The notes below the pieces were generated by a model that saw nothing but the letters and a program-made list of their open reading frames with translations, was not told the origin of the DNA and ran no database searches. The position numbers and the translations under genes were made by a program. Shown here piece by piece: positions 1 through 64,000 of a stretch of DNA of 64,000 bases; position 1 is the first letter of the stretch; every line of letters starts with the position of its first letter. Location of the stretch: NCBI RefSeq assembly GCF_002165255.2, contig NZ_CP028561.1, positions 2,108,001 to 2,172,000 of the forward strand, given 5' to 3'. This stretch comes from Acinetobacter sp. WCHA45 (lineage in GTDB: Bacteria > Pseudomonadota > Gammaproteobacteria > Pseudomonadales > Moraxellaceae).

Positions 1-78
1 GAAAATGATTTATTGTTCACTTTTGGTAAGTTTTTGAATGGCAAAGGGGCACTGACATACCCCCTTAAATGATTTGGA

Positions 79-423
79 TTAGATCTTTTTTACAAATTCA
101 GATTTCAATTTCATTGCACCAATCCCATCGATTTTACAATCAATATTATGTCCATCATTCGCATCGATTAATAAACGAATACTTTTCACTTTCGTCCCGA
201 CTTTAACTACAGATGATGAACCTTTAATTTTTAAATCCTTTATGACAGTGACGCTATCACCATCAACTAAAATATTACCGTTGGCATCTTTAATAATCTC
301 TTGTTGTTCTGAAGCAGATGCCTCCCCTTCTTTCCATTCATGTGAACATTCAGGGCAAATCAATAAGTCGCCATCTTGGTAAGTATATTCTGATTGGCAT
401 TTTGGGCAGTGTGGAAAAGACAT
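79..423 (-). CDS. yjdM: YjdM/PhnA-family zinc-ribbon protein
   Basis: A 114-residue protein with an N-terminal zinc ribbon made of CPKC (residues 6-9) and CPEC (23-26), followed by a small beta-rich PhnA-type domain (about 48-114) with the DANGN and DGDSV signatures. This is the full length usual for the YjdM family, historically called alkylphosphonate utilisation protein PhnA although a phosphonate role is not supported. The biochemical function is unknown. The gene stands alone, with broken genes upstream. The family call is firm; a function is not. Confidence 0.85.
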
Positions 424-474
424 AAAAACATCTCAAAAGCACTATTATGATCGATAGACGCATTTTTTCAAAAT

Positions 475-832
475 TTAAGCTTGAATCGCTTGTCCAATTA
501 AATAATTTTTAAGTACTAGGGCATGACTAAGCTTAAGATCTTTAGCTGCGTAAATGAGCATTACTTGCTGTTGCTGTACCATGTCTTTAAGCTGATTTAC
601 ATAAGGGTTTTCTTTAAGCTATTTATAATACCTTTCCTGAAAACTCAGCCAATGTTCAACCTTATGACAAAACGCTTTTCTCAATTCAGTTGAGGGTGCA
701 ATATCTTTAAGCCATAAATCTAAATGTGCCTGCTATTTCGATATTCCCCTTGGCCATAACCGATCTACGAGTACACGCTGTCCATCCGTCGGCTCAACAA
801 GATCAATAAATACGTTTAATTTCAATTCTCAC
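475..832 (-). pseudogene. Broken YeaO/DUF488-family gene
   Basis: Reading from a GTG at 832, the peptide matches the start of DUF488 (YeaO-like) proteins, with RIEIKRIY then DLVEPTDGQRVLVDRLWPRG. An extra T after the eighth codon shifts the frame. Two in-frame stops follow, one after RLWPRGISK and one after QERYYK. Between and after these lesions the family pattern (LWLKDIAPSTELRK, LLIYAAKD-like region) is kept down to a TAA at 475. The order of segments is intact, so this is a gene decayed by point lesions rather than rearranged. YeaO-type proteins have no established activity. Confidence 0.75.
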
Positions 833-861
833 ATCAACCTCCCCCATATCTCACAAATTTT

Positions 862-1197
862 TCAGCTTTCCATTGAAATATTAACAACTTGCCCTTTTGA
901 ATCAAAACTAACGCAGATAACGTAATTTGTGATCTCATCTGGTAAGGTGAAATCTAAAATTTCATAACTTTCCAGATCCCCCTCATCCCAACGTGAATCT
1001 AATACCAGTAACTCTAAAATTTGTAATAAATTAGGTTTTGATGTGTCAAAATATTTTTCCCAATATTCAGGTTCAACTTCTTCAAGATGATGTTGAATAA
1101 ATAACTCCACACTATCTTCTGCTTGTTGATTTTCTAAAGCTTCGCGCATGGCAACACGAGCCAATTGTTCTCTGTGTTCAAGAATTTGTTCAGACAT
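862..1197 (-). CDS. DUF2004-like acidic protein
   Basis: A 111-residue acidic, soluble protein without signal peptide or membrane segment. The C-terminal half (DFTLPDEITNYVICVSFDSKGQVVNISMES) resembles DUF2004 proteins. The start was placed at the ATG at 1197 because GGGGAA lies just upstream; an upstream TTG four codons earlier would swallow that ribosome site. The neighbours are both broken genes, so context gives no functional hint. The function is unknown. Confidence 0.7.
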   Translation of the reverse strand: MSEQILEHREQLARVAMREALENQQAEDSVELFIQHHLEEVEPEYWEKYFDTSKPNLLQILELLVLDSRWDEGDLESYEILDFTLPDEITNYVICVSFDSKGQVVNISMES

Positions 1198-1259
1198 AAT
1201 ATTCCCCAATATGATTAAATATTAAAAATTTAGCTAGTTTGAATTAAGCTAAGGAGTTG

Positions 1260-1706
1260 TTATTCATTTGGAATTTCAGCTTGAATCAGCAATCCCAATA
1301 AATACAGAGATTCCTGCCAACCTAAATAACACACTTCAACAGGAATAACATCAGGTATTCCCTCTTGAGTAATATGCACTTCGGTTCATACTGCCACTGA
1401 TTTTAATTTTATTGTGACCTGAATTTCACCTAGTAAATTAAGATCATCAAACTTATCGGTATAGCGTAATAATTCATTCGGGATAAGTTCAATATACGTT
1501 CCTCCAAATGAATGAATTTGTCCAGTTGAAAAGTTAGTAAATGACATTTTGTATGTTCCACCCTCTTGTGGGTCTAAGTGATGGATTTTGGCAGTAAAAC
1601 CATGAGGTGGCATCCACTTTACCAAGGCATCTGGATCGAGAAAGGCTTTAAAAACACGAACTGGTGGTGCATTAAATACACGATGTAGTTGTACTGTTCC
1701 ACTCAT
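1260..1706 (-). pseudogene. SRPBCC/AHSA1-family gene with one internal stop
   Basis: The N-terminal 106 codons encode an AHSA1-type SRPBCC domain (VFNAPPVRVFKAFLDPDAL, KWMPPHGFTAKIH, GGTYIELIPNELLRYTD). A single TGA (1386-1388) interrupts it. The same frame then continues through TEVHITQEGIPDVIP and CYLGWQESLYLLG, the classic C-terminal end of this family, to a TAA at 1260. The full frame would be 148 codons, the normal family length. A GGA-to-TGA change would explain the lesion, because related proteins have Gly before Thr-Glu here. It is either a very recent pseudogene or a sequencing error. Confidence 0.8.
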
Positions 1707-1891
1707 TATTATTCTCAGGCTAAGTTATTTTTAATTCGTGCCTCTATCATACCGATTTAGTCATGAAATACTATTCCTTCAATCGCTCAATTGAACCCGA
1801 ATATCTAGAATCTAAAGCTGCTTTTTTGTAAAAAATGGCGCAAAATAGCACTCCATATTTAGTGATAAGAACGCAGTTTTGGGATTAATCT

Positions 1892-2614
1892 ATGAGTCAG
1901 CTTGCTTTTACTGCTTTTAGCTTGAATGGTGTAGATGCGCAAAAATTTCTACAGGGTCAAGTGACTGTTCATGTAGAACGTCTCCCTGAAAATGAAAATC
2001 GCTATACCGCTATTTGTGACTTAAAAGGACGTATTCATTTTGGGTTATGGATTAAAAGATTAAATCCAGAAAGTTTTGAACTTGTAACCACCCAAGATCA
2101 AGCCGAAGAGTTTTCCAAACATATTAAAAAGTTTGGTGCTTTTTCAAAAATGAAATTAGAAGAAATAGGATCTGTTTTTCCTTCATTAAATGGCATCCAA
2201 ACTGAGTTTTCTTCAGTGGAGACAGACATCGATGCTTGGCAAATTCAAGCGATTCAGTCAGGTCAAGCATGGATTAGTCAAAGTACAGAACATTTGTTTC
2301 AACCACAAGAACTACGTTTGCATCAACGTGATGGTGTACATTTTGACAAAGGTTGTTATTTAGGTCAGGAAATTGTGGCACGTCTATGGTTTAAAGCAAA
2401 ACCAAAACATTGGTTACATTTAATCCAAGGCAAAGATACTGTGCCTTCTCCTGCTAGCCAGCTAAGTAAAGATGTTGAGGTTGTGAATAGTGCTGCATGT
2501 GAAGATGGCTATATCGCACTTGTAATTGCAAAACCAGTTGCTTTAGAAGAACTTGGTGTAAAGGTTTTGGATTTACCAGAAGTATTAAATGGTGATGTAG
2601 CACGACCACAATAA
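1892..2614 (+). CDS. ygfZ: YgfZ/GcvT-fold folate-binding protein
   Basis: A 240-residue protein with the YgfZ signature KGCYLGQE at 153-160, containing the conserved cysteine of the family, and the N-terminal SLNGVDAQKFLQGQVT region typical of GcvT-fold folate binders. YgfZ-type proteins support assembly or repair of iron-sulfur clusters using folate, in the cytoplasm. The protein is somewhat shorter than the roughly 326-residue E. coli protein, as is common in relatives. A GGGA lies eight bases upstream of the ATG. It is monocistronic, with a strong terminator immediately after it. Confidence 0.85.
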   Translation: MSQLAFTAFSLNGVDAQKFLQGQVTVHVERLPENENRYTAICDLKGRIHFGLWIKRLNPESFELVTTQDQAEEFSKHIKKFGAFSKMKLEEIGSVFPSLNGIQTEFSSVETDIDAWQIQAIQSGQAWISQSTEHLFQPQELRLHQRDGVHFDKGCYLGQEIVARLWFKAKPKHWLHLIQGKDTVPSPASQLSKDVEVVNSAACEDGYIALVIAKPVALEELGVKVLDLPEVLNGDVARPQ

Positions 2615-2625
2615 TCATTTTAAAC

Positions 2626-2650
2626 AAAAGCCCTTTTACTAGGGCTTTTT
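2626..2650 (+). terminator. Rho-independent terminator of ygfZ
   Basis: Inverted repeat AAAAGCCCT / AGGGCTTTT with a six-base loop and a T-run, 11 bases after the ygfZ stop codon. Confidence 0.85.
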
Positions 2651-2766
2651 AATTATAAATAAGATCCTTTAATTAAAATTAAGCATATACTCCTATTTAA
2701 AACAAATACTTTTTTATTTTGTTCAATTTATCGGAATTAGCTGTACTCAAGTCTACATTACTTTTT

Positions 2767-3010
2767 ATGATTACGATGGCTACCGCTTTATTTAATATGC
2801 AATCTAGTTTTGCTAACACAGAAAAAATTAATTAAAGAATCCAAAGCCTTCCTAATGAATTAAAACCAGAATTTATAGATAAAACACCTATTCCAGATCT
2901 TTATACTCTTTCAAACATCAGAGGCTCTATATGGATAGATGCTTCTGGTCGATATAGAGATGGATCCCTAACTGATTGAATTACTGCAATTGGCAATGCA
3001 GCCTTATTTG
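2767..3010 (+). pseudogene. Remnant of a secreted protein gene, possibly DsbC-like
   Basis: From an ATG at 2767 the frame reads a short signal-peptide-like stretch (MITMATALFNMQSSFA) then stops (TAA) after TEKIN. The same frame continues RIQSLPNELKPEF and DLYTLSNIRGSIWIDASGRY before a second stop (TGA) after DGSLTD. The IWIDASGRY pattern is reminiscent of the N-terminal domain of DsbC-like periplasmic isomerases, and an intact DsbC-like gene follows directly. The identity is a guess; the interrupted coding character is what the sequence shows. Confidence 0.4.
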
Positions 3011-3090
3011 AAATAAAGTTTAATGATCATTCTTGTCGAGAATCGAAATGAAGGTTATTGTTCACCTATTCTCAACAATATCTCTCTCAA

Positions 3091-3822
3091 ATGAAAATAA
3101 CCATCAAAACTTGGCTATCAGCCTTATCACTGAGTCTATTAAGCTTACAAATAGTACATGCTGATAGCAAAACCTTAGAACAAAACTTTAAACAAAATTA
3201 TCCAGATATTCCCATTACTTCAGTCACCCCATCTCCACTAAGTGGAATTTATGAAGTCTATGTGTCTGGTAAGATTATCTATACAGATGAAAATGCTAAA
3301 TATCTTTTTTTTGGCAATTTACTCGATGTAAAAAATCAGAAAAACCTAACAGAAGATCGTATTTCTGAACTGAGTAAAATTGATGTAAAACAACTTCCTC
3401 TCAAACAAGCCATTAAGCACATCAAAGGTAAAGGCGAACGTACTTTGTATGTCTTTACCGATCCCGATTGCCCATATTGTCAAAAACTTGAACAATATAT
3501 GACCTCAATCAACAATGTAACGGTCTACATTTTTTTATTCCCACTTAAGAAATTGCATCCACAAGCTGAAACTGCAGCAAATAAAATTTGGTGTGCCAAA
3601 AACCAATATGAGGCTTGGGAAGATTACATGCTACATCGTAAGTTAGCCCAAAATTCAGGTACATGTGAAACACCTGTACAGAAAAATATTGCTTTAGGAC
3701 AAAATCTAGAAATTAGTGGGACACCTACAATCTTCCTTGAAAATGGCACTAGAGTCGCGGGCTTACCACAAAATGCCCAACAAATTGAACAACTTCTATT
3801 AGAAGCACAAACTAAAAAATAG
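3091..3822 (+). CDS. dsbC: DsbC-family periplasmic disulfide isomerase
   Basis: With the ATG at 3091 the protein has 243 residues and begins with a clean signal peptide ending in VHA-D. A DsbC-type N-terminal dimerisation domain follows (SPLSGIYEVYVSGKIIYTDENAKYLFFGNLLD), then a thioredoxin-fold domain with active site CPYC (127-130). The cis-proline loop GTPTIF is also present. It would shuffle incorrect disulfides in the periplasm and be kept reduced by DsbD. A TTG at 3058 preceded by GAAGG could add 11 residues; the ATG gives the more usual signal peptide. Upstream lies a remnant that may be a decayed relative. Confidence 0.85.
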   Translation: MKITIKTWLSALSLSLLSLQIVHADSKTLEQNFKQNYPDIPITSVTPSPLSGIYEVYVSGKIIYTDENAKYLFFGNLLDVKNQKNLTEDRISELSKIDVKQLPLKQAIKHIKGKGERTLYVFTDPDCPYCQKLEQYMTSINNVTVYIFLFPLKKLHPQAETAANKIWCAKNQYEAWEDYMLHRKLAQNSGTCETPVQKNIALGQNLEISGTPTIFLENGTRVAGLPQNAQQIEQLLLEAQTKK

Positions 3823-3835
3823 TATCTAATTAGGC

Positions 3836-3863
3836 GTGGCTTTTCAGTTGACTGGCAAGCCAC
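3836..3863 (+). terminator. Possible weak terminator hairpin after dsbC
   Basis: Seven-base stem GTGGCTT / AAGCCAC with a 14-base loop, 13 bases after the stop. There is no T-run, so function as a terminator is uncertain. Confidence 0.35.
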
Positions 3864-4038
3864 CACTTACAATATAAGATTCTGATTTATATTAAATAAT
3901 ATAAAAATTAAAATAAATTAATTAAGCAAGATTTATACAAAATCCATATTTACATTTCACAGCAAACTTTTATGATGAAGGCATTCAAAACTGCCATGTA
4001 ATGGATTAAAGCAGATATCTGTGAAAGGAATAAATAAA

Positions 4039-4842
4039 ATGAAAAAGTTGCTGATTGCCAGCTTAATTCTTGCTACAAGTCATTCAACATTTGCGGCTGA
4101 TAGTAAAGTAACTGCAAAACCAGATACATTTGCTCAAGCAACTAAACTATACGAAGCAAAAAACTACCCTGCTGCGTTTCAAGAAATGCAGCGTCTCGCT
4201 GATACAGGGAATGCCCAAGCAATTTATAACCTAGGTTATATGACTCAAGTTGGTCAAGGCACAGTAAAGGATGAAAAGAAAGCCGCACAGCATTATCAAG
4301 ATGCTTCAAATAAAGGCTTTGCTCAAGCCAGTTATACATTAGCACAGGCTTATCATAAAGGTGATTTGGGCATCACTAAGAATAATCAAAAATACAAAGA
4401 ATATTTAGATAAAGCTTCTAAACAAGGCTCTAATGAAGCCATTGTTGAAACTGCAAAAATTTTATTTGAGCAAGGTAAACCTGAATACGATCAGATCGCT
4501 GTTCAGAAACTATTACCATTGCTACGGAAAGATTATTATCCAGCAAAACATCTCAAAACAATCTACGATTTGAGTGTTGGTGTTAAAAATAACAATCCTA
4601 TTATGCAAGCACAGGCGATTGATAGCCTTAAAGATTTAGCTAAAAAAGGTTATGCACCATCTTTAATGGTTCTCGGCAATATGTTAGCAAATGGAGGTAT
4701 TGTTGACCAAGATTTAGAGCAGGCAAAAAATATTTTTACTCGCTTAGCAGCAGCTAACTATCCAAATGCGAAGGAATCATTGGCTAAAGTTGAAGAAGCA
4801 ATTGCTGCAAAAAAAGCAACTTCAGTAAAAACAAAGAACTAA
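4039..4842 (+). CDS. Secreted Sel1-repeat (TPR-like) protein
   Basis: A 267-residue protein from the ATG at 4039, preceded by AAAGGA. It starts with a signal peptide (MKKLLIASLILATSHSTFA). Sel1-like repeats follow, visible as A-x-Y-N-L-G-Y-M at about residues 65-85, ASYTLAQAYHKGD, and a later SLMVLGNMLANGG unit. Sel1 proteins are alpha-helical scaffolds in envelope processes. No enzymatic motif is seen and the partner is unknown. A GTG six codons upstream is possible but would spoil the ribosome site. A terminator follows. Confidence 0.8.
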   Translation: MKKLLIASLILATSHSTFAADSKVTAKPDTFAQATKLYEAKNYPAAFQEMQRLADTGNAQAIYNLGYMTQVGQGTVKDEKKAAQHYQDASNKGFAQASYTLAQAYHKGDLGITKNNQKYKEYLDKASKQGSNEAIVETAKILFEQGKPEYDQIAVQKLLPLLRKDYYPAKHLKTIYDLSVGVKNNNPIMQAQAIDSLKDLAKKGYAPSLMVLGNMLANGGIVDQDLEQAKNIFTRLAAANYPNAKESLAKVEEAIAAKKATSVKTKN

Positions 4843-4852
4843 TAATCAATTC

Positions 4853-4887
4853 AGCAGCACTCCACCTCTAAAGAGTGCTGCTTTTTA
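4853..4887. terminator. Bidirectional terminator between Sel1 gene and TonB remnant
   Basis: Ten-base stem AGCAGCACTC / GAGTGCTGCT followed by T-rich sequence on the plus strand. It sits between the convergent Sel1 gene and the broken receptor gene, whose stop is at 4889. Confidence 0.8.
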
Positions 4888-4888
4888 T

Positions 4889-5826
4889 TTAAAATTGTTT
4901 GCTTAACTTAATCCAAGCACTCCAATTGCGCCCATCTGTAGGTTCAAAGAAGCGATTATTTCCTTCGTTCACAATCACTGAACCGATATATTGTTTATTA
5001 AATAAATTATCTATAGGGGTAAATCCATTTAAACTCCAATCCGTATAGCAAAATATATATCCTGTATAAGGCGATGCAATTGTTTAAGTTGTCATTAAAA
5101 AGTAAACATGTATTTTTTTCAGAATTGGTTTGATACTTTCTGTACTGCTATGATCGCGATAACCATCTGTATCAAAATAGGATGAGTTAATCATATAACT
5201 TGGTTCATTTTGATTTTTTAAACCGTCTTGTAAAACTAAACCAGCATGATTTTTGTGATGACTACCGCCCGCATAACTCATCTCTATCGAATCTTTACCC
5301 TGTCCTTCCTTTGTTTTTACTAAAATCGTACCTCCTGAAGAATTTCCATATAACGAAGAAAATGGACCTTTTAATACTTCAAGATGACTTAAACTCCTTA
5401 AATCAATATTTGAGGTTTGCCCTTGTCCATCTGGCATTGTGGCATTGTGGCAGGAATAGCATCGCTATATAAAAGAATTCCACGAACTTCAAATGTGGAA
5501 CGTGCACCAAAACCACGCATAGAAAGTTGCAAATCTTGGGCATAATTCTCTCGATTGCGCAGTTGAACACTCGGTATCCCCTTCACAAGCTCAGTTAAAT
5601 CAACTTCTAAGCTCTGATCGTTTTTAGGCATATCTACCCTAAAAATTGATGCTGGTGTTTCAATATAAGCTGTGTCAGTACGAGTTGCTCGGACCTTAAT
5701 TATCCGGAAGTTGTATGGGCCGATCGACTTCTGATTCAACAGTCCAAGCAAAAGAACCATTCAAACCCATGCTTATTGCAACACTACCATATAAAAAATT
5801 TTTACTAAAGCTATGAAAATTCCTTG
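4889..5826 (-). pseudogene. Broken TonB-dependent receptor, PqqU/YncD-like
   Basis: On the minus strand, a signal-peptide-like start (FLYGSVAISMGLNGSFAW) is followed, after a frameshift near 5700, by a plug domain: ELVKGIPSVQLRNRENYAQ, LQLSMRGFGARSTF. An 8-bp tandem duplication at 5433-5448 then shifts the frame inside the IPATMPDGQGQ motif. The plug resumes with SLSHLEVLKGPFSSLYGNSSGG, breaks off, and after a large internal deletion only the final beta strand remains (FEPTDGRNWSAWIKLSKQF then TAA). IPATMPDGQGQTSNID is characteristic of the YncD group, now known as the PQQ receptor PqqU. Most of the barrel is missing. Confidence 0.8.
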
Positions 5827-6019
5827 TTTCACAGAATTTAAGGGCAAGCATTTTAAAGTAAGTATTTCATTATTTTATAATTAGATTAGATCTTTAACCT
5901 TAGCTAAAAAACCAAAAATCAATTTTAATGATGATTAGCCAATCAAATTAAATATCGTCATAATTGTAAGTTAAACATTTACCCTCATTGTATTGTTGTT
6001 GAAACAACTTGAGCTCACT

Positions 6020-6841
6020 ATGCCAGAACTTCCTGAAGTTGAAACCACAAAAACCAGTTTACTGCCGCTTTTAGAGCAACGTGTACAAGCTGTAAGAGTA
6101 CACAATCCTAGTTTGCGCTGGCCTATCCCTGATGATATTGAAAAATTAATTGGTCAACGTTTAACTCAACTCAAACGTCGTTCCAAATATATTTTGGCTG
6201 AATTTGAACAAGATCAGATGCTATGGCATTTAGGTATGTCAGGCAGCTTTCGTTTATGTGAACCAAACGAAGAATTGCGTAAACATGATCATCTTGTAAT
6301 CGACTTCGAAGATCAACAGCTTCGCTATCATGATCCACGTCGCTTTGGGTGTATTCTATGGTTAGATGAAACCAATCAAGAAAAACTGATTGATACATTA
6401 GGGCCAGAACCGCTAAGTGATGAATTTAACGCTGTTTATTTATTTGAAAAACTCTCAAAAAAGAATGTCGGCATCAAAATTGCTTTAATGGATAATCATA
6501 ATGTAGTAGGCGTTGGTAATATTTATGCGACTGAAAGCTTATTCAATGTCGGTATACATCCTGCACAACCCGCTTCAACATTGAGTTTAGTGCAAATTGA
6601 AAGCTTAGTGATTGAAGTAAAACGCATTCTAAAGCATGCAATTGAGCTAGGTGGTTCTACATTACGCGATTATACCAATGCAATGGGTGAAAATGGATAC
6701 TTCCAACAAACACTCCTTGCTTATGGTCGAGCTGGTGAAATGTGTGTTAATTGTGAAACTACATTAGAAAACTTAAAGTTAGGTCAACGTGCTAGTGTAT
6801 TTTGTCCACAATGCCAACCTTTGAAACTAAGCAAAGTATAG
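6020..6841 (+). CDS. mutM: Formamidopyrimidine-DNA glycosylase (MutM/Fpg)
   Basis: A 273-residue protein beginning MPELPEVE, so Pro2 (catalytic nucleophile after Met removal) and Glu3 are in place; this fixes the start at 6020 and rules out the ORF extension upstream. A C-terminal zinc finger has CVNC and CPQC pairs near residues 240-265. The enzyme excises 8-oxoguanine and ring-opened purines from DNA and nicks the abasic site. It is followed 33 bases later by a parvulin gene and may share its transcript. Confidence 0.97.
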   Translation: MPELPEVETTKTSLLPLLEQRVQAVRVHNPSLRWPIPDDIEKLIGQRLTQLKRRSKYILAEFEQDQMLWHLGMSGSFRLCEPNEELRKHDHLVIDFEDQQLRYHDPRRFGCILWLDETNQEKLIDTLGPEPLSDEFNAVYLFEKLSKKNVGIKIALMDNHNVVGVGNIYATESLFNVGIHPAQPASTLSLVQIESLVIEVKRILKHAIELGGSTLRDYTNAMGENGYFQQTLLAYGRAGEMCVNCETTLENLKLGQRASVFCPQCQPLKLSKV

Positions 6842-6874
6842 ACCATTTAAGATGCAATCAAGGAGAACAACCTT

Positions 6875-7165
6875 ATGCAAACCGCAATTGTTCGACATAT
6901 TCTCGTCAAAGATAAAGACTTAGCCGAACAGCTAAAAAAACGAATTCAGTCTGGTGCTGATTTTAGCAAAATCGCCAAACAATACTCTACTTGCAACTCA
7001 GCTAAACGTGGAGGCGAACTCGGTGAAGTGAAAAAGGGGCAATTGGTCCCTGTTATTGATAAATTAGTTTTTACAGCAGCAGAACGAATCTTACACGGCC
7101 CGATCAAAAGCCAATTTGGTTTTCACTTAATTGAAGTCAAATTTCGCATGGATGGCTTAAGATAA
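6875..7165 (+). CDS. ppiC: Parvulin-type peptidyl-prolyl isomerase (PpiC)
   Basis: A 96-residue single-domain parvulin with the family pattern HILVKDKDLAEQL, GADFSKIAKQYSTCNSAKRGGELGEV and the C-terminal QFGFHLIEV. There is no signal peptide, so it is cytoplasmic like E. coli PpiC. It speeds cis-trans isomerisation of prolyl bonds. The ribosome site AAGGAGA is strong. It lies 33 bases after mutM. A seven-base hairpin GAGCTTA / TAAGCTC downstream (7171-7191) may end transcription. Confidence 0.93.
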   Translation: MQTAIVRHILVKDKDLAEQLKKRIQSGADFSKIAKQYSTCNSAKRGGELGEVKKGQLVPVIDKLVFTAAERILHGPIKSQFGFHLIEVKFRMDGLR

Positions 7166-7206
7166 TGGTTTGAGCTTAATTATTTTAAGCTCTCTCCTCT
7201 TCTCAG

Positions 7207-7545
7207 TTATTTTAATTCTTGCGGTTTCATCACATAAGTCCATGCATGTATTTTTTCACCAGATTCCAAGATAACCTCAGCAACAACTCGCTCATATTGG
7301 AATCCTTCAAACTCATCTAACATTTGCCAGTTTTGTTCTAATTTTTCCGTGCTGAATAAATATCCCATGATTAATGGATCTTGTTCAGCTAAAACTAAGG
7401 CAGGTAAACCTTTGTCTGGTCCCCAATCTAAAATATGAATTGTGCCGTGTACCGATGCTTTTTGCCAATCTCCACCGATTCCACCCAAAATATGCGCATT
7501 TTCTCGGTTTGGGCAAAGTGTGCCATAGACAAATAGTTGGTTCAT
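7207..7545 (-). CDS. Gamma-glutamylcyclotransferase-fold protein
   Basis: A 112-residue protein starting MNQLFVYGTL, the phosphate-binding-like YGTL motif that opens the AIG2/GGCT fold. A conserved acidic residue follows later in LDEFEGFQYERV. The open frame extends 37 codons further upstream but that extension has no family similarity, while GGA lies upstream of the ATG at 7545. Such proteins release 5-oxoproline from gamma-glutamyl amines or peptides; the exact substrate cannot be read. It is transcribed away from the mscL terminator. Confidence 0.85.
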   Translation of the reverse strand: MNQLFVYGTLCPNRENAHILGGIGGDWQKASVHGTIHILDWGPDKGLPALVLAEQDPLIMGYLFSTEKLEQNWQMLDEFEGFQYERVVAEVILESGEKIHAWTYVMKPQELK

Positions 7546-7644
7546 GATTGCTGTTCCATTCAAATATGCAAATATTTTAGAGTCAAATCTTGCAATTTTC
7601 CATGTAAAAGCTTGCGTTCCAAATATGGAATATCTATTTCCAAT

Positions 7645-7674
7645 AAAAAACGGCATTTTTAAATGCCGTTTTTT
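7645..7674. terminator. Terminator of mscL
   Basis: Long inverted repeat AAAAAACGGCAT / ATGCCGTTTTTT with A and T tracts on both sides, 18 bases after the mscL stop on the minus strand. It would also work in the plus direction. Confidence 0.9.
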
Positions 7675-7691
7675 ATAAAAATAATAAGTAC

Positions 7692-8120
7692 TTATTTTTT
7701 CAAAGAGTCTCTAATTTCACGTAATAATTGAATATCTTCAGGTGTAGGCGCTGGTGCTGCTGGCGCTGCTTCTTTTTGTTTACGCATACGATTCATTACT
7801 TTCACCATAAGAAACACAACCCATGCCAAAATAATGAAATTAATAAAGATGGTTAAGAAATTACCATAGGTTAAAACATTGACACCTGCTTTCGTTAATT
7901 GATCTAAAGACTGTAAATTATTTGGATTGTCTCCGAGCACAATAAACTTCTGCGTAAAATCAACACCCCCACCAGTAATAACTGAAATAAGTGGCATGAT
8001 GATATCTTTCACCAATGAATCAATAATTTTACCAAATGCACCACCAATGATGACACCAATGGCAAGATCCATCATATTGCCTTTGATGGCAAATTCTTTA
8101 AATTCTTGAATAATACTCAT
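7692..8120 (-). CDS. mscL: Large-conductance mechanosensitive channel MscL
   Basis: A 142-residue inner-membrane protein with the MscL start ([20 protein letters not shown]), a TM1 pore helix rich in Gly ([22 protein letters not shown]), a periplasmic loop, TM2 ([20 protein letters not shown]) and a charged C-terminal helix ([11 protein letters not shown]) after an Ala/Pro linker. It forms a homopentamer that opens under membrane tension and vents solutes during hypo-osmotic shock. Its length is standard. It is monocistronic, with a strong terminator. Confidence 0.96.
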
Positions 8121-8316
8121 TTATAACTCTCCAGAGTTGAACTTAATCGCAACCCATTTTGCATTGTTTATTACACAGGTGCAGCTATCCACATAATGCT
8201 CATAATTTAATATTTTTATCAAAAAAAGAAAGCTATTTCACACTTTAACAACACTTTTTTATTTTAATAAAAATATATGTTTAAGCATGTCCCTACCCTG
8301 AAATTTATGCAATAAA

Positions 8317-8342
8317 AAACCGCTAAATAAATTTAGCGGTTT
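8317..8342 (-). terminator. Terminator of typA
   Basis: Stem AAACCGCTAAAT / ATTTAGCGGTTT with a two-base loop and a T-run in the minus direction, 24 bases beyond the typA stop. Confidence 0.9.
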
Positions 8343-8365
8343 TGTCATTTTTCAGTGAAGAAAAA

Positions 8366-10201
8366 TTATTTATCACGGTTACGCTTACGTTCGTTTTCAG
8401 TTAAGTAACGTTTACGAATACGGATCGATTTTGGTGTTACTTCAACTAACTCATCATCTTCAATGAATTCAAGTGCTTGTTCAAGCGTATATTCAATTGC
8501 AGGCGTTAAAGTTAAAGCATCATCCGTACCAGACGCACGAACGTTGGTTAATTGTTTTGCTTTAGTTGGGTTAACAACCATATCGTCCGAACGCGAGTTA
8601 ATACCCACGATCATACCTTCATAAACTTCTAACTGAGGTTTAGCGAATAAACGACCACGGTCTTGTAAGCTGAATAATGCATAGCCCAAGCAAGTACCTT
8701 GAACCATAGAAATCAATACACCGTTTTGACGCTTCGCAACAGTACCTTGCTTAACAGGACCGTAGTGCGAGAAGCTTGATGTCATGATCCCTGTACCAGA
8801 AGTCATGGTTAAGAACTCAGAACGGAATCCAATTAAACCACGTGAAGGTACAGTTGCTTCAATACGGATACGACCTTTTCCGTCAACTTCCATATTGGTC
8901 ATTTCGCCTTTACGGTGACCCATTTGTTCCATTACTGAACCTTGATGTTGCTCTTCAACATCAAACGTTACGTTTTCGTATGGCTCTTGTCTTTCGCCAT
9001 CGACTTCTTTCATGATCACTTGTGGACGTGATACGCCCATTTCAAAGCCTTCACGGCGCATATTTTCAATCAATACTGAAAGGTGAAGTTCACCACGACC
9101 AGAAACTTTAAAGCGGTCTGGACTATCAGTATCTTCAACGCGTAATGCAACGTTGTGAATCAATTCACGATCAAGACGTTCACGAATATTACGTGAAGTT
9201 ACAAATTTACCTTCTTTACCAGCAAACGGTGAGTTGTTGACTTGGAATGTCATCGAAACCGTAGGTTCATCTACGGACAATGGTGGCAAAGCTTCTACAT
9301 TTTTTTGATCACAAATTGTGTCAGAAATATTGAGTGCATCAATACCAGTGATACAAACGATATCACCTGCTGATGCTTCTTCAACATCAATACGCTCTAA
9401 ACCGTGGTAACCCATGATTTTTAAGATACGACCGTTACGTGTATTGCCTTCTTTATCAATCACAGTCACAGGAGTATTCGTTTTTACACCACCACGCTGA
9501 ATACGACCAACACCGATAACACCAACGAAGCTGTTATAGTCAAGTGAAGAAATCTGCATTTGGAATGGACCATCAACATCAACTGCTGGTGGTTCAACGA
9601 TATCAACGATAGTTTGGAACAATGGTGTCATATCTTCCGCTAATTCTTCAGGAGAAGGACCAGCTACACCACGTAAACCAGAAGCGTAAACGATTGGGAA
9701 ATCTAACTGCTCATCAGTTGCACCCAAGTTATCAAACAAGTCAAATACTTGATCGATTACCCAGTCGCAACGTGCACTTGGCTTATCAACTTTGTTGATA
9801 ATTACGATTGGCTTCAAACCACGCGCGAACGCTTTTTGCGTTACAAAGCGAGTTTGTGGCATTGGACCTTCTTGAGAGTCAACAAGAAGCAATACACAGT
9901 CAACCATCGACATTACACGTTCAACTTCACCGCCGAAGTCCGCATGTCCTGGGGTGTCTACGATATTGATGCGGTAAGTTGTGTCAGTACGTTGATCTAA
10001 CCACGTAATTGACGTATTTTTTGCAAGAATAGTAATACCACGTTCACTTTCAAGCGCATTCGAGTCCATGACACGCTCAATCTCGCCTGCACGGTCACCT
10101 AAAGCACCAGATTGTTGAAGTAATTTATCGACAAGCGTGGTTTTACCGTGGTCGACGTGCGCAATAATTGCGATATTGCGGAGATTCTTAATATCAGACA
10201 T
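8366..10201 (-). CDS. typA: Ribosome-dependent GTPase TypA/BipA
   Basis: A 611-residue translational GTPase with G1 AHVDHGKTT (about 14-22), G3 DTPGHADF, G4 NKVDK, then EF-G-like domains II, III and V and the BipA-specific C-terminal domain ([27 protein letters not shown]). TypA binds the ribosome and supports 50S assembly and stress or low-temperature growth. Its length matches the family. The start ATG at 10201 has little Shine-Dalgarno sequence. A TATAAT is found on the minus strand at 10233-10238, with no good -35 box. Confidence 0.97.
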
Positions 10202-10313
10202 AGAATTCGATACGCTTAAAATTTGAGGGCAGATTATATAGAAAAATCCTAAACTTTAGTAGTGACAGTTTGTTGACATGAAACTTTTTTTCGGACGAAC
10301 TGTTTCAGAATCG

Positions 10314-10342
10314 TTGGTAAAGTAGCCTAACTCTATTAGAAT
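10314..10342 (+). promoter_or_regulatory. Candidate sigma70 promoter for the NCS2 permease
   Basis: TTGGTA and TAGAAT separated by 17 bases, ending 35 bases before the permease ATG. Spacing is ideal; the -35 matches consensus at four of six positions. Confidence 0.5.
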
Positions 10343-10377
10343 ATTCCACTATTGCTTATCGCTTTTCTTATACTCCC

Positions 10378-11736
10378 ATGTCAAATTCTCAACCCGAACA
10401 GCCACTTGATCTCGTCTACGGACTCAATGATCGTCCAAAACCGTTCATCGCATTTTTAGCGGCTTTACAACATCTTTTAGCAATTTTAGTCCCGATTGTC
10501 ACTCCAGGATTATTAATTTGCTTAGCACTTGGTGTATCTCGTGAAGACACCAATATGATCCTGTCGATGTCTCTGATCATCTCAGGAATTGCAACCTTTT
10601 TACAGTGTAAAAAGGTCGGTCCTTTCGGTGCAGGACTATTGATTGTTCAAGGGACAAGTTTTAACTTTATTGGCCCAATTATTGGTATTGGTAGCGCCAT
10701 GGTTGCTGCAGGTACGCCTGTTGAGCAAGTGATGGCTGCTATTTTCGGTGTGGTAATTGCAGGTTCATTTATTGAAATGGGCGTGTCTCGGATTCTACCT
10801 TGGGTAAAACAATTAATTACCCCTTTAGTTACAGGTATCGTTGTTCTCTTAATTGGTTTGACACTGATTAAAGAAGGTCTGATTAGCATGGGAGGCGGTT
10901 ATATGGCCATGCAAGATCATACTTTTGCCAATACAGACAATCTGATCATGTCCTGTACAGTACTGGCGGTCATTATTTTATTGAATCGTGTTCAAATTAT
11001 TTGGGTAAAAAGTTCAGCAATTTTAATCGCATTAGTGATTGGTTACATTCTTGCAGGCTTTATGGGTCATTTAAACTTTTCCGTATTGCAAGATGCACCA
11101 TTAATTCAAATTCCTACCCCTATGCATTTTGGTCTAAGCTTCTCTTGGAGCTTGTTCATGCCAATGGCATTCATCTATCTCGTTACTTCACTTGAAGCCA
11201 TTGGCGATGTGACAGCGACAAGCAAAATCTCCAACCAACCTGTAGACGGCCCCATTTGGATGCAACGCATTAAAGGTGGTGTACTTGTGAATGGTGCCAA
11301 CTCATTTTTAGCAGGTATCTTCAACACCTTCCCAAGTTCAGTGTTTGCACAAAACAATGGCGTGATTCAACTCACTGGTGTGGCAAGTCGCTATGTCGGG
11401 ATCTGGATTGCGATCTTATTGATCATTTTAGGTCTCTTCCCTGCTGTAGCTGCCGTGATTCAAGCTGTTCCCCAAGCAGTGCTAGGTGGTGCGGTAATGG
11501 TGATGTTCGGTGCGGTGGCTGCATCTGGAATTAACATTCTTTCAAGTATTCATCTTGACCGCCGCGCTTTACTGATTATTGCGATTTCTCTTGCATTAGG
11601 TTTAGGTGTAGCACAAGTTCCACAAATCCTTGAACATCTTCCTGAATTATTCAAAAACATTTTCAGCTCAGGTGTTGCAACGGGTGGTATTGCAGCGTTG
11701 ATTTTAAATATTGTTTTACCTGAAACTCAAAAATAG
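10378..11736 (+). CDS. NCS2-family xanthine/uracil-type permease
   Basis: A 452-residue polytopic inner-membrane protein. The N-terminus (LDLVYGLNDRPKP, LAALQHLLAILVPIVTPGLLIC) and the NAT signature QNNGVIQLTGVASR (about 323-336) place it in the NCS2/NAT nucleobase:H+ symporters. The AALQH histidine in TM1 and the pattern of TM1 resemble XanP/UacT-like purine carriers, so xanthine or urate is more likely than uracil. No purine catabolism genes are adjacent. It is transcribed alone or with rsmC, which starts 62 bases later after a weak CCAGT/ACTGG hairpin. Confidence 0.85.
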   Translation: MSNSQPEQPLDLVYGLNDRPKPFIAFLAALQHLLAILVPIVTPGLLICLALGVSREDTNMILSMSLIISGIATFLQCKKVGPFGAGLLIVQGTSFNFIGPIIGIGSAMVAAGTPVEQVMAAIFGVVIAGSFIEMGVSRILPWVKQLITPLVTGIVVLLIGLTLIKEGLISMGGGYMAMQDHTFANTDNLIMSCTVLAVIILLNRVQIIWVKSSAILIALVIGYILAGFMGHLNFSVLQDAPLIQIPTPMHFGLSFSWSLFMPMAFIYLVTSLEAIGDVTATSKISNQPVDGPIWMQRIKGGVLVNGANSFLAGIFNTFPSSVFAQNNGVIQLTGVASRYVGIWIAILLIILGLFPAVAAVIQAVPQAVLGGAVMVMFGAVAASGINILSSIHLDRRALLIIAISLALGLGVAQVPQILEHLPELFKNIFSSGVATGGIAALILNIVLPETQK

Positions 11737-11798
11737 TCTTTTAACCATCGTAATTGTCCAGTTTCACCACTGGGCTTTGTTTTTGATGAGAGATCAAA

Positions 11799-12815
11799 AT
11801 GGATCCACGTAGTGAAGTCGTTATACGACAACAAGATTATTTAAATGGGCAAATCTTACTGATTAATGCGCCCAATGATCAACTCGCCAAAAATTTACCT
11901 CACCAAGTACAAGCCTCTGTCTGGACTTGGAATTATGCTGATCATCAAGGTTTTCAAAGCACTGGTATAAATTCATATTTCTCAGTTGAGTTTCCACAAG
12001 CAAGTTTTGATCAGGTTGTTATTTTCGTTCCAAAATCTAAAGAGTTATTGAATTATATTCTTCATGTCGTGGTTAGCCAGTTAACACTCGGTCAAAGCGT
12101 ATTTCTAGTGGGTGAAAAAAAAGGCGGTGTTGAACGTGCTGCAAAACAACTCCTGCAATATGGTAAAGCCTTTAAAATTGATAGTGCACGCCACTGTCAA
12201 TTTTGGCACATGAAAATTGAAAAGAGAGAAATACACAAACCACTTGACCATTGGTTAAAAAACTATATTGTGCAAGTCAATCAAGAACAGCTCGAAATCT
12301 GTGCTTTACCGGGTGTATTTAGTCAAGACCATTTAGATGTTGGAACAGCCGTATTACTCCCTTACCTGAGCCAAGTAAAATCAGGTAAGATTGCCGACTT
12401 TGGTTGCGGTGCTGGAATTATTAGTGCTTATTTAGCCAAAATAAATCCAAACCAGCACATTTTTGCACTTGATGTTGATGCATTTGCATTACGGTCTACT
12501 GAGTTCACTTTTCAAAAAAATGATCTGAACTTATCACAGCTACATCTACAGCCTGTCACAAGTTTTGTTGATGCGCCTAAAGATCTAGATGCCATCGTAA
12601 GTAATCCACCTTTTCATCAAGGCATTCATACCAATTACGATGCAAGTGAAGAGCTCTGCCAATTGGCGAAAAAGCATCTGAAAAATTCAGGTGAACTTTG
12701 GATAGTGGCGAATCGTTTTCTAAACTATCCACCTCTGATAGAGCAGAGCTTTGGTCAATGTCTTGTGAAGGCAGATCAACAGGGATTCAAAGTGTTATAT
12801 GCCTGTGCGAAATAA
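11799..12815 (+). CDS. rsmC: 16S rRNA G1207 methyltransferase RsmC
   Basis: A 338-residue protein with a divergent N-terminal pseudo-methyltransferase domain and a C-terminal Rossmann domain holding SAM motif I ([17 protein letters not shown], about 195-212) and the NPPF catalytic motif (SNPPFHQG near 270) typical of RsmC/RsmD-type guanine-N2 methylases. It methylates G1207 of 16S rRNA in the assembled 30S subunit. It is followed 18 bases later by an amino acid permease, so the two are probably cotranscribed although functionally unrelated. Confidence 0.92.
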
Positions 12816-12833
12816 ACAGTTTAAGGAATTTTT

Positions 12834-14291
12834 ATGAGCGATACATCTGCTCCTCAACACCTTCAGCGTCAGCTCGGAGCACGCCACCTGAATATGATTG
12901 CCATTGGCGGATCGATTGGTACAGGCTTATTCCTTGCTTCAGGCTCTACGATCGCTACCGCAGGTCCTGGCGGTGCGTTACTCGCTTATGCACTTATTGG
13001 AATCATGATTTATTTCTTGATGACTAGTTTAGGCGAGCTTGCAACTCATAACCCAAGTTCTGGTGCTTTCTTCACCTATGGTAGTCGCTATGTAGAAGAA
13101 GGTTTTGGTTTTGCTTTAGGATGGAACTATTGGTACAACTGGGCGATTACAGTCGCATTTGAATTAGTAGCCGTCCAATTCATCATGAAATTTTGGTTTC
13201 CAGAAATTTCTGGCTTCTATTGGAGTGCTGTATTTTTGGCTGTGATCTTTGCAATCAATGCAATGACGGTCAAAGGCTTTGGTGAAAGTGAATTCTGGTT
13301 TTCAATGATTAAAGTTATTGCCATTATTGTATTTATCATCATCGGTATCGCAATGATTGCAAAAATTATGCTGACTCCAAATGTTTCTGCATTTAGCAAC
13401 TGGACTAAAGGTGACGCGCCATTCGTTGGTGGATTACAAGCACTGGTTGGTGTTGCAATGATCGCAGGGTTCTCATTTCAAGGTACTGAAATGGTCGGTG
13501 TAGCTGCTGGTGAATCAAAAGATCCTAAGAAAACGATTCCTTTGGCGATCAAACAGATTTTTTGGCGAATTCTACTTTTCTATATTTTGTGTATTTTCAT
13601 CATTGGTACACTGGTCAGCTACGATAATCCTTTGTTACTGCATGCCGCAGAAAGTGAAAATATTGCACTTTCTCCATTTACTCTTCTCTATGAAAAAGCA
13701 GGATTCGCATTTGCTGCAAGCTTAATGAATGCAGTTATTCTGAGTGCAATTTTATCTGCGGGTAACTCTGGAATGTACTCTTCTACCCGTATGCTATTTG
13801 ATATGGCTAAAGAAGGTCGTGCGCCAAAGTGGTTCTCCAAATTAGATACACGTGGCGTTCCAATGAATGCACTGTATGCAACTACAGCAGTTGCAGCATT
13901 ATGTTTCCTAACGACATTTATCGGTGAGCAACAAGTTTTTAACTGGTTACTTAATATGTCTGGGATGTGTGGATTTATCGTCTGGCTAGGCATAGCAATA
14001 TCACATTATCGTTTCCGCAAAGGCTATTTAGCTCAAGGTCATAAGTTAGAAGACCTCGCTTATCGTGCAAAATTCTTTCCATTTGCACCGTGGTTTGCAT
14101 TTATTCTCTGTTCCATCATTATTTTAGGTCAGAACTATCAAGCCCTGATTGGTGGAAAAATTGACTGGTTAGGACTACTTTCAACCTATATCAGTATTCC
14201 GCTATTTCTTGCAATTTGGTTAGGGTATAAGTGGAAACACAAGACCAAACTCATTGCTTACAAAGAGATGAATGTGAAAGAAGGTGAATAA
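12834..14291 (+). CDS. APC-family amino acid permease, LysP-like
   Basis: A 485-residue transporter with about 12 membrane helices. The N-terminal LGARHLNMIAIGGSIGTGLFLASG is the TM1 signature of the amino acid-polyamine-organocation superfamily, and GPGGALLAYALIG, SSGAFFTYGSRYV and SFQGTEMVGVAAGES are shared with lysine, aromatic and GABA permeases of the YAT group. LysP is the closest resemblance, but the substrate cannot be fixed by eye. AAGGA precedes the ATG. It is coupled to rsmC by an 18-base gap. Confidence 0.85.
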   Translation: MSDTSAPQHLQRQLGARHLNMIAIGGSIGTGLFLASGSTIATAGPGGALLAYALIGIMIYFLMTSLGELATHNPSSGAFFTYGSRYVEEGFGFALGWNYWYNWAITVAFELVAVQFIMKFWFPEISGFYWSAVFLAVIFAINAMTVKGFGESEFWFSMIKVIAIIVFIIIGIAMIAKIMLTPNVSAFSNWTKGDAPFVGGLQALVGVAMIAGFSFQGTEMVGVAAGESKDPKKTIPLAIKQIFWRILLFYILCIFIIGTLVSYDNPLLLHAAESENIALSPFTLLYEKAGFAFAASLMNAVILSAILSAGNSGMYSSTRMLFDMAKEGRAPKWFSKLDTRGVPMNALYATTAVAALCFLTTFIGEQQVFNWLLNMSGMCGFIVWLGIAISHYRFRKGYLAQGHKLEDLAYRAKFFPFAPWFAFILCSIIILGQNYQALIGGKIDWLGLLSTYISIPLFLAIWLGYKWKHKTKLIAYKEMNVKEGE

Positions 14292-14307
14292 TAAATCTTA
14301 ATTTCAC

Positions 14308-14335
14308 TTGACCCTTTGAGAAATACGAGTAAAAT
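14308..14335 (+). promoter_or_regulatory. Candidate sigma70 promoter of the rtcB leader
   Basis: TTGACC and TAAAAT with a 16-base spacer. Initiation would fall near 14342, giving an untranslated leader of about 200 bases before rtcB. Confidence 0.65.
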
Positions 14336-14378
14336 TCACGCTCATATTTTCATCGGCAATTTTTATAGGAGGACACAC

Positions 14379-14408
14379 ATGCCATTACTACAAAGGAAAA
14401 CACTTTAA
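14379..14408 (+). CDS. Nine-residue leader peptide upstream of rtcB
   Basis: A minimal ORF, MPLLQRKTL followed by TAA, preceded by AGGAGG six bases before the ATG, the strongest ribosome site in this part of the window. It lies between the candidate promoter and a series of hairpins ahead of rtcB, as in classical attenuation leaders. The codons (CCA TTA CTA CAA AGG AAA ACA CTT) include the rare Arg codon AGG and three Leu codons but no run of one amino acid. Translation is inferred only from the ribosome site. Confidence 0.5.
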   Translation: MPLLQRKTL

Positions 14409-14430
14409 GATTTGGCACTGTGTCGTCTCA

Positions 14431-14515
14431 CGGACAAGTGACAAATCAAATGATCACTTGTCCGAATGCTCTTCTAAACCTAGCATTCGCTAGGTTTTTT
14501 TATGCCTATTCGGAC
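14431..14515 (+). promoter_or_regulatory. Attenuator-like leader RNA of rtcB with competing hairpins
   Basis: Four helices overlap. Helix A pairs 14431-14441 (CGGACAAGTGA) with 14454-14464. Helix B pairs GAATGCT (14464-14470) with AGCATTC (14482-14488). Helix C pairs AACCTAG (14477-14483) with CTAGGTT (14490-14496) and is followed by seven T, an intrinsic terminator. Helix D pairs GTCCGAAT (14460-14467) with ATTCGGAC (14508-14515). B excludes C, and D excludes A and B. This is the layout of a transcription-attenuation switch; the signal is unknown. Confidence 0.6.
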
Positions 14516-14542
14516 AGAAATTTCGCTAATCGAGAAATAAAA

Positions 14543-15748
14543 ATGGGCATACAAAAAATACTCAATGCTGAAGCTCAATACGGTGTACCTGTGAAGATAT
14601 TCACTAACGATATTGATAATGAGAGCATTGAACAACTGAAGAAAATGGCACAACTGCAATTTGTTTATTCTCATATTGCAGTCATGCCCGATGTACATGT
14701 TGGTAAAGGTGCGACAGTCGGAAGTGTTATACCAACTAAACATGCAATTATACCCGCAGCTGTGGGCGTAGATATTGGCTGTGGTATGAATGCGATTCGA
14801 CTCAATTTAAAAGCTTCACAACTTCCTGATAATCTTTCGTCATTGCGTAATGCAATCGAACGAAAAGTTCCCGTAGGATTTGAGTTACATAAACAAGTGA
14901 AAGCGAAAGCATCTAGCATTATTCCGTTAGAAAAACGCTTACAACCAATCGTAAAAAAACATCCTGGTTTAATCAGAATGCTCAGAAATTTTGATTTAAC
15001 TTGGCAAAAACAACTTGGAACTTTAGGTGGTGGTAACCATTTTATTGAACTCTGCTTAGACGAAAATCAAGATGTTTGGGTCATGTTACATTCTGGCAGT
15101 CGTGGATTAGGTAATGTGATCGGCACGTATTTTATTGAACTGGCGAAGAAAGAAGCTCAACATCGCTTTGGTCATGTTCCTGATAAAGATTTAAGTTATT
15201 TCGCAGAAGGATCATGCAGTTTTAATGATTATGTTGAAGCCGTTGAATGGGCTCAAGAATATGCTTTTGAAAATCGTCGTGAAATGATGCGTCTGATTTT
15301 AGAGGCAATCCGCCCACTGCTACCACCTTTTCAAATGACCAAAGAAGCGATTAATTGCCACCATAATTACGTCAGTCAAGAAACTCATTTTGGTGAGCAT
15401 CTCTTAATCACACGTAAGGGGGCAATTCGAGCGGGCCAAGATGAATTAGGCATCATTCCTGGTTCTATGGGGGCTCGCTCTTATATTGTGAAAGGCAAAG
15501 CGAATCCTGATTCATTTTGCTCATGTTCACATGGCGCAGGACGAAAAATAAGCCGTAGTAAAGCCAAATTACTTTTTGGTCAAGAGGATTTGATTCAACA
15601 GACCCAAGGTATTGAATGTCGTAAAGACAGTGGTGTAATTGACGAAATACCAAGTGCATATAAAGATATCGATCAAGTCATGGCAAACCAATCAGATTTA
15701 ATCGAAATCGTGCACACCCTTAAACAAGTTCTATGTATAAAAGGTTAA
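14543..15748 (+). CDS. rtcB: RNA ligase RtcB
   Basis: A 401-residue RtcB-family ligase. Metal and GMP-binding motifs are visible: MPDVHVGKGATVGSVIP, GVDIGCGMNAIRL with the Mn-binding cysteine, GTLGGGNHFIEL, HSGSRGLG, CHHNYV, RKGAIRA and the C-terminal SHGAGR region carrying the histidine to be guanylylated. It joins RNA 2',3'-cyclic phosphate or 3'-phosphate ends to 5'-OH ends, in RNA repair. The ATG at 14543 gives a normal N-terminus; the open frame upstream runs through the terminator hairpin. No rtcA, rtcR or prfH is adjacent, unlike many rtcB loci. Confidence 0.93.
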   Translation: MGIQKILNAEAQYGVPVKIFTNDIDNESIEQLKKMAQLQFVYSHIAVMPDVHVGKGATVGSVIPTKHAIIPAAVGVDIGCGMNAIRLNLKASQLPDNLSSLRNAIERKVPVGFELHKQVKAKASSIIPLEKRLQPIVKKHPGLIRMLRNFDLTWQKQLGTLGGGNHFIELCLDENQDVWVMLHSGSRGLGNVIGTYFIELAKKEAQHRFGHVPDKDLSYFAEGSCSFNDYVEAVEWAQEYAFENRREMMRLILEAIRPLLPPFQMTKEAINCHHNYVSQETHFGEHLLITRKGAIRAGQDELGIIPGSMGARSYIVKGKANPDSFCSCSHGAGRKISRSKAKLLFGQEDLIQQTQGIECRKDSGVIDEIPSAYKDIDQVMANQSDLIEIVHTLKQVLCIKG

Positions 15749-15752
15749 ATAG

Positions 15753-15911
15753 ATGAAACTTAAAGCAATGCCTAAAATCAAAGTTCGTAATCCTGTTGCG
15801 CTCTCCCCTTTACTACAAAAAGGAGGGATCCATGAAACAGAAAAACCTAGAGCTCAGCACCGTCGAGAAAGACAAAACACCAAACAACAGCTCAGAAAAG
15901 AAGTTTGGTAA
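15753..15911 (+). CDS. Small basic protein coupled to rtcB
   Basis: A 52-residue highly basic ORF that starts four bases after the rtcB stop. It reads MKLKAMPKIKVRNPVALSP followed by LLQKGGIHE and an Arg/Gln/Lys-rich tail ending EVW. The RNPVALSPLL-x-KGG-x-H pattern recalls small uncharacterised basic proteins found in many proteobacteria. The tight spacing suggests translational coupling to rtcB. There is no known function; the charge suits nucleic acid or ribosome binding, which is inference. Confidence 0.6.
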   Translation: MKLKAMPKIKVRNPVALSPLLQKGGIHETEKPRAQHRRERQNTKQQLRKEVW

Positions 15912-15918
15912 ATTCTAG
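15832..15918 (+). CDS. Overlapping 28-residue ORF with strong ribosome site
   Basis: In another frame inside the preceding small gene, an ATG at 15832 follows AGGAGG by five bases and opens MKQKNLELSTVEKDK to a TAG at 15916. The AGGAGG is also the Lys-Gly-Gly codons of the larger frame, so it may be coincidental. Reported as a possibility only. Confidence 0.2.
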   Translation: MKQKNLELSTVEKDKTPNNSSEKKFGKF

Positions 15919-16007
15919 AAAATATTAATCAAACACATCAGTCAAATTATTTTGTAGGAGTAATTAAAATGTTTATATATTCAAATCACTTGTATGCAAA
16001 CCCATAT

Positions 16008-16037
16008 AAAAAAGCGACCCATCAGAGTCGCTTTTTT
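16008..16037 (-). terminator. Terminator of ompA
   Basis: Stem AAAAAAGCGAC / GTCGCTTTTTT with an eight-base loop and T-run on the minus strand, 20 bases past the ompA stop. It can also stop plus-strand transcription from rtcB. Confidence 0.9.
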
Positions 16038-16057
16038 ATTCAGTTCAAAAACTCAAA

Positions 16058-17128
16058 TTATTGAGCTTGTTGACCTGGCTGTGCAAGAACAGTACGGCTA
16101 CCAGTGATCGCAGCGAATACGCGACGGTTCATGGCACGACCTTCTTTAGTCTTGTTGTCAGCAATCGGTTGATCCCAAGCAAAGCCTTGAGTCGTCAAGC
16201 GAGATTCGTTAACGTTATATTCGTTAACAAGCGCTGATTTAACAGAGTTAGCACGAGCTAAAGATAAACGTTCGTTTAACTTACGTGGACCAGTGTTATC
16301 AGTGTGACCTTCAATACGTGCAGTCGCATTCGGGTATTCAGCTAATTTCTCAGCTACTTTCGCGATTTCAGACTTGTATTGTGGCTTGATGTCAGACTTG
16401 TTCGTATCAAAGAATACACGAAGTTCCATGTTAAGGTCTTCAGTCAATTCTTGTGGCTGCGGCTGTGGCTGTGGTTGAACTGGTACTGGTTCAACTGGAG
16501 CAACTTCTACTACTGGGGCAGCTGGCTTCAAGTGACCGCCAAGAACTACGTTTAAACCAGCAAGAGCTGTGTAGTTCCAGAAGTCTTCATCGATATTATA
16601 AGTACCACGAGCTTCTGTACGAAGAGATAAAGCATCATTTAAGCGCCAGAAAGCACCAAAACCAGCATTACCTAAAGTACCTTCTTCTTTCAAACCACGA
16701 CCAACACGACCCAATTGAGCTTCGTTAGCATCAGTGAAAGAATATTTATAATGACCAGCACCTAATAATACGTATGGCTTGATTTTGCTATCGTAGTTTT
16801 TAGTGATTAGATCAGAAGTAACATAGAAGTTACCGTTGATTTGTTGTTGCTTGTATTCACCATTCGGTGCTGCACTAGTAACGTCACCTTTAACTTGGTT
16901 GTATTCAGTTTCAAAACCCAACCAAGGTGTTAATTCAACACCAAGAGCTGCACCAACGAATAAATCGTCCTGTAACTCACCAGCATTTGTTAAGTTTTCA
17001 GTGCTGTTGTTGTGCTTAGAATCTTGGAATGTGTAACCAAGCATTAATGGAGTTACTGTTACACCCGCATTAGCAGCAGCTAAAGGAGCAGCAACAAGCA
17101 TAGCAAGTGCAATACGACTCAATTTCAT
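16058..17128 (-). CDS. ompA: Outer membrane protein OmpA
   Basis: A 356-residue outer-membrane protein: a signal peptide ending AAANA, an eight-strand beta-barrel (about 22-200), a Pro/Gln/Val-rich hinge ([15 protein letters not shown]), and a C-terminal OmpA domain ([38 protein letters not shown]) with the conserved Asp and Arg that bind diaminopimelate in peptidoglycan. It closely resembles the major Acinetobacter porin OmpA (Omp38), which anchors the outer membrane and acts as a slow porin. GGAGG precedes the ATG. It is monocistronic. Confidence 0.97.
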
Positions 17129-17515
17129 GGATATCCTCCAGAGATAACAATTGTTTGTTGTTCAAGCTTAGCCTATGAGTTTTGGCCCCATAAACACAGA
17201 AGTGTTCACAGTATTATTTTTAAGCTATTCACTTCACTTTGAATCATACAAACACTTGATGAATTTTCCAAGTGCTTGATAACTTTAACCTCGTAAATTA
17301 TTGACAAAATTTCTTACAATTTCCGTTGTAGTTCAGTAAATTTTCAATTCAACTCTAAAGCTCGAATAGCTTATTGTTCGCTTTCTTCAATTTTAGCAGT
17401 ATTTGCTTGATGAAGTAATGGTTAGTTTTCTAATACTAAACTTAATTTAATAAATACAGTAATTACTTAACACTTTGTTAATAAAAAAATTACAAAATTA
17501 TCAAAAGGTAAAAAA
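17129..17515. other. Divergent intergenic region between ompA and the prepilin gene
   Basis: About 390 AT-rich bases with no open reading frame of note. It must hold the promoters of ompA (leftward) and of the FimT-like gene (rightward), but I could not pick convincing -35/-10 pairs. The only clear elements are the ompA ribosome site GGAGG next to the ATG and AAAGG before the prepilin start. Confidence 0.6.
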
Positions 17516-18028
17516 ATGTTAAAAGTTAGAGGATTCACTCTGAGTGAATTAATGGTCACACTTGCTATTTGTGCGATTCTAGCATGCCTCAGTTTACCTT
17601 ATTTGAATCAATTATTGATTTCAAATGAAGTAAATCATATGAAAAGAACACTCACAATTTACATACAAAAATCCAAATCTGACGCACAGATTCATCATAA
17701 AAATGTGACTTTATGCGCAAGTAAAGACTTAACTAGCTGCGATTCAGATTGGAACAGTGGACTAATCGGATTCCTTGATTTAAATGCTAACCGGCAACGT
17801 GATTCAAATGATCCTTTATTGTATTCCACAGCATTTCATTATAAGTATGGAAAATTAGATTGGAGAGGTACATTAAGAATAAATTCACTTACTTTCCAAG
17901 GTGATACAGGGCTACCAAGAGGCTCAAATGGAAGTTTCTTTTATTGTATGAATGATTCTAATCATCATACTCAATTAATTCTCAGCAATATGGGGCACAT
18001 ACGTAGTAAAGAAATTACCACGTGTTAA
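17516..18028 (+). CDS. fimT: FimT/GspH-like minor type IV prepilin
   Basis: A 170-residue protein with a type III prepilin leader: RGFTLSELMV (residues 5-14), cleavage by PilD between Gly6 and Phe7 and Glu at position 5 of the mature protein, then a hydrophobic helix. The C-terminal domain carries LCASKDLTSC, DWNSGLIGF and a final Cys, as in FimT/FimU/GspH pseudopilins that prime pilus assembly or bind DNA in transformation. No other pilus gene is adjacent, an orphan arrangement common for fimT in Acinetobacter. Confidence 0.85.
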   Translation: MLKVRGFTLSELMVTLAICAILACLSLPYLNQLLISNEVNHMKRTLTIYIQKSKSDAQIHHKNVTLCASKDLTSCDSDWNSGLIGFLDLNANRQRDSNDPLLYSTAFHYKYGKLDWRGTLRINSLTFQGDTGLPRGSNGSFFYCMNDSNHHTQLILSNMGHIRSKEITTC

Positions 18029-18139
18029 AAACTCTTCAGTCTAGCCTAAACGACGTAAAATACTTTATTCGCATGCTTTTTTTAATATACTGCATAGGTT
18101 TTGAACATTCTCTGCAAATTATAAGTCTGGAGACACACA

Positions 18140-19315
18140 ATGACTGACATCGTAATTGTCAATGGCGCTCGTACAGCAATGGGCGGCTTCCAAGGCGCAT
18201 TATCAAGCGCAACTGCACCCGAATTAGGTGCAATCACCATTAAAGAAGCAATTGCTCGTTCGGGATTACAGCCTACTGATGTAGAAGAAGTAATCATGGG
18301 CTGTGTGTTACCAGCAGGTTTAAAACAAGGTCCAGCTCGTCAAGCTATGCGTAAAGCAGGTTTGCCTGATTCAACTGGTGCAGTAACCATTAACAAACTT
18401 TGTGGTTCTGGCATGAAAGCTGTGATGCAAGCTGCTGATATGATCAAAGCTGGTAGTGCTGCAATCGTGGTTGCGGGTGGTATGGAGTCAATGACCAATG
18501 CTCCTTACGTTTTACCTAAGGCACGTGCAGGTTATCGCATGGGTCATGGTGAAATTAAGGATCATATGTTCCTTGATGGTTTAGAAGATGCAGAAACTGG
18601 CCGCTTAATGGGATCATTTGCACAAGATATGGCAAATACGCGTGGCTATACACGTGAACAAATGGATGATTTCGCTATACGCTCTCTACAACGTGCACAG
18701 AAAGCAATTACTGAAGGTTATTTCAAAGATGAAATCGTTCCAGTAACAGTGTCTAGCCGTAAAGGTGATGTTGTTGTTGATCAAGATGAACAACCATTAA
18801 ATGCAAAAATTGACAAAATCCCAAGTTTGAAACCTGCATTTGCAAAAGACGGTACAATTACTGCGGCAAATGCGAGTTCAATTTCTGATGGCGCTTCTGC
18901 TTTAGTGTTAACCTCTAGTGAAGTCGCTACTCAACGTGGTTTACAACCTTTAGCAAAAATTATTGCAACCGCATCAAACTCTCAACATCCTTCTGAATTT
19001 ACGATTGCTCCTGTAGGGGCAATTGAAAAAGTTTTGAAAAAAGCTGGTTGGGATGCACAAGATGTTGATCTTTGGGAAATCAATGAAGCTTTTGCAATGG
19101 TTACAATGTGCCCAATTGATGACTTCAAATTAGATACAGAAAAAGTCAATATTAATGGCGGTGCTTGTGCACTTGGTCATCCAGTTGGTTCTACGGGTTC
19201 ACGTATCATTTTGACGCTGATTCACGCACTTAAACGCACAGGTGGTAAAAAAGGTGTTGCGGCGCTTTGTATTGGTGGTGGTGAAGCAACAGCAGTTGCA
19301 ATTGAATTGATCTAA
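18140..19315 (+). CDS. atoB: Acetyl-CoA acetyltransferase (biosynthetic-type thiolase)
   Basis: A 391-residue thiolase with the catalytic triad in place: Cys88 (NKLCGSGMK), His347 (GGACALGHPVG) and Cys377 (LCIGGGEA). Its length and sequence are those of acetoacetyl-CoA thiolases (AtoB/PhaA type), which condense or cleave acetyl-CoA units. GGAG lies upstream of the ATG. The gene is monocistronic with its own terminator, so it is not part of a PHB operon here. A second, different thiolase is encoded at 25713. Confidence 0.93.
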   Translation: MTDIVIVNGARTAMGGFQGALSSATAPELGAITIKEAIARSGLQPTDVEEVIMGCVLPAGLKQGPARQAMRKAGLPDSTGAVTINKLCGSGMKAVMQAADMIKAGSAAIVVAGGMESMTNAPYVLPKARAGYRMGHGEIKDHMFLDGLEDAETGRLMGSFAQDMANTRGYTREQMDDFAIRSLQRAQKAITEGYFKDEIVPVTVSSRKGDVVVDQDEQPLNAKIDKIPSLKPAFAKDGTITAANASSISDGASALVLTSSEVATQRGLQPLAKIIATASNSQHPSEFTIAPVGAIEKVLKKAGWDAQDVDLWEINEAFAMVTMCPIDDFKLDTEKVNINGGACALGHPVGSTGSRIILTLIHALKRTGGKKGVAALCIGGGEATAVAIELI

Positions 19316-19334
19316 TCATTAATTCGATTAACTA

Positions 19335-19360
19335 AAAATCCTGCCAAGTGCAGGATTTTT
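19335..19360 (+). terminator. Terminator of the acetyl-CoA acetyltransferase gene
   Basis: AAAATCCTG / CAGGATTTT stem with a short loop and T-run, 20 bases after the stop. Confidence 0.85.
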
Positions 19361-19448
19361 TATTTTCATAATTACAAAAAAATAATGCACCTTATCTAAA
19401 AATCCCGATAAGTTATGTTGTGTATAAAAAAACAATAAGGAATTTCCC

Positions 19449-19892
19449 ATGCAACTCAATCATTATCTCAATTTCAAAGGACAGGCCGAACAGGCATTTA
19501 TTTTTTACCAATCTGTGTTTGGCGGTGAATTTGCCATGATTAGCCGCTATGGAGACATGCCACCGACTGAGGGAGTTACACTGTCTGAAGCCGATAAAAG
19601 TTTAATCCTGCACGTTTCCTTACCAATCAATGAATTTACGGTCCTTATGGGATCAGATGTCAACGATCAGTTTTGTGCACCAAATAGTGTGTTTACTCCA
19701 GGAAATAACCATTATATTTCGATTAATCTTGAATATGATGAAATGGAGGCACGACGTTTATTCAACCAGCTTTCTGTACGTGGCCATATTGAAATGCAAC
19801 TGGAGAAAACTTTCTGGGGTGCGCTCTATGGGGCCTTTACCGATCAGTTCGGAATCAAGTGGATGGTCAATTGTCAGCTTGAGAGCATGTAA
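19449..19892 (+). CDS. VOC-superfamily PhnB-like protein
   Basis: A 147-residue protein of the PhnB/glyoxalase-like vicinal-oxygen-chelate fold: the start MQLNHYLNFKGQAEQAFIFYQSVFGGEF is typical, as is the end WGALYGAFTDQFGIKWMVN. Members often act as small dimeric metalloenzymes or binding proteins; the substrate is unknown. AAGGA sits eight bases before the ATG. It is not in an operon, and faces a convergent SMR transporter. Confidence 0.85.
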   Translation: MQLNHYLNFKGQAEQAFIFYQSVFGGEFAMISRYGDMPPTEGVTLSEADKSLILHVSLPINEFTVLMGSDVNDQFCAPNSVFTPGNNHYISINLEYDEMEARRLFNQLSVRGHIEMQLEKTFWGALYGAFTDQFGIKWMVNCQLESM

Positions 19893-19937
19893 ATTAACAA
19901 GATAAAGACTTCATCAGAATAATTTTTTGATGAATTT

Positions 19938-20291
19938 CTAAACATCAATATTCGAATATTGGGCAATAATCATTAACCCTATTGTGATAAATCCAATACC
20001 AACCCACCCTGCTAAATCAATATGCTGCCCCAGAAACACCTTTGCCAACGCGGCTGTCGCGATCACGCCAATTCCCGACCAGAGCACGTATAGAATACCT
20101 GCCTGCATATATTTCAAGGCAATGGCAGCACAGGTAAAAGAAACAAGATACAGAACCAAAGCGATTCCTTGATCGAGCTTATTCACTAATCCATTTGCTT
20201 TGGCAGAATAAAAAGTTGAGAGCACATCAGTTGCGATGGCGAAAAGCAGCCAAATCACCCCAGGATTTATTTTTGCAATAAACGTCAGCAT
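19938..20291 (-). CDS. SMR-family small membrane transporter with Asp in place of the key Glu
   Basis: A 117-residue protein with four hydrophobic segments and the small-multidrug-resistance layout: TM1 with AIATDVLSTFYSAKANGL, TM2, TM3 with GILYVLWSGIGVIATA (the Y-x-x-W-SG motif) and TM4 with GWVGIGFITIGLMII. In EmrE and AbeS the essential membrane glutamate is in TM1; here that position is Asp22. The residue is still acidic, so proton-coupled transport is possible with altered properties. The N-terminus is about eight residues longer than EmrE. The substrate is unknown. Confidence 0.85.
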   Translation of the reverse strand: MLTFIAKINPGVIWLLFAIATDVLSTFYSAKANGLVNKLDQGIALVLYLVSFTCAAIALKYMQAGILYVLWSGIGVIATAALAKVFLGQHIDLAGWVGIGFITIGLMIIAQYSNIDV

Positions 20292-20332
20292 TGTTATTCT
20301 TCAATCTATAAGTCTTAAATAATACGCAATAA

Positions 20333-20360
20333 AAAAAGCTGAACCTGAGTTCAGCTTTTT
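20333..20360 (-). terminator. Terminator of the cysI-DUF934 operon
   Basis: AAAAAGCTGAA / TTCAGCTTTTT stem with a six-base loop; T-run in the minus direction, just beyond the DUF934 stop. Confidence 0.9.
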
Positions 20361-20373
20361 TACTTAAATGAGC

Positions 20374-20859
20374 TTAAGCACCTGTTTGGTAACTCGCTTG
20401 TGGCACTGCGGTTGAAGCCTGATAAGGATGGGTAAAATCCTGAAGTCCAGCAGCGGCTTCGTGAATATCCTTGCCCTCTTTGATAACAAAGCTATCAAAG
20501 CCTGAACGTTTTAAATAGTTTAAAACGTCCTTGAACACATCACCCACTGCACGCAATTCACCCTGATAGCCCTGACGGCGTAATAATGCTGCAAATGAAT
20601 AACCACGTCCATCATTGAAACCTGCGAACTCAATGAAGATCGCATCTAATTCATTTAATGGAAATTGATGAGTTTCAGGTGAATCATTAACAGTAATGTA
20701 TAACGCTTTTTTAGCTTGTACATTTGCCAACTGATCTAACTGAGCAGTTGTTACAACCACATCACCTTGTGGAATTACGCCATCTTCAGCAATCACTTGA
20801 TAAGTATTATCAGCAATCGTGCCATCTTTGAACAGCACTTGTAGCGATGTATTAAGCAT
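20374..20859 (-). CDS. DUF934-family protein linked to sulfite reductase
   Basis: A 161-residue protein from the ATG at 20859, which overlaps the last eight bases of cysI and so is translationally coupled to it. It shows the DUF934 pattern (VVVTTAQLDQLANV, IFIEFAGFNDGRGYSFAALLRRQGYQGELRAVGDVFKD). DUF934 genes regularly sit next to assimilatory sulfite reductase; the product is thought to be an accessory factor for sulfate or sulfite reduction, but no activity is established. The terminator follows directly. Confidence 0.88.
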   Translation of the reverse strand: MLNTSLQVLFKDGTIADNTYQVIAEDGVIPQGDVVVTTAQLDQLANVQAKKALYITVNDSPETHQFPLNELDAIFIEFAGFNDGRGYSFAALLRRQGYQGELRAVGDVFKDVLNYLKRSGFDSFVIKEGKDIHEAAAGLQDFTHPYQASTAVPQASYQTGA

Positions 20860-22495
20860 AAGCACGCTCCTTAAATGGTTGGATGCCAACACGGCGATAC
20901 GTATCAATGAAACGCTCACCTTCAGTACGTAGATCAAGGTAAGTATTTAGGATTTCTTCAATGACATCAGGTACTGCATCAGCAGCAAAAGATGGTCCTA
21001 AGATATCACCGATAGACGCATCATGATTCGCGTTACCGCCTAGCGTGATTTGATAAAATTCTGCACCTTTTTTATCTACACCAAGGATACCAATGTTACC
21101 CACATGGTGATGACCACAAGCATTCATACAGCCTGAGATATTCAGATCAAGTTCACCAAGATTATAGATCGTATCTAAATCATCAAAACGACGGCTAATC
21201 GCTTCTGAAATTGGAATTGATTTCGCATTTGCCAATGAACAGAAATCACCGCCCGGACAGCAAATAATATCGGTAATAAAGCCGATATGCGCGCGTGCCA
21301 TGTTGTGTTGTTCAAGTGTTTGCCACAATTCAAACAGATCTTTTTGTGGCACATCCACCAATGAAATGTTTTGTTCGTGTGTGGTACGGAATTCACCAAA
21401 AGTGTACTTATCCGCTAGGTCTGCAATTAAGTTCATTTCTTCAGAAGTCATATCACCAGGGGCAACGCCTGCACGTTTCAAAGAAATCGTCACAATACGA
21501 TAGCCTTTGACTTTATGTGCATTGGTATTCACGTTGAACCATTGTTTGAATTTAGGATATTCAGCAAACAATGCTGTGAAATCTTGATCGTCTAACTCTT
21601 GATAATCAAACGGAGTGAATTCTTCATCCAATTTTTTCAAGATTTCAGGCTGAATCTTCAATGCTTCACGTGTGTGTTCAAATTCGGCTTCAACTTTTTC
21701 GGCAAATACCTGTGGTGTTAATGCTTTCACCAAAATCTTAATACGTGCTTTGTATTTGTTATCACGACGACCATGCAAGTTATAGACACGTAAAGTCGCT
21801 TCTAAATAAGCAATCAAATCTTCACGTGGCAAGAACTCACGGATTACGCTACCAATGATTGGGGTACGGCCCAAGCCACCACCAACCATGATTTTATAGC
21901 CCATTTCGCCCGCTTCATTGCGAACGATATAAACACCAATATCATGGAAAGCTGTTGCAGCACGATCCGTTTCTTCTAAAGCAGAAACTGCAATCTTGAA
22001 CTTACGTGGCAAGAAGGCAAATTCAGGATGGAAAGTACTCCACTGACGAATCAATTCACACGTCGGACGTGGGTCTGCAATCTCACCAGCAACCACGCCT
22101 GCAAACTGATCAGTCGTGGTATTACGAATACAGTTACCTGAGGTTTGTACTGCATGCATTTGTACTGTTGCTAGCTCAGCAAGAATATCAGGTACATTTT
22201 CTAAAGCAGGCCAGTTCAACTGAATATTTTGACGAGTTGAAACGTGGGCATAACCACGATCATATTCAGTCGCAATTTCAGCAATTTTTCTGAGTTGTTT
22301 AGTATTCATCAAGCCATACGGCACAGCGATACGGAGCATAGGTGCATAACGTTGCACGTACAGACCATTTTGCAAACGTAATGGACGATATTCGTCTTCG
22401 GTCAATTTTCCTGCTAAATAGCGTTCTGTTTGATCGCGAAACTGAGCAACACGTTGGTTAATCAGTTGTTGATCGAAATCCGTATATAAATACAT
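20852..22495 (-). CDS. cysI: Sulfite reductase hemoprotein (nitrite/sulfite reductase family)
   Basis: A 547-residue protein with two ferredoxin-like half-domains and the siroheme/4Fe-4S ligands C-x5-C (CPGGDFC) and C-x3-C (SGCMNACGHHH) in the C-terminal half. HVSTRQNIQLNW and THEQNISLVD are the paired siroheme-binding repeats. It reduces sulfite to sulfide for cysteine synthesis. The length fits the single-chain enzymes of Acinetobacter and Pseudomonas. No cysJ flavoprotein is adjacent. DUF934 is the second gene of the operon. Confidence 0.93.
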   Translation of the reverse strand: MYLYTDFDQQLINQRVAQFRDQTERYLAGKLTEDEYRPLRLQNGLYVQRYAPMLRIAVPYGLMNTKQLRKIAEIATEYDRGYAHVSTRQNIQLNWPALENVPDILAELATVQMHAVQTSGNCIRNTTTDQFAGVVAGEIADPRPTCELIRQWSTFHPEFAFLPRKFKIAVSALEETDRAATAFHDIGVYIVRNEAGEMGYKIMVGGGLGRTPIIGSVIREFLPREDLIAYLEATLRVYNLHGRRDNKYKARIKILVKALTPQVFAEKVEAEFEHTREALKIQPEILKKLDEEFTPFDYQELDDQDFTALFAEYPKFKQWFNVNTNAHKVKGYRIVTISLKRAGVAPGDMTSEEMNLIADLADKYTFGEFRTTHEQNISLVDVPQKDLFELWQTLEQHNMARAHIGFITDIICCPGGDFCSLANAKSIPISEAISRRFDDLDTIYNLGELDLNISGCMNACGHHHVGNIGILGVDKKGAEFYQITLGGNANHDASIGDILGPSFAADAVPDVIEEILNTYLDLRTEGERFIDTYRRVGIQPFKERAYA

Positions 22496-22668
22496 GGCGT
22501 ATGGCTAGTCATTCATTATAAAGGTGACTAGCATAGCGAGCTTTTATTCATCAACAAAATGCTTTTTTTGCATATTTAATAACGATTTTATTGATAAGCC
22601 TATCTAATTGCCACAAATAGAAAAATCTCAGACAAATCTGAGCTTTTACAATCATTTTCTAAATGAAA

Positions 22669-22899
22669 TTAGTTCTTATCTGGCAATGTGTAAGCGACTA
22701 AATAATCACCTTTTTTCGTCCCAAATGAACCATGCCCACCCGCCATAATCACCACATATTGCTTGCCATTGATTTCATAGGTTATTCGAGTCGCCTGTCT
22801 ACCCGCAGGTAAACGTGCTTCCGATAACTTATCGCCATTTGAAACATTGAATGCACGAAGATAATTATCTTGGGTTGCTGCAACGAACATCACTGCGCC
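22669..22899 (-). pseudogene. C-terminal remnant of PQQ-dependent glucose dehydrogenase
   Basis: Only the last 77 codons are left. They read VMFVAATQDNYLRAFNVSNG, then RLPAGRQATRITYEINGKQY and VIMAGGHGSFGTKKGDYLVAY to a TAA, the terminal propeller blade and C-terminus of membrane quinoprotein glucose dehydrogenase (Gcd). A TGA at 22900-22902 cuts the frame upstream, and no further gcd sequence is recognisable there. No ribosome site precedes the GTG/ATG, so expression is unlikely. Confidence 0.8.
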
Positions 22900-22987
22900 T
22901 CAGTATCTTGCCAACCTAGAATTTTATTGAGATCAAAGTAGATCTATACAACATCTTAACAATCCAGTGATAAATCTCACATATTAC

Positions 22988-24106
22988 CTACCACTTACCC
23001 TCACCTAGACCCTGACCAATAAAGGCATATTTAATTTGTGATCGTGAGAACTTAATTGGACATGCCAACTGAGGTTCTGTCTGTTCTGAATGTTCAGATA
23101 ATGGTACATCCACGACCCAACCACGTTGTTCAGCAATTGGAGAAACCAATGCTTCGTCAAGGCTCAAGACAGGTTCCACACAAATATCTAAGGTTTTAAA
23201 AAGTTGCTGCCATACTACAAAATCTTGACTCTTAAACTTTTCCTGCAATGCTTGTTTCACCGCTTGGCGGTCTTCAGGATCAAATGATGTGCCTTTGGCA
23301 AGAAGTAATGGCAATTCTAAAGCCGCTGCCAAACCCGCCATAAATTGTGGCTCTAAACTTCCGACTGAGAAATAACGCCCATCTTTGGTTTCATAATAAT
23401 CATAAAAACTCGCACCATTTAACATCCCTTGTTCTGGTGCTTGTGGCGTCTGACCTGCCAAACTTGCAGAAGCAGCCATGCTGTTTAAACTTGCCACACA
23501 ATCTGTCATGGAAATATCAATATATTGTCCAAGACCACTACGTTGACGCTCAACAACCGCAGCTAAGATACCAATCACCGCATGCAAAGAACCACCTGCC
23601 ACATCCGCAATTTGAATTCCAAGTGGTGGTGGGCCACTATCTTGACGGCCACTATGACCTGAAACACCCGCTAATGCGAGATAGTTAATATCATGCCCAG
23701 CACGATCTTTATAACTTCCTGTTTGGCCATATCCCGTAATCGAGCAATAGATTAAACGTGGATTAATCTCTGCCAAAGTCTCATAGTCCAAACCTAAACG
23801 GCGCATGACATCAGGACGGAACTGTTCCAAGACAATATCAAACTCAGAAATTTTATTTTTGATCAGTTCAATATTGTTTGGCTCTTTTAGATCAAGCGCA
23901 ATCGACTGTTTATTTCGATTCAGATAACTATGTGCAGTAGCTTGCCCATTGGCATAGGGTGGCATAATTCTCACGAGATCTGGACGCGTTGGAGATTCCA
24001 CATGGATCACTTCTGCACCCATATCCGCAAGATACATACTTGCAAATGGACCAGGCAATAAAGTAGAAAAATCTAGAACTTTCAATCCTTTTAAAGCAGA
24101 TGGCAT
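22988..24106 (-). CDS. mcr: CaiB/BaiF CoA-transferase family, alpha-methylacyl-CoA racemase-like
   Basis: A 372-residue family III CoA-transferase fold protein: LKGLKVLDFSTLLPGPFASMYLADMGAEVIHVE at the N-terminus, then NRNKQSIALDLK, ISEFDIVLEQFRPDVMRRLGLDYE and ITGYGQTGSYKDRAGHDINY. GHDINYLALAG and SVGSLEPQFMAG are the alpha-methylacyl-CoA racemase pattern rather than the formyl-CoA transferase one. It probably epimerises 2-methylacyl-CoA esters during branched fatty acid breakdown. The AraC gene at 24321 is divergent, and beta-oxidation genes follow it. Confidence 0.85.
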   Translation of the reverse strand: MPSALKGLKVLDFSTLLPGPFASMYLADMGAEVIHVESPTRPDLVRIMPPYANGQATAHSYLNRNKQSIALDLKEPNNIELIKNKISEFDIVLEQFRPDVMRRLGLDYETLAEINPRLIYCSITGYGQTGSYKDRAGHDINYLALAGVSGHSGRQDSGPPPLGIQIADVAGGSLHAVIGILAAVVERQRSGLGQYIDISMTDCVASLNSMAASASLAGQTPQAPEQGMLNGASFYDYYETKDGRYFSVGSLEPQFMAGLAAALELPLLLAKGTSFDPEDRQAVKQALQEKFKSQDFVVWQQLFKTLDICVEPVLSLDEALVSPIAEQRGWVVDVPLSEHSEQTEPQLACPIKFSRSQIKYAFIGQGLGEGKW

Positions 24107-24320
24107 AATAATTTTTACTCGATTTGTTCAAATTTTCTTTTATACTAGGTTCGGATAAACACAAAAACAATGTCATGTTCAGCCATTTACCTTGATCGTT
24201 TCGGCAATTTAACATGTACTTAGTGAGCAATAATTTTTTCTTGTCAATTGCTCAATTAGATATTTTAGACGGTTATTTAGGTCAATTATCGTGAATAGTA
24301 AAGAAACTGAAGGATTCAAT

Positions 24321-25334
24321 ATGAGCCGTGATACGATCAGCATCCACTTCGTGAATGCGGCTTTAACAGGTGTAAAACGCCTAGGCATGGACGTTGAAAC
24401 ATTACTTTCACATGTCGGTATTGAAGCAGAATTGCTTCGTCAACCTAAAGCTCGAATCTCCCCAGAGCAATACACTCGCTTTGTCAAAATGTTATGGATG
24501 GTCACCCAAGACGAACACGTTGGTTTCGATGTTCAACCACGTCGTTTAGGTACATTTGCGATCATGTGCCAATTGATCATACATTCGAAAACACTTGGAC
24601 AAGCACTCGAACTTTCCTCACAATTTTACAAATTATTCGGTGATGAATGGTCTGTAAGTTTAGAGCGTGATAAACACGAAGCTCGTTTAGTACCTCACAT
24701 TCCTAAAGCGCTTGACCCTGATCATTTTATTACGGAAAGTATGCTGATGATTTGGCATGGTCTTGCTTCGTGGTTAATCGAACGTCGCTTACCTTTGGAG
24801 CGTGTCCATTTTGGTTATGAACGCCCTAACCATGCTGATGAATATGATGCGCTATTTTTTGCACCAGTGATGCAGTTTGACGCACCGCGTACAGAAATTA
24901 CATTTGCTGCTGATTATCTAGATTTACCTATTCGTCAGGATGAAAAAACTTTAGAAGAGTTTTTAAAAGCCGCACCAGCACAACTTCTAGTGAAATTCAA
25001 AAACACCAACTCACTCACTTCGCGTATTCGTGATGTATTGAAGAGCCAAATCGGTGAAGAAATGCCAACTTTAAATGATGTGGCATCTATGTTGTATTTA
25101 TCTCCTCAAACATTACGTCGTCGCTTGGCTGCGGAAGGTAAAAGCTATCAAGGTGTCAAAGATGCCTTACGTCGTGACGCTGCAATTCATTTATTGCTCA
25201 CTCCAAACCTCACTTTAGAAGATGTTGCTCAACAAGTTGGCTTTAGTGAAACCAGTACCTTTCACCGTGCCTTTAAAAAATGGACTGGTGTTACGCCTGG
25301 TTTATATCGCCAGCTACACGGACAGCATTTATAA
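24321..25334 (+). CDS. AraC-family regulator with Arabinose_bd-type sensor domain
   Basis: A 337-residue regulator. The N-terminal two thirds have the pattern of the PF12625 sensor domain (MCQLIIHSKTLGQALELSSQFYKLF), as in OruR-like regulators. The C-terminus is an AraC double helix-turn-helix (DVASMLYLSPQTLRRRLAAEGKSY, LEDVAQQVGFSETSTFHRAFKKWTGVTPGLYR). The ATG at 24321 is chosen because AAGGATTCAAT precedes it; a GTG ten codons upstream lacks a site. Being divergent from the racemase gene and upstream of a thiolase pair, it may control lipid or acyl-CoA catabolism. That is inference. Confidence 0.9.
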   Translation: MSRDTISIHFVNAALTGVKRLGMDVETLLSHVGIEAELLRQPKARISPEQYTRFVKMLWMVTQDEHVGFDVQPRRLGTFAIMCQLIIHSKTLGQALELSSQFYKLFGDEWSVSLERDKHEARLVPHIPKALDPDHFITESMLMIWHGLASWLIERRLPLERVHFGYERPNHADEYDALFFAPVMQFDAPRTEITFAADYLDLPIRQDEKTLEEFLKAAPAQLLVKFKNTNSLTSRIRDVLKSQIGEEMPTLNDVASMLYLSPQTLRRRLAAEGKSYQGVKDALRRDAAIHLLLTPNLTLEDVAQQVGFSETSTFHRAFKKWTGVTPGLYRQLHGQHL

Positions 25335-25712
25335 ATCACTGCATATAGATAGTTTGAAAGCTCAGGCTATCTATTCCGCTGACTCTGAGAATACGGACCG
25401 ATCTCTTTTATTATTCAACAATCTCTTTCAATAAAATAAAACTGAGTGTGATAAATTTTGCCATCTATGCCTGACTTAACCAAACAGTTTCCTGTCCCAG
25501 ATTAACCTCTAACTGTATTTCCCGATCCTGACTGCTAAAAAACTGGATTTGACTCATGGTGTTTTCCTTATTTTATTTATGCATGCCATTTTAACGATTA
25601 AAATTGGCGAAAAACATCAAGCTTGCCAATGTTTATCATCATTGCACTGCCACTTAAATTGAGTACACTCGAAGCACAATGATTTTAATTTAAGGCAATA
25701 CAAGGAACAGCT
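25335..25712. other. Intergenic region between the AraC gene and fadA-like thiolase
   Basis: About 380 bases. Apart from the minus-strand RhuM-like scrap at 25456-25557 I see no gene. CAAGGA before 25713 is the ribosome site of the thiolase. No clear terminator follows the AraC gene. Confidence 0.5.
25456..25557 (-). pseudogene. N-terminal scrap of a RhuM/Fic-type protein gene
   Basis: From the ATG at 25557 the frame reads MSQIQFFSSQDREIQLEV, then NLGQETVWLSQA, a TAG, then MAKF. This is the start of RhuM-type proteins (IQFF...I-QLEV...TVWLSQ-x-QMAELF). The similarity then ends. The rest of the gene is gone, so this is a deletion scar of an accessory gene often carried near restriction systems or on mobile DNA. 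Confidence 0.6.
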
Positions 25713-26918
25713 ATGAGCGAGGCCTATATTATTGATGCCATTCGCACACCACGCGGAAAAGGAAAAAAAGACGGCTCATTACATGAAGTAAAACCAATTA
25801 CTTTACTCACAACATTATTGAATGAATTACAACAACGCCATCAACTCGACACATCTAAAGTCGATGATATCGTTCTCGGTTGTGTGACACCGATTGGTGA
25901 TCAAGGTGGGGATATTGCCAAAACTGCTGCGATTGCTGCAGGTTGGAATGGTGATGTCGCTGGCGTACAAATCAACCGTTTCTGTGCTTCTGGTTTAGAA
26001 GCGGTGAACTTGGCAGCACAAAAAGTTCGTTCAGGCTGGGAAGATGTTGTGGTTGCGGGTGGCGTAGAATCAATGTCACGTATCCCGATGGGTTCAGATG
26101 GTGGACCATGGGCACTTGATCCTGAAACCAATTTAAAATCATCTTTTGTACCACAAGGTGTGGGTGCAGACTTGATTGCAACCTTGGATGGTTATAGTCG
26201 TGCAGATGTAGATGCTTTTGCAGTGGGTTCACAACAAAAGGCCGCTGCGGCTCAAGCAAATGGTTATTTCGATAAATCCGTAGTGCCTGTGAAAGATCAT
26301 GCAGGTGTAACAATCTTAGAAAAAGACGAATTTATCAAAGGGACAACCACCGTTGAAGGTTTAGCAAAACTGAATGCTAGCTTTGAGATGATGGGTCAAA
26401 TGGGCTTCGATGCTGTTGCTTTACAGAAGTATCCTGAAGCTCAAAAAATCAATCACGTCCATCATGCAGGTAACTCATCAGGTATCGTCGATGGTGCTGC
26501 GGTGGTATTATTGGCTTCTGAAAAAGCAGTCAAAGAGCAAGGCCTAAAACCACGCGCCAAAGTACTCGCTACAGCATTGGTCGGCACAGACCCAACCATT
26601 ATGCTGACAGGTCCTGCCCCTGCTGCACGTAAAGCATTAGAAAAAGCAGGCTTGAGCATCAACGATATTGATTTATTTGAAGTGAATGAAGCTTTTGCAG
26701 CTGTGGTAATGCGTTTTATTACAGAACTGAAAGTTCCTGCTGAGAAAGTCAACGTCAATGGTGGTGCGATTGCGATGGGACATCCATTAGGGGCAACTGG
26801 TGCCATGATTCTAGGAACTTTGTTAGATGAATTAGAGCGTCAAGGTAAAAAACGTGGTCTAGCAACATTATGTGTCGGTGGTGGAATGGGGATTGCCACC
26901 ATCATTGAGTTGGTATAA
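25713..26918 (+). CDS. fadI: Acetyl-CoA C-acyltransferase (degradative thiolase)
   Basis: A 401-residue thiolase with Cys91 ([10 protein letters not shown]), His357 ([11 protein letters not shown]) and Cys387 (LCVGGGMG) as catalytic residues. It is followed 146 bases later by the matching enoyl-CoA hydratase/3-hydroxyacyl-CoA dehydrogenase, the FadA/FadB or FadI/FadJ arrangement, with the thiolase first. The FadI/FadJ naming is by resemblance only. It cleaves 3-ketoacyl-CoA with CoA in beta-oxidation. A good ribosome site (AAGGA) precedes the ATG. Confidence 0.88.
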
Positions 26919-27064
26919 AAACTGGCTGCATTGATCTTGCCACGTTGGAAACACTTTCAAAAATGCTCATTTACACCTCGTAAACTGCGCTTTTTTCAAA
27001 TATTTCCGCCTCGCAAGCGCTGCTTCGCCAGCGTTTTTAAGAAATAAATTTAGGACGATGATGT

Positions 27065-29212
27065 ATGAGCGCTATTAAATACGAAAAAAACGCTGACAAT
27101 ATTGTAATTCTTACCCTTGATTCATCGGGTCAATCTGCAAATACCATGAATGCAGAGTTCCGTGATGCTTTAGATGAAGTCAGTCAAAAACTGAAAGCTG
27201 AAACTGATCTGAATGGTATTATTTTCCGTTCAGCTAAGAAAACCTTCTTTGCTGGTGGTGACTTAGATGAGCTGATTCAGGTACAACCTGAACATGCCAC
27301 TGAATTTTTCAAGATGATTGAAAAACTCAAAGGTGACTTACGTACAATCGAAACTTTAGGTGTGCCTGTTGTTGCCGCATTAAATGGTACGGCGCTTGGC
27401 GGTGGTTGGGAAATTGCTTTAGGTTGTCATTATCGTATTGCGATCAATGATCCAAAAACTAAATTTGGTTTACCTGAAGTGACTTTGGGATTACTGCCAG
27501 GCGGCGGTGGTATCGTGCGTATGGTGCGTCTGCTCGGCTTACAAAATGCATTTCCTTTTCTCATGGAAGGTAAGCAATTTGGTGTCGATAAAGCAAAATC
27601 TCTTGGTTTGGTACATGACACGGCTGAGAATGAACAAGAGCTGTTAGAAAAAGCCATTGCTTGGGTAAAAGCTAATCCACCTTCTACAAAAGCAGCACAG
27701 CAACCATTTGATGTGAAAGGCTACAAAATCCCGGGTGGCAGTCCAAGCACTCCTACGGTTGCGCAAGTGCTTGCAATTGCCCCTGCCATGCTACGTGACA
27801 AAACCAAAGGTTGCTACCCTGCTCCTGAAGCGATCATGGCGGCTGCAGTTGAAGGTGCGCAGGTCGATGTCGATACAGCACTACGTATTGAATCACGTTA
27901 CTTTACACAACTGACAGTAGGTCAGATTTCCAAGAACATGATCGGTACGTTTTGGCATGGTCTAAATGCAATTAAATCAGGTGCGAGTCGTCCTGCTGAA
28001 GTTGCTAAATGGCAAGCGAAGAAAGTCGGTGTTTTAGGTGCAGGTATGATGGGTGCAGGGATTGCCTACTCAACCGCAATCAAAGGCATTCCTGTCGTAC
28101 TCAAAGACGTATCTTTAGAAAATGCTGAGAAAGGAAAAGCTTACTCGCAAAAGCTACTTGATAAACGTGTTTCACAGGGTCGTATGACAACTGAAAAACG
28201 CGATCAAGTGTTAGCACTGATTACTGCAACCGCTGATGCAGCTGATTTACAAGGCTGTGATTTAATTATTGAAGCAGTATTTGAGAATCAAGAACTCAAA
28301 GCCAAGGTAACTCAAGAAGCTGAACAGTATTTAGCTGAAGGTGGCATTTTTGCATCGAATACGTCTACCTTACCAATCACGGGTTTAGCGACTGCAAGTA
28401 AAGATACCAAAAACTTTATTGGCTTACATTTCTTTAGCCCTGTAGACAAAATGCAGTTGGTTGAAATTATCAAGGGGAAGGAAACTTCGGCAGAAACATT
28501 GGCGAAGGCTTATGACTTTGTACAACAAATTGCTAAAACGCCAATTGTGGTGAATGACAGTCGTGGTTTCTTTACCAGTCGTGTCTTTGGTACGTTCATT
28601 CAAGAAGGTATGCGCCTACTTGCTGAGGGCGTGCATCCAGCGAAAATCGAAATGGCAGCGCTCAAAGCAGGTATGCCAGTCGGCCCACTTGCGATTCAGG
28701 ATGAAGTGTCTTTAACTCTGACTGAACATGTTGCGAGTGAAACCCGTAAAGCCCTACAGGCTGAGGGTAAGGAATTACCAAAAACTCCTGTAGATGAAGT
28801 GGTTCACACCATGATTCACGAGCTGAATCGTAAAGGTAAGGCAGCGGGTGCAGGCTTCTATGAATATCCTGAAAATGGCAAAAAACATTTGTGGGATGGG
28901 CTCAGCCGTTGGACAAAAGCCAATGATATTTCCGAACAAGATATGATTGATCGTTTCTTGTTTGTTCAGGCACTCGATACTTTACGCTGCTATGAGGAAG
29001 GCGTTCTGGAATCAGTCATTGATGCCAATGTCGGCTCGATTTTTGGAATCGGTTTCGCACCGTGGACAGGAGGAGCGATTCAATTCCTCAATCAAAACGG
29101 CGTTAAGCAATCTCTACAGCGCTCAGAAGAATTAGCTTCTAAATATGGCGAACGCTTTATAGCACCTCGATTACTTAGAAAACATGCTGAATCAGGTGAA
29201 GTATTTAAATAG
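27065..29212 (+). CDS. fadJ: Enoyl-CoA hydratase / 3-hydroxyacyl-CoA dehydrogenase
   Basis: A 715-residue bifunctional beta-oxidation subunit. The crotonase domain occupies about 1-190 (FFAGGDLDEL and NGTALGGGWEIALGCHYRIA form the oxyanion hole and carry the Glu). The NAD-binding Rossmann domain starts near 325 (VGVLGAGMMGAGIAYSTA), with the dehydrogenase His in IGLHFFSPVDKM. Two C-terminal HCDH domains follow (RGFFTSRVFGTF). It hydrates enoyl-CoA and oxidises the 3-hydroxyacyl-CoA. It probably forms a complex with the thiolase upstream. A small hairpin with T-run (about 27014-27039) lies between them and may reduce read-through. Confidence 0.92.
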   Translation: MSAIKYEKNADNIVILTLDSSGQSANTMNAEFRDALDEVSQKLKAETDLNGIIFRSAKKTFFAGGDLDELIQVQPEHATEFFKMIEKLKGDLRTIETLGVPVVAALNGTALGGGWEIALGCHYRIAINDPKTKFGLPEVTLGLLPGGGGIVRMVRLLGLQNAFPFLMEGKQFGVDKAKSLGLVHDTAENEQELLEKAIAWVKANPPSTKAAQQPFDVKGYKIPGGSPSTPTVAQVLAIAPAMLRDKTKGCYPAPEAIMAAAVEGAQVDVDTALRIESRYFTQLTVGQISKNMIGTFWHGLNAIKSGASRPAEVAKWQAKKVGVLGAGMMGAGIAYSTAIKGIPVVLKDVSLENAEKGKAYSQKLLDKRVSQGRMTTEKRDQVLALITATADAADLQGCDLIIEAVFENQELKAKVTQEAEQYLAEGGIFASNTSTLPITGLATASKDTKNFIGLHFFSPVDKMQLVEIIKGKETSAETLAKAYDFVQQIAKTPIVVNDSRGFFTSRVFGTFIQEGMRLLAEGVHPAKIEMAALKAGMPVGPLAIQDEVSLTLTEHVASETRKALQAEGKELPKTPVDEVVHTMIHELNRKGKAAGAGFYEYPENGKKHLWDGLSRWTKANDISEQDMIDRFLFVQALDTLRCYEEGVLESVIDANVGSIFGIGFAPWTGGAIQFLNQNGVKQSLQRSEELASKYGERFIAPRLLRKHAESGEVFK

Positions 29213-29244
29213 TATGACGCTTCTAAACTAAGCTGTTTGTATGT

Positions 29245-29276
29245 CCTCCCTCTTTGATCAAAGGGGGAGGAATATT
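29245..29276 (+). terminator. Terminator of the beta-oxidation gene pair
   Basis: Near-perfect palindrome CCTCCCTCTTTGA / TCAAAGGGGGAGG with one mismatch, followed by AT-rich sequence, 32 bases past the stop; it also fits the convergent gene at 29303. Confidence 0.6.
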
Positions 29277-29302
29277 TATTTTAGACCTTTAAAAAGTAAG
29301 GT

Positions 29303-29590
29303 TTAACCTAAGAACCAAACTCTTTGAGGCACAGGTCGTTCCACAACTTGCTCAGGTTGTTCTACCACAACTGGCACTTTCACGATATTAAAAGATCGTG
29401 TGAGATGATTCACATGGCTTTGCAACTCTGTATCATCTATTGTTTTAGCATAATCAATGAGATGCTGTGCATATTCTTGATTTTCCACCATATAAAGCAC
29501 ATCAACCACACGCCCCGTTACCCGTCTTAAACGTACATAAAACTGCGTAACAGCTGCAAAAATATCCGTATCCGTTGAATCCAAAATCAT
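29303..29590 (-). CDS. Uncharacterised small protein
   Basis: A 95-residue protein starting MILDSTDTDIFAAVTQFYVRLRRVTGRVVDVLYMVENQEYA; it is helical, soluble and has a Val/Pro-rich C-terminus (VPVVVEQPEQVVERPVPQRVWFLG). The start at 29590 was chosen because GGAG lies six bases before it; two codons further upstream (GTG at 29605, ATG at 29602) would overlap that site. I do not recognise a family. It is probably an Acinetobacter-specific conserved hypothetical. Confidence 0.65.
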   Translation of the reverse strand: MILDSTDTDIFAAVTQFYVRLRRVTGRVVDVLYMVENQEYAQHLIDYAKTIDDTELQSHVNHLTRSFNIVKVPVVVEQPEQVVERPVPQRVWFLG

Positions 29591-29856
29591 TCTTTTCTCC
29601 ATCACATTTTGTTTTTCATCAATATTATTATGATCTTCAAAATAGATAATTAGCCTTTAAAAAGGCTCAATTTCTTATCTACCTTGAAAGAATCTGTGTT
29701 CATTGTATTGAATACTATGACTATTTTAACAATCCGATCCTGTAATCCATATTGGACAAAAGTCGATTTTTGATTTGCTTATTAACATCTGCACACGGAG
29801 TGAATTATACTTTTATGCTATAAGGCTATTTATTTTCTCTCTTTAGGAAAAATCCT

Positions 29857-30078
29857 ATGTCTGAAAAACTCTGTCCAGAAACCTCACCTTGGGGTTGGAA
29901 AGCACTCATTATCACCTGTATTTTAAGTTTTCTTTTTATGGTGATTTTTTACTTGGCGATGAACAACGAACCAGACTATATGCCAATGAATCAGAAGAAA
30001 GCAGCAGCTCAATCTGAAATGTCAGAGTCATCGATGACAACCGAAACAATGCATGCGGAGCATGAACATCATCACTAA
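29857..30078 (+). CDS. Small membrane protein with His-rich tail, EPDYMP family
   Basis: A 73-residue protein: a short polar N-terminus, one membrane helix (ALIITCILSFLFMVIFYLAM, about 18-37), then NEPDYMP and a charged tail ending HAEHEHHH. It shares G-W-K, the FYLAM-x-x-EPDYMP block and a following Q-x-K-A with the small protein at 31265, so the two are paralogues flanking a patatin gene. The C-terminal histidines could bind metal ions. The function is unknown; the family was not recognised. Confidence 0.65.
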   Translation: MSEKLCPETSPWGWKALIITCILSFLFMVIFYLAMNNEPDYMPMNQKKAAAQSEMSESSMTTETMHAEHEHHH

Positions 30079-30144
30079 AATATTATTGTCGATCATGATG
30101 AATCCGTGTTAAACAGGGATTTATCATGTTATTCGAGATTTTCA

Positions 30145-30999
30145 ATGCTTCACCAAAATCGTCAGGCACTGGTTGTTGAAGGTGGTGGAATGCGTGGTGC
30201 ATTTACCAGCGGTGTCTTAGATGCATTTTTACAGCAACAATTTAATCCTTTTGACCTATGTGTTGGTGTTTCTTCTGGTTCAACCAATGTCGCAAATTAC
30301 TTGGCTGCTCAGCAAGGCCGTACTCTACAAATCTATTTAGATCATTCCCTTCGCTCTGAATTTATCCATTACGGTCGCTTCTTTAAAGGCGGTGATTTAT
30401 TGGATTTAAAATGGATGTGGAATGTAGTTGAAAAAGAATATCCTTTAAATCAGACACATCTATTTGAAAATCACCCTGAATTTTATATGGTGCTCACCCA
30501 TGCGATTTCAGGTGAAGCCACTTATATCAGAGCATCTAAAGACAATATTTTAGATGGATTAAGAGCATCTAGTTCTATCCCTGTCCTCACACGTCAAGCC
30601 GTTGACGTATTTGGTGAGCCATACTTTGATGGCGGCGTTGCGGATGCCCTCCCAATACATTGGGCTGCTCAGCAACATGATGTTTCTAAACTTATGGTAT
30701 TGCGAACACGACCAAAGAATTATTATAAAGCTAGCAGCAAAGGTGATCAGTTGCTTGCTAAATATGTGTTTAAACAAAAACGTGGTTTTGCACAAAGCTT
30801 GCTCAACAGAACTCAACGTTACAATGATTCGGTGCAATTTGTTCGCTCAGCGTCAAAACAACAAATTCTTGAAGTTTGCCCCCCTGATCTAAAAAACATG
30901 GCAGGTCGACTTTCTAAAAATAAAGCAAAAATCCGCTATAGCTACGATGTCGGGATCGAAACAGGCTTAAAAGCGATTGAGGATTGGAAGCGCCTCTGA
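30145..30999 (+). CDS. Patatin-like phospholipase, YjjU-like
   Basis: A 284-residue (ATG at 30145) patatin-domain protein. It has the oxyanion motif GGGMRGAF, the nucleophile elbow GVSSG with catalytic Ser, and the partner Asp in FDGGVADALP. LVVEGGGMRGAFTSGVLDAFL and FNPFDLCVGVSSGS resemble E. coli YjjU. It probably acts as a lipid acyl hydrolase in the cytoplasm or at the membrane. A GTG at 30106 would add 13 residues without family similarity. It lies between two paralogous single-helix membrane proteins. Confidence 0.88.
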   Translation: MLHQNRQALVVEGGGMRGAFTSGVLDAFLQQQFNPFDLCVGVSSGSTNVANYLAAQQGRTLQIYLDHSLRSEFIHYGRFFKGGDLLDLKWMWNVVEKEYPLNQTHLFENHPEFYMVLTHAISGEATYIRASKDNILDGLRASSSIPVLTRQAVDVFGEPYFDGGVADALPIHWAAQQHDVSKLMVLRTRPKNYYKASSKGDQLLAKYVFKQKRGFAQSLLNRTQRYNDSVQFVRSASKQQILEVCPPDLKNMAGRLSKNKAKIRYSYDVGIETGLKAIEDWKRL

Positions 31000-31029
31000 G
31001 TCTGCACGGTCAAATCTTGAATGAATCAT

Positions 31030-31078
31030 GATTGAATAATTTGGTTATTTCTATCCCCAATTATTCAATCATTTATGT
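31030..31078 (+). terminator. Terminator of the patatin gene
   Basis: Perfect 12-base stem GATTGAATAATT / AATTATTCAATC with a 17-base loop, followed by a T-rich tract, 31 bases after the stop. Confidence 0.65.
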
Positions 31079-31264
31079 TTTTTTCTATTTTTAATATCTA
31101 CAATGCGATTTTTTAACTGACTTTTGCAGACTCTTACGCATTGAATCCAATACAAAATATAAATAAATCCCCCAAAGTAATTTTAAAACCATATAATATT
31201 TAAGGTTTTATTAGTTTTATTGATTAATGCTGCAACCTTAAAATTTTAATTTTTGGAATTTATT

Positions 31265-31504
31265 ATGAGCAATCAACCATCATCACAAAAAAACTCAAAT
31301 GAAGAAACGGTATTAGGATGGAAGTTTGTCATTATTGTGGGCGTATTAAGTACCATATTTCTCAGCTTTTTTTATTTAGCAATGTCTCAAGAACCTGATT
31401 ACATGCCTAGTGCACAACGTAAAGCCCAACAAGAGAAAGAGCTTGCTCAACATGAACATGCTTCTGCTGCATCAGAAGTTATTGAGCATAACCAACAAAA
31501 GTAG
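31265..31504 (+). CDS. Small membrane protein, EPDYMP family (second copy)
   Basis: A 79-residue protein from the ATG at 31265. A polar N-terminus is followed by GWKFVIIVGVLSTIFLSFFY as the single membrane helix, LAMSQEPDYMP, and a long charged tail with scattered His (HEHASAASEVIEHNQQK). It is clearly related to the protein at 29857 over the helix and EPDYMP block but not in the tails, pointing to an old duplication with diverged C-termini. The function is unknown. Confidence 0.65.
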   Translation: MSNQPSSQKNSNEETVLGWKFVIIVGVLSTIFLSFFYLAMSQEPDYMPSAQRKAQQEKELAQHEHASAASEVIEHNQQK

Positions 31505-31573
31505 CATCAAAATATGAGCTTATATCATCTTGATCACGATCCGTTGAGTAAGCCCTCTCAACACGATTTTCAT

Positions 31574-32023
31574 TTATAAAGTATTTAGATTCATCGTCAT
31601 TTCAATGTGCGAAATTCCGCACTCATCATATGAATTACCTTGTACAGTAAAGCCTAGCTTTTCATAGAATGAGATCGCATGGACTTGAGAGGATAATGTC
31701 AATACTGATAGACCTTGCTTTTGAGCATAACTAATAATTTCTAGCATAATCATTTGTCCAAGACCTTGCCCCCGATAGGCTTTAACAACAGCCACTCGCC
31801 CTACACTGTGGTTCTGCAACAAACGCGCTGTGGCAATCGGCTGATCTTGATCATAGATTACAAAATGCTGAGAAATCACATCTTGATCATCCCACTCATC
31901 TGCTTCGGTGATGCCTTGTTCACAAATAAAAACCTGCGTTCGGATCAATTTAGCATCTTGCTGTAATTGATCCCAACATCCGTGTTTGACCGGATACATA
32001 CAATCCCCAGACTCGATTAACAT
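31574..32023 (-). CDS. GNAT-family N-acetyltransferase, ElaA/YjcF-like
   Basis: A 149-residue GNAT protein: LRTQVFICEQGI at the N-terminus is the ElaA/YjcF-type pattern, and VGRVAVVKAYRGQGLGQMIM holds the R/Q-x-x-G-x-G/A acetyl-CoA pyrophosphate loop; SFYEKLGFTVQG closes the fold. The acceptor is unknown. Its ATG overlaps the stop of the methyltransferase gene (ATGTTAA), so the two are cotranslated; an internal ATG at 31999 is an alternative start. Confidence 0.85.
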   Translation of the reverse strand: MLIESGDCMYPVKHGCWDQLQQDAKLIRTQVFICEQGITEADEWDDQDVISQHFVIYDQDQPIATARLLQNHSVGRVAVVKAYRGQGLGQMIMLEIISYAQKQGLSVLTLSSQVHAISFYEKLGFTVQGNSYDECGISHIEMTMNLNTL

Positions 32024-33234
32024 TTGCAGCCAATATTTTCGACTGGCATCTGATCCTGCAATAATAACTCCAAGCTTTGTTTTTCAATGCCATACATGGC
32101 TTTTAAGGCTTGGATTTGTTGCATAATTTTTGGATCAGGCTGTTGAAGTGCTTTACGTTTCGTCGCCAAAATCATTTTATTTTTACTGGTATGTTCTAAG
32201 GCAACAAACTCAAATACTTTGGTTTCATAACCATATGCTTTCAGTAATAAGGCACGTAGGGTATCCGTCAACATTTCAGCCTGTTGCCCCGCATGAATAC
32301 CGAATTGCAGCATTGGCTGTAATACTTCTGGACTATGTAATTGTGGGCGAAGTTCTTTATGACAACATGGCGCACACATAATCATTGAAGCATTCAGACG
32401 AATACCTGTATGAATCGCAAAATCGGTGGCAATATCACAGGCATGTAAAGCAATCATCACATCTAGTTTTTCAGGTTGATAACTACGTACATCACCTTCA
32501 AAGAAATCAAGATGATTGAAACCTACCTGATCAGCTACATTCTGACAAAACTCGACTAAGTTGGAACGCAATTCCACTCCTGTGATCAATGGTGTTTTTT
32601 GTTGCGACTGTAAATAATCATACAATGCAAAAGTTAAATAACCTTTACCTGAACCAAAATCAACGATATTTAATTGCTGTTGCGAAGCGTCAATCTGTTC
32701 ATAGGCTTTTGAAAAGATTTCAATAAATTTATTAATCTGCTTCCACTTTCGCGCCATACTTGGAACAATCTGGCTTTTTTCATCTGTAATGCCTAAATGT
32801 TTTAAAAAAGGACTTTGCTGCTGTACATAACGTTGCTTTTCACGATTGTGCTGTTGTTGTTCAACTTTAAGTACTGATGTTTGCTTTTTTTGATAATTTA
32901 ACATCGCTTTCTTTTTATTTTTCTTTAATTGGATATCTTGATTCAAAGTGAATAAATTAGCTTGTTTAGATAGATTTAGTAACTCAGCAATCTTTTTTAC
33001 ACCATCAGTTAGAGTGTAATTTTTAGTCACATCCTGAGTGGTGTGATGATATAAACAAGACAGTGTTGCCTGTCCTTGTAATTCAATCATACGAAAAGTT
33101 ATTTTCTCTAATTCTGTCAATTCACCTTTGTATTGACTAAGTATCAGCCGATCAAAGCTTTTATTTTCAATAGATTGCTGGATATCCAAGAAAAACTGCT
33201 GTTCTTGTTCAAAAGAAAATTTCGGCGCAAACAT
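32017..33234 (-). CDS. METTL25/RRNAD1-like SAM methyltransferase
   Basis: A 405-residue protein. A long N-terminal part, rich in Lys and Gln (KKNKKKAMLNYQKKQ), precedes a Rossmann methyltransferase domain with motif I VDFGSGKGYLTFALYDYL (about 190-207), GVELRSNLVEFC, and ALHACDIATDFAI with a CAPCCHKEL segment. The ALHACD and CAPCCH signatures belong to the Methyltransf_32 group that includes eukaryotic METTL25. An RNA target is possible but unproved. It is first in a two-gene unit with the GNAT gene. Confidence 0.82.
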   Translation of the reverse strand: MFAPKFSFEQEQQFFLDIQQSIENKSFDRLILSQYKGELTELEKITFRMIELQGQATLSCLYHHTTQDVTKNYTLTDGVKKIAELLNLSKQANLFTLNQDIQLKKNKKKAMLNYQKKQTSVLKVEQQQHNREKQRYVQQQSPFLKHLGITDEKSQIVPSMARKWKQINKFIEIFSKAYEQIDASQQQLNIVDFGSGKGYLTFALYDYLQSQQKTPLITGVELRSNLVEFCQNVADQVGFNHLDFFEGDVRSYQPEKLDVMIALHACDIATDFAIHTGIRLNASMIMCAPCCHKELRPQLHSPEVLQPMLQFGIHAGQQAEMLTDTLRALLLKAYGYETKVFEFVALEHTSKNKMILATKRKALQQPDPKIMQQIQALKAMYGIEKQSLELLLQDQMPVENIGCKC

Positions 33235-33317
33235 GATGAAAACCTGACAAATAGAAACTAAATTTTAAAGCGTCTTACTTTAAAAGGGAAATTGCATTAC
33301 GATACAGTTGTATTTTT

Positions 33318-33977
33318 ATGCAAACAATAAATCTGATGACCGTAAATACCTTGTTGAGCTATGACCCGAAAGAAGAACGAATTAATGCTTATAGTCATGG
33401 TATTGGAGCTGTATTAGCACTGATTGCTTCTATCTTACTCATTATTAAAGGTCAACACCTGCCTTTAGGACAATGGTGCAGTTTATGGGTATATGGTTTT
33501 AGCTTAGTCTTATTACTGAGTAGCTCAATGATTTATCATTTTGCTCAAGATGAACGTAAACGCTATTGGTATAAAAAACTGGACCATACTGCGATTTATT
33601 ATCTCATCGCAGGTACATATACCCCCTTTCTGAGTATCGCGATTCCGACAGCTAAAGCCCACTATTTACTGATTGCTTTATGGGTAATTGCACTGATTGG
33701 CACGCTATTTAAGTTAGTTTTTATTCATCGCTTTCAAAGAGTTTCATTAGCCGCTTATCTTGTGATGGGATGGTTGGCAGTTTTGGTCATGGATGATATG
33801 CAACGCTACCTTTCAAAAGAAGCAATTCAACTGTTAATTGCAGGTGGACTTGCCTATACCGTTGGCACATTGTTTTATGCGTTAAAAAAGGTAAGATATA
33901 CCCACGCAATTTGGCATGTTTTTGTGCTATTAGGGGCAGGTTTACACTTTTTGGCGATCTATTGTTATGTATTATAA
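33318..33977 (+). CDS. trhA: Hemolysin III / PAQR-family membrane protein
   Basis: A 219-residue seven-helix protein. The PAQR signatures are present: ERINAYSHGIGA at the start, SSMIYHF with Ser/His, KLDHTAIYYLIAGTYTPF with the conserved Asp-His, and the C-terminal HAIWHVFVLLGAGLHFLA with two His. These residues form a zinc site. The bacterial members (TrhA, YqfA) take part in membrane lipid energy homeostasis; a haemolytic role is doubtful. The start at 33318 has a poor ribosome site, and an ATG at 33336 is an alternative. Confidence 0.9.
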   Translation: MQTINLMTVNTLLSYDPKEERINAYSHGIGAVLALIASILLIIKGQHLPLGQWCSLWVYGFSLVLLLSSSMIYHFAQDERKRYWYKKLDHTAIYYLIAGTYTPFLSIAIPTAKAHYLLIALWVIALIGTLFKLVFIHRFQRVSLAAYLVMGWLAVLVMDDMQRYLSKEAIQLLIAGGLAYTVGTLFYALKKVRYTHAIWHVFVLLGAGLHFLAIYCYVL

Positions 33978-34080
33978 AGCTCTACATTACATCCAGTTTG
34001 TTAAGTAAACCCCGCATTCAAAAGGGCTTTTCAAGGTCATGATCGCTCTGCATCTTGAATAAATAAAATTAAGGTTATGT

Positions 34081-35391
34081 ATGTCGTCAAGTACTACGAC
34101 TGTCACCACTGAAGTGGCCAGTAATTCAAAGGTACGGGTATTATTTGCCAGTCTGGTGGGTACTACGATTGAGTTTTTCGACTTTTATATCTACGCCACA
34201 GCGGCAGTGCTGATTTTCCCCCATTTATTTTTTCCTGAAAGCAGTGATGGTGCCGCAGTACTTAAATCACTCGCAACCTTTGCAATTGCTTTTATCGCTC
34301 GACCAATTGGTGCTGCCATTTTTGGACATTTAGGGGATAGAATTGGGCGTAAAGCAACGCTCGTTGCGGCATTGCTTACTATGGGAATCTCAACCGTTTG
34401 TATTGGTCTTTTGCCGACCTATGCACAAATCGGTCTTGCAGCTCCTTTACTTCTTGCCTTATGCCGTTTAGGACAAGGCTTGGGCTTAGGCGGTGAATGG
34501 AGTGGCGCGGTTTTACTTGCCACTGAAAATGCCCCAGAGGGTAAACGTGCATGGTATGGTATGTTTCCTCAACTCGGTGCGCCAATTGGCTTTATCCTTG
34601 CCACAGGCTCATTTCTATTATTGAATGCCTTTATGTCCGAGCAAGATTTTATGACTTGGGGATGGCGTATTCCATTTATTTCCAGTGCTGTATTGGTTCT
34701 TGTTGGTCTCTACATTCGTTTGAAACTGCATGAAACACCAGCCTTTCAAAAGGTGCTAAATAAGCAAAAAGAAGTCAATGTGCCATTTAAAGAAGTCATG
34801 ACCAAGCATCTACCGATGTTAATTCTCGGTACGATTGCGGCAATCTGTACTTTTGTGGTGTTTTATCTCACGACAGTATTTGCTCTAACATGGGGAACAA
34901 CTCAATTAGGCTATACACGAGGTGAGTTTTTACAACTTCAACTAGCCGCAACTTTGTGTTTTGCTGCATTTATTCCAGTTTCAGCCATTTTAGCTGAAAA
35001 ATTTGGACGCAAAACCACATCAATCGCTGTCTGTGTATTATCAGCACTATTTGGCTTATGCTTCGCTCCATTGCTTGGTTCTGGTAGCCCAATATTGGTG
35101 TTTTTATTCTTGTGTATTGGACTTTCAATCATGGGGTTGACCTATGGACCCATTGGAACTGTGCTTTCAGAGATTTTTCCAACATCAGTACGTTATACAG
35201 GTTCAGCATTAACCTTTAATTTAGCTGGAATTTTTGGTGCTTCATTTGCACCTTATATTGCGACTCAACTTGCAGAAAGTTATGGTTTAGGGGCTGTCGG
35301 TTTATATCTAAGCTTAGCTTCTGTATTATCTTTAATTGCATTTTTACTGATTCGTGAAACCAAAAATGATGATGTAAATAACCAAATTTAA
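34081..35391 (+). CDS. MFS transporter of the metabolite:H+ symporter (ShiA/ProP-like) group
   Basis: A 436-residue, 12-helix transporter. The MHS-family signatures are FFDFYIYATAAVLIFPHLFFP in TM1, the loop 2-3 motif GHLGDRIGRKATL and LGQGLGLGGEWSGAVLLATE. This group moves carboxylates, shikimate, proline/betaine or aromatic acids together with protons. The substrate cannot be assigned from sequence, and no catabolic gene is adjacent. AAGG precedes the ATG. Confidence 0.87.
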   Translation: MSSSTTTVTTEVASNSKVRVLFASLVGTTIEFFDFYIYATAAVLIFPHLFFPESSDGAAVLKSLATFAIAFIARPIGAAIFGHLGDRIGRKATLVAALLTMGISTVCIGLLPTYAQIGLAAPLLLALCRLGQGLGLGGEWSGAVLLATENAPEGKRAWYGMFPQLGAPIGFILATGSFLLLNAFMSEQDFMTWGWRIPFISSAVLVLVGLYIRLKLHETPAFQKVLNKQKEVNVPFKEVMTKHLPMLILGTIAAICTFVVFYLTTVFALTWGTTQLGYTRGEFLQLQLAATLCFAAFIPVSAILAEKFGRKTTSIAVCVLSALFGLCFAPLLGSGSPILVFLFLCIGLSIMGLTYGPIGTVLSEIFPTSVRYTGSALTFNLAGIFGASFAPYIATQLAESYGLGAVGLYLSLASVLSLIAFLLIRETKNDDVNNQI

Positions 35392-35547
35392 TCACACCTC
35401 TTATTCTCGGATGATTTATTTAATTAATCATCCGATAACCATTTATCGGGCAATTTCAAGCCTTTTACACTTGGTCTAACAACAACATTCTGCAAAATAT
35501 TTTTTGTGCTAGAATACTCCCCTCCTATTTTTTAGACGACTGTATAT

Positions 35548-36453
35548 ATGTACGCAGTGATTATCGTTGCCGTATTTTTAGTCAGCTTCCTATACACTTA
35601 TTATCGTGGCAAGGAACGATTAAAAGCATCTCGACAATTATTCGACCATTCTACATTCCTAGCCCCAGTTAACATGTTTATGACTGGTTTCTCTAAACTG
35701 CCAAACCAACCGTTCTTTGATGTGGCGCAGTTCCCAGAACTAAAACCATTACAAGATAACTGGCAAGTGATTCGAGAAGAAGCGATCCAACTTCAAAATC
35801 AAATTAAAGCTTCAGAAAAAAATAATGATGCTGGTTTTAATACTTTTTTTAAACGCGGTTGGAAACGCTTTTATCTGAAATGGTATCAAGATAGCCATCC
35901 ATCAGCACAACAACTCTGCCCTAAAACAGTCGCTCTGTTGGAAAGTATTCCTTCAGTAAAAGCAGCCATGTTTACTGAATTACCATCTGGTAGTTATCTT
36001 GGTAAACATCGTGATCCTTATGCCGGCTCTGTTCGCTACCACTTAGGTTTAGTCACACCGAATAGCGATGACTGTTTCATTGAAGTCGATCAGGAGCGTT
36101 ATTCTTGGAGAGATGGTGAAGCTACTGTTTTTGATGAAACTTATGTACATTGGGCACATAATCAAACAGATGAAACACGTATTATTTTATTCTGCGATAT
36201 TGAACGTCCAATGAAATGGGGTTGGGCACAGAAAGTAAATCATTGGTTCGGACGAAACGTGATGTCTGCTGCAAGTTCACCCAATGATGATCAAGATAAA
36301 ACTGGTTTTATCAATCGAATTTTCAAGTATGGTTATGCTGTACATCACTATGGTCGTGGTTTAAAACAACGTAATCGTAAAGTTTACTATCTTGCAAAAT
36401 GGCTGATGTTTGCAATCATTATTGGTCTAATACTTTTACCTAGCTTTTTATAA
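35548..36453 (+). CDS. lpxO: LpxO-like aspartyl/asparaginyl beta-hydroxylase family dioxygenase
   Basis: A 301-residue protein with an N-terminal membrane anchor (MYAVIIVAVFLVSFLYTYY), a 2-oxoglutarate/Fe(II) dioxygenase core with the metal ligands HRD (GKHRDPYAGSVRYHLGL) and a distal His (ETYVHWAHN), and a C-terminal hydrophobic helix (WLMFAIIIGLILLP). It matches LpxO, which 2-hydroxylates a secondary acyl chain of lipid A on the cytoplasmic face. In Acinetobacter such modification affects polymyxin and host-defence tolerance. It is monocistronic with a strong terminator. Confidence 0.87.
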   Translation: MYAVIIVAVFLVSFLYTYYRGKERLKASRQLFDHSTFLAPVNMFMTGFSKLPNQPFFDVAQFPELKPLQDNWQVIREEAIQLQNQIKASEKNNDAGFNTFFKRGWKRFYLKWYQDSHPSAQQLCPKTVALLESIPSVKAAMFTELPSGSYLGKHRDPYAGSVRYHLGLVTPNSDDCFIEVDQERYSWRDGEATVFDETYVHWAHNQTDETRIILFCDIERPMKWGWAQKVNHWFGRNVMSAASSPNDDQDKTGFINRIFKYGYAVHHYGRGLKQRNRKVYYLAKWLMFAIIIGLILLPSFL

Positions 36454-36464
36454 AAGCTGATTAT

Positions 36465-36493
36465 AAAAAAGAGATGCTGAGCATCTCTTTTTT
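36465..36493. terminator. Bidirectional terminator after lpxO
   Basis: AAAAAAGAGATGC / GCATCTCTTTTTT with a three-base loop, A and T tracts on both sides, between the convergent lpxO and the gene at 36508. Confidence 0.92.
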
Positions 36494-36507
36494 ATTGCCA
36501 AACAATA

Positions 36508-36912
36508 TTATTGATTTGTCTGAGGTGCTTGAGCACTCGCTGTTTGGGCCGCCATATCTGCCGCCTGAACCGCAGCCTCACCAATCAGGGCAATCTTGGC
36601 TTTTTCCTGACTCTTAGCAGACAAAGCAGGATTTGATGCCACAATACGGTTGATATTGGCAGAGTTTGCAGGCGCAATTGCAGCAGTTTGTAAAACGATT
36701 GGACGATTACCTGTATCACCGAGGGTATAACGAACTCCTGTGCGCGGACTGATGATGGTGGTGACATCACGCTTTACCTGTGCCTCTGCGGTGGTATTAC
36801 CCTGTGCAGCAAGTACCTTGTCTACAGTGGTTGTTTGTAGTGCATCTTCCGCAACTGCAAAACCAGAGACTGCCGCACTTGCCAAAATCAAAAGTTGTAA
36901 TGTTTTTTTCAT
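36508..36912 (-). CDS. Secreted protein of unknown function
   Basis: A 134-residue protein from the ATG at 36912, preceded by GGGAAGACA. It has a signal peptide (KKTLQLLILASAAVSGFAVA-ED), then a short domain with RDVTTIISPRTGVRYTLGDTGNRPIVLQ and an Ala/Gln-rich, probably disordered C-terminus. The longer upstream frame would destroy the signal peptide. No family recognised; likely a small periplasmic protein. It is downstream of secA but separated by secA's terminator. Confidence 0.72.
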   Translation of the reverse strand: MKKTLQLLILASAAVSGFAVAEDALQTTTVDKVLAAQGNTTAEAQVKRDVTTIISPRTGVRYTLGDTGNRPIVLQTAAIAPANSANINRIVASNPALSAKSQEKAKIALIGEAAVQAADMAAQTASAQAPQTNQ

Positions 36913-37004
36913 TGTCTTCCCGCTTTTAATACGAATCCAATTAAGGAGGATAATTCTCATAATAAAACTACAAAGTTGCTCTAGACACAAGTTACTTCTC
37001 GTAA

Positions 37005-37030
37005 AAAAGCAGAGCAAATGCTCTGCTTTT
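37005..37030 (-). terminator. Terminator of secA
   Basis: AAAAGCAGAGCA / TGCTCTGCTTTT hairpin with a two-base loop, T-run on the minus strand, 28 bases beyond the secA stop. Confidence 0.9.
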
Positions 37031-37057
37031 CATTTGAATACAAACTAAGTCAAAATT

Positions 37058-39793
37058 TTAAATTTTACCGTGACATTGTTTATATTTTAAACCTGAACCA
37101 CATGGGCATGGCGCATTACGGCTTTCTGGCACTGGAAATACTGCATTTCCAGATAAGCTACCACTCTCTTCAGAAATCGTCACTTCACCTGTTAAACCAT
37201 CAACATCATCATGTTCAAAAGAAAGACGCATAGATTCAGCTTGACGTTGTTGCTGAGCTTCTAATTCAGCCAACTCTTCTGCTGTTGGTACGTGAACGCG
37301 GGATAGATCAGTTACAACATCTGATTTAATAATACCCAGCATATTCACGAACAAATTAAACGCTTCTTTCTTATACTCTTGCTCAGGATTTTTCTGAGCA
37401 TAGCCACGTAAATGGATCCCTTGACGTAAATAATCCATCGCTGCTAAATGATCTTTCCAATGACGATCAAGTGAATTCAACATAAAGTGACGTTCAAGCA
37501 TTACAGCGGACTCATCACCCATTTGCTCACGGCGTTGACGATAACGTGCAATTACTTCATCAGAAATACGTGCGACCAAGCCTTCCTCGTCTAAACGACG
37601 ATCTTGATCAAGCCATTGCTGAACAGGAAGCTCAATACCTAGATCTGTACGTAGTGCATTTTCTAGACCTTGAATATCCCACTGATCATGAATTGATTCA
37701 GGTGGAATAAAGTTAGCAATTACCCCTTTCATCACTTCATGATGCATTTCTTCGATATAGTCTTGTAAAGTGCTTTCAGCCAATACTTCATCACGTTGAG
37801 TATAAATAATCTTACGCTGTTCATTATTTACATCATCGTACTTCAATAGATTTTTACGAATATCAAAGTTACGTGCTTCAACTTTGCGCTGCGCATTTTC
37901 AATCGAACGACTCACCATTTTGTGCTCAATGGCTTCATTTTCTTGCAAGCCCATTGCACGCATCATCGCAACGACACGATCACCCGCAAAGATACGCATC
38001 AAATCATCTTCAAGTGATAAATAGAAGCGTGATACACCTGGGTCACCTTGACGACCTGCACGACCACGGAGCTGGTTATCAATACGACGAGATTCATGAC
38101 GTTCCGAACCGATGATATGTAAACCACCAGAATTTAACACATCTTCGTGATCTTTTTCCCATTGTGCTTGTAAACGAGCTTCGTCTTCAGGGGTAGGATT
38201 TTCAATTTTGGCAAGTTTTGCTTTCCAGTTACCACCCAGCAAAATATCGGTACCACGACCCGCCATGTTGGTTGCAATCGTGACGGCATTTGGGCTACCT
38301 GCTTGCGCAATAATATCTGCTTCACGCTCATGTTGTTTTGCGTTCAAAACTTCATGATGAATCCCTGCTTGCAGCAGTTTTGAAGATAAAATTTCACTCG
38401 CCTCAATCGTTGCAGTACCAATCAAAATCGGCGCAACACCCTGCTTACGAATATTGGTAATTTCTTCGATAATTGCGTTGTATTTACCGTTACGATTTAA
38501 ATAAATTAAGTCGTTGTGATCCTTACGTACCATTGGACGATGCGTTGGAATTAGTACTACATCCAAACCATAAATTTCTTTCATTTCCGCGGCTTCAGTA
38601 TCAGCTGTACCTGTCATACCTGAAAGCTTTTTATAAAGTCGGAAATAATTTTGGAAAGTCGTGGTTGCCAAAGTTTGGTTTTCTGGTTGAATTTCCATGT
38701 TCTCTTTGGCTTCAACTGCTTGGTGCAAGCCTTCAGACCAACGACGACCTGGCATAGTACGACCTGTACTTTCATCAACAATAATCACTTCTTCTTTTTG
38801 AGTCTGTGGATTTACGCCAATAATGTAGTGAACGTTTTTTTGGTATAGATAATGCGCGCGAATTGCAGCAGTAACATGGTGAACCAAATTCAAATTGGTC
38901 GCTGAGTAAAGACTCTCACCCTCAGCCAACAATCCCATACGAATTAATTCTTGTTCAACAGTCTCGTAACCCACTTCAGTCATTTCAACTGTACGTTGTT
39001 TCTCATCTACCCAGAAATGTCCACCATCAGCCACTTTTTCTTCTTTCTGTGGACGTAGTATTGGTGGAATACTATTAATCAACTGATACAAATGAGATGA
39101 ATCTTCACTTTGTCCAGAAATAATGAGTGGTGTACGTGCTTCATCAATCAAGATTGAGTCAACTTCATCGATGATCGCATAGCTTAAGCCACGTTGTTTT
39201 TTCTCTTGTAGAGAAAATACCATGTTGTCACGTAGATAATCGAAACCAAATTCGTTGTTGGTACCGTAAGTAATATCGGCGAAATAAGCTTCAGCTTTTT
39301 CGGCTGGCATTTGCATTGAATAAATCACGCCAATGCTAAGACCCAAAAACTCAAATAATGGGCGGTTGAGTTCAGCATCACGTTGTGCAAGATAGTCATT
39401 GACGGTGATGACATGCACACCCTGACCACTCAATGCATTGAGGTAACACGCTAAAGTACCCATCAGGGTTTTACCTTCACCTGTACGCATCTCAGCAATT
39501 TTGCCTTCGTGCAGTGTGATACCACCAATCAACTGAACATCATAGTGACGCATTCCCATCACGCGTTTTGCAGCTTCACGACAAACTGCAAAGGCTTCAG
39601 GTAATAATTTATTTAGGCTTTCACCGTTTTTAAATCTTTCTTTGAATTCTTGAGTTTTTGCAGAAAGGTCTGCATCGTTAAGAGCAGATATCGTCGGTTC
39701 AAGCGCATTGATTTGTTCAACAATTTTACGCATGCGTTTGAGCTCACGCTCATTTTTAGTACCGAAGATACCTCCGATCAGACTTGCCAACAT
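37058..39793 (-). CDS. secA: Preprotein translocase ATPase SecA
   Basis: A 911-residue motor protein. Walker A is MRTGEGKTL (about 102-110), the DEAD-type motif is [21 protein letters not shown], then come the preprotein cross-linking domain, NBD2 ([26 protein letters not shown]), the helical scaffold and wing domains. The C-terminal zinc motif is [14 protein letters not shown]. It drives secreted and outer-membrane proteins through SecYEG, helped by SecB, which binds the zinc tail. Its length is standard. No secM-like gene precedes it. Confidence 0.98.
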
Positions 39794-39844
39794 GAATAAA
39801 CTCTCTAATCCTGTTTGTTTAAATAAGTAATTTTTTCTTAGCTG

Positions 39845-39874
39845 TTATTATGGAGTCAGAAATAAGAACTACAA
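39845..39874 (-). promoter_or_regulatory. Candidate promoter of secA
   Basis: On the minus strand, TTGTAG and TAATAA are separated by 18 bases, about 50 bases before the secA ATG. Each box is an imperfect match, so this is tentative. The rest of the 337-base gap between secA and the peroxiredoxin gene shows no ORF or clear repeat. Confidence 0.35.
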
Positions 39875-40130
39875 GGGCTTTGCATCCAAACAGGTAAAAA
39901 AACTGCGAGGCGATTCTGACATCACACAACTAAAGAGCGTTAATGTAGCAAATTTGGATTTAACTTACATCGCTTTGCGTGTGAATTTATGATCAATTTT
40001 TTAGCTTCGCTACATTCAATTATCTTAAATTCTCATAACAAAATGAAAAAACAATAATTTTATTTATAAAGTGATTCCTGCATATTAAATACACACATAA
40101 AACATCAATAATGTATTGAGGACTAATTAA

Positions 40131-40772
40131 ATGACATTACGTTTAGGTGATATCGCCCCGAATTTCCAACAAGACTCTAGTGACGGTCATATTGATTTTT
40201 ATCAATTTTTAGGTGACAGCTGGGGCATTTTATTCTCACATCCAGCGGATTTCACCCCAGTTTGTACCACCGAACTTGGCTTCACCGCTAAACTGAAAGA
40301 TGAATTTACAAAGCGTGGCGTCAAAGCAATTGCACTTTCAGTCGACGATGTTGAATCGCATAAAAGCTGGATTCAAGATATTAATGAAACACAAAATACT
40401 ACGGTCAACTTTCCAATTATTGCGGATAAAGATCGTAAAGTTTCTGAACTATATGGATTTATCCACCCAAATGCGAGTGAGACCCTAACTGTTCGCTCAC
40501 TGGTCATTATTGATCCGAATAAAAAAGTCCGCTTGATTATTACTTATCCAGCCTCAACAGGTCGTAACTTTAATGAAGTATTGCGAGTGGTTGATTCATT
40601 ACAGCTAACAGATAAACATAAAGTCGCAACACCTGCAAATTGGCAACATGGCGAAGATGTCGTCATTGTACCGTCGTTGAAAGATGAAGAAGAAATTAAA
40701 CAACGTTTTCCTCAAGGCTATACCGCAGTGAAACCTTATCTACGTTTAACACCACAACCTGAGCAAGATTGA
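40131..40772 (+). CDS. 1-Cys peroxiredoxin (Prx6 type)
   Basis: A 213-residue peroxiredoxin with the peroxidatic Cys45 in HPADFTPVCTTELG, the downstream Arg in the SLVIIDPNKKVR region, and the long C-terminal extension of Prx6 enzymes (EDVVIVPSLKDEEE, FPQGYTAVKPYLR). No resolving Cys in the usual place. It reduces peroxides with an external thiol. GAGGA precedes the ATG by eight bases. The stop codon lies inside the first copy of a tandem repeat. Confidence 0.92.
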   Translation: MTLRLGDIAPNFQQDSSDGHIDFYQFLGDSWGILFSHPADFTPVCTTELGFTAKLKDEFTKRGVKAIALSVDDVESHKSWIQDINETQNTTVNFPIIADKDRKVSELYGFIHPNASETLTVRSLVIIDPNKKVRLIITYPASTGRNFNEVLRVVDSLQLTDKHKVATPANWQHGEDVVIVPSLKDEEEIKQRFPQGYTAVKPYLRLTPQPEQD

Positions 40773-40976
40773 AGCCGACTAAAGGCTTCAAACGCAGCGC
40801 AAGACAAACGAAGTGCGTAGTACACAAAACGAGCAACGCTCGTTACGAACGCAAATCGAAACAGCTATGCTGTGAGTTAAAAGATTGAAGCCGACTAAAG
40901 GCTTCAAACGCAGCGCAAGACAAACGAAGTGCGTAGTACATGAAACAAACAATACTTTTTACAAACGCAAGTCGAA
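40767..40976 (+). repeat. Tandem direct repeat after the peroxiredoxin gene
   Basis: Two 94-base copies lie 116 bases apart (40767-40860 and 40883-40976). The first 58 bases are identical; the remainder differs mostly by transitions. Each copy opens with the hairpin GAAGCC-GACTAAA-GGCTTC. Copy 1 begins at the last codon and stop of the peroxiredoxin gene. In copy 1 the inverted pair CGAGC/GCTCG is intact; in copy 2 it is destroyed. Nothing else is seen in the 350-base gap. It resembles a REP- or MITE-like element, or duplicated terminator. Confidence 0.8.
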
Positions 40977-41121
40977 CAGTAAAAAACTATTGAATCTGAA
41001 TAACAAACTTCATTGCCTATCGATCTGATAGGCTTTTAAAATCGCAAAATAAAAAGTTGTTGGTATTTTTTAGTCGATACGTTATAAAAATAATTCTCTT
41101 CAAAATAGAATAACAATCACG

Positions 41122-41931
41122 ATGATTTATAACATCCATCATCTCCATTGCGGAAGCTTCTGCCCTGTTTGTGCTCCGCTATTTGGACAGAAAGGCTGGA
41201 AAGCACATCTAGTTTGTCATTGCCTACTTATTGAAACTGATCGAGGTCTGGTTTTAATTGATACAGGCTTGGGTACACAGGACTATTTGCACACTGAACA
41301 ACGTCTAGGTTCATTACTGACTCAATTTGGTTCGATTGTGCCCAATCTCAAATTAAGTGCCATCGAACAAATTCAAAAATTAGGTTTACGCCCTGAAGAT
41401 GTGCAACATATCTTTGTCACACATCTTGATTTTGATCATGCAGGTGGTATCACAGATTTTCCTAATGCAACCGTGCATATTTTAGCTTCCGAGTTTAATG
41501 CAACACAGACATTAACAGCCAAAGGTAAACTTCGTTATAAAACTGAACAATTTAAACAACATCGTCATTGGAATTTTGCTGAACATACAAATGGTGAAGC
41601 TTGGTTTAATTTAAAAAGGGTTCAAGGTCTTCCTTTTTTCCAAGATGAAATATTGATGATTCCATTGATTGGTCATACTGCTGGACATTGTGGTATTGCA
41701 ATTAAAAAAGCTGAAGGCTGGATTTTATTCTGTGGTGATGCGTATTACACCCATTTAGAACTCAATCCAAAAAACAAATTGAGAGCCTTAGATTTTACTG
41801 AACGTTTATTGGCAGAAGATAATCGACAAAGGTTACATAACCTTAAACAGTTACAATATCTGGCTCAACATGAACCGAGTATTGAGTTAATTTGTGCGCA
41901 TGATCCTGTTGAATTTGATCGTTATCAATAA
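41122..41931 (+). CDS. Metallo-beta-lactamase-fold hydrolase
   Basis: A 269-residue MBL-fold protein. The metal motif is HLDFDH (His101, Asp103, Asp105, His106), followed by GHTAGHCGI with a ligand His, and FCGDAYY with the bridging Asp. This subgroup includes some lactonases (quorum-quenching AHL lactonases use HxHxDH), but HxDxDH members also serve other ester or lactone substrates. No signal peptide. A lipoprotein phosphatase gene begins one base after its stop, so they are cotranslated. Confidence 0.83.
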   Translation: MIYNIHHLHCGSFCPVCAPLFGQKGWKAHLVCHCLLIETDRGLVLIDTGLGTQDYLHTEQRLGSLLTQFGSIVPNLKLSAIEQIQKLGLRPEDVQHIFVTHLDFDHAGGITDFPNATVHILASEFNATQTLTAKGKLRYKTEQFKQHRHWNFAEHTNGEAWFNLKRVQGLPFFQDEILMIPLIGHTAGHCGIAIKKAEGWILFCGDAYYTHLELNPKNKLRALDFTERLLAEDNRQRLHNLKQLQYLAQHEPSIELICAHDPVEFDRYQ

Positions 41932-41932
41932 T

Positions 41933-42520
41933 ATGAAAAAAGCGCTTATCACTGTTGTTCTTTTATCAACGCTTAATGTTTCTGGGTGTATGCAGCATTC
42001 GAGTTTAGAAAAAGACCAACGTCCTCAAAATTGGGGAACTCTTATTTCTAACACTCATAATTTTTATCAAATTAGTTCAGATGTTTTTCGTAGCGAACAG
42101 CCGAGTATTGATTTGATCCCAAGCCTTGAAGCTCATCAAATTAATACGATTATCAATTTGAGAGCTAGAAATGAAGATGCCAAAGTTTTAAAAGATCAGC
42201 CTTTTAATCTGGTACACATTCCAATCAATACTTGGGCAATCAATCGTAAAGACTTGTTAGAAGCAATGCGTGTTATTCAAACTGCTAAACAACAAAACCA
42301 GAAAATCCTAGTGCATTGCTATCATGGCTCAGATCGAACTGGTGCCACAATTGCGATGTATCGAATTATTTTTGAGCATTGGGCAATTGAAGATGCGGTT
42401 AAAGAAATGAAACAAGGAGGATACGGCTATCATATTATTTGGAAAAATATTGACCACCTTTTCACCCCTGAAAATATAAAATGGATTCAACAACAACTTT
42501 CGAATCCAGCATCTATTTAG
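41933..42520 (+). CDS. Lipoprotein dual-specificity/tyrosine phosphatase-like protein
   Basis: A 195-residue protein from the ATG at 41933. A lipobox (VSGC, Cys19) ends the signal peptide, so it is probably membrane-anchored in the periplasm. The phosphatase loop HCYHGSDRTG has Cys129 and Arg135 of the C-x5-R active site, and the IINLRARNED segment matches the DSP/PTP fold of DUF-type cysteine phosphatases. It would dephosphorylate a protein or lipid phosphate in the envelope. It directly follows the MBL gene. Confidence 0.83.
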   Translation: MKKALITVVLLSTLNVSGCMQHSSLEKDQRPQNWGTLISNTHNFYQISSDVFRSEQPSIDLIPSLEAHQINTIINLRARNEDAKVLKDQPFNLVHIPINTWAINRKDLLEAMRVIQTAKQQNQKILVHCYHGSDRTGATIAMYRIIFEHWAIEDAVKEMKQGGYGYHIIWKNIDHLFTPENIKWIQQQLSNPASI

Positions 42521-42675
42521 ATTGCGAGATGAGTTTTAGATTAAATCCAATTTTTAGAGAGATAGAGCTTAGACGTGTAAGATTTGTTTCTTTAATTTTT
42601 GGGTTTTATGCATTTTTTATTGGGCTTTTAAAAAACCTAATTTTATAAGTTGAATGGTAAGTTAAGAAATACGGA

Positions 42676-43611
42676 CTAACGTGAAGAATTGGCAAAAACA
42701 GAGTTGCTAAGTAATAGTTTAAAAACTTCAGAATCACCACCATCGCTATCCGTGACCAATAAAAATACCTCACCATCCGATGTCGACTCTAACCATGTAA
42801 TTCCTTCTACTTTAATAGCAAGAGTTTGTCCTTTCGAATCCTGAATCAGATGTTTATATAAAATTTTTCCCTCAGGCGATAACACCAAAATAAAACTGCC
42901 TAGCACCGCGCCATCATCATAAGTATTTAATGTTTGCTCAACCGCAGCAGTGGCAACAATTAGATTTTTCTCCACAAAAAAATAAGCATCAGAAATACCA
43001 CTTGCTGCCCCTTCAAGCTCTGGTAATGTCAGATTGAATGATTTTTTGAGCGCACATTCTAATGATTTTCCATTTTGAATCTGTATTAAATCAAAGACTA
43101 AAACACCATGAAAACGATTGATATTGCCACGTTGAAAAATGTATAAATTGTTTTGATCTGAACAAACTGCTTCTATATTGAGATCAGCGCCACCAGTCAA
43201 CGCCAAACAATGTTCTAAGAAATCATAATCCGAGGTATCAAATAAAACATGAACCTGATGATCAGCTGGATTATACAATAATGCTTTTTTTCGATTTTCT
43301 GTAGAACCTGAACCCATCACTAGTAACTGAGGTTGTCCGTCAAAGCGAATACAGCTAAGCGCTTCAAAGTCTGGTTTAGTTTTTTTACTAAATACCGTTA
43401 GTGTCGTATGCTTAGGCTGTTCAAATAATGGAATTTTTTCAAAATTAGTCGCACGATTGATGTTATTTTTTCGATCGGTTTTGAGTAAGAAACCCACATC
43501 ATCTCCAACCAAGTAGAGATCATCCCCCACACAAGCCGCGCCAGAAAGTGCACTAACACTCGAATCCTCTGAAAATATAAAGTGTTCTAATATCTTAAAG
43601 CCGCTACTCAT
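42676..43611 (-). CDS. Predicted beta-propeller protein of unknown function
   Basis: A 311-residue, beta-rich protein without clear signal peptide. Repeated blade-like stretches are visible (GAACVGDDLYLVGDDVGFLL, FDGQPQLLVMGSGS, DLNIEAVCSDQNNLYIFQRGN, AYFFVEKNLIVATAAVEQT, KVEGITWLESTSDGEVFLLV), a pattern found in DUF6929-type proteins. No catalytic motif. It is separated from the SPOR gene by about 90 bases on the same strand and could be its distal partner. Confidence 0.6.
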   Translation of the reverse strand: MSSGFKILEHFIFSEDSSVSALSGAACVGDDLYLVGDDVGFLLKTDRKNNINRATNFEKIPLFEQPKHTTLTVFSKKTKPDFEALSCIRFDGQPQLLVMGSGSTENRKKALLYNPADHQVHVLFDTSDYDFLEHCLALTGGADLNIEAVCSDQNNLYIFQRGNINRFHGVLVFDLIQIQNGKSLECALKKSFNLTLPELEGAASGISDAYFFVEKNLIVATAAVEQTLNTYDDGAVLGSFILVLSPEGKILYKHLIQDSKGQTLAIKVEGITWLESTSDGEVFLLVTDSDGGDSEVFKLLLSNSVFANSSR

Positions 43612-43699
43612 CTTGTACTCACTGCCCGCAGAAATAGAACACTTGTAACAAGGTCAAAACCAGACGCTTTCCAGCTTTGATCTAGTCGTTTATCTTTTG

Positions 43700-44806
43700 T
43701 TATCGCTGATCAAGTGGAACCCAATCAATCACCCACGCTGATTTCATATTTAAACTTTCATCAGAGGTAATTTTTTTACGTGCTGCATCTGCAACATCTC
43801 GGTCCTTCGATGGTCCAACCATGATACGAATTCCTTTTGAAGTCGGGCTTGTTGTAACCTTATAACCTTTGGCACGCAATTTAGATACAACTGCATCTGC
43901 ATTGGCTTGGTTAGCAGCCAATGCCACTTGTACCATCCACTTTTTATCTCCATTTTCCATGAGATCACGAGCCTTTTCAGCTTCGGCTTTTTTCTCAGCA
44001 TCAGCTTTACGCTTTTTCTCGTCAGCCGATTTTTTCTCAGCTTCAGCTTTACGCTTCTCTTCAGCTGCTTTTTTCTCAGCTTCGGCTTTACGTTTATCTT
44101 CGGCAATTTTCTTGTCTGCCTCAACTTTACGCTTTTCTTCTAACGCTTTTTTATCAGCGTCAGCTTTACGCTTATCTTCCTCAGCCTTTTTTTCAGCTTC
44201 TGCCTTACGCTTCTCTTCTGCCAACTTTTTTTCGGCTTCAGCCTTGCGCTTGTCTTCCGCTAACTTTTTATCAGTATCACTTTTCTGCTGATCTGCTTTT
44301 TGCTGTTCTACTTTTTTCTTTTCATCTAATTTATTTTTTTCTTCGGTCGCTCGTTGTGTCTTAGCTTTATCATCTTCGCCAAGCTCTGGCGGAATGTTAT
44401 CAGAGCTTTCCTGTTCGGCTGTACGGCGTGCATTAATTGCAGCGTATTCTTCGGCTGCTTTACGCGCAGCAGCAGCTTCAGCTTCCTGTTGCATTTTTAG
44501 AAAATCAGCTGCACGTGCTTCTTGTTCAGCAACGGCTTTCTCACGAGAACGGCGTTGTTCTTCAAGCAATCTTTTTTCTGTCTCAACATCTACGGCTAAT
44601 GGTTGTAATGAAACCATTTCACCTTCTTGGGTCGATTGAGCTGTTTGAGTTTTAGGTTCTGTTTTAGGAATTGGATGTGTAATTGCGGTTTGCGTTTTGT
44701 CATGCCCTATTTCGTCATTACCTTTAAGGAGTAATGCTGCCAATAAAACACCTCCACCCAATAGAACAACGCCTCCCATCCAGCGTTGTTTGTTATTCAT
44801 TGACAT
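43700..44806 (-). CDS. SPOR-domain cell-envelope protein with long charged coiled coil
   Basis: A 368-residue protein (ATG at 44806; an ATG at 44800 overlapping the folC stop is equally possible). There is a short cytoplasmic N-terminus, one membrane helix (GGVVLLGGGVLLAALLL), then about 220 residues of Lys/Glu/Ala coiled coil built from repeats such as KKAEEDKRKADAD, and a C-terminal SPOR domain (KKWMVQVALAANQANADAVVSKLRAKGYKV). SPOR domains bind denuded septal peptidoglycan, so it probably acts at the division site like DedD or FtsN. It sits at the end of the trpA-accD-folC operon, as dedD does in E. coli. Confidence 0.85.
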   Translation of the reverse strand: MSMNNKQRWMGGVVLLGGGVLLAALLLKGNDEIGHDKTQTAITHPIPKTEPKTQTAQSTQEGEMVSLQPLAVDVETEKRLLEEQRRSREKAVAEQEARAADFLKMQQEAEAAAARKAAEEYAAINARRTAEQESSDNIPPELGEDDKAKTQRATEEKNKLDEKKKVEQQKADQQKSDTDKKLAEDKRKAEAEKKLAEEKRKAEAEKKAEEDKRKADADKKALEEKRKVEADKKIAEDKRKAEAEKKAAEEKRKAEAEKKSADEKKRKADAEKKAEAEKARDLMENGDKKWMVQVALAANQANADAVVSKLRAKGYKVTTSPTSKGIRIMVGPSKDRDVADAARKKITSDESLNMKSAWVIDWVPLDQR

Positions 44807-46083
44807 TGTTCTAAATACTCCCAAACCGCTTCTAAGGTATGAAACGATCCACAGACTAAAATCAGCTGATTGTTATTACTTTGTTTCAGCACATCTTCAA
44901 AGGCTTGCTGGATATTACCGTACTCATATACCTGTTGACCTTGTAATGCATCATGTAATTGATGCAATGGGGCTGCTCTAGGTACATTTAAACTAGCAAT
45001 AAACCAATCTTTTACTGTTGTTTTTAGTAAATCGGTGACAGACGAGATATCTTTATCTGCCAGCATTGAAAATACCGCGACAACATCTGTGTACTGTTTA
45101 TTGTATTTTAAGAATTTTCGCAACTGATTCAATAAAAATTCGACGCCATGTGGATTATGTCCAGCATCAAAAATCACTGTTTTGTCTTGAATTTGCCGTA
45201 TTTCAAAACGACCTTGCAAACGTGCTTGCTGAATACCTGTTGCAATCGCTGCCTGAGAGACCTCAATACCACTCACCAGTACCGCTGCAACAGCAGTCGA
45301 AATATTATCTAATGCAAGCTGACCGATTGGCAGTTTTAGCGTTGTGCCAGAGGATGCAAATGACCAAGTTTGACCATCGTCATTAAGTTGATAAAAATAA
45401 TCTCGATTCAGCGCATATAGATCTGCTTGAGTTTCAGCTACTTTATCTTGAATCGCTTGGGGTAATTGTTGTTGACCCGCAAATACCACTGGAATATTCG
45501 GACGAATAATCCCTGCTTTCTCAAAGGCGATTTTTTCTATCGTGTCACCTAACCAATCGACATGATCTAAACCAATATTGGTAATCACGGCAATATCAGG
45601 ATCAATCACATTCACGACATCCAGACGACCGCCTAAGCCAACCTCAAGTACCCAGACATCACATTGTTTTAGTTTGAAAATAAGAAAAGCAGCCAAAGTG
45701 GTTGCTTCAAAAAAGGACAATGATAAACCACATTCTCGGCGGGCTTGGTCAACCAACACAAAGGCATCAACTAAGCTTTGATCATCAACTTCAATCCCAG
45801 CAAGTTTTACCCGCTCATTAAAACGATAAATATGCGGTGATTGATACAAACCAACTTTATAACCTTGTGCATTTAAAATTGCAGCGAGTGTCGTTGTTGT
45901 TGAGCCTTTACCATTCGTTCCTGCCACAGTAAAAACTTTTGCTTGAGGTTGCATAACTCCCAACTTTTCAGCAACGGGAATTACGCGCTCTAAACCTAAA
46001 TCAATGCCTGTAACATGAACATGGCCCCAATAATCGAGCCATGTTGTTAATGTATCTGTAGAATGTGGTGCGTCCAGTTTCAA
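44797..46083 (-). CDS. folC: Folylpolyglutamate/dihydrofolate synthase FolC
   Basis: A 428-residue Mur-ligase-family protein with the ATP loop GTNGKGST (55-62), the YQSPHIYRFNERV motif, EVGLGGRLDVVNVIDPD and the C-terminal FDAGHNPHG. It adds glutamate to dihydropteroate and to folates. Its start overlaps accD by four bases and its end overlaps the SPOR gene, a compact operon order (accD-folC-dedD) also found in E. coli. Confidence 0.96.
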   Translation of the reverse strand: MKLDAPHSTDTLTTWLDYWGHVHVTGIDLGLERVIPVAEKLGVMQPQAKVFTVAGTNGKGSTTTTLAAILNAQGYKVGLYQSPHIYRFNERVKLAGIEVDDQSLVDAFVLVDQARRECGLSLSFFEATTLAAFLIFKLKQCDVWVLEVGLGGRLDVVNVIDPDIAVITNIGLDHVDWLGDTIEKIAFEKAGIIRPNIPVVFAGQQQLPQAIQDKVAETQADLYALNRDYFYQLNDDGQTWSFASSGTTLKLPIGQLALDNISTAVAAVLVSGIEVSQAAIATGIQQARLQGRFEIRQIQDKTVIFDAGHNPHGVEFLLNQLRKFLKYNKQYTDVVAVFSMLADKDISSVTDLLKTTVKDWFIASLNVPRAAPLHQLHDALQGQQVYEYGNIQQAFEDVLKQSNNNQLILVCGSFHTLEAVWEYLEQCQ

Positions 46084-46976
46084 GGTAAATTCATCAGTTT
46101 AGCTACGAGTCTATATACAGTATCACGTAATGCATGACGATGAACAATTTGATCGACCACACCATGATCAAGCAAATATTCTGCACGTTGGAATGGTTCT
46201 TCTAACTTCTCGCGAACTGTTTGTTCAATGACGCGTTTACCTGCAAAACCAATCATCGCTTTCGGTTCAGCAATATGTACATCACCTAACATCGCTAATG
46301 AAGCTGTTACACCCCCATAGACGGGATGAGTCAATACAACGAGGTATGGAACACGAGCTTCTTTCATTTTTTGAATCGCAGCCGAAGTACGTGCCATTTG
46401 CATTAAAGACAACATGCCTTCTTGCATACGAGCACCGCCTGAAGCAGCAAAACAAATTAACGGTTGATGTAGTTGAATTGCTCGTTCTGCCGCTTGGATA
46501 AAACGATCACCAACAACGGTCCCCATTGAACCACCCATAAAATCGAACTCAAATGCACAAGCCACCAAGTCCAAACCTTTTAATGAACCTTGCATTACAA
46601 CTAACGCTTCTGTTTCACCAGTTTTATCTTGTGCTTCACGCATACGCTCTGGATAAGGTCTGCTATCCACAAACTTCAATGGATCTTTCGCACTAAATTC
46701 TTGACCTAACTCTGCATTGACTTGATCAAAGAACCAATTCAAACGATCACGTGCGCGCATACGCAAATGCTCATCGCATTGTGGGCATACGTAGGCATTA
46801 AATGACATTGCCGTACGTGTTACTAAGGCATGACATTCAGGACATTCAATGGTTGGTTCCGTAAATGTTGCTTTGAATGTTTGTTGTTCATTCGCAACTT
46901 GAATACCAGGCACTTGACGCTCTGTCCAAGGCGTTGATGGGCTCAGAACCTTCCCTGCTGTTAATTCTTGACTCAT
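46080..46976 (-). CDS. accD: Acetyl-CoA carboxylase carboxyltransferase subunit beta
   Basis: A 298-residue protein with the N-terminal zinc ribbon (Cys45, Cys48, Cys64, Cys67 in ECPECHALV and VCPQC) and a crotonase-like carboxyltransferase core (FDFMGGSMGTVVGDRF, CFAASGGARMQEG, GGVTASLAMLGD, IGFAGKRVIEQTV). With AccA it moves the carboxyl group from biotin-BCCP to acetyl-CoA, the first step of fatty acid synthesis. It overlaps trpA and folC by four bases each. Confidence 0.97.
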   Translation of the reverse strand: MSQELTAGKVLSPSTPWTERQVPGIQVANEQQTFKATFTEPTIECPECHALVTRTAMSFNAYVCPQCDEHLRMRARDRLNWFFDQVNAELGQEFSAKDPLKFVDSRPYPERMREAQDKTGETEALVVMQGSLKGLDLVACAFEFDFMGGSMGTVVGDRFIQAAERAIQLHQPLICFAASGGARMQEGMLSLMQMARTSAAIQKMKEARVPYLVVLTHPVYGGVTASLAMLGDVHIAEPKAMIGFAGKRVIEQTVREKLEEPFQRAEYLLDHGVVDQIVHRHALRDTVYRLVAKLMNLP

Positions 46977-47776
46977 ACTAACTCATCGAGCGCGGCTCGA
47001 AGCTCCTTCACTTTATTCACCGTCTGTTGCACAGCTTCGTCTGCTGGCAATGTCGCAAAAGATTTAACGAAAGCACTTCCTACGATTACGGCATCAGCAA
47101 CTTGACCCATTGCTTTTGCAGAAGCTGCATCACTAATCCCAAAACCAACTCCAACAGGCACGTTAGTCATGCTCTTAATTTTCGCAATACGAGCTGCTGC
47201 TTCAGAGGTATCTAGTGTTGCTGCACCTGTCACACCTTTTAACGACACATAGTAAACAAAGCCACTGGCTTGATTTACAACATGCTGAATACGTTTATCA
47301 GTTGATGTTGGTGCGAGTAAGAAAATTTGATCCATCTCATTTTGTTTTAAGACATCGCCAAATTGCTTTGATTCTTCAGGGGGTAAGTCCACCAAAAGTA
47401 CACCATCAACACCACAATCTTTCGCATAAGCCACAAACTTTTCATAACCAATCACTTCAACAGGATTTAAATACCCCATTAAAACAACGGGTGTCGTTTG
47501 ATCTTTTTCGCGAAATTCTTTCACCATATTCAAAGCATCGAGTGTGCTCGATCCACCTGCTAAAGCACGTTCAGCAGCTAAGGCAATTACTGGACCATCC
47601 GCCATTGGGTCCGAGAATGGCAAGCCCAACTCAACCACATCAACGCCTGCTTCAACCATTTGATGAAGCAGTGGAACTGTGACTTGTGGATGCGGATCTC
47701 CTGCCATAACATAAGAAACAAGCGCTTTACGGTGCTGAGATTTAAGCTGTTCAAAACGAGTGGCAAGACGTGACAT
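46973..47776 (-). CDS. trpA: Tryptophan synthase alpha chain
   Basis: A 267-residue TIM barrel from the ATG at 47776 (MSRLATRFEQLK). Catalytic Glu49 and Asp60 are present in VELGLPFSDPMADGP, and the phosphate loop GVGFGISDAASA near 210. It splits indole-3-glycerol phosphate and passes indole to TrpB. The open frame extends 22 codons upstream but carries no family sequence. AAGGAAAGC precedes the start. It is unlinked from trpB (over 5 kb away) and leads the accD-folC operon. Confidence 0.96.
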   Translation of the reverse strand: MSRLATRFEQLKSQHRKALVSYVMAGDPHPQVTVPLLHQMVEAGVDVVELGLPFSDPMADGPVIALAAERALAGGSSTLDALNMVKEFREKDQTTPVVLMGYLNPVEVIGYEKFVAYAKDCGVDGVLLVDLPPEESKQFGDVLKQNEMDQIFLLAPTSTDKRIQHVVNQASGFVYYVSLKGVTGAATLDTSEAAARIAKIKSMTNVPVGVGFGISDAASAKAMGQVADAVIVGSAFVKSFATLPADEAVQQTVNKVKELRAALDELV

Positions 47777-48052
47777 AGGATTATGCTTTCCTTGATTTAT
47801 ATAAATTGAGGAGTTGTTTGTAGTCATACAATAACACTGCATTGTAACGCTATTTTTTGTTCATTGAACAGAGTTTGACGTGATTGCAACAGTGAATGTT
47901 GCTACTTACAACTGCCCTGCTACATTTATCTATATTTTCAGCTTTTTCTCAATGATCAAAGCTTCCTAATTTTAGCTTCATCGAGGCTGATTTTAGAAAT
48001 GAGCTCAGCTCCTTTATACTACCCGCAATTTTTAAGTTTTCTTTTTATTTTT

Positions 48053-49384
48053 ATGTCTGCCCACACTCAGGAAAAAGTACAAAGCAATGCCCTTGCTTTG
48101 CTACCACTATTGGTATTTTTGATCATCTTTCTCGGGAGTGGTCTCTATCATTCAATGATCGGGACAGAATTTGCATTCTATCAAGTCAAAGCACCTATTG
48201 CCGCGATTCCAGCTGTTATTCTGGCATTACTACTTTATAAACAGAAACTCAATACGGCAATTGAGGAATTCCTACAAGGTGCTAGTCATCCAAATTTAAT
48301 TTTAATGTTTATGGTATTTATGTTGGCAGGTGCTTTTGCCAGTGTCTCCAGTGCCATAGGCAGCGTCGATGCGACAGTACAGTTGGGACTTTCACTGATT
48401 TCGCCTGAATTTGTGTTACCCATGCTGTTTATCATTTCAGCGTTTATTGCTACTGCTATGGGTACTTCTATGGGTACCATTGCTGCTTGTGCACCGATTG
48501 CTTTTGGTTTTACTCAAGCGACTGACATTTTACCAATTTATGCGATTGGAGCTGTCGTTGGTGGTGCAATGTTTGGTGACAATCTGTCCATGATCTCTGA
48601 TACAACGATTGCTGCCACAAGAAGTCAAAATGTCGAACTTCGAGATAAATTTAGAGTCAACGTTTGGATTGCTCTACCTGCTGCCATCATGACCTTGATT
48701 GCTTATGTGCTACTCAGCCAACAAGCTGAATCAATTCAATCAAAAGCTTATGATTTATGGTTAATTTTGCCTTATCTAGCGGTCTTTTTTCTAGCATTCA
48801 GCCGATTACATGTACTTGCAGTTTTAATGATTGGAGTGGTGCTATCTGGAATCATCGGTCTGATTGAAAAGCCTGAATTTGATTTATTGAAATTAAATTC
48901 TTCTATTTATGATGGCTTCGTGGGAATGTTTGAAGTTGCACTACTATCAATGTTACTTGGCGGTCTGTCTGCTTTGATGCAAAAAGAAGGTGGTTTACAG
49001 TGGTTAATCGAAAAAATTTATCGTATCACCCGTCTATTTAAATTTGGTCGTCAGCGTGCTGGGGAATTGGGCATTAGTTTTCTTGTAGTCTTCTCCAATT
49101 TGTTTGTTGCGAATAATACAGTTGCGATCATTTTATCAGGCGATATGGCACGTGAAGTAGCGAAAGAATATGGTGTTGACCCTAAGCGAAGTGCAGCTTT
49201 ACTTGATATTTTTTCTTGCGTAATCCAAGGGATTATTCCCTACGGTGCTCAATTACTGCTTGCTTGTTCAATTGCCAAACTCTCGCCAGTTGAACTAATT
49301 GGCAATATCTACTATTGCTGGATTCTTGCAGTGTGCGCAATCCTTGCAATTGTTTTTAATTATCCACGTTTAAAAACACGCTAA
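48053..49384 (+). CDS. NhaC-type Na+/H+ antiporter family protein
   Basis: A 443-residue transporter (ATG at 48053; a start at 47999 would add 18 residues) with about 11 hydrophobic segments. The pattern SAFIATAMGTSMGTIAACAPIA, VVGGAMFGDNLSMISDTTIAATRSQ and VANNTVAIILSGDMA is that of the NhaC/PF03553 group, where GDNLS-x-x-SDTT is the conserved ion-binding core. It may exchange Na+ for H+ or move organic ions. It is an orphan between trpA and an AraC gene. Confidence 0.85.
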   Translation: MSAHTQEKVQSNALALLPLLVFLIIFLGSGLYHSMIGTEFAFYQVKAPIAAIPAVILALLLYKQKLNTAIEEFLQGASHPNLILMFMVFMLAGAFASVSSAIGSVDATVQLGLSLISPEFVLPMLFIISAFIATAMGTSMGTIAACAPIAFGFTQATDILPIYAIGAVVGGAMFGDNLSMISDTTIAATRSQNVELRDKFRVNVWIALPAAIMTLIAYVLLSQQAESIQSKAYDLWLILPYLAVFFLAFSRLHVLAVLMIGVVLSGIIGLIEKPEFDLLKLNSSIYDGFVGMFEVALLSMLLGGLSALMQKEGGLQWLIEKIYRITRLFKFGRQRAGELGISFLVVFSNLFVANNTVAIILSGDMAREVAKEYGVDPKRSAALLDIFSCVIQGIIPYGAQLLLACSIAKLSPVELIGNIYYCWILAVCAILAIVFNYPRLKTR

Positions 49385-49418
49385 AACAATCCATAAATCT
49401 CTTTAGCTTGCTTGAAAG

Positions 49419-50441
49419 TTAAAGAGATTTCAAAAACTGCTTCGGTGTGACACCTGTCCAACGCTTAAACGCCCGCCCAAACGCACTTTGATCAGCATAA
49501 TTTAAACGTTCCGCAATTTCTGACAATGATTTGCCCTGTTGCAAATACAGTTTACTTTGTTCCAAACGGTACTGATCTAAAATATCTTGAAAATTAAGCT
49601 GATAGGTTTTGAGTTGGCGTTGCAATGTTCGTTCTGAACAATGTAAACGCTTAGCAACATAACTGAGCAGTAGTTCTTCTTGTTGTAAAAGTCCTTGTTC
49701 AATATGCGTTTGTATTTTTTGACGGAACTGTTGTTGCTGAATCTCAAAAGAAGCAATGCTATTCAGTGATTGCTGAGCTTGAGTCGAGAGTACATGGTTT
49801 AATTGTTGGTCTGCAGCGATGCTTTTTGCTTTTAAAATTTGATTTGAAAAGCGAATTGCATATTGTCCAGCTTGAATTTGGATCGGACAACCATAAAATT
49901 TTTCAAAATGATATAAAGCTGTATGTGGTGCGTAACCAAATTGAATCATCTGTGGTGGAATGAGGGCATCTTGGACAATAGATTGGGCAATTTTAAAAAT
50001 CAACGCCAGATTTAGCTCATACATTTCCCGATAATCACTATAGGATGCTCCCCAAACAATTTGAATATAATCAGAAAACTGCTGAACATTTAGTTGTTCT
50101 AAATTGGTCTGTTTAAAGACTAAAGAATAATAACGTTGTAAAAGCTGTAACGCCTGTTGCAGATCTAAACTGGTTGAAGCCAAATATCCCATTAAACCCA
50201 AATCTTGCAAATTGGCATGTTCAGCCAATACTAATGTAATCGGTCGAGGGAAATAAGCTTGTGCCGATTGCAAAAGCAACGCATAACGTTCGACATCAAA
50301 ATCATGCTCATCTGGATTTTCCAAGCAAGTATGAAAAGCTTGCCAAAGCTCAGGCGCAACAACTTTAGACAAATCAATTTGTTCTTGTTGTAAAACACGA
50401 TTAAATAATCGTAGGTATCCAATAATAATTTTAACTGACAT
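49419..50441 (-). CDS. AraC-family regulator (Arabinose_bd sensor)
   Basis: A 340-residue regulator with the PF12625-type sensor domain (LMGYLASTSLDLQQALQLLQRYYSL) and a C-terminal AraC DNA-binding domain (LLSYVAKRLHCSERTLQRQLKTYQL, SLSEIAERLNYADQSAFGRAFKRWTGVTPKQF). It is unusually rich in Gln. It is divergent from a metal-dependent hydrolase gene at 50560, its likely target. The ligand is unknown. Confidence 0.88.
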   Translation of the reverse strand: MSVKIIIGYLRLFNRVLQQEQIDLSKVVAPELWQAFHTCLENPDEHDFDVERYALLLQSAQAYFPRPITLVLAEHANLQDLGLMGYLASTSLDLQQALQLLQRYYSLVFKQTNLEQLNVQQFSDYIQIVWGASYSDYREMYELNLALIFKIAQSIVQDALIPPQMIQFGYAPHTALYHFEKFYGCPIQIQAGQYAIRFSNQILKAKSIAADQQLNHVLSTQAQQSLNSIASFEIQQQQFRQKIQTHIEQGLLQQEELLLSYVAKRLHCSERTLQRQLKTYQLNFQDILDQYRLEQSKLYLQQGKSLSEIAERLNYADQSAFGRAFKRWTGVTPKQFLKSL

Positions 50442-50559
50442 ATGCCGATCTCATCCTGATCTGTCGTTATTTGTATAAAACTTGGCTGTAACTGTCAAAA
50501 CATTTCATCGGACTTTTTCCATACTGAGTTCATGAAGAAAAGACAAGGAATAGCAAAAA

Positions 50560-51435
50560 ATGAATGCACATGTTTCCTATCAAGTTGAGCCAGTTGTTAG
50601 AACAAAACTAGATTTTCATTTAGATCAGGCGCCACGTTTTTGGTTTGGTGGTGATCCATTTCGTACTCGTATGTTTGATGCATTAAGCCTAACCTTCCCT
50701 GATGGCGAACGCTATTTTATTGAATGTGTGCGTTTATTCCGTGACAAAATTAATGATCCTGACTTGCAAGAACGTGTGGCTGATTTTATCCGTCAGGAAG
50801 CACAGCATGGTATTGCACATGACAAAATGAATCAGATCATGAAAGAGCAAGGCATGCCTGTAGATCAATTCACTGCACGGTTGAAAAAGATTTTTAGATT
50901 TGAATTAAAAAACCGTTCAGCTCAATACAACATTGCCATGACCGCAGCTGCAGAGCATTTAACTGCGTTAATGGCAGATACTTTTTATAGTAAAAAAGAG
51001 ACTTTAGCGGAGGCAGATCCATTTGTTCGTGCGCTATTCGCTTGGCATGCGATTGAAGAAATGGAACATCGTGATGTTGCTTTTGATGTGATGAAGCAAG
51101 TCGGTGATGTACCAGAAGCAACTCGACGTTTTGCACTGCTCTTTACCACCGTCATGATGTTTGGTTTTACTTTGTATCGTACGGATGTAATGCTAAAAAC
51201 TGACGGTTTTAATTTAAGACAACGCTTTGATATGGCACGTAAAGGTTTACCGTGGTTCTTCGGTCGTAATGGTATTTTGACTGCAAAAAGATCTCAATAT
51301 AGTGACTGGTTTAAAAAGGATTTCCATCCAAATCAACATCCTGTTATTCGCCAATATGATGTTTGGGTTGATACTTTAGCGAAGACCAATGATCCAATTG
51401 CTGCGGGTGAAGCGTTCTGGCAAGCAGGACTTTAA
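50560..51435 (+). CDS. Metal-dependent hydrolase-type protein (PF10118)
   Basis: A 291-residue protein of the predicted metal-dependent hydrolase family. Metal-binding acidic and His residues stand out in FIRQEAQHGIAHDKMN, MTAAAEHLTALMAD and FAWHAIEEMEHRDVAFDV, a ferritin-like four-helix arrangement of E-x-x-H motifs. Such proteins may be diiron oxygenases rather than hydrolases; the substrate is unknown. AAGGA precedes the ATG. An AraC regulator is divergent, and a terminator follows. Confidence 0.82.
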   Translation: MNAHVSYQVEPVVRTKLDFHLDQAPRFWFGGDPFRTRMFDALSLTFPDGERYFIECVRLFRDKINDPDLQERVADFIRQEAQHGIAHDKMNQIMKEQGMPVDQFTARLKKIFRFELKNRSAQYNIAMTAAAEHLTALMADTFYSKKETLAEADPFVRALFAWHAIEEMEHRDVAFDVMKQVGDVPEATRRFALLFTTVMMFGFTLYRTDVMLKTDGFNLRQRFDMARKGLPWFFGRNGILTAKRSQYSDWFKKDFHPNQHPVIRQYDVWVDTLAKTNDPIAAGEAFWQAGL

Positions 51436-51446
51436 TTCACGTATCA

Positions 51447-51478
51447 AAAGAATCCCCTTTGAATTTAGGGGATTCTTT
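51447..51478. terminator. Terminator between the hydrolase and DUF2804 genes
   Basis: AAAGAATCCCCT / AGGGGATTCTTT stem with an eight-base loop; works for the plus gene and possibly for the convergent one. Confidence 0.88.
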
Positions 51479-51487
51479 CTGTCATTA

Positions 51488-52483
51488 TCACCACTTCGCA
51501 TAATGCTGTTCTAACAACCCATATTCTTGATTTAACATCACCAGTTCAACATTTTCATGTTCAATCGTACCGCAGACTTTCGCTTGCCACTGATTAAACT
51601 GACTACCAATCAGGCGTAGGTTAATATTCTCAAAACGACACCAACCTGTTTCAACGAGCAAATTTAATCGCTCATCCAAAGAACGAATTGACCAACAATT
51701 TTCATTTTGTTGCTCAAATAAAATATCAGTGAGTGGATATAAACGACCATCGACCCACAATGCATTTTCATTACCAAAACTTTCATTGACACCCGAAGCT
51801 AAATTCAAGCCAATACGGCGATCATTTGTATCACGGAACTGACAAGACAACCAAAACCAAGCGGTTTCAGGTCGTAAAAAACCACAGGTATCATCGAGTG
51901 CAGCGAGACTATGCGCATTAAATTCGATCTGCTGTTGATCTGGGCTAATAAAAAAGCCTTCTACTGCCAAAGTGGTTTGTTTTTGTGTATACGTCCAGCC
52001 ATTGATCCCAGTTGGGCTACATAAACTTAAAGCATCCGTACCTGCACAAAAAATACGCGCTTTCAGTTGTACTTCGCCATGTTTGGTCACTTGGATATAA
52101 CGCACACCATTGGCGTGTTGCATATCAAATTGATAAGCAGATTTTTTAAAATAGCTTTGACTAAATAAAGGTTGTTCATCAAGTTGGGTTTTCAACGCTA
52201 ATGGCTGAATCGCATTCCATTCGATTACTTTTTTAGAAAGATGATCATAAACATAGAAAAAGCCATGCCCTGCCCATGATAGATCGACAATCGCAATACC
52301 AATGCTGTAATGCTCATGTTGTAAACCACAGAATTTAAATTTTTTATATTTCAGCTGCTTGCGCCAGCCTTTTAGTACTTGGCCATAAGGCGTTTTATAA
52401 ATATAGTCATCCAAATTGATCTGTGAAGGTATCTGATCAAAACGCCCATAACGAGGCTGGCCATTTTTCTGTATCAATTTCAC
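51488..52483 (-). CDS. DUF2804 domain protein
   Basis: A 331-residue beta-rich protein of the DUF2804 family (YIYKTPYGQVLKGWRKQLKYKKF, YSIGIAIVDLSWAGHGFFYV, GRLYPLTDILFE). The GTG at 52483 is chosen because GGGGA lies seven bases ahead; a TTG at 52501 directly after the upstream stop is the alternative. The fold resembles lipocalin-like carotenoid 1,2-hydratase domains, but no activity is known. It is cotranscribed with the diguanylate cyclase gene, whose stop lies next to it. Confidence 0.8.
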   Translation of the reverse strand: MKLIQKNGQPRYGRFDQIPSQINLDDYIYKTPYGQVLKGWRKQLKYKKFKFCGLQHEHYSIGIAIVDLSWAGHGFFYVYDHLSKKVIEWNAIQPLALKTQLDEQPLFSQSYFKKSAYQFDMQHANGVRYIQVTKHGEVQLKARIFCAGTDALSLCSPTGINGWTYTQKQTTLAVEGFFISPDQQQIEFNAHSLAALDDTCGFLRPETAWFWLSCQFRDTNDRRIGLNLASGVNESFGNENALWVDGRLYPLTDILFEQQNENCWSIRSLDERLNLLVETGWCRFENINLRLIGSQFNQWQAKVCGTIEHENVELVMLNQEYGLLEQHYAKW

Positions 52484-52501
52484 AAGATTTCCCCAACTCA
52501 A

Positions 52502-53650
52502 TTATAACGTAAATGCCGTTCTGACCTGATTTTTACCATTCCGTTTGGCTTGGTACATCGCCTTATCTGCTTGCTCAAACAAGCCTGTATAATCAAAACC
52601 ACTAAAAGCTGTACTACTTACCCCAAAACACGCCTTGATATAAAGCATTTCATTTTCTTTCACTTCAACTGCGGTTTGCTCTAATGCTTTACGACATACC
52701 TCTGCCAACAACACTGCATTTTCAATAGGAGTAAATGGTAATAAAATGACAAATTCCTCACCACCATAACGTCCAATCACATCACTGGCTCGTAAATTTT
52801 TTCGCAGTATATTTGCGACATGTTTTAAAACCAAATCTCCTTGATGATGTCCATATTGATCATTAATATTTTTAAAATTATCAATATCCACCATAATCAA
52901 CGATGTTTCTCGATGGGTAATTTGTGCCTGCTGCATCTGTAAATCAATAATCTCATTGACCCCACGGCGATTCAACAGCCCTGTTAACTCATCAGTACAA
53001 CTGAGTTTTTCTATTTTTGAATTATATCTGCGCCAACGCTCTATACTTATATCAAATAACGTAATGGTAAATGCCGCATATAAAGTGGTGTAAAACATTG
53101 AATAAATAATCTGAGCGCTCTGAACATCTTTATGCATCAAGGTATAAGGCTTATAAGCCACTGCATAATCTAAATAACCCAACACCGTAAGCGCAGATAA
53201 TAAATAACACGCAATAACATAAGCAACCAAGCCAAAATAAACAGAGAAACGAGGGAATAACAACAAAGCGGTAAAGGTTATCCCCATAAAAATAACGCCA
53301 TTTAACATGTTCAGCAAACCAATGCCTATTGGCAAACCTAACAATGAAAATGGGTAATACACCGATAAAAACAACACATAATAAATATGCACATTCGGCT
53401 TATTTTTAATAAGAAAACCAAACAAAATTAAAAGGATATTTAAAATAAATACACTTGGATACAACCACTGAAGTTTAAGCAATAACTCGGTATTTGCTAA
53501 AGGGTGATACATATATTTTATTTGTATAAAATATATAACAGCAGCCGTAAAACTCGCATACAGCAATATAACTTGGGATTTTTTAACTAAATCCCAATCT
53601 AAAATTGCAAGAAAGGCTTTACTGAAATACGTAGCTAAGGAATATTTCAT
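52502..53650 (-). CDS. Membrane diguanylate cyclase (GGDEF)
   Basis: A 382-residue protein: six or more predicted membrane helices in the first 200 residues as the sensor, then a GGDEF domain. The active site is RYGGEEFVILLP and the catalytic metal segment is SLIMVDIDNFKNINDQYGHHQGD. An inhibitory I-site (RASD, five residues before GGEEF) is intact. It should make cyclic di-GMP under product inhibition. The membrane ligand is unknown. DUF2804 follows in the same unit. Confidence 0.92.
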   Translation of the reverse strand: MKYSLATYFSKAFLAILDWDLVKKSQVILLYASFTAAVIYFIQIKYMYHPLANTELLLKLQWLYPSVFILNILLILFGFLIKNKPNVHIYYVLFLSVYYPFSLLGLPIGIGLLNMLNGVIFMGITFTALLLFPRFSVYFGLVAYVIACYLLSALTVLGYLDYAVAYKPYTLMHKDVQSAQIIYSMFYTTLYAAFTITLFDISIERWRRYNSKIEKLSCTDELTGLLNRRGVNEIIDLQMQQAQITHRETSLIMVDIDNFKNINDQYGHHQGDLVLKHVANILRKNLRASDVIGRYGGEEFVILLPFTPIENAVLLAEVCRKALEQTAVEVKENEMLYIKACFGVSSTAFSGFDYTGLFEQADKAMYQAKRNGKNQVRTAFTL

Positions 53651-53764
53651 CCCTCATCATCCCTTATGATTATTCTTGTGTTATACGTCCATGTACAACT
53701 AGTCACAATATTAATATGGCTTAGGCACACGCTTTAGCCGATCTTATCACACACCTATTCAGTT

Positions 53765-55009
53765 TTATAAGTCGACCATCGGAATACCATCAATTTTCGC
53801 AACCGTCATTAAATCTTTATCGCCACGACCTGAAACTGTTGCAATAATGATTTGGTCTTTCGACATCGTTGGGGCAAGTTTAGTGACATAAGCCATCGCA
53901 TGTGAACTTTCAAGCGCAGGAATGATGCCTTCAATCTGAGTTAAATCACGGAAGCCTTGTAAGGCTTCATCATCTTTAATTGGCACATATTCCACACGAT
54001 GCATATCTTTTAAGAAACTATGCTCTGGACCAACACCTGGATAATCCAAACCTGCTGAAATACTATGTGTTTCAATAATCTGACCTTGCTCATCCGACAT
54101 GAGGTAAGTACGGTTACCATGTAATACACCCACATGGCCTGCATTCAATGGCGCTGAGTGTTTGCCTGTTTCAATGCCGAAACCTGCCGCTTCAACACCG
54201 TACATTTTCACATCCTGATCATTCAGGAATGGATAGAACAAGCCCATTGCATTTGAACCTCCGCCAACACAAGCAACCAAGGCATCAGGTAAACGCCCTG
54301 CTTGTGCTTGGATCTGTTGACGTGCTTCACGACCAATGATTGATTGGAAATCACGTACAAGCTGTGGATATGGGTGCGGACCAGCAACCGTACCAATGAC
54401 ATAATAAGTCGTATCAACATTGGTGACCCAATCGCGCATCGCTTCATTCAATGCATCTTTTAAAGTTTTGGATCCGCTTTGCACTGGTACAACTTTTGCG
54501 CCAAGCAAACGCATGCGATAGACATTCATCGCCTGACGTTTTACATCTTCAGCCCCCATGTACACCACGCACTCCATACCCAAGCGAGCAGCGATGGTTG
54601 CGGTCGCAACACCATGTTGACCTGCACCTGTTTCAGCAATGATACGTTTTTTACCCGACAGTTTTGCCAATAACGCTTGACCGATGGTGTTGTTGACCTT
54701 GTGTGAACCTGTATGGTTCAAGTCTTCACGTTTCAGGTAAATTTGCGCACCGCCGAGGTGCTGAGACCATCGCTCAGCATGATAAAGTGGACTTGGACGA
54801 CCAACATAAAACGCAAGATCACGGTCAAACTCTGCTAAAAACTGAGCATCATTTTTCATACGACCATAAAGACTTTCTAAGTCTTCAAGTGCAGCCATAA
54901 GCGTTTCTGACACAAAACGCCCACCATGAATACCAAAATGCCCCTGAGCATCTGGAAACTGGGTGTAGTCAATCGCCTGATTTTGTTGACTAAGGTTTTG
55001 CTGATCCAC
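53765..55009 (-). CDS. trpB: Tryptophan synthase beta chain
   Basis: A 414-residue PLP enzyme. The PLP lysine is Lys104 in HTGSHKVNN, the serine phosphate-binding loop is [10 protein letters not shown], and [12 protein letters not shown] precedes COMM-domain residues. It joins indole with serine. The start is a GTG at 55009 with AAGGAG six bases upstream; the nine-codon ORF extension to 55036 would include that site. It overlaps the end of trpF by 20 bases, so the two are translationally coupled. trpA is elsewhere in the window. Confidence 0.96.
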
Positions 55010-55649
55010 GTTGGACTCCTTGCATAAATTTTTCAATGAGTTGTTGGTCTTTTATACCTTTAGCGGACTCTACGCCTCCGCTGACATCCACAGCAAAAGC
55101 TGCTGTAGTATGAATAGCGTCACTCACATTTTCAGGAGTTAAGCCCCCTGCCAAGATTAGTGGAATATCAAGTTTTGGAAATTTATTCCAATCGAAACAG
55201 TGACCTGTTCCACCTTTTAAATCAGGATGCCACGCATCAAGTAGAACCGCACTGGCTCCCACAGCTTGATAGCGTTGAATTTCGGTCAAAATGTCTAAAT
55301 CAGGTCTAACCTGAATGGCTTTGTACCAACGGCGTTTGCAATGCAACGCAATTTGTTGGCATTGTTCAGGTGTTTCATCACCATGTAGTTGTAATACATC
55401 CAACGGAACTGAATCAAGCACTGTTTGGATTTCTTCTGCGCTTGCATTTACAAATAAACCGACCAACTGAACATAAGCGGGTACTGAGCTTGCCAAAATT
55501 TGCGCTTGTTCAATACTGACATGACGCGGGCTTGGGGGAAAGAATACCAATCCAATCGCATCTGCTCCTGCTTGCACAACAGCATCAATATCTTGAGTCC
55601 GCGTGATTCCACAAATCTTGGCGCGAGTTCGGAGTTGGGTTTGACGCAT
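54990..55649 (-). CDS. trpF: Phosphoribosylanthranilate isomerase
   Basis: A 219-residue TIM barrel with [13 protein letters not shown] (Cys acid/base) at the N-terminus, [27 protein letters not shown], and [16 protein letters not shown] with the catalytic Asp and phosphate loop. It converts phosphoribosylanthranilate to CdRP. The ATG follows TTGGACATCAA. It is first in the trpF-trpB pair. Confidence 0.95.
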
Positions 55650-55789
55650 TTGATGTCCAATTTGAGATGACTATTTACTACTCTCACATTGTAAAGCAAT
55701 TTGACATACTTTGGTCAAAGTTCATTTCCAAATGCAATTGTTTAAAAAACGTGAACACTCTATACTTCGCATCATCTCGCAACAAGTCT

Positions 55790-55967
55790 AAAGCACATTC
55801 TTTTGCTTATAGGGAAGTTGGTGTAAGTCCAACACTGCCCTCGCAACGGTAACACCGAATTATTAATCTTAGCTAAACGCCAAATCACTGCATCTGAATG
55901 ATGTGGGAAGATGATTAATAGCATCGTCATTGTGATGATATAGTGAAGTCCGGAGACCTGCTTGTTG
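55790..55967 (+). promoter_or_regulatory. Cobalamin (adenosylcobalamin) riboswitch upstream of btuB
   Basis: The core is clear: GGGAAGTTGGTGTAAGTCC from 55812, CACTGCCC then CGCAACGGT (55842-55850), variable helices, and AAGTCCGGAGACC (55946 on) that closes the B12 box. Length and order match the Rfam cobalamin class. It would repress btuB when B12 is plentiful. Confidence 0.93.
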
Positions 55968-55982
55968 TTTATTTCCACTTTA

Positions 55983-56003
55983 ACATTCACGACGGGTGAA
56001 TGT
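55983..56003 (+). promoter_or_regulatory. Hairpin next to the btuB ribosome site
   Basis: ACATTCAC / GTGAATGT with a five-base loop, ending at the ATGGAG that holds the GGAG site of btuB. It is a candidate expression-platform helix through which the riboswitch could mask translation. Confidence 0.6.
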
Positions 56004-56016
56004 ATGGAGCGACATC

Positions 56017-57924
56017 ATGTCTACTATTTTTCAACCGACACGTTTAGTTGGTGCTATCGCTATTGCGATGGGGTTTTCTTCAACTACTTTTGCTCAAGAT
56101 CAATCAAGTGCGAAAACTTCGACGCTAGATACGATTGTTGTGACGGCATCTCGTTCTGAAGAAAAGTTAAAGAATGTTCCTGCACGTCTGACTGTGATTG
56201 ATCAAAAAACGATTGAGCAAAATCCTATACTCAATGTCTCAGATTTAGTACAAAAAGATCCAAGTATTTACATCAAACAAAATGGTGGAATTGGGCAAGG
56301 TACTAACCTTTCACTACGCGGAACGAATCCAAATCATACTTTACTATTAAAAGATGGTAATCGTTTGAATACCTCTAATTCTTTAAGCCCTATTTACCCT
56401 GAGTTTTTAGATACAACTGACATTGAACGAATAGAAATTTTAAAAGGTCCGTCATCTGTACAATATGGTAGTGATGCGATTGGCGGTGTTATTCAAATGA
56501 TTTCTTCTTCGCCTGAGAAAAACAGTGCTTTTGTTACAGGCATTTATGGTGAAAATCAAACATATAAAGCTATTATTGGCACTGATATAGTAGAAAATGG
56601 TTTCTTTGCTCAGATTCGTGGACAACGTCAAGAGACTGATGGAACACGCATTTTTGACACCCAAAAAAGAAACAATAAAGCAGGCTATGAACAAAAGGGC
56701 TATAGCACAAAAATTGGCTATGATAATAAAGAAAATATTAAAACTGCCGTTGAAATTAGCCAGAATAAAGGCGTAAATAATTACTCAGACAACGGAGGCG
56801 TAAATAACTCTGCTGAACGCCATTTCGAAAACCAACTTATTAGTGCTAATGCTGAGCTTACTCCTTATCAAGGCATAACTCTAAATGCACGTTACTCAGA
56901 CTTTAAAGATACTCAAAATTATGTGGAATCATCACCGTACCATGCAAATACCAAACGCAATGAAGGTGATTTAAATATAAAATGGTTATTCACACCAACT
57001 CAAAATATCTTGTTTGGTACAAGTATAGACAACAGTGAGTACAAAGATGCTTCTATCCTAAATGGAAAACAAAGTATTGATTCAACAGGTTACTACTTAC
57101 AACATCAATTTAAAACAGACAAAGTAAATACCCAAGTAGGAGTCCGTTTAGAAGATAATGAAAAATTTGGTATTCATACAGTAGGCCAAGGCGCAATTCG
57201 TTATTTCATTCTACCAACATCTAGTGTTTACGCTAATATTGGTAGTGCATTCAGGGCACCATCACTAACAGAGTTGTACTATCACAGTGAAGCCGATTAT
57301 GGCAAATACGGTATTTATCATACCTATGGCAATACTAATCTTAAACCAGAAGAAAGTATTTCCTATGAAATTGGTTTAGATCATCAATTTACATCAACTT
57401 TATCTTCATCTTTTTCAGTTTATAAAACTGACCTCAAGAACCTAATTGCATCAACGTCTAGTAAAGATATTGCAACAAATACAACTACTAGTACTTATGA
57501 AAATATTATTAAAGCACAATTTACTGGTGGTGAGTTTGGTATAAAATGGAAACAAGATGATTTATTCATTTCAACTGAATATGCGTACGTCAAAACTGAG
57601 AACAAGAAAACTGGCTTAGAAATTGCGTATCGACCTAAAGAAACATTAAATTTAACCACAGGACTTGAAAATCAAATCTATGGCATAAGCACTTCGATTA
57701 TCGCACGTTCTAACGTAAATGCAGCAAATAGTGAAAATCCACCAAAAGTTCCAGGTTACGTTACTATTGATTTAAATATGTACTGGAATATTAACCCAAA
57801 TATTAAAATCTTTACCAATATTCAAAATGTTGGCGATGTGGAATATAAGACTGTTTATAACTCTAGTAATTGGTACATCAACGGTGGTCGCCAAGCTTCT
57901 GTAGGTGTCAGTCTTCGTTATTAA
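56017..57924 (+). CDS. btuB: Vitamin B12 outer-membrane receptor BtuB
   Basis: A 635-residue TonB-dependent receptor from the ATG at 56017 (GGAG seven bases before). A signal peptide ends in TFAQ; the TonB box is DTIVVTASR; the plug has DLVQKDPSIYIKQNGGIGQG, LSLRGTNPNHTLLLKDG and ERIEILKGPSSVQYGSDAIGGVIQM. The 22-strand barrel ends NGGRQASVGVSLRY with the terminal aromatic. The riboswitch in front identifies it as a cobalamin receptor. The ATG is preferred to the GTG at 55996, which lies inside the hairpin. Confidence 0.93.
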   Translation: MSTIFQPTRLVGAIAIAMGFSSTTFAQDQSSAKTSTLDTIVVTASRSEEKLKNVPARLTVIDQKTIEQNPILNVSDLVQKDPSIYIKQNGGIGQGTNLSLRGTNPNHTLLLKDGNRLNTSNSLSPIYPEFLDTTDIERIEILKGPSSVQYGSDAIGGVIQMISSSPEKNSAFVTGIYGENQTYKAIIGTDIVENGFFAQIRGQRQETDGTRIFDTQKRNNKAGYEQKGYSTKIGYDNKENIKTAVEISQNKGVNNYSDNGGVNNSAERHFENQLISANAELTPYQGITLNARYSDFKDTQNYVESSPYHANTKRNEGDLNIKWLFTPTQNILFGTSIDNSEYKDASILNGKQSIDSTGYYLQHQFKTDKVNTQVGVRLEDNEKFGIHTVGQGAIRYFILPTSSVYANIGSAFRAPSLTELYYHSEADYGKYGIYHTYGNTNLKPEESISYEIGLDHQFTSTLSSSFSVYKTDLKNLIASTSSKDIATNTTTSTYENIIKAQFTGGEFGIKWKQDDLFISTEYAYVKTENKKTGLEIAYRPKETLNLTTGLENQIYGISTSIIARSNVNAANSENPPKVPGYVTIDLNMYWNINPNIKIFTNIQNVGDVEYKTVYNSSNWYINGGRQASVGVSLRY

Positions 57925-57968
57925 TCGTGCAATCTAGACAATAAAAATATTTTCTTAACTCCAATTTC

Positions 57969-58004
57969 GGGGTAATGTTCTGACCGACATTATCCCCTTT
58001 TTAT
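57969..58004 (+). terminator. Terminator after btuB
   Basis: GGGGTAATGT / ACATTATCCCC with one bulged T, then a run of T. It partly separates btuB from the adenosyltransferase gene. Confidence 0.65.
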
Positions 58005-58019
58005 TTGTAGGACAGCTCC

Positions 58020-58607
58020 ATGGGACATCGTTTAAGTAAAATCTATACACGTACAGGTGATTCAGGCACAACAGGACTTGGGGATGGCTCACGTGTCGCT
58101 AAAGATGACTTACGAATTAATGCGCTAGGTGATGTAGATGAACTTAATGCCACGATTGGCGTATTAAGAGCACAAATCAGCGCATCTCAAATTGAAAATA
58201 AAGCTGATTGGGATAAAAGTTTAAGCTTGATCCAACATTGGTTATTTGATTTAGGCGGCGAAGTTTGTATTCCCAACTATCACTTACTCCAGCCAATTTG
58301 TATCGAGTTTCTTGAAAAAGAAATTGATCACATGAATGAATCTCTGCCAATGCTCAAAGAGTTTATCTTGCCTTCGGGTAGCCTAGCATGTAGTTATGCA
58401 CATCAAGCTCGTGCTGTATGCCGCCGCGCAGAACGCACTTTGATGTCAGTACACAATCGTGATCAAAATATTCAAGCTACTGCATTACAACTCTTGAACC
58501 GTTTATCCGACTGGTTATTTGTTGCCTCACGTGCTTTGCAACGTGCAGAAGGCGGTAGTGAAGTGCTTTGGCAAAAAAACATTAATGATAGTATTGATCA
58601 AGCATAA
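58020..58607 (+). CDS. pduO: Cob(I)alamin adenosyltransferase (PduO/MMAB type)
   Basis: A 195-residue helical protein with the PduO signature at the N-terminus (KIYTRTGDSGTTGLGDGSRVAKDDLRINALGDVDELNATIG) and AHQARAVCRRAERTL, which hold ATP- and cobalamin-contacting residues. It transfers the adenosyl group of ATP to reduced cobalamin, making the cofactor form that the btuB riboswitch senses. No B12 biosynthesis genes are in view, so this cell appears to import and finish the vitamin. It lies 95 bases after btuB, with a terminator between. Confidence 0.93.
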   Translation: MGHRLSKIYTRTGDSGTTGLGDGSRVAKDDLRINALGDVDELNATIGVLRAQISASQIENKADWDKSLSLIQHWLFDLGGEVCIPNYHLLQPICIEFLEKEIDHMNESLPMLKEFILPSGSLACSYAHQARAVCRRAERTLMSVHNRDQNIQATALQLLNRLSDWLFVASRALQRAEGGSEVLWQKNINDSIDQA

Positions 58608-58627
58608 TTATTTTAAGGTAAATCAAA

Positions 58628-59347
58628 ATGCGAATCATTGGTCATCGTGGCGCACGTGGTGAAGCTCCTGAAAATACGTTAGGAGGCTTCCGTTACTTGC
58701 ATGATTTAGGTGTACGTGCAGTTGAGTTTGATGTGCGTCAACTCAAAGATGACCAATTGGTGGTGATTCATGATGATGATTTTGTTCGTACCACGGGTAA
58801 ATCACAGCATGTTGAAAGCTGTAATTTATCTGAAGCTCAGCAATTTGATCATCGCCATCAATGGCAGGCGTGGGGATCTGAAGAATACACACCCAGCCTG
58901 CCCCATGTAATGGCTTGTTTAACTGATTTTGAACATATTGAAGTTGAAATTAAAGCAGTTGCAGATGAAGTAGCGGCTGAGCGTTTAATTCTACAATTAC
59001 ACCAAGATTTAGTCGGCTTTGAACAAACTGCCACAATTACGAGTTTTGATGTAAAAATTTTAGCGGCATTACAACAACATCAAAGTCATTTTAAACGTGG
59101 TCTGTTGGTTGAAATTCCAATTGGGGAATACGCAATCGAGCTTGCTCAACAATATGAGTGCCACCAAATTGGTTGGAAAGATCAACTGGCAACTGATCAA
59201 ATCATTCAGTTTACACAGCAAGCCGAACTTGCTGTGAGTGTCTGGACAGTTAATGACGTTGAACGTGCCAAACATCTACAACAATTGGGCATTCAAGGGT
59301 TAATCACTGATTTCCCGAGCACCATGTTGCAACATCTAACTTTATAA
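58628..59347 (+). CDS. ugpQ: Glycerophosphodiester phosphodiesterase (UgpQ-like)
   Basis: A 239-residue GDPD-family TIM barrel. The catalytic/metal motif is HRGARGEAPENTLGGF, with EFDVRQLKDDQLVVIHDDDFVRTTG and the later EVEIKA and VWTVND. There is no signal peptide, so it acts in the cytoplasm on glycerophosphodiesters, giving glycerol-3-phosphate. It follows pduO by 20 bases with AAGG before the ATG, so it is cotranscribed; the link to B12 is probably positional. Confidence 0.92.
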   Translation: MRIIGHRGARGEAPENTLGGFRYLHDLGVRAVEFDVRQLKDDQLVVIHDDDFVRTTGKSQHVESCNLSEAQQFDHRHQWQAWGSEEYTPSLPHVMACLTDFEHIEVEIKAVADEVAAERLILQLHQDLVGFEQTATITSFDVKILAALQQHQSHFKRGLLVEIPIGEYAIELAQQYECHQIGWKDQLATDQIIQFTQQAELAVSVWTVNDVERAKHLQQLGIQGLITDFPSTMLQHLTL

Positions 59348-59376
59348 AAGTATGGAGTTTATTCCGACAACTAATT

Positions 59377-59904
59377 TTATTTTTTAGATTGCGCCTGAAT
59401 TAAACGCTGCCCTTTCGCATCTAATAAATACAAATTCGTCCCTTCAATTTGGAAACGTTCAATCCGCTGCATCGCATCCATCAGATCTGCTTCTTGTGCT
59501 AATGCTTTATCACAACTTAAGTGCTGCGCTCTCACATCAAAACTTATTTTCCTTTGGCTAAGATCATATTGATAACTTCCATAAATGTTATTGCAGCCCG
59601 TATGACCTGAAATGGTTTTAGTCACTGAATTCAGCATAAAACTTGGGTATTGATTGAAGAATAAAGCACGTTTATTTTGAATCATGGTTATTTGCCAATT
59701 CACCTCTTGAATGCCATCGTTGCTTTTACGAACTTGCATAGGAGGCAATTCACTTACACGTTTTGGATGCAAGCTATTTTTAGTGATCTGTGTCGGTTGA
59801 CTTTGGCATGCAGTAAGTAGCAAAGCACAAGATAATATTAAAGTTTTGTGAAAAAACTTATTCAAAGAATAAATTGTATTTTTCACGCTTATTTGTTCTG
59901 ACAT
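59377..59904 (-). CDS. META-domain (HslJ-like) lipoprotein
   Basis: A 175-residue protein with an N-terminal signal sequence and lipobox LLTAC, anchoring it to a membrane in the periplasm. The middle carries a META domain (SFMLNSVTKTISGHTGCNNIYGSYQYDLSQRKISFDV) with the G-x-x-GCN motif, and ALAQEADLMDAMQRIERFQIEG. META/HslJ proteins are linked to motility, stress and novobiocin resistance, mechanism unknown. It is convergent with the ugpQ gene. Confidence 0.82.
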   Translation of the reverse strand: MSEQISVKNTIYSLNKFFHKTLILSCALLLTACQSQPTQITKNSLHPKRVSELPPMQVRKSNDGIQEVNWQITMIQNKRALFFNQYPSFMLNSVTKTISGHTGCNNIYGSYQYDLSQRKISFDVRAQHLSCDKALAQEADLMDAMQRIERFQIEGTNLYLLDAKGQRLIQAQSKK

Positions 59905-60115
59905 TGATTTATTTCGCCTTTTAATTTATTGATTAATTCAACAAACGAATTCTGTTACTGTTCTTTCAGTACAACTGTAGAATAATGCTAGTGTTATCTA
60001 ATCTGAGCATGCTAATATCGAACATAAAATAGCAATATATCGTCATGATTGGTTTTGCTATCTCGTTTGGTTTTTATATCTTGTGTAAACAAGGTTTTTA
60101 GGAGCGCTGACGGAT

Positions 60116-61285
60116 ATGACTTCCGCCCCACTCAAGAAAGCACCCATTAATTGGATTGCAATTTTCGCACTGGTATTCTTACCAGTTGTTGCGCTCATTT
60201 CGATTCCAATTTATACCTATTATCATGACTTTAGTATGGGCGCATGGATTAGCATGTTTGTCTTACTAGGTGTAAGCAGTTTAGGTATCACTGCTGGCTA
60301 TCATCGCTTATGGGCACACCGTGCTTATGAAGCAACCCTACCTTTAAAAATCATTCTTATGATTATGGGTACTTTTGCAGTTCAAAATAGTATCTTATTT
60401 TGGGCTTCAGGTCATCGTACACATCACCGTCATGTTGACGATGTAGACCAAGATCCATATTCGATTAATAATGGATTCTGGTATGCACATATGGGTTGGA
60501 TGTTACGTAACTACCCTGCTGCCGAACCAAATTATAAAAATGCACCTGATTTGTTAAATGACAAATTAGTCATGTTCCAAGATAAATATTATGTTCCTTT
60601 AGTTATTGCTGTGCATGCAGGTATTTTGTTGCCTGTCGGTTGGTTAGTTGGTGATATCTGGGGTGTGTTACTTTTGGGTGGTTTAGTTCGTTTATTCCTT
60701 AGCCATCATGTCACCTTCTTCATTAACTCTTTATGTCATATGTGGGGTAAACGCCCTTATACTGACGAAAATACCGCACGTGATAATTTTATCCTAGCGA
60801 TTCTCACTTGGGGTGAGGGCTATCATAACTATCACCATATTTTCCAATACGATTACCGTAATGGTGTTAAATGGTGGCAATATGACCCTACCAAATGGCT
60901 AATTTGGACAAGTTCCAAGTTAGGCTTAGCGAAAAACTTACGTCGTATTCCAAGCTTTAATATCCAAAAAGCAGAGCTTGCGATGAAGTTTAAATATGCT
61001 GAACAAGACCTCGCAATTTATGGTCACGATGTGAACACTGATATTGCTCAGATGAAACAACGTATTGCTCAAGAATATGAAGCTTTTACATTGACTCTAA
61101 ACGATTGGGCCAAGTTGAAAGAGCAAGAGCTACAAGCAAAAAAAGCGGCAATGGCTGAAAAAATCCATCAAATGGATCATAAACTTAAAGTTGATTTCCA
61201 ACTGCTTGAACATCGCCTTGCACATCATCGTGAATGTCTAGAAACTTTAGTGCGTAATATCAAAAAAGCACCAGTTTCAGAATAA
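60116..61285 (+). CDS. Membrane fatty acyl-CoA desaturase (delta-9 type)
   Basis: A 389-residue membrane protein with the three histidine boxes of diiron desaturases: HRLWAH, HRTHHRH and GEGYHNYHH, spaced as in stearoyl-CoA desaturases, and four membrane helices. It introduces a double bond into saturated acyl chains, adjusting membrane fluidity. The C-terminus has a long charged coiled coil (EYEAFTLTLNDWAKLKEQELQAKKAAMAEKIHQ) beyond the catalytic core, not part of classic enzymes. GGAG lies ten bases before the ATG. Confidence 0.9.
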   Translation: MTSAPLKKAPINWIAIFALVFLPVVALISIPIYTYYHDFSMGAWISMFVLLGVSSLGITAGYHRLWAHRAYEATLPLKIILMIMGTFAVQNSILFWASGHRTHHRHVDDVDQDPYSINNGFWYAHMGWMLRNYPAAEPNYKNAPDLLNDKLVMFQDKYYVPLVIAVHAGILLPVGWLVGDIWGVLLLGGLVRLFLSHHVTFFINSLCHMWGKRPYTDENTARDNFILAILTWGEGYHNYHHIFQYDYRNGVKWWQYDPTKWLIWTSSKLGLAKNLRRIPSFNIQKAELAMKFKYAEQDLAIYGHDVNTDIAQMKQRIAQEYEAFTLTLNDWAKLKEQELQAKKAAMAEKIHQMDHKLKVDFQLLEHRLAHHRECLETLVRNIKKAPVSE

Positions 61286-61297
61286 AAAATACTCAAT

Positions 61298-61326
61298 AAA
61301 ATGGTCTCTTTAGAGGCCATTTTTTA
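61298..61326 (+). terminator. Terminator after the desaturase gene
   Basis: AAATGG-TCTC / GAG-GCCATTT hairpin followed by five T, shortly after the stop. Confidence 0.75.
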
Positions 61327-61421
61327 TGCCTATTTAAAGACTCAGTTCATAATCACAATTCACTATTTTAGACCTATCTTTGTTATAGTCATCATTCAGC
61401 TTCTTGCCATGATATTGACCT

Positions 61422-62864
61422 ATGCATTTCAATCCTCGCTATTCATCTCTCAATTCAAAGCTTTATCATCAACAGCAACCAAGTCCTTTACGTGGTGCAA
61501 AAGCAGGTCATTTCAATGAGGCTTTGGCAAATGAGTTGCAATGGAGTGATGAAGACAAAGCCAATTGGGTTGAGATTTGTAGCGGGCAAAAAACCTTTGC
61601 CGAATTTTCCCCTTTGGCCATGGTGTATGCAGGACATCAGTTTGGACAATGGGCAGGACAATTAGGGGATGGGCGTGGTTTATTGATTGGACAAATTCTA
61701 AATCAACATGGACAAACCATTGATCTACACCTCAAGGGTGCTGGTTCCACCCCCTACTCTCGTATGGGTGATGGTCGTGCGGTACTGCGCTCAGTGATTC
61801 GTGAATATCTAGCAGGTCATGCACTGAATGCGCTTGGCGTAGCATCTAGCCATGCCGTTGGTTTCACCACATCGACACAAGGTGTACAACGTGAAACTCT
61901 TGAACTTGGTGCAATGTTGTTACGCACCTCAGACTGTCATATCCGTTTCGGTCATTTTGAGTGGATCAATCAATATGCACCTGAACTTTTAACTGAATTT
62001 ACGCAAAAGTGTATCGAATGGCATTATCCAGAATGCCTAGAAGCTGAGAACCCTGTTCTGAGTTTCGCTAAAGCTGTCATTGAACGTACAGCAATCATGA
62101 TCGCCAAATGGCAATTAGTCGGTTTTGCGCATGGTGTAATGAATACCGATAATTTAAATATTACAGGCTCAACCTTAGATTTTGGTCCTTATGGATTTAT
62201 GGAACGCTTTCGACCAAACTGGATTAATAACCACTCCGATTACCAAGGTCGTTATACCTATCAAAACCAACCAAGTATTGGACATTGGAATTTGTGGACA
62301 TGGTTGAACAATCTTATTCCTTTAGCTAAGTCTGAGCATAAAGAACAATTCAAACAAGATTTAGCGACTTGCTTAGAACAATTTGAACCAATCTTTTTAC
62401 ATCATTATGGTCTAGGACTCTGTGAGAAGATGGGACTCCCCCATTTTCATAAAGACAGTTTAGATTGTAGTTTTGCATTCTTGCGAATTTTACAAACGGA
62501 ACAACTCGACTATACGCAAAGTTTTATTCGCCTACAGAACAAGGAATATAAAACACTCCGTGATGATTGCTTAGATCTACGTCAGTTTGATGCTTTTCTC
62601 CATCAATATCAGGAGATTCGTAGAACTCAAGATACAGACGAATTAGATCGAGTTATGCAAAGCGCTAATCCTCATTATATTTTACGCAACCACATGGCAC
62701 AAAAAGCGATTGAACTAGCCGAACGTGGTGATTTCAGTGAAGTTGATCGTTTATTTAAGCTACTCAATCAGCCTTATCAAAAACAGCCAGAGTTGGAAAC
62801 TGAACAAGATACTGCACCTTTACCAAGTGGTGTGCCTGAGGTGATGGTAAGTTGTTCGTCTTAA
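61422..62864 (+). CDS. selO: Protein adenylyltransferase SelO (YdiU family)
   Basis: A 480-residue pseudokinase-fold AMPylator. AMP-transferring features visible: LGDGRGLLIGQ, HLKGAGSTPYSRMGDGRAVLRS, HGVMNTDNLNITG and DFGPYGFM, which correspond to the inverted nucleotide-binding and metal loops of SelO. The C-terminus ends VMVSCSS, with a cysteine at the position where some family members carry selenocysteine. SelO attaches AMP to Ser/Thr/Tyr of redox-related proteins. Full length. Confidence 0.92.
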   Translation: MHFNPRYSSLNSKLYHQQQPSPLRGAKAGHFNEALANELQWSDEDKANWVEICSGQKTFAEFSPLAMVYAGHQFGQWAGQLGDGRGLLIGQILNQHGQTIDLHLKGAGSTPYSRMGDGRAVLRSVIREYLAGHALNALGVASSHAVGFTTSTQGVQRETLELGAMLLRTSDCHIRFGHFEWINQYAPELLTEFTQKCIEWHYPECLEAENPVLSFAKAVIERTAIMIAKWQLVGFAHGVMNTDNLNITGSTLDFGPYGFMERFRPNWINNHSDYQGRYTYQNQPSIGHWNLWTWLNNLIPLAKSEHKEQFKQDLATCLEQFEPIFLHHYGLGLCEKMGLPHFHKDSLDCSFAFLRILQTEQLDYTQSFIRLQNKEYKTLRDDCLDLRQFDAFLHQYQEIRRTQDTDELDRVMQSANPHYILRNHMAQKAIELAERGDFSEVDRLFKLLNQPYQKQPELETEQDTAPLPSGVPEVMVSCSS

Positions 62865-62971
62865 TGATGAATAATTTTGATGTACTTAGTGCCGCTATCG
62901 CGGTTCAGGCGTGTTGTTTATCTAAGATAGATTGATAAAGCACATCACCCTTGCTCAGAATTCATCGGAAA

Positions 62972-63011
62972 TTATCCACAATTTCTGTGGATAATGTTGT
63001 GGTTATCCACA
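62972..63011. promoter_or_regulatory. Cluster of three perfect DnaA boxes
   Basis: TTATCCACA at 62972-62980, its complement TGTGGATAA at 62986-62994, and TTATCCACA at 63003-63011, all perfect matches to the DnaA consensus. The first two form a 10-base inverted repeat with a five-base loop. The cluster lies between the convergent selO and baeR genes, downstream of both, so a promoter role is unlikely; it could be a datA/DARS-like titration or reactivation site, or just a palindromic terminator. Confidence 0.6.
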
Positions 63012-63028
63012 GGATAAAGTAAAACTAC

Positions 63029-63715
63029 TTACTCATCAGGATATTCAAAACGATAACCTACACCATAAACCGCTTGAATCCATTCATGACGATTACCCGT
63101 TTCAGCAGCTTCAGTAATTTTTCGACGAAGATTTTTAATATGACTGTCAATTACACGATCTGCCACATCAAAGCTATCTGGGTTAATATGATCTAATAAT
63201 TGCGCACGTGAATAGACTTGACCGAGATGCTCCAAAAATAATTCCAATAAACGGAATTCAGTCGGTGTTAAAGTTAATGCTTTTTGTTGATACCAAATAC
63301 GTTGCTGTGCTTTATCGATACGAAATAAATCATTTTGATCAGGTTCTGCCTTACGCTCTAAACGACGTAAAACAGCTTGTACACGTGCAACCAACTCTTT
63401 CGGACTAAATGGTTTACAAATATAGTCATCTGCCCCCATATTTAAGCCTAGAACACGATCAATTTCTTCAGTACGCGCAGTTACCATAATAATCGGTAAA
63501 TCAGATTGTTCACGTACTTTACGGCAAATGGTTAAACCATCCATACGAGGAACCATCAAGTCTAAAATCATGAGACTTGGCTTACGTTGTTGAAACTGGG
63601 TATAAGCATCCTGACCATCATGAAACATACTGACTTCAAAACCAGCCGCCTCTAAATAATCACGAACCAACTGCGCTAGTTCAACTTCATCTTCAACCAA
63701 CATAATATGCTTCAT
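63029..63715 (-). CDS. baeR: OmpR-family response regulator BaeR
   Basis: A 228-residue response regulator from the ATG at 63715 (MKHIMLVEDEVELA), with phospho-acceptor Asp52 in LDLMVPRMDG, Lys in CKPFSPKEL, and a C-terminal winged helix (LTLTPTEFRLLELFLEHLG, VDSHIKNLRRKI-type helix, AVYGVGYRFEYPDE). It closely resembles BaeR of Acinetobacter, which with BaeS controls efflux genes such as adeAB in response to envelope stress. Several in-frame ATGs upstream (up to 63742) make the start slightly uncertain. Confidence 0.88.
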   Translation of the reverse strand: MKHIMLVEDEVELAQLVRDYLEAAGFEVSMFHDGQDAYTQFQQRKPSLMILDLMVPRMDGLTICRKVREQSDLPIIMVTARTEEIDRVLGLNMGADDYICKPFSPKELVARVQAVLRRLERKAEPDQNDLFRIDKAQQRIWYQQKALTLTPTEFRLLELFLEHLGQVYSRAQLLDHINPDSFDVADRVIDSHIKNLRRKITEAAETGNRHEWIQAVYGVGYRFEYPDE

Positions 63716-63761
63716 GGTTTTCATCCTATCCATCGTCCTCAAGCAAAGAGGATCAAAAAAG

Positions 63762-64000
63762 TTATTTCATTAATTTTGGGAAAGTCAGCACACAACGCAA
63801 TCCACCTAAAGGTGAATGATTAAAAGTAAGTGAACCACCTAAAGCCTGCGCAAGTTTACAAGACAAAGCCAAACCTAAACCCGTTCCGCCAGTGCTACGT
63901 GTGCGTGAATCATCCACACGATAGAAACGCTCGCCTAAACGCGCCAACTGCTCATCACTTACCCCAAATGGGCTATCATCCACATACAATATCCATTCAT
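63762..64000 (-). CDS. baeS: Sensor histidine kinase BaeS, C-terminal part
   Basis: The gene continues beyond the window on its 5' side. The visible 79 codons cover the end of the HATPase_c domain: WILYVDDSPFGV, GERFYRVDDSRTRS (F box) and GGTGLGLALSCKLAQALGG (G2 box), to the stop at 63762. The gap to baeR is under 50 bases and the order kinase-then-regulator on the same strand supports a BaeS/BaeR pair. The kinase autophosphorylates on His using ATP. Confidence 0.85.
   Translation of the reverse strand, partial: EWILYVDDSPFGVSDEQLARLGERFYRVDDSRTRSTGGTGLGLALSCKLAQALGGSLTFNHSPLGGLRCVLTFPKLMK

Follow-up and report, generated by a model that had tools for sequence, protein, structure and literature searches.

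The window, a 64,000-nucleotide stretch of the Acinetobacter sp. WCHA45 genome (contig NZ_CP028561.1, forward-strand positions 2,108,001 to 2,172,000), carries the RNA ligase gene rtcB behind a compact leader. All features below lie on the forward strand, and each is given with the kind of evidence that places it.

14308-14335 (+): sigma70-like promoter TTGACC-16-TAAAAT (TTGACC 14308-14313, TAAAAT 14330-14335; sequence)
14344-14518 (+): leader RNA, a match to AbsR28 (RF02606) at 116 bits, with its start placed by the Rfam model
14367-14372 (+): Shine-Dalgarno sequence AGGAGG of the leader open reading frame (ORF) (sequence)
14368-14384 (+): segment 1, the Shine-Dalgarno and start region, partner of segment 2 (fold, swap tests); the 1:2 helix joins 14368-14370 to 14426-14428, 14372-14377 to 14419-14424 and 14380-14384 to 14413-14417
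14379-14408 (+): predicted leader ORF of nine codons, MPLLQRKTL, with ATG at 14379 and TAA ending at 14408 (sequence and genome comparison)
14409-14428 (+): segment 2, directly 3' of the stop codon, partner of segment 1 (OFF) or 3 (ON) (fold, swap tests); the 2:3 helix (ON) joins 14409-14414 to 14442-14447, 14416-14419 to 14437-14440 and 14421-14424 to 14433-14436
14431-14447 (+): segment 3, partner of segment 2 or 4 (swap test; fold of locus L097)
14454-14469 (+): segment 4 (sequence, swap tests); in the 3:4 helix (OFF) 14454-14464 pairs with 14431-14441, and in the 4:5 helix (ON, antiterminator) CGAATGC at 14463-14469 pairs with GCATTCG at 14483-14489
14476-14501 (+): predicted intrinsic terminator, made of segments 5 and 6 and a run of seven T (sequence, detector)
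14508-14516 (+): ATTCGGACA, 3' of the terminator and complementary to 14459-14467 (sequence; swap test, 7/2000)
14543-15748 (+): rtcB, RNA ligase (PF01139, E 2.2e-125), ATG at 14543
15753-15911 (+): gene of a 52-residue basic protein (MKLKAMPKIKVRNPVALSPLLQKGG...), the second gene behind the leader, starting 4 nt past the rtcB stop codon

The terminator reads AAACCTAGC-ATTC-GCTAGGTTT at 14476-14497, with its seven T at 14495-14501, and the hexamer CGGACA is found at 14431 and 14511 with its complement TGTCCG at 14459-14464. Every coordinate that the sequence-only reading had assigned to the promoter, the nine-codon ORF with its AGGAGG, the seven-T terminator and these hexamers was correct when the sequence was reread. 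The leader folds at -52.5 kcal/mol compared with a mean of -25.85 kcal/mol for dinucleotide shuffles (z -7.75, 0/200), and sigma70-like promoters lie 5' of 22 of the 26 representative leaders described below versus 4 of 240 coding stretches.

The leader RNA had been taken to be undescribed, which does not hold: the same RNA is already known as AbsR28, the one Rfam family to match it at gathering score, and end to end (116 bits, cut-off 50). A match to NsiR4 (E 0.069, 18.8 bits, below its cut-off of 40) is at chance level, and elsewhere in the window a cobalamin riboswitch (RF00174, 93.5 bits) lies at 55767-55979 on the forward strand. In A. baumannii Northern blotting and RACE revealed AbsR28 as a discrete transcript of ~180 nt in the gap that separates a lysine permease gene from A1S_2839 (PMC3976366), and RNA-seq of strain AB5075 also detects it (PMC5320573). 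A 2024 report describes it as an Mn2+-binding RNA that pairs with tssM mRNA and thereby represses the type VI secretion system (T6SS); there the KD for Mn2+ is ~6 uM, the lead-cleavage pattern shifts, the RNA level rises with MnCl2 under oxidative stress, deletion of absR28 alters T6SS genes, plasmid-borne expression lowers hcp, and no polar effect of the deletion on the downstream gene A1S_2839 is reported (PMC11796373). In A. baylyi, when one deletion strain was evolved in LB, five of its six clones carried substitutions in or near the AbsR28 homologue (PMC11426457). The word rtcB does not occur in the main texts of PMC3976366, PMC5320573 and PMC11796373, and a search of the open-licence literature found no link in print between rtcB and a leader attenuator. 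The published AbsR28 probe, minus its last 8 letters, occurs exactly in seven loci (some of the same genome), each with rtcB.

AbsR28 and rtcB travel together. The AbsR28 model matches 85 of 149 Acinetobacter genomes, with 64 above the cut-off, and 61 of these 64 strong matches have a co-oriented rtcB orthologue 15-260 nt downstream (68 of 93 when weak matches are included; in G086 a split rtcB was counted by its 5' piece). Seen from the gene, 68 of the 69 genomes with an rtcB orthologue (>=80% identity) have an AbsR28 match, and in the remaining one, G076, the leader is visible by eye and was missed by the model. In the three strong matches that lack an intact rtcB, judged by eye, the gene has been lost (G094, G121) or has decayed (G075), and all three retain the second operon gene beside AbsR28; the weak match in G143 resembles them. 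Because 61 of the 64 strong matches directly precede rtcB, AbsR28, published as a free-standing small RNA, is best read as the terminated leader of rtcB. A terminated leader also yields a discrete RNA, and therefore the leader reading and a role of AbsR28 in trans can both be true.

A detector that requires a Shine-Dalgarno sequence, a short ORF (5-22 codons) and a terminator 40-140 nt past the end of that ORF picked out 88 of the 120 distinct regions; in four of the 88 the leader has no intact rtcB behind it. Five regions of less than 230 nt (L036, L047, L050, L058 and L061) were excluded from the 120. None of the 32 negatives comes from Acinetobacter; with the stricter form of the detector no leader was found in 21 Psychrobacter, four other Moraxella and seven further loci. 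The detector was silent on window ORFs of 200 residues or more (0/42), on shuffled leaders (0/520) and on 16 regions, taken from 44, upstream of a second rtcB paralogue (0/16); since it was designed after the leader had been seen, these control figures give a false-positive rate and not a blind discovery.

The pairing itself is conserved across genomes. We used a swap test, which asks whether arms from the same genome pair better than arms exchanged between genomes and ignores kinship, on 26 representatives of less than 80% identity (82 of the 88 leaders could be segmented, six loci being skipped). Own and swapped arms gave -14.32 and -10.61 kcal/mol for 1:2, -13.15 and -8.79 for 2:3, -14.02 and -10.40 for 3:4 and -11.74 and -9.52 for 5:6, and for none of these four helices did any of 2000 permutations reach the observed mean. 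Both 2:3 and 3:4 are thus conserved amid sequence change, and therefore segment 3 has two partners, as a switch needs. The 4:5 helix gave no covariation among the 26 representatives (1888/2000) and is near-invariant there; because it hardly varies, this set is uninformative about it. Covariation of segment 4 with the post-terminator element is weaker (7/2000 in the same 26).

These results separate what was sound in the sequence-only reading from what was not. Its mutually exclusive hairpins stand, but it had missed helices 2:3 and 4:5, on which the switch depends. It had placed the decision in TGTCCG choosing between the two CGGACA copies, and this part falls: the copy at 14511 lies after the terminator, is transcribed only once the terminator has been passed and so cannot decide termination, even if its pairing with segment 4 is kept. 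The true competitions are 1:2 versus 2:3 versus 3:4, and 4:5 versus 5:6. The element ATTCGGACA has no role in the attenuator model and may be a processing site or a stabiliser of the read-through mRNA. Its pairing with segment 4 is kept by eye in L033 and L148, with letters altered on both sides, and the AbsR28 model ends just past it.

The same plan is found, with unrelated sequence, in distant bacteria. In the first scan 6 of 12 non-Acinetobacter loci (L066, L069 and L071-L080) have an ORF of 9-14 codons and then a terminator before rtcB, namely MAGs of Thiotrichaceae (two), Cocleimonas, Kangiellaceae and Competibacteraceae and one MAG labelled Aquificaceae; L078 is positive with the laxer detector used here and negative with the stricter one. 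A class-wide search, in which 40 of 369 genomes matched and 30 loci were read, gave the combination in 7 of 29 loci with the window's own excluded, and it is also seen in a Neisseriaceae bacterium (L035), Moraxella cuniculi (L033) and a gammaproteobacterial MAG (L034). In a swap test on 17 distant or mixed loci including the window's (highest pairwise identity 61%, kinship ignored), own arms beat swapped arms for 1:2, 4:5 and 5:6 (0/5000 each), with the advantage in 14, 15 and 17 of the 17 loci, respectively. Own arms win for 4:5 in this set, and therefore the antiterminator covaries there. For 2:3 the distant set offers no more than fold scores (median z -2.2, between -3.7 and -0.2). By sequence comparison, the plan thus recurs before other rtcB genes. 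Taken with the linkage to rtcB, the detector counts and the covarying exclusive helices, this recurrence strongly supports, as far as sequence can, the earlier proposal of a leader-peptide attenuator with exclusive hairpins.

We consider it likely that the element is a ribosome-dependent transcription attenuator in the rtcB leader. Its OFF state consists of 1:2, 3:4 and the terminator 5:6, and its ON state of 2:3 and the antiterminator 4:5; in the OFF state the 1:2 helix hides the start signal of the nine-codon ORF. We infer that translation of this ORF drives the switch, in the following order. RNA polymerase would start near 14344 and make the ORF and then the pairing segments. With no ribosome loaded, 1:2 would close over the start signal, 3:4 would pair and 5:6 would stop transcription near 14501. 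A fast ribosome would reach the stop codon at 14406 and, with a footprint assumed to be ~15 nt, would cover much of segment 2, so that 3:4 and the terminator would again form. A ribosome held on the first codons, by a tetracycline-type block or by a lack of charged or intact tRNA, would instead cover segment 1 and leave segment 2 free; 2:3 would then form, segment 4 would be released to pair with the 5' arm and loop of the terminator (segment 5), and polymerase would go on to transcribe rtcB and the small gene that follows. AbsR28 as published would be the terminated leader.

Equilibrium folding of the unfinished transcript with the ribosome in different positions gives this scheme mixed support. 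In 9 of 13 distant loci, placing a ribosome on the first codon adds at least 2 pairs between upstream RNA and the terminator 5' arm and loop (in L072 the value goes from 3.5 to 10.8), and in 8 of these 9, L204 being the exception, this pairing falls back when the ribosome is at the last codon or the stop; in the other 4 of the 13 stalling brings no rise. The complete terminator wins at equilibrium in 12 of the 13. In Acinetobacter the switch is absent at equilibrium: across the 88 folded leaders (five or so of them not Acinetobacter, and with the ORF chosen by hand for L024 and L029) the terminator 5' arm is paired upstream at 0.61 without a ribosome and 0.62 with one on the first codon, and drops, to 0.48 (84 leaders), only once the ribosome has reached the ORF end. 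Once complete, the terminator wins in all of the ribosome states listed for five leaders of this set. The ribosome-state step in Acinetobacter must therefore be kinetic or is wrong, and this is the weakest point of the model. Two published observations also count against an attenuator: the absR28 deletion without a reported polar effect on A1S_2839 (PMC11796373), and the mapped length of ~180 nt, with which AbsR28 extends past the terminator.

The leader ORF is kept while its peptide is not. It has nine codons in 67 of 88 picks, with differing peptide sequences, and among 26 leaders it ends in TAA (19), TGA (4) or TAG (3); a conserved stalling peptide can be discarded, since the leader peptides are too different. 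In the published record, tigecycline induces rtcB and the gene directly behind it more than any other genes in A. baumannii, 252-fold (PMC7652931), half-MIC minocycline raises rtcB 2.6-fold (PMC9741440), leader and gene not being separated in either account, and rtcB_2 of Acinetobacter Tol 5 is described as rising on drying (PMC13130816). The two antibiotic responses are consistent with translation being the input. Most likely, rtcB is read only when ribosomes are slowed. Of the two signals suggested from the sequence, ribosome slowing fits the tigecycline induction and shares the field with a leucyl-tRNA signal; RNA damage might act as a direct signal.

That leucyl-tRNA signal deserves weighing. 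The same attenuator could be tuned to shortage or cleavage of leucyl-tRNA through leucine codons at positions 2-4, and not to slowing in general. Across 39 leader peptides, codons 2-4 specify leucine 46 times out of 117, as against 775 of 9624 residues (8%) in rtcB of the same loci; leucine occurs in 35 of the 39, and 13 have two and five have three in a row; in the window codons 2-4 occupy 14382-14390 (+), where a stalled ribosome should open the switch. This is exactly where a held ribosome acts in the model, which makes a leucyl-tRNA signal a real rival to general slowing. Yet four leader peptides (L142x, L147, L209 and L073) have no leucine, the bias at codon 2 may, judged by eye, partly reflect pairing with segment 2, leucine codons in the leaders are not rarer than in rtcB (TTA is commonest in both), and induction by tigecycline and minocycline needs no leucine signal. 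We regard tuning to leucyl-tRNA as unlikely, and general slowing of the ribosome as the preferred signal.

Other explanations would take the ribosome out of the switch or the switch out of the leader. RtcB is a manganese-dependent ligase, and manganese binding to the leader RNA, in place of ribosomes, might set readthrough into rtcB; the micromolar affinity of AbsR28 for Mn2+ and its rise with MnCl2 in oxidative stress speak for such a metal switch. However, no known metal riboswitch matches the leader (yybP-ykoY matched neither at gathering score nor at E up to 1 on 14250-14600), pairing, start signal and ORF explain much of the conservation, and distant loci keep the plan with unrelated sequence, so we hold a metal switch to be very improbable. 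AbsR28 could also be a free-standing trans-acting RNA that sits beside rtcB by chance, its hairpins serving stability or targets and rtcB having its own promoter. The discrete RNA on Northern blots and by RACE (PMC3976366), and the T6SS and hcp effects without a reported polar effect (PMC11796373), are what such an RNA would give, but chance neighbourhood sits badly with the near-constant tie of strong matches to rtcB, the retained Shine-Dalgarno sequence and ORF, the covariation of mutually exclusive arms, the recurrence of the plan before other rtcB genes and the retention of the second operon gene where rtcB is no longer intact. We think this quite unlikely. Finally, the leader might attenuate without translation of the ORF as its sensor, rtcB being raised, for example, by mRNA stabilisation under antibiotics. 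S. meliloti in tetracycline has both mRNA stabilisation and uORF attenuation (PMC12218461), and in Acinetobacter equilibrium folding does not separate the ribosome states. Against this, the start and stop of the ORF are kept amid sequence change and the start signal lies inside the covarying 1:2 helix; moreover, 252-fold (PMC7652931) is large for stabilisation alone compared with about 3-fold in S. meliloti (PMC12218461). A sensor of this kind has very little probability in our view, and we continue with a ribosome-dependent attenuator.

The known control of rtcB, RtcR acting with sigma54, had been offered as the comparison for this locus, but the activator is absent here. RtcR control of rtcBA is described as responding to tRNA fragments (PMC7790460) and as sigma54-dependent (PMC9879122). 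The window's genome has no match to PF06956 and so no RtcR, and in relatives RtcR travels with the second rtcB paralogue, which is 55-59% identical to the leader-linked rtcB and is present in many Acinetobacter genomes and absent from the window's. In one sample of 25 Acinetobacter genomes 10 have RtcR; all 10 carry the second rtcB, within 5 kb and on one contig in nine and on different contigs in the tenth (coordinates compared by hand), and the sample genomes with the leader-linked rtcB only, the window's (G000), G006 and G013, have no RtcR. The leader, conversely, is absent before the second rtcB (0/16, L215-L230). A scan for sigma54-like promoters found none before the 26 leader representatives, with little power, because it matched only 1 of the 16 paralogue upstream regions.

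The operon behind the leader holds more than the ligase. The gene of the 52-residue protein stays behind the leader where rtcB has been lost (L141, L142 and L145) or has decayed (L176), and its matches that bear organism names are all from Acinetobacter or Moraxella. Two members tested gave no Pfam or NCBIfam match. We rejected ArfA as its identity: 38 relatives have no PF03889 match, and PDB matches are at chance level (best E 0.063). The gene behind rtcB that is co-induced by tigecycline would presumably be this one. Further on, a third ORF (15969 to ~16038, +) has a Shine-Dalgarno sequence and an ATG and meets no stop codon before the operon terminator. Because it runs stop-less into the terminator, the terminated mRNA would be a nonstop message. 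Of the tails of 29 representatives below 75% identity, 17 have a terminator with such an ORF and 16 of these are open through it; the window's operon hairpin has, by eye, no stop in any frame, so this openness partly comes free. A link between the stop-less ORF and ribosome rescue is possible.

In P. aeruginosa deletion of rtcB alone is reported to activate the T6SS (PMC8619066), and therefore a disturbed rtcB leader could explain part of the absR28 phenotype in cis. Such an explanation would conflict with the report that the deletion is not polar, and it leaves the effect of plasmid-supplied AbsR28 unaccounted for.

Attenuation of the E. coli trp and his operons uses a short leader ORF, exclusive helices selected by ribosome position and an intrinsic terminator before the gene. 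The rtcB leader shares the ORF, the exclusive helices and the terminator, and in it both empty and finished leaders would terminate. It differs in having six segments and not four, in a segment 2 that hides the start signal of the ORF, in having no amino acid common to all 39 leaders (leucine being strongly favoured) and in controlling an RNA ligase rather than a biosynthetic gene. Like the uORF attenuators of Gram-positive resistance genes and the DUF1127 uORF of S. meliloti, it would use a small ORF to sense slowed translation (PMC12218461). Unlike them, it is found in a Gram-negative bacterium with an intrinsic terminator, where a rut site was proposed for S. meliloti (PMC12218461), it controls a gene for RNA repair and it has no conserved stalling peptide. 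Like the RtcR system, the leader would raise RtcB upon trouble in the translation machinery, but RtcR is a protein activator that senses tRNA ends, whereas the leader acts in cis. What would be new is ribosome-dependent attenuation of transcription in front of a ligase gene for RNA repair, on a six-segment plan that distant bacteria share.

More tentatively, and with some doubt, we suggest that these leaders form a widespread translation-surveillance circuit, in which slowing on the first codons of a decoy ORF, by broken tRNA among other causes, opens the switch and RtcB mends the cause. The circuit would be independent of RtcR, apart from the second, RtcR-linked rtcB, and in Acinetobacter it would also drive the small basic protein and the stop-less mini-ORF while its leader doubles as AbsR28. 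If the leader is an attenuator, RNA repair would have its own cis-acting translation sensor beside RtcR, and the place of rtcB at the top of the A. baumannii tigecycline response would be explained. The published small RNA AbsR28 would then be re-read as a cis leader, which offers a testable cis explanation of its T6SS phenotype.
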